Part shown: in pieces, positions 1-9,161 of the stretch
How the letters are laid out: every line of letters starts with the position of its first letter
Numbering within the stretch: position 1 is the stretch's first letter
DNA from: Fidelibacterota bacterium
GTDB taxonomy: Bacteria; Fidelibacterota; Marinisomatia; SCGC-AAA003-L08; D37C17
Reading direction: 5' to 3'
NCBI GenBank assembly: GCA_012964845.1
Contig: DTTG01000071.1
Location: 1-9,161 of the forward strand
Length of the DNA: 9,161 bases
Position numbers and translations under genes: made by a program
Notes under the pieces: generated by a model
Database searches by the model: none
What the model saw: the letters and a program-made list of their open reading frames with translations, nothing else
Told to the model about the DNA's origin: nothing

Positions 1-138
1 TGCTACTTATTAAGTAGGTATTTGATTTCCAATCTTGAGGATTATTCTATTAATGAGGGCAATGTATTGATATACAATAGATTTTCAAAAAATAATATTT
101 AAACCCATTAAAATGGTTAAAGGGTATAAAATTTTCTT

Positions 139-166
139 GTAGTCCACGACTTAAATCGCGGGCTAA
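139..166. repeat. REP-like imperfect palindrome
   Basis: An imperfect hairpin pairs 141-149 (AGTCCACGA) with 156-164 (TCGCGGGCT) around the loop CTTAAA. Eight of nine positions can pair, one of them as a G-T wobble, and A146 faces C159. On the minus strand it reads TAGCCCGCGATTTAAGTCGTGG. Short GC-rich palindromes with this look resemble the extragenic palindromes mobilised or maintained by IS200-like Y1 (RAYT) transposases. No transposase is in the window, so the assignment rests on the shape and base composition against an AT-rich background. It could also simply be a stable 3' hairpin protecting the clpB transcript. Confidence 0.45.
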
Positions 167-180
167 ACAACCATAATCTA

Positions 181-205
181 TTTAAACCGTTTTAACGGTT
201 TTTCA
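181..205. terminator. Possible terminator hairpin downstream of clpB
   Basis: An inverted repeat AAACCGTT (184-191) / AACGGTTT (194-201) lies directly past the clpB stop codon. Read on the plus strand it is followed by a short T run (TTTTT including stem bases). Read on the minus strand, the direction of clpB, only three T follow, so it is a weak classical terminator for clpB. It may act in both directions or be only a transcript-end hairpin. A second small hairpin around 102-118 (CCATT/AATGG) is followed on the minus strand by a T-rich stretch and might contribute. Confidence 0.4.
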
Positions 206-2302
206 CTACGCAGCCTGCTTGTTCAGTTCATAAGAATGAAACTGAACCCTTTCATCATCCATAGTTAATTGTACATATTTTATTTCTGGATTTTGGAGCA
301 GATATTTTGACAGCCCCGCCAGAATCTCCCGACGGATGATGCGCTGAACAGGCCTGGCCCCGTATGCAGGGTCATAACCATTTTTCACAAGGTGAGAATT
401 TACATCCGCATCCACCCTTATTGTAATTCCCTGGTCAGCCATGCGTTGTATAACCCCATACAATTGCAGGTCAACAATGGTTTTTACTGCATCATGCCCT
501 AGATCATTAAATTGGAGAATGTCATCTATACGGTTGATAAACTCCGGGCGGAGGAAGGTACGGAACTCCTCTTCTTTCAGGTTGGAAGTCATAATAAGAA
601 TGGTATTCTTGAAATTTACCACCCTCCCCTTTGTATCGGTGAGCCTACCGTCATCTAAAACTTGGAGAAGAATATTCAGCACATTGGGATGCGCCTTTTC
701 CATTTCGTCAAAGAGCACCACGGCGTAGGGCCGGCGGCGGATTTGTTCCGTTAACTGCCCTCCCTCATCATAACCCACATATCCCGGAGGACTACCAATC
801 AATTTCGAAATGGAATGAGGTTCCATGTACTCGCTCATGTCCACACGAATCAAAGCCTTTTCGTCATCGAAGAGCACTTCTGCCAGTGATTTGGCTAATT
901 CAGTTTTGCCTACACCTGTATTGCCAAAAAAGAGAAAAGAACCAATGGGACGGTCCTGATCCGTAACGCCCATCTTACTCATGCGGATAACGTCAGATAC
1001 CCGGGAAACCGCTTCATTTTGTCCCATAACACGTCTTTTTAGTTGTTCTTCCAGATGGAGAAGCTTTTCCTGTTCACCGGAGATGATTTTGGTCACCGGG
1101 ACCCCCGTCCACTTAGCTACAATGTCAGCAATATCCTCCGTTTCCACTTCCTGTTTCAGAAATTGGTTATCGGTTAGGGATTCGTTCAATGTCTCAATCT
1201 GCTTTTCAATTTCCGGGATGTCACTGTACCGTATTTTCGCAGATGCCTGGTAATCACCATCTCTTTGAGCCTGTTCAGCTTCGCTGGTATTGCGATCAAT
1301 TTTCTCCTTCAACACCTGAATATCATTCACTAATGATTTTTCCTTTTCCCAGATAGCTGTCTGTTTTTCAAGTTCTTTTTTCAAATTTCCTATTTCAACT
1401 TTCACTTCCTTCAACCGCTTTTTCGATTTTGCATCCTTTTCTTTCTTCAGGGCTTCCCGCTCAATCTCAAACTGGATCAGTTTCCGCCGGGCGTCATCAA
1501 TGACTACCGGAGCCGAATTCATCTCCATGCGGATTTTCGCCGCCGCCTCATCTACCAAATCCACCGCCTTATCCGGGAGAAATCGGTCTGAAATGTAGCG
1601 CTCTGAAAGGGTGGCTGCCGAAATGAGAGCGGAATCTTTAATATGCAGTCCGTGGTGGAGTTCATACTTATCCTTGATCCCCCGGAGGATGGTGATGGTA
1701 TCCTCCACATTGGGTTCGGCAATATAGACCTGCTGAAAACGCCGTTCCAGGGCGGCATCTTTTTCAATATACTTCTGGTATTCGTTCAGGGTGGTGGCGC
1801 CGATAACTTTCATCCTGCCCCGTGCCAGTTCAGGCTTGATCATATTGGAGACATCCATCTGTCCCTCCATATTACCAGCCCCTACAATCATGTGCAGTTC
1901 ATCAATAAATAGGATAATCTCACCGTCACTTTCGATAATGGCTTTCACAAAATTCTTCAGCCGCTCTTCAAACTGTCCCCGGTACATGGCGCCGGCTACC
2001 AGGGCGCTGAGATCCAGGGCAATGAGCTGTTTCTCTATCATATTTTCGGGCACATCCCCTTCAACGATTCGTTTGGCTAAGCCCTCCACTACGGTGGTCT
2101 TTCCCGTTCCAGGTTCTCCGATGAGGACGGGGTTATTCTTATTGCGTCGGGACAGGATCTGCACCATTCTGCGGATTTCTTCTTCCCTGCCGATGACTGG
2201 GTCAATTTTACCTTCATTTGCCAATTCGGTGAGATTAACTCCATAAGCCTCTAATGGATTCACGCCCTGATCAGGGTTAATTTGCTGCTGCTGTTGGTTC
2301 AT
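206..2302 (-). CDS. clpB: ClpB-type AAA+ protein disaggregase without N-domain
   Basis: A 698-residue two-ring AAA+ chaperone that, with the DnaK system, threads aggregated proteins through its central pore in the cytoplasm. The first ATPase domain has Walker A GEPGTGKT (62-69), pore-loop Tyr107, Walker B LFIDE (131-135) and arginine-finger region ALERRF (184-189). A full-length M-domain coiled coil spans about 270-385. The second ATPase domain has Walker A GNTGVGKT (460-467), pore loop GSPPGYVGY (503-511), Walker B VVLFDE (528-533) and sensor-2 GARP (648-651). The M-domain and the absence of a ClpP-docking loop argue for ClpB over ClpA/ClpC. Typical ClpB has about 860 residues. Here the roughly 150-residue Clp_N domain is replaced by a short Gln-rich start (MNQQQQQIN). 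The start is supported by AAAGGAA five bases upstream and an in-frame TAG at 2335-2333, so no N-domain is encoded ahead in frame. After TSNL (572-575) about 20 residues usual in ClpB are missing before RPEFINRID. A possible -10 (TATGAT, minus strand) lies at 2340-2335 without a good -35; no CIRCE element is visible. Confidence 0.93.
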   Translation of the reverse strand: MNQQQQQINPDQGVNPLEAYGVNLTELANEGKIDPVIGREEEIRRMVQILSRRNKNNPVLIGEPGTGKTTVVEGLAKRIVEGDVPENMIEKQLIALDLSALVAGAMYRGQFEERLKNFVKAIIESDGEIILFIDELHMIVGAGNMEGQMDVSNMIKPELARGRMKVIGATTLNEYQKYIEKDAALERRFQQVYIAEPNVEDTITILRGIKDKYELHHGLHIKDSALISAATLSERYISDRFLPDKAVDLVDEAAAKIRMEMNSAPVVIDDARRKLIQFEIEREALKKEKDAKSKKRLKEVKVEIGNLKKELEKQTAIWEKEKSLVNDIQVLKEKIDRNTSEAEQAQRDGDYQASAKIRYSDIPEIEKQIETLNESLTDNQFLKQEVETEDIADIVAKWTGVPVTKIISGEQEKLLHLEEQLKRRVMGQNEAVSRVSDVIRMSKMGVTDQDRPIGSFLFFGNTGVGKTELAKSLAEVLFDDEKALIRVDMSEYMEPHSISKLIGSPPGYVGYDEGGQLTEQIRRRPYAVVLFDEMEKAHPNVLNILLQVLDDGRLTDTKGRVVNFKNTILIMTSNLKEEEFRTFLRPEFINRIDDILQFNDLGHDAVKTIVDLQLYGVIQRMADQGITIRVDADVNSHLVKNGYDPAYGARPVQRIIRREILAGLSKYLLQNPEIKYVQLTMDDERVQFHSYELNKQAA

Positions 2303-2427
2303 TTGTATTCCTTTCGTTTTCAGTATTGACTGCTATCATAGTGCCAAAAGAAAATATACGCCATTTAGAGTGGAGGTAGTGTCATTATGGCCATCAACGC
2401 TGACAAAATGTATAGTTTTCAGAATAG

Positions 2428-2559
2428 GTAGTAATGCTTGCCAACTGCATTTTAAATGATGACTGTGATCAATTTGGGAATACCGGGGATCTTAATGGTG
2501 ATGGAGTCTATAACGTTCTGGATATTGTGGCATTGGTGAATATAATATTAGAGGGTTAA
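2428..2559 (+). pseudogene. Remnant of a secreted protein's dockerin-like C-terminus
   Basis: The frame opens after a TAG at 2425-2427 and ends with TAA at 2557-2559. It reads VVMLANCILNDDC, a short linker, then GDLNGDGVYNVLDIVALVN and IILEG. The second part is a dockerin type I-like calcium-binding loop (DLNGDG) followed by its helix. The first part looks like the tail of a preceding repeat of the same kind. Tandem repeats of this type end many large secreted proteins in Marinimicrobia-like bacteria. Only the last 1.5 repeats remain, with nothing recognisable upstream in any frame, so this is most likely the scar of a deleted gene. An ATG at 2434 could give a 41-residue peptide, but no Shine-Dalgarno sequence supports it. 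Confidence 0.7.
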
Positions 2560-2629
2560 TAATTAACGTTGCTATAACAATTAATTGATATAGGTCACAA
2601 AAAATTAATTGAGGTAAAAAGCTATTGCT

Positions 2630-2659
2630 TTGAACCTAAATGAGTAGTTAACTTATCGT
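2630..2659 (+). promoter_or_regulatory. Candidate sigma-70-like promoter of the cys operon
   Basis: TTGAAC (2630-2635) and TATCGT (2654-2659) are separated by 18 bases and each match four or more of six consensus positions. Transcription would begin near 2666, at or next to the double ATG of the leader ORF, which would make the leader mRNA leaderless. This agrees with the absence of a Shine-Dalgarno sequence before the leader. The match is modest and the organism's promoter consensus is unknown, so the placement is tentative. Confidence 0.3.
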
Positions 2660-2662
2660 ACT

Positions 2663-2758
2663 ATGATGAACATAAAATCCATCGCGGAAAGAAATAACCA
2701 CAGCATTAGCTGCTGTTGTTGCTGTTGTATGAATTTCTCCGATTCGGTGATGGGTTAA
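2663..2758 (+). CDS. Poly-cysteine leader peptide of the sulfur operon
   Basis: A 31-codon ORF starting ATGATG and ending TAA at 2756-2758. Residues 17-22 are six consecutive cysteines (context HSISCCCCCCMNF), encoded at 2711-2728 as a perfect tandem duplication of TGC TGT TGT. A run of control codons for the end product of the downstream pathway is the hallmark of a ribosome-mediated attenuator leader, as with the trp, his and leu leaders. The ORF ends 28 bases before the terminator stem, and its last codons (GTG ATG GGT) lie inside the segment that competes for the terminator. There is no visible Shine-Dalgarno sequence in the 15 bases upstream, and an in-frame TAG at 2645-2647 excludes an earlier start, so translation may be leaderless or SD-independent. 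A free metal- or thiol-binding peptide is the alternative, but the RNA context favours a regulatory leader. It is too short for standard gene calling. Confidence 0.88.
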   Translation: MMNIKSIAERNNHSISCCCCCCMNFSDSVMG

Positions 2759-2824
2759 CGCTACTTATATAAAACAGTAATTTTTAAATCCCCATCACCA
2801 ATCGGTGATGGGGATTTTCTTTTT
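2676..2824 (+). promoter_or_regulatory. Cysteine-responsive transcription attenuator (four-segment RNA switch)
   Basis: Four segments give mutually exclusive pairings. Segment 1 (2676-2689) pairs with segment 2 (2743-2756) at 13 of 14 positions, two being G-U (protector). Segment 2 (2742-2754) instead pairs with segment 3 (2791-2802) by nine contiguous pairs GGTGATGGG/CCCATCACC plus ATT/AAT across a bulged C2745 (antiterminator). Segment 3 (2786-2799) pairs with segment 4 (2804-2817) in the terminator. A further hairpin, 2696-2705 with 2711-2720 (nine pairs, one mismatch), encloses the first Cys codons. Segment 2 starts about 14-18 bases after the last Cys codon, just outside the expected leading edge of a ribosome stalled there, and lies directly before the leader stop codon, where a terminating ribosome would mask it. 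Prediction: low Cys-tRNA gives read-through, high Cys-tRNA gives termination. The structures were derived by hand pairing; the mechanism is inferred. Confidence 0.85.
2786..2824 (+). terminator. Intrinsic terminator of the cys attenuator
   Basis: A perfect 14-bp stem pairs AAATCCCCATCACC (2786-2799) with GGTGATGGGGATTT (2804-2817), loop AATC, followed by a U-rich run TTTTCTTTTT (2815-2824). It stands between the leader ORF and the sulfite reductase gene of the same operon, immediately before that gene's ribosome binding site. A terminator in this position only makes sense if it is conditional. Its 3' arm shares the 11 bases TCGGTGATGGG with leader segment 2 (2744-2754). Confidence 0.95.
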
Positions 2825-2830
2825 AAGGAA
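2825..2830 (+). promoter_or_regulatory. Ribosome binding site fixing the sulfite reductase start
   Basis: AAGGAA ends four bases before ATG 2835. The frame stays open back to GTG 2805 and ATG 2808, but those codons lie inside the terminator's 3' arm and have no Shine-Dalgarno sequence, so they would be buried in RNA structure or lost by termination. The start at 2835 is therefore chosen, giving MTNWKDIL and 752 residues. Confidence 0.88.
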
Positions 2831-2834
2831 AATT

Positions 2835-5093
2835 ATGACAAACTGGAAAGACATATTAAAAGATGAAATCACTGCTGAATTGAGCGAGCAGATTGATATT
2901 TTTGAAACGCAAATTGAATTGAAAAAACTGGAAAAGATTGATGATAAGATATTTGCTGAAACCCGTTTGCGGAAAGGGGTTTATGGTCAGCGCTATGACA
3001 ATGGCCAGCGACATGATGGTGAACAGTCTAGGGAATTGAAGTATCCCAGTGGTGATAAACTAAAGGGACCAGAAACGGTTTGGGATGCGCCTGGAATGCT
3101 CAGGATTAAAATACCCTTTGGAGGTGTAAACCCCAAGCAGTTGCGGATGCTGGCTGACCTCTCTGAAGAATATGCTGATGCCGTGGTTCATATTACTACC
3201 CGCCAGGATATCCAGTACCATTTTGTACATATAGAAGACACTCCCACCATAATGCGTCGCCTGGCAGCAGTAGGCATCACAACCCATGAAGCCTGTGGAA
3301 ATGCTGTTCGGAATGTCACTGCCTGCCCATTATCCGGAGTCTGTCAGGATGAAACTTTTGATGTGTCTCCCTATGCCAAGGCAATGGCAGAATTTATGCT
3401 GAATCACCCTGACTGCCAGGATTTTGGCCGGAAGTTCAAGATTGCCTTCTCCGGCTGCAGTGAGCATGCCTGCGGTATTGTAAACATGCATGATTTAGGA
3501 GGTATTGCTAAAATCAGAGATGGTAAAAATGGATTTGAAATTTATGTAGGTGGTGGCTTAGGTGCTGTGCCTCATCAAGCCAAGATTATGTATGATTTCC
3601 TTGCTGAAGATGAAATTTTACCCTTGATGCAGGCAATTGGACGAGTATTCACCCGTCTGGGTGAAAAGAAAAATCGTGCCAAGGCTCGTGTAAAATTTTT
3701 AGTAGCCAGGTTGGGATTGGAAGAATTCACTCGCCTGGTTGAAGAAGAACGTCAGATACTCCCACACGATGAGCGCTGGACCAGCTACATTGACGAACTT
3801 CCGGCTTGGGGAGAAAATCCAATAAAAAAATCGTCCTCATTAAATGGACAAGTAAAGCCCGAAGGGTTTGACCAGTGGCAGGAAAAGAATGTTATTTCTC
3901 AGCGCCAGGAAGGCTATAAGGTAGTAGTAATTATGCTGCCTTTGGGCGATATTTCATCGCATCAAACCCGAAAACTGGCTGACATTGCCGAAAAATATAT
4001 TGGTGATTATGTCCGGACAACCGTTGAGCAGAATTTTGTTCTGCGCTGGGTGAGTGAATCTGATTTACCAGGATTGTATGAGGAATTGAATGCTATTGGT
4101 TTAGCGGATCCCGGTGCTGGCACCATTGTAGATATTACGGCTTGTCCCGGTACTGACACATGCAAACTGGGTATTGCCTCTTCACGAGGCCTGGCAGATG
4201 AATTGCGGCAGATGCTCGCACCCAAACAATGGGAACTGGATGAAGCCGTTCGTAACCTGCGTATAAAAATCAGCGGCTGCTTTAATTCCTGCGGTCAGCA
4301 CCATATTGCTGATATGGGTTTTTACGGCAACAGCCGCACATTTAAAGGCTATAAAGTGCCTCATTTTCAGGTGGTTCTTGGTGGACAGTGGACAAATAAT
4401 GCCGGAAACTTCGGACTTGCTATTGGCGCTGTTCCATCAAAAAATATCCCCCAAGTGGTTTTAAAATTGACGGATTATTATGTAGAAAACCGCAGTAGCA
4501 AAGAAGAATCATTTCAGGAATTTTTCGCGCGGAAAAAGAAATCGGTTTTGAAGGAGCAAATACAGGAATTTACTGAAGTGCCGCCTTATTTGGAAGATTC
4601 TTCATTTTACACTGACTGGGGAGATCCACGGGTATTTACTCTGGGTGATATGGGTGTGGGTGAATGTGCCGGAGAGGTAGTATCCCTCACAGAAGTTGAA
4701 TTGCAGTCTGCTGAGCGTATTTGCTTTGAGGCACAAGTTGAGCTTGAAGATGGCAAACTGGATGAAGCTGAGGATAAAGCCTATAAGGCCATGATACGAG
4801 GTGCATCCGCTCTTTTGCGCAAGGAATTCCAGGATATTTCCAGTGATCCAGATGAAATTGTGACTGAATTCAAACAGCATTTTTACGACACCAAATTATT
4901 CTGGGACCGCTTTGCTCATGGAAAATTTGGAAAATACCTCATCAATAGAAATGAAAATCCTCCCTCAAATTTAAATAATGATAGCGTACACCGGAAGATT
5001 GAAGAGAGCCAGCTTTTTATTGAAGCCGCACATGCCTGTTATGCCAAGATGATGGATATTGAGAAAAAAGAACTAAGTGGAAAGGCTATATAA
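2835..5093 (+). CDS. Siroheme-dependent (ferredoxin-type) sulfite/nitrite reductase
   Basis: A 752-residue member of the nitrite/sulfite reductase hemoprotein family, predicted to reduce sulfite to sulfide by six electrons in the cytoplasm. It shows the family's two-fold repeat. The second half has the [4Fe-4S]-siroheme ligands C437-x5-C443 and C482-x3-C486 (TACPGTDTC, GCFNSC). Siroheme-carboxylate-binding basic residues are expected at R123 (TTRQDIQ), R159 (RNVTACP), and K200/K202 (GRKFK). The first half also carries Cys164, 170, 208 and 213 in matching places, but with x4 spacing in the last pair. Beyond about residue 620 a helical extension of roughly 130 residues follows (LFWDRFAHGKF near 688-698), looking HEPN-like and explaining the length beyond the usual 550-600. 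No flavin domain is present, so electrons probably come from ferredoxin. The neighbours cysH and cysG and the Cys leader favour sulfite over nitrite as substrate. It is the first structural gene behind the attenuator, and its stop is two bases from the next gene. Confidence 0.92.
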   Translation: MTNWKDILKDEITAELSEQIDIFETQIELKKLEKIDDKIFAETRLRKGVYGQRYDNGQRHDGEQSRELKYPSGDKLKGPETVWDAPGMLRIKIPFGGVNPKQLRMLADLSEEYADAVVHITTRQDIQYHFVHIEDTPTIMRRLAAVGITTHEACGNAVRNVTACPLSGVCQDETFDVSPYAKAMAEFMLNHPDCQDFGRKFKIAFSGCSEHACGIVNMHDLGGIAKIRDGKNGFEIYVGGGLGAVPHQAKIMYDFLAEDEILPLMQAIGRVFTRLGEKKNRAKARVKFLVARLGLEEFTRLVEEERQILPHDERWTSYIDELPAWGENPIKKSSSLNGQVKPEGFDQWQEKNVISQRQEGYKVVVIMLPLGDISSHQTRKLADIAEKYIGDYVRTTVEQNFVLRWVSESDLPGLYEELNAIGLADPGAGTIVDITACPGTDTCKLGIASSRGLADELRQMLAPKQWELDEAVRNLRIKISGCFNSCGQHHIADMGFYGNSRTFKGYKVPHFQVVLGGQWTNNAGNFGLAIGAVPSKNIPQVVLKLTDYYVENRSSKEESFQEFFARKKKSVLKEQIQEFTEVPPYLEDSSFYTDWGDPRVFTLGDMGVGECAGEVVSLTEVELQSAERICFEAQVELEDGKLDEAEDKAYKAMIRGASALLRKEFQDISSDPDEIVTEFKQHFYDTKLFWDRFAHGKFGKYLINRNENPPSNLNNDSVHRKIEESQLFIEAAHACYAKMMDIEKKELSGKAI

Positions 5094-5095
5094 TT

Positions 5096-5656
5096 ATGGA
5101 ATTACAGAAATTCGGCATAAAACTCTTTTTTAAACCGAATGGCAGTTATCCTTCCAAGGATTTCATCCCGGTTTTCCATAATTGGATTAAGACTAATTCT
5201 GTCCCTGAGCACATGCTTATAGATGTCATTGATTACTCTCATATTCCCGATGGACCTGGTATTATGCTCATAGCACATGAAGGGCACTTCAGCCTGGATA
5301 AGGAAAATAACATGCCGGGATTATTATATTTACGGAAAGCAAAAATTGATGGTGATTTTCAAAAACGTTTTGAATCTGTATTTGCAACCTCACTACAGGC
5401 AGCGGAACTTTTACATAAAAATAAAATTGGGAGTGAAGTGGATTTTCAATCAAATTCATTCCGATTTATAGCAAATGACCGTCTCTTAGCAGAAAATAAT
5501 GAGGAGAATCAAGAATTGTTCTCAAATACGTTTAATGAAATATTAACAAATATGTATCCCAGTGGGAAGTGGGTAATTGAGGATTACTCTCAAAGTGGTG
5601 AAAGATTGGCATTCACCATAAATTTTCAAGATGATACAAATATCATATTTAACTAA
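5096..5656 (+). CDS. Conserved-looking protein of unknown function in the sulfur operon
   Basis: A 186-residue protein I cannot assign to a named family. It has no signal peptide, membrane segment or Cys-based motif, so it is likely a soluble cytoplasmic protein of mixed alpha/beta type. The most motif-like stretches are FIPVFHNWI (23-31), LIDVIDYSHIPDGPGIMLIAH (41-61, Asp/His rich) and GLLYLRK (75-81). I recall similar DY-H-P-GPG-HEG proteins beside siroheme reductases in other bacteria, but without a function. It begins two bases after the sulfite reductase stop, with AAAGG about ten bases before the ATG inside that gene, so it is probably translationally coupled. Position between the reductase and cysH suggests a role in the same pathway, for example as an accessory, assembly or electron-transfer partner; this is inference only. 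Confidence 0.85.
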   Translation: MELQKFGIKLFFKPNGSYPSKDFIPVFHNWIKTNSVPEHMLIDVIDYSHIPDGPGIMLIAHEGHFSLDKENNMPGLLYLRKAKIDGDFQKRFESVFATSLQAAELLHKNKIGSEVDFQSNSFRFIANDRLLAENNEENQELFSNTFNEILTNMYPSGKWVIEDYSQSGERLAFTINFQDDTNIIFN

Positions 5657-5671
5657 AAAGGAAGAGGAAAA

Positions 5672-6409
5672 ATGAATAGCACAGCAACACAATATGTAAA
5701 AAATTCAAATGTAGATCACTACAGTAAAAATCCGGAAGGATTTCTCAAATGGATCGTGGAAAAACTGCCCAATGACAAGGTAGTGATGGGAACCGGTTTT
5801 GGGCCTCCAGGAATTGTTTTACTGGATATGCTTTTTAAGGTGACTAATAATATATCCGTATTTTATATCGATACCAGTTTTCTATTTGAACAAACCTACG
5901 ATTTAAAAAAGAAATTGGAAGAAAAGTATGGATTTAAATTCCTACGATTTTCAACTGAATTGACTCCTGAAGCACAAGGAAAACAATATGGTGAAAAGCT
6001 TTGGGAAAATGATCCTGACGCATGCTGTAATCTGCGAAAAGTTCTCCCAATGAACAAGGCGCTTGCAGACTATGATTTTTGGATCACTGGAATTCGTAAA
6101 AAACAGACAGCCATTAGATCCAGTGCGGGATTAGTAGAATTAGAACCCCGGTTCAGCGTGATCAAAATGAATCCATTATTAAATTGGACCCATGATGAAG
6201 TGTGGAATTATATAAAAGAGCATGATCTGCCCTATAATGAGTTACATGACCGAAATTATCCCAGTATTGGCTGTAAACAATGCACTAGTCCGGTCTTCGC
6301 TGGAGATGATGAACGCAGCGGACGATGGAATGGAACGAATAAAACGGAATGCGGATTACATAAATCAACTACAATAAGTTTAAATGAAACTAAAACTAAG
6401 GCAAACTAA
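5672..6409 (+). CDS. cysH: Assimilatory APS (PAPS) reductase CysH
   Basis: A 245-residue member of the PAPS reductase family, reducing adenylyl sulfate to sulfite and AMP with thioredoxin or glutaredoxin as donor. The iron-sulfur motif of the APS-using branch is present: Cys118-Cys119 (DACCNLRK) and Cys201-x2-Cys204 (GCKQC). The catalytic Cys227 sits in the ECGLH motif near the C-terminus. E. coli-type PAPS reductases lack the CC/CxxC pair, so APS is the likelier substrate (EC 1.8.4.10). The nucleotide-binding loop reads GTGFGPPGIVLLD (40-52), somewhat different from the usual SSFGAED form. Its start is supported by AGGAAGAGG ending four bases upstream. It lies 15 bases after the preceding gene, and its TAA abuts the next ATG. 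No ATP sulfurylase or APS kinase gene is in the window. Confidence 0.95.
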   Translation: MNSTATQYVKNSNVDHYSKNPEGFLKWIVEKLPNDKVVMGTGFGPPGIVLLDMLFKVTNNISVFYIDTSFLFEQTYDLKKKLEEKYGFKFLRFSTELTPEAQGKQYGEKLWENDPDACCNLRKVLPMNKALADYDFWITGIRKKQTAIRSSAGLVELEPRFSVIKMNPLLNWTHDEVWNYIKEHDLPYNELHDRNYPSIGCKQCTSPVFAGDDERSGRWNGTNKTECGLHKSTTISLNETKTKAN

Positions 6410-7801
6410 ATGAATAGACTTTTACCCATTTTTATGAAGCTTGAAAATCAACCCTGCATAGTAGTTGGAGGCGGAAAAATTGCCTACCAGAAAATAAAAC
6501 AATTACTGGAAGGTGAAGCAGATATAACGGTGAAATCACCTGCGATTTCGGAAGAAATACGATCTCTTCCTGTCACAATTCAGAAAACTGCGTATCAAAA
6601 AAATGATGTAGATGGCTACAAATTAGTAATTGCAGCAACAGATGATGTGAATGTAAACCGTCAGGTATATGAAGATGCCCAACAATATGGAATCCCAGTG
6701 AACGTTGTTGATCAGCCAGAATTATGTTCTTTTTATATGGGTTCTGTTTTTCAGGATGGGGATGTAAAAGTTGCCGTATCTACCAATGGTAAGTGCCCCT
6801 CATTTGGTAAATTTATCAGGGATCATATTAAAAATATGTCCAAAGGAGTGTGGGGGAAGGCATTAGAAAAATTGGCCTTACAGCGGGTAAAAATTATTAA
6901 TTCTATTTCGTCCTATTCCCAGAAGAAGCAGGTCATGGAGAAATTGGTAAACAGCACCAAAAATAAATTTATTCCAAAACAGGTTAAACGAGGAAAAGTG
7001 TTTATAGTGGGTGCTGGTCCCGGAGACCCTGAACTTATTACCGTTAAAGGATTGCAGGCCATCCAAAATGCAGACGTAATTTTGCATGATGCACTGGTTC
7101 ACCCTCATTTAGTATTTGAGATTAATCCCAATGCAGAAAAAATATTTGTAGGCAAGCGTGAAGGGAAACATTCCGTAAGTCAGGCAACCATTCAATCTCT
7201 GATGATTGAAGCAGCCAACCAGGGAAAGCAGGTTGTAAGACTAAAAGGGGGAGACCCCTTCATCTTTGGCCGAGGTGCTGAAGAAGCTGAAGCCTTGGCA
7301 AAAGCGGGGATCACTTTTGAGGTTATTGCCGGAGTTACAGCTGGTATTGGGGCTGCAGCTGGATTTGGTATTCCGTTAACATCGCGGAATGAAGCACAGA
7401 GTACAACCCTTATTACCGGTCATCAATGTGAAAAAAATGGAAAGCATAATTGGAGAGCATTAGCAGAATTAAATTCAACTCTGGTTTTTTATATGGGGGT
7501 TAAAAATATCAGCGAAATAGTGAGCGGACTTATTAAAAATGGGAAATCTAGTTCAACACCTCTGGCAATCGTCCAGAATGGTACCATGGTCTCTCAGCAA
7601 ATATTTATATCAACTTTGGAAAATGTTGAAAAAGAATTAGAAGGGACAAATTTGAAAACTCCCGCAGTTATTATTATAGGGGAAGTGGTAAATCACCATC
7701 AACGTCTACAGAAATATGTGACTTCTATTCCTGCTGATTATGTGGATCCAGTTGGTGATTTTGGCTTTGATATTTGGAAAAATGAGGTTGTGGTAGCATA
7801 A
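6410..7801 (+). CDS. cysG: Siroheme synthase, CysG-type multifunctional enzyme
   Basis: A 463-residue fusion that makes siroheme from uroporphyrinogen III. The N-terminal Rossmann part (1-about 190) is precorrin-2 dehydrogenase/ferrochelatase, with GGG (20-22) and NVVDQP holding Asp101, the counterpart of catalytic Asp104 in E. coli CysG. The position of the regulatory phospho-Ser128 appears to be Thr125 in VSTNG. The C-terminal part (about 195-435) is uroporphyrinogen-III C-methyltransferase, with GAGPGDPELIT (201-211), Asp227, Lys249 and RLKGGDPFIFGRG (277-289). All three activities look intact, and the length matches E. coli CysG (457). A tail of about 28 residues after the methyltransferase (from about 436) is poorly conserved-looking. 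The ATG follows the cysH stop directly, with AAGG eight bases upstream. It supplies the cofactor for the sulfite reductase in the same operon. No clear terminator lies in the 23 bases before the convergent gene. Confidence 0.95.
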   Translation: MNRLLPIFMKLENQPCIVVGGGKIAYQKIKQLLEGEADITVKSPAISEEIRSLPVTIQKTAYQKNDVDGYKLVIAATDDVNVNRQVYEDAQQYGIPVNVVDQPELCSFYMGSVFQDGDVKVAVSTNGKCPSFGKFIRDHIKNMSKGVWGKALEKLALQRVKIINSISSYSQKKQVMEKLVNSTKNKFIPKQVKRGKVFIVGAGPGDPELITVKGLQAIQNADVILHDALVHPHLVFEINPNAEKIFVGKREGKHSVSQATIQSLMIEAANQGKQVVRLKGGDPFIFGRGAEEAEALAKAGITFEVIAGVTAGIGAAAGFGIPLTSRNEAQSTTLITGHQCEKNGKHNWRALAELNSTLVFYMGVKNISEIVSGLIKNGKSSSTPLAIVQNGTMVSQQIFISTLENVEKELEGTNLKTPAVIIIGEVVNHHQRLQKYVTSIPADYVDPVGDFGFDIWKNEVVVA

Positions 7802-7824
7802 AACCATTATTCGATTAAATTAGA

Positions 7825-8871
7825 TCAGTTATCCTCAAGGGATAAAATCCAATCTCTTATCAATGCCACCCCTTCTTTATGAACCATTTTTCTCCCGGAT
7901 TCAGGCATTAGTATTCCCGGGTCAGTGGACTCCATCCTGAAAATAAAGATGGATTTATCCGGTTTACCGGGCACAATATTGAAATCCAAACTACCAGAAC
8001 CCCTACCGGCAGCAATGGGCGGTTTGAATACACCCAGTTTCTTAAGATCCTTTTCGTTATATTCCAAAAATAAACCTGAGGTATTGGCTGGGCCTTTTGA
8101 ATTATGGCAATGGGCGCAATTCACATCCAGGTAAGCCCGGGCTCGGTCATTAAGAGAATAGTGTTCACTACCCCATTCGGCTGTAGCCGGTATTGTTTCA
8201 ACTGACGGCATTTCATCTATCATATCCAACTCCAACATCTTCTCAAGTTGATTTTTGTGTGCGCCATCGTAATAATTATCACAATTTAAAAGTCTTGGTT
8301 TAGGACCGATGGGCTGAAAAGTTTTATCAATGACATGACAGCCCTTACACATATTGAAATTGGGCACCAGGTAATTTACATTTTGGGATTTACCCTGTTT
8401 GTCAATCCAGGATACTTTTTGCCGGTCCCCGGCAATTTCTAATACGGCATCGGTTTGCTCTGTATTCCACACATAGGGGTAGCCTGTCCAACCCTCCAGC
8501 GTATGCATCAGTAAACGGGTTTCAATGATCTGCCAGTCCTTTTCAGGTGCCCTGAAATCAGCAGGATAGTAGAATGTTTTTATAAAAATAGTCCCCACCG
8601 GAAAATCAAATTCTTCGGAGCTGATGTAGCTGACTTTCTTTCCATCCGGAAGAACAATAAATCTGGACTTAAGGGCATAATCCGTAAATAGGGGAGTTGA
8701 AATACGGTAGGGGAAAATGTTATCTACCGGGATTTGTTCTGCCATAGGTTCTTTGAAAAATCCGTAATCCGACAGTTTGGGTTTGGCATATTCCAGGGGA
8801 TTTGCTTTAATTAATGAGAATAAAACAAATAGCCCTGCAACCAGACTATTGGTAAATGTTGATACGGGCAT
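7825..8871 (-). CDS. Diheme c-type cytochrome-like protein (SO_2930/HNE_0200 type)
   Basis: A 348-residue predicted exported protein with two CxxCH heme c sites: CKGCH (175-179) and CAHCH (252-256), the latter in YLDVNCAHCHNSKGP. A Met axial ligand could be M322 (PGILMPESG). The N-terminus has a hydrophobic stretch (about 10-22) that would serve as a Sec signal, though the n-region lacks positive charge and there is no clear lipobox. The segment before the first heme (FPYRISTPLFTDYALKSRF, PVGTIFIKTFYY) is typical of the SO_2930/HNE_0200 family, whose function is unknown but which often lies beside a parallel beta-helix protein. That arrangement is repeated here: it starts two bases after the stop of the upstream gene. 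No good Shine-Dalgarno sequence is visible, suggesting translational coupling. It converges on cysG and has no evident link to sulfur assimilation. Confidence 0.85.
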   Translation of the reverse strand: MPVSTFTNSLVAGLFVLFSLIKANPLEYAKPKLSDYGFFKEPMAEQIPVDNIFPYRISTPLFTDYALKSRFIVLPDGKKVSYISSEEFDFPVGTIFIKTFYYPADFRAPEKDWQIIETRLLMHTLEGWTGYPYVWNTEQTDAVLEIAGDRQKVSWIDKQGKSQNVNYLVPNFNMCKGCHVIDKTFQPIGPKPRLLNCDNYYDGAHKNQLEKMLELDMIDEMPSVETIPATAEWGSEHYSLNDRARAYLDVNCAHCHNSKGPANTSGLFLEYNEKDLKKLGVFKPPIAAGRGSGSLDFNIVPGKPDKSIFIFRMESTDPGILMPESGRKMVHKEGVALIRDWILSLEDN

Positions 8872-8873
8872 GT

Positions 8874-9161
8874 TTACTGATTGGTTAAGGTTTCTTTAAA
8901 GGGAGGAAGTTCACAGCTGTAAGGTGAAACATCCTGGGAAAAACGGGCGAAAAAAGGTGTGTACCATTTTTCAAAATTCTTGTCGATTTCAAGATTCAGG
9001 AAATCAGCATTGGAGTTATCCTGTATGCACAGCTTACGCTCTGGAAATATTATTCCATCTGAGTTTAAATATTGCGGGTCGGGCATGCCATCATAAATGA
9101 TATCGGGTACATCCCGGCCGAATTTCAGAAAGAGTAATGTGCCAATTTCATGTTTCAAAGT
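8874..9161 (-). CDS. C-terminal end of a probable parallel beta-helix protein (partial)
   Basis: The reading frame is open to the right edge, so only about the last 95 residues are seen and the true start lies outside. A TTG near the edge is not credible as the start. The end contains CIQDNSNADFLNLEID and SPYSCELPPF, which resemble the tail of SO_2929-type parallel beta-helix repeat proteins (there of the kind CxxNxxxADFxNxD ... HDCxxPPLP), as far as I recall them. These genes regularly precede the diheme family found directly downstream here, which supports the call. Function is unknown; the pair is expected outside the cytoplasm. The beta-helix repeats themselves would be beyond the window. 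Confidence 0.6.
   Translation of the reverse strand, partial: TLKHEIGTLLFLKFGRDVPDIIYDGMPDPQYLNSDGIIFPERKLCIQDNSNADFLNLEIDKNFEKWYTPFFARFSQDVSPYSCELPPFKETLTNQ

What the first reader, a model, noticed from the sequence alone, without database searches (positions are those of the whole stretch)
2663..2758. Leader peptide with six consecutive cysteine codons before a sulfur assimilation operon
The small ORF places a Cys6 run just upstream of sulfite reductase, APS reductase and siroheme synthase genes, whose product sulfide feeds cysteine synthesis. Six identical scarce-residue codons in a 31-codon ORF are very unlikely by chance. Leader-peptide attenuation is classical for trp, his, leu and ilv operons. 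Cysteine-codon leaders are little known (poly-Cys small ORFs are reported in mycobacteria), and I know of none described for this lineage and gene set.
Basis: partly seen in the sequence, partly recalled or inferred. Interest (0 to 1): 0.95.

Follow-up and report, generated by a model that had tools for sequence, protein, structure and literature searches.

The report
Polycysteine attenuator of sulfur assimilation operons
In a Neomarinimicrobiota bacterium, a 31-codon reading frame with six cysteine codons in a row, followed by a predicted transcription terminator, sits in front of the genes that turn sulfate into sulfide and would likely switch them on when cysteine runs short; similar frames precede other cysteine-making operons in its relatives and sulfur operons in several other phyla.

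Summary
ORF 2663-2758 encodes MMNIKSIAERNNHSISCCCCCCMNFSDSVMG. A ribosome on any of the six Cys codons leaves this segment free; one at the stop codon covers it. This is the anatomy of a ribosome-mediated transcription attenuator sensing charged tRNA-Cys.

It is conserved. In all 10 Neomarinimicrobiota genomes where the start of this sulfite reductase gene could be read, a Cys-containing leader ORF and a terminator precede it (two, near-twins, lack adjacent Cys codons). I count 26 such leaders in the phylum, before two sulfite reductase types, cysteine synthase, cysD/N, cysE/K and TusA genes. Of 14 leaders collected from other phyla, 9 have a terminator; most sulfite reductase loci of other phyla showed no leader. 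The leader mRNAs are predicted to be nearly leaderless. Cys-run leaders are known in Actinobacteria, and a Cys-Cys leader with terminator is predicted before cysS in Rhodobacterales: a new variant of a known kind. There are no expression data.

The parts
2625..2654 (+). Promoter-like motif TTG-N21-TAACTT, ending 8 nt before the leader ATG (predicted promoter; would give a 5' UTR of a few nt)
   Evidence: the TTG-N20/21-TANNNT motif stands 7-11 nt before the start codon in 18 of 18 leaders tested (0.32 expected from shuffles; motif read off the same sequences)
2663..2758 (+). Leader ORF, 31 codons, MMNIKSIAERNNHSISCCCCCCMNFSDSVMG
2711..2728 (+). Six consecutive Cys codons (sensor, inferred)
2740..2755 (+). 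Antiterminator segment at the 3' end of the leader ORF; pairs with 2786-2799
   Evidence: -19.7 kcal/mol, p=0.001 against shuffles; free with the ribosome on Cys17-22, covered at the stop codon
2786..2824 (+). Predicted intrinsic terminator: 14-bp stem (2786-2799 / 2804-2817), 4-nt loop, T-tract 2818-2824
2825..2829 (+). AAGGA, likely ribosome-binding site of the sulfite reductase gene, outside the hairpin
   Evidence: motif recognised by eye
2835..5093 (+). NirA-like sulfite reductase, first gene of the operon
5096..5656 (+). Uncharacterised 186-aa gene of the operon; homolog downstream of sulfite reductase in 79 of 80 loci
5672..6409 (+). cysH-type APS/PAPS reductase
6410..7801 (+). cysG, siroheme synthase

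Best explanation
The ORF at 2663-2758, with six Cys codons and a terminator-like hairpin behind it, is likely the sensor of a ribosome-mediated transcription attenuator that would raise expression of the sulfite reductase operon when charged tRNA-Cys is scarce. Proposed steps: (1) Transcription starts within a few nt of the ATG (predicted) and a ribosome follows RNA polymerase through the leader ORF (inferred). (2) With enough Cys-tRNA the ribosome reaches the stop codon at 2756-2758 and covers 2740-2755, so hairpin 2786-2817 forms and ends transcription before the operon (geometry computed, outcome inferred). (3) With little Cys-tRNA the ribosome stalls on a Cys codon and leaves 2740-2755 free; this segment is made before the hairpin's 3' arm and pairs with 2786-2799, so polymerase reads into the operon (pairing computed, outcome inferred). 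(4) The operon's sulfide feeds cysteine synthesis and closes the loop (established pathway knowledge). Shown here: the ORF, the hairpin, the alternative pairing and the conservation of the arrangement. Not shown: transcription start, translation, stalling, termination.
For: Terminator directly between leader and gene. Antiterminator pairing p=0.001, and a ribosome-position model that switches between Met23 and Ser26 in the A-site. 10 of 10 Neomarinimicrobiota sulfite reductase loci with a readable gene start have a Cys-containing leader and a terminator. The Cys cluster lies 6-14 codons before the stop in 18 of 18 and the terminator 20-34 nt after the stop in 26 of 26 leaders of the phylum. 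Leaders precede further sulfur genes: cysteine synthase 7 of 7 close orthologs, TusA, cysD/N, cysE/K, a second sulfite reductase type. Antiterminator p<=0.05 in 17 of 35 leaders with a terminator; 14 of 30 after dropping near-identical ones, binomial 4e-11. In 80 loci, 14 of 14 intergenic dense-Cys ORFs were on the operon's sense strand. TGY fills 84 of 575 in-frame codons of 18 leaders, against 22 and 9 of 575 in the other frames.
Against: No expression, TSS or ribosome data. The pairing test fails in 18 of 35 leaders, among them 0 of 7 cysteine synthase leaders and SIR_G005 and SIR_G069. The leaders of G037 and G038 have spaced, not adjacent, Cys codons. In the completed leader the terminator is the more stable form in every state modelled, so the switch must be kinetic, and without a ribosome the antiterminator forms too. 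Five of 14 leaders of other phyla have no terminator, and 63 of 74 loci of other phyla gave no accepted leader.
Confidence: 0.88

Rival explanations
1. Translation attenuation as described for mycobacteria: the stalled ribosome would unmask the ribosome-binding site of the sulfite reductase gene, and the hairpin would not act as a terminator.
For: Poly-Cys, predicted near-leaderless leader ORF as in mycobacteria (PMC9031893 and PMC13236596 passages). SAR324-type leaders and L097 have no terminator and may work this way.
Against: In the window the AAGGA (2825-2829) lies outside the hairpin (2786-2817). A U-tract follows the hairpin in 26 of 26 Neomarinimicrobiota leaders. In G035, G037, G038 and G069 the hairpin ends about 77-118 nt before the gene.
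Confidence: 0.06
2. The ORF makes a functional Cys-rich small protein, for example a metal- or sulfur-binding peptide co-regulated with the operon.
For: Cys clusters can bind metals (general knowledge).
Against: Residues outside the Cys cluster and the number and spacing of Cys (3-7 in 18 leaders) vary widely, while the distances to stop codon and terminator are kept. Unrelated peptides share only the Cys cluster and precede different cysteine genes.
Confidence: 0.03
3. The Cys run is a chance or simple-repeat feature of the DNA.
For: TGY runs also occur in relatives within long genes in other frames, and two inspected loci (L105, L122) hold plain TGT repeats.
Against: Only place with TGYx5 in the own genome. 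Runs mix TGT and TGC and are broken by single other codons in relatives. Strong frame bias. 14 of 14 on the sense strand.
Confidence: 0.01

Closest known systems
Classical leader-peptide transcription attenuators (trp, his, leu, ilv operons)
   Same: Short ORF with a run of codons for the pathway's product, overlapping alternative hairpins, intrinsic terminator before the structural genes.
   Different: Amino acid is cysteine; start predicted near-leaderless; no trp-like protector (segment 1) seen in the fold; one genome carries several, and some operons carry two units in series.
Mycobacterial polycysteine leaderless short ORFs (Canestrari 2020; not held; known from passages in PMC9031893 and PMC13236596 and from recall)
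   Same: Run of Cys codons in a (here predicted) leaderless short ORF before cysteine metabolism operons.
   Different: Those are reported as translation attenuators; here a terminator and antiterminator point to transcription.
Cys-run leader peptides before cys operons of Mycobacterium and P. acnes and cbs of B. longum (Seliverstov 2005, PMC1262725, passages)
   Same: Short ORFs with Cys runs upstream of cysteine genes.
   Different: Those authors found no obvious terminator; here terminators stand 20-34 nt after the stop codon in 26 of 26 leaders of the phylum.
uORFC-8-2 motif before cysS in Rhodobacterales (PMC8632094, passages)
   Same: Predicted uORF with tandem Cys codons and an intrinsic terminator.
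   Different: Two Cys codons, before cysteinyl-tRNA synthetase, one order only; here 3-7 Cys codons before sulfate reduction and cysteine synthesis operons.

Membership tests
Ribosome-mediated transcription attenuator | Short translated ORF rich in codons for the regulated pathway's amino acid | tested here: met
   Six Cys codons of 31; Cys clusters in all related leaders, though G037 and G038 have no adjacent Cys. Translation itself not testable.
Ribosome-mediated transcription attenuator | Intrinsic terminator between leader ORF and first gene | tested here: met
   2786-2824; 26 of 26 leaders of the phylum
Ribosome-mediated transcription attenuator | Mutually exclusive antiterminator controlled by ribosome position | tested here: met
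   Met for the window (p=0.001); across leaders 17 of 35 at p<=0.05, cysteine synthase leaders 0 of 7
Ribosome-mediated transcription attenuator | Readthrough rises when the amino acid is limiting | not testable with these tools
   No expression data
trp-type three-hairpin attenuator (subtype) | Protector (1:2) hairpin that frees the terminator when the leader is not translated | tested here: not met
   Without a ribosome the modelled nascent RNA forms the antiterminator (9.5 pairs expected)
Mycobacterial polycysteine leaderless sORF attenuators | Leaderless poly-Cys ORF | tested here: inconclusive
   Poly-Cys met; start predicted within a few nt of the 5' end from motif spacing, no TSS data
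Mycobacterial polycysteine leaderless sORF attenuators | Control of translation of the downstream gene by masking its ribosome-binding site, without terminator | tested here: not met
   Terminator present; AAGGA outside the hairpin
uORFC-8-2 (Rhodobacterales cysS) | Located before cysS | tested here: not met
   Next gene is sulfite reductase
Any Rfam family (T-box, S-box, known leaders) | Match at the gathering score | tested here: not met
   0 matches in the window; a relaxed scan of 2400-2900 gave 10 sub-threshold hits, best STnc560 26.7 bits against 55, Phe_leader 20.6 against 55

The most novel reading that the evidence does not exclude
Neomarinimicrobiota run their route from sulfate to cysteine (cysD/N, two sulfite reductases, cysE/K, cysteine synthase, TusA) as a regulon of nearly leaderless poly-Cys transcription attenuators in which each operon measures charged tRNA-Cys for itself, some through two attenuators in series; and the same device has arisen again and again, or travelled between phyla, with sulfate assimilation operons.
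Probability: 0.45. Interest if true: 0.82.

Novelty: new variant of a known kind. Interest (0 to 1): 0.74.

Why it matters
Control of sulfur assimilation is known mainly through protein regulators (CysB, CymR) and riboswitches (recalled). Here a phylum known largely from environmental genomes seems to sense charged tRNA-Cys at the RNA level on several operons. It links the Actinobacterial Cys leaders, for which no terminator was found, to complete attenuators; it gives a sequence signature for finding cysteine-responsive operons in uncultured bacteria; and the predicted near-leaderless start is a testable, unusual design for an attenuator, because translation could begin as soon as the RNA emerges.

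Tried and rejected
Considered and rejected: protein-level role, chance repeat, pure translation attenuation, known riboswitch or T-box (see rivals and membership test). A hit in L071 was dropped because by eye it lies in the end of an upstream coding gene. L094 stays in that count but was not followed further and is not among the 14 leaders of other phyla. L105 and L122 are TGT repeats and were set aside.

Led nowhere: phage records searched with the leader region (no match); relaxed Rfam scan; relaxed Pfam and PDB-sequence searches for the 186-aa gene.

Limits of the counts. One search's cut-off matters: at 5 or more Cys in 12 codons 13 loci score on the sense strand and 0 on the other; at 4 or more it is 14 and 5. 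The promoter motif was read off the leaders by eye and then tested on the same 18, so 0.32 expected is optimistic; the fairer test is on 14 leaders of other phyla, where 3 match against 0.09 expected and 11 do not. Of the eight later Neomarinimicrobiota leaders, G006 cysD and G024 match and the six before the second sulfite reductase do not. Pattern scans: only the fetched loci L105-L145 were inspected, not all matches, 66 of 200 genomes matched and the backwards control pattern also matched in about 20 genomes, so most hits are background, and I inspected only those whose printed text looked like a leader with stop codon and terminator. Cysteine synthase: 7 of 7 loci at 68% identity or more have the leader; of the other 23 loci fetched, 7 were looked at (one, L160, mis-anchored) without a convincing leader and 16 were not examined because no anchor was found. 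DsrE/TusA: 14 of 25 matches were given to the script, 10 had an anchor, 1 has a leader. G125's copy of the long sulfite reductase lacks its start. G122 has Cys-rich short frames before both of its distant sulfite reductases (37% and 32%), not tested for terminators and not counted. One search returned the best 80 of 416 relatives.

Full report
What is there. The window lies in a draft genome (G000, 1.25 Mb, 251 contigs, 76.8% complete) whose nearest named relative is Candidatus Neomarinimicrobiota strain D37C17 (96% in the sulfite reductase; NCBI lists the phylum as Fidelibacterota, FCB group). ORF 2663-2758 encodes MMNIKSIAERNNHSISCCCCCCMNFSDSVMG. Downstream are a NirA-like sulfite reductase (ATG 2835), an uncharacterised gene, cysH and cysG. 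Cys is 27 of 2692 residues in the six long genes, and a run of six has a probability of about 3e-11 at that frequency; TGYx5 matches nowhere else in the draft genome.

The missing pieces. Twenty-seven nt after the stop codon begins a 14-bp perfect hairpin with a T-tract (2786-2824), ending just before the AAGGA and ATG of the sulfite reductase gene. The end of the leader, CGATTCGGTGATGGGT (2740-2755), resembles the hairpin's 3' arm and can pair with its 5' arm at -19.7 kcal/mol (shuffles -7.5, p=0.001). Folding the nascent RNA up to 2803 with a ribosome footprint masked keeps this pairing when the A-site holds any of Cys17 to Cys22 or Met23 and removes it at Ser26 or at the stop codon (other codons between were not modelled). 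In the leader completed to 2824 the terminator is the more stable form in every state modelled, so the choice must be made while the RNA is being made. Without a ribosome the antiterminator also forms, so no trp-like protector is seen.

Conservation in the phylum. Searches of 100 relatives and 245 genomes of the phylum find this long sulfite reductase at 57% identity or more in 11 genomes, 10 of them with the gene start. All 10 have a short Cys-containing ORF and a terminator upstream: CCCCCC (G000, G001, G003), CCCCC (G005), CCSCCCC (G002), CCTCCC (G006), CCCC (G069), and looser CPCCMC (G035), CIMCMISMC (G037), CVMCMMSMH (G038; only two Cys in the cluster). Genus member G004 has no detected sulfite reductase (91% complete) but has the cysteine synthase leader. 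Sequences around the Cys codons diverge while the arrangement stays: in 18 leaders the Cys cluster ends 6-14 codons before the stop and the terminator starts 20-34 nt after it.

More operons. Scans for Cys runs in 60 relatives and for Cys run plus terminator tail in 41 and 200 relatives led to further leaders. Before a cysteine synthase followed by JAB and ThiF-rhodanese genes: 7 of 7 close orthologs, one in the window's own genome (contig C171). Before TusA and DsrE in G005. Before cysD (PAPS_reduct domain) and cysNC (GTPase plus APS kinase) in G006, and before a 171-aa gene, a cysE-like gene (hexapeptide repeats; serine acetyltransferase N-domain only below its cut-off) and cysK in G024. Before a second sulfite reductase type, followed in G029 by PAPS-reductase-like and cysK-like genes, in G029 and G093; and as two leader-terminator units in series in G125 and G069. 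With the 10 above this makes 26 leaders (10 + 7 + 1 + 1 + 1 + 6), all with a terminator 20-34 nt after the stop codon. In the own genome the combined pattern hits two places only, the sulfite reductase and the cysteine synthase leaders.

Other phyla. Among 80 sulfite reductase loci from named genomes (6 of them Neomarinimicrobiota), 13 have 5 or more Cys within 12 codons of a short ORF in the 450 nt upstream on the sense strand and 0 on the other strand (one of the 13, L071, is a false hit by eye; at 4 or more Cys it is 14 against 5). A stricter scan of whole loci, both strands, for intergenic ORFs with at least 4 Cys in 8 codons gave 14 hits, all on the sense strand: 11 within 500 nt upstream of the sulfite reductase (10 of 80 loci) and 3 directly before cysH of a cysH-to-sulfite-reductase operon. 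I collected 14 leaders from 11 of the 74 loci outside the phylum: Acidobacteria, Chloroflexi and Anaerolineae, Entotheonella, and SAR324 and its like. Nine of 14 have a terminator; L052 and L060 carry two units in series. L032, L034, L067 and L097 have none and may work by Rho or on translation (inference). The other 63 loci gave no leader that I accept, among them all loci named Latescibacteria and Caldilineaceae, so the device is scattered.

Pairing test. Over 35 leaders with terminators, the region after the first Cys codon pairs with the terminator's 5' arm and loop better than 95% of dinucleotide shuffles in 17 (9 of 18; 8 of 17). After dropping five near-identical leaders (G001, G038, G093 and G069's two) it is 14 of 30 (binomial 4e-11, Fisher 7e-16; the leaders are still related to one another). 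The cysteine synthase leaders fail (0 of 7), as do SIR_G005 and SIR_G069; G069 pairs with loop and 3' arm instead (p=0.031). In L095 (Acidobacteria) the pairing is a 14-pair duplex at -34.7 kcal/mol.

Predicted near-leaderless start. In 18 of 18 Neomarinimicrobiota leaders first tested, TTG-N20/21-TANNNT ends 7-11 nt before the start codon (0.32 expected), even where the start codon is GTG or TTG. In a flavobacterium the sigma-A box TAnnTTTG lies at -12 to -5 (PMC9723704 passage), which would put the leader's start codon within a few nt of the 5' end. Such mRNAs are uncommon in relatives of the FCB group: 5.5% leaderless in F. psychrophilum, about 3.7% of 5' UTRs under 10 nt in B. thetaiotaomicron (PMC7366714 passage). 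The motif came from these sequences; the fairer test is the 14 leaders of other phyla, where 3 match against 0.09 expected. Two of eight later Neomarinimicrobiota leaders match as well; the six before the second sulfite reductase do not.

Literature. Passages only were read. PMC1262725 predicts Cys-run leaders before cys operons of Mycobacterium and P. acnes and cbs of B. longum, without terminators. PMC8632094 predicts a Cys-Cys uORF with terminator before cysS in Rhodobacterales. PMC9031893 and PMC13236596 cite the mycobacterial polycysteine work as attenuation at translation; that paper is not held. [quoted passage not shown] PMC9723704 reports clues for leader-peptide attenuation before amino acid operons in a flavobacterium. 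No paper of the library holds both 'Marinimicrobia' and 'leader peptide' as word starts (this would miss 'Neomarinimicrobiota'), nor 'leader peptide', 'sulfate assimilation' and 'attenuator', nor 'cysteine', 'leader peptides', 'Chloroflexi' and 'attenuation'. The library holds open-licence papers only, so absence there is weak evidence.

Verdict. A real, conserved, predicted cysteine-sensing transcription attenuator: not described for this phylum and gene set in the papers that I could search, and combined in a way not seen in them, but of a known kind. Everything functional remains to be tested.

Noticed in passing
window 5096-5656 (+): Uncharacterised 186-aa protein encoded after the sulfite reductase; tblastn finds a homolog in 79 of 80 named loci across phyla (the exception, L041, ends shortly after the sulfite reductase). 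No Pfam hit of the window's protein even at E 1. AlphaFold model mean pLDDT 85; best PDB folds are AdoMet decarboxylase-like, E 1e-4 but TM only about 0.4. A universal partner without a name.
   Followed up: partly
L052 (two units within about 450 nt before its sulfite reductase), L060:1-375, L238 and L239: Two Cys leader-plus-terminator units in series before one operon, in Chloroflexi/Anaerolineaceae and in Neomarinimicrobiota G125 and G069. Attenuators in series could sharpen the response (inference).
   Followed up: partly
L032, L034, L067 and G122 (L101, L102): SAR324-type loci and G122 have Cys clusters right at the leader's stop codon; the first three have no detected terminator. A different mode of control, unexplained.
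   Followed up: no
window 2434-2559 (+): A 41-aa frame just upstream of the leader's promoter weakly matches dockerin type I (E 0.00046, below the cut-off); nearly the same DNA stands at this place in G001. Perhaps the remnant of a larger gene.
   Followed up: no
window 206-2302 (-): ClpB-like protein of 698 aa that matches the ClpB model only from position 142 on and scores below its cut-off (1025 against 1232 bits): a ClpB without the N-terminal part, or a start not recognised.
   Followed up: no
window 7825-8871 (-): SO2930-family diheme c-type cytochrome (TIGR03806, above cut-off) next to the sulfur operon, on the other strand.
   Followed up: no
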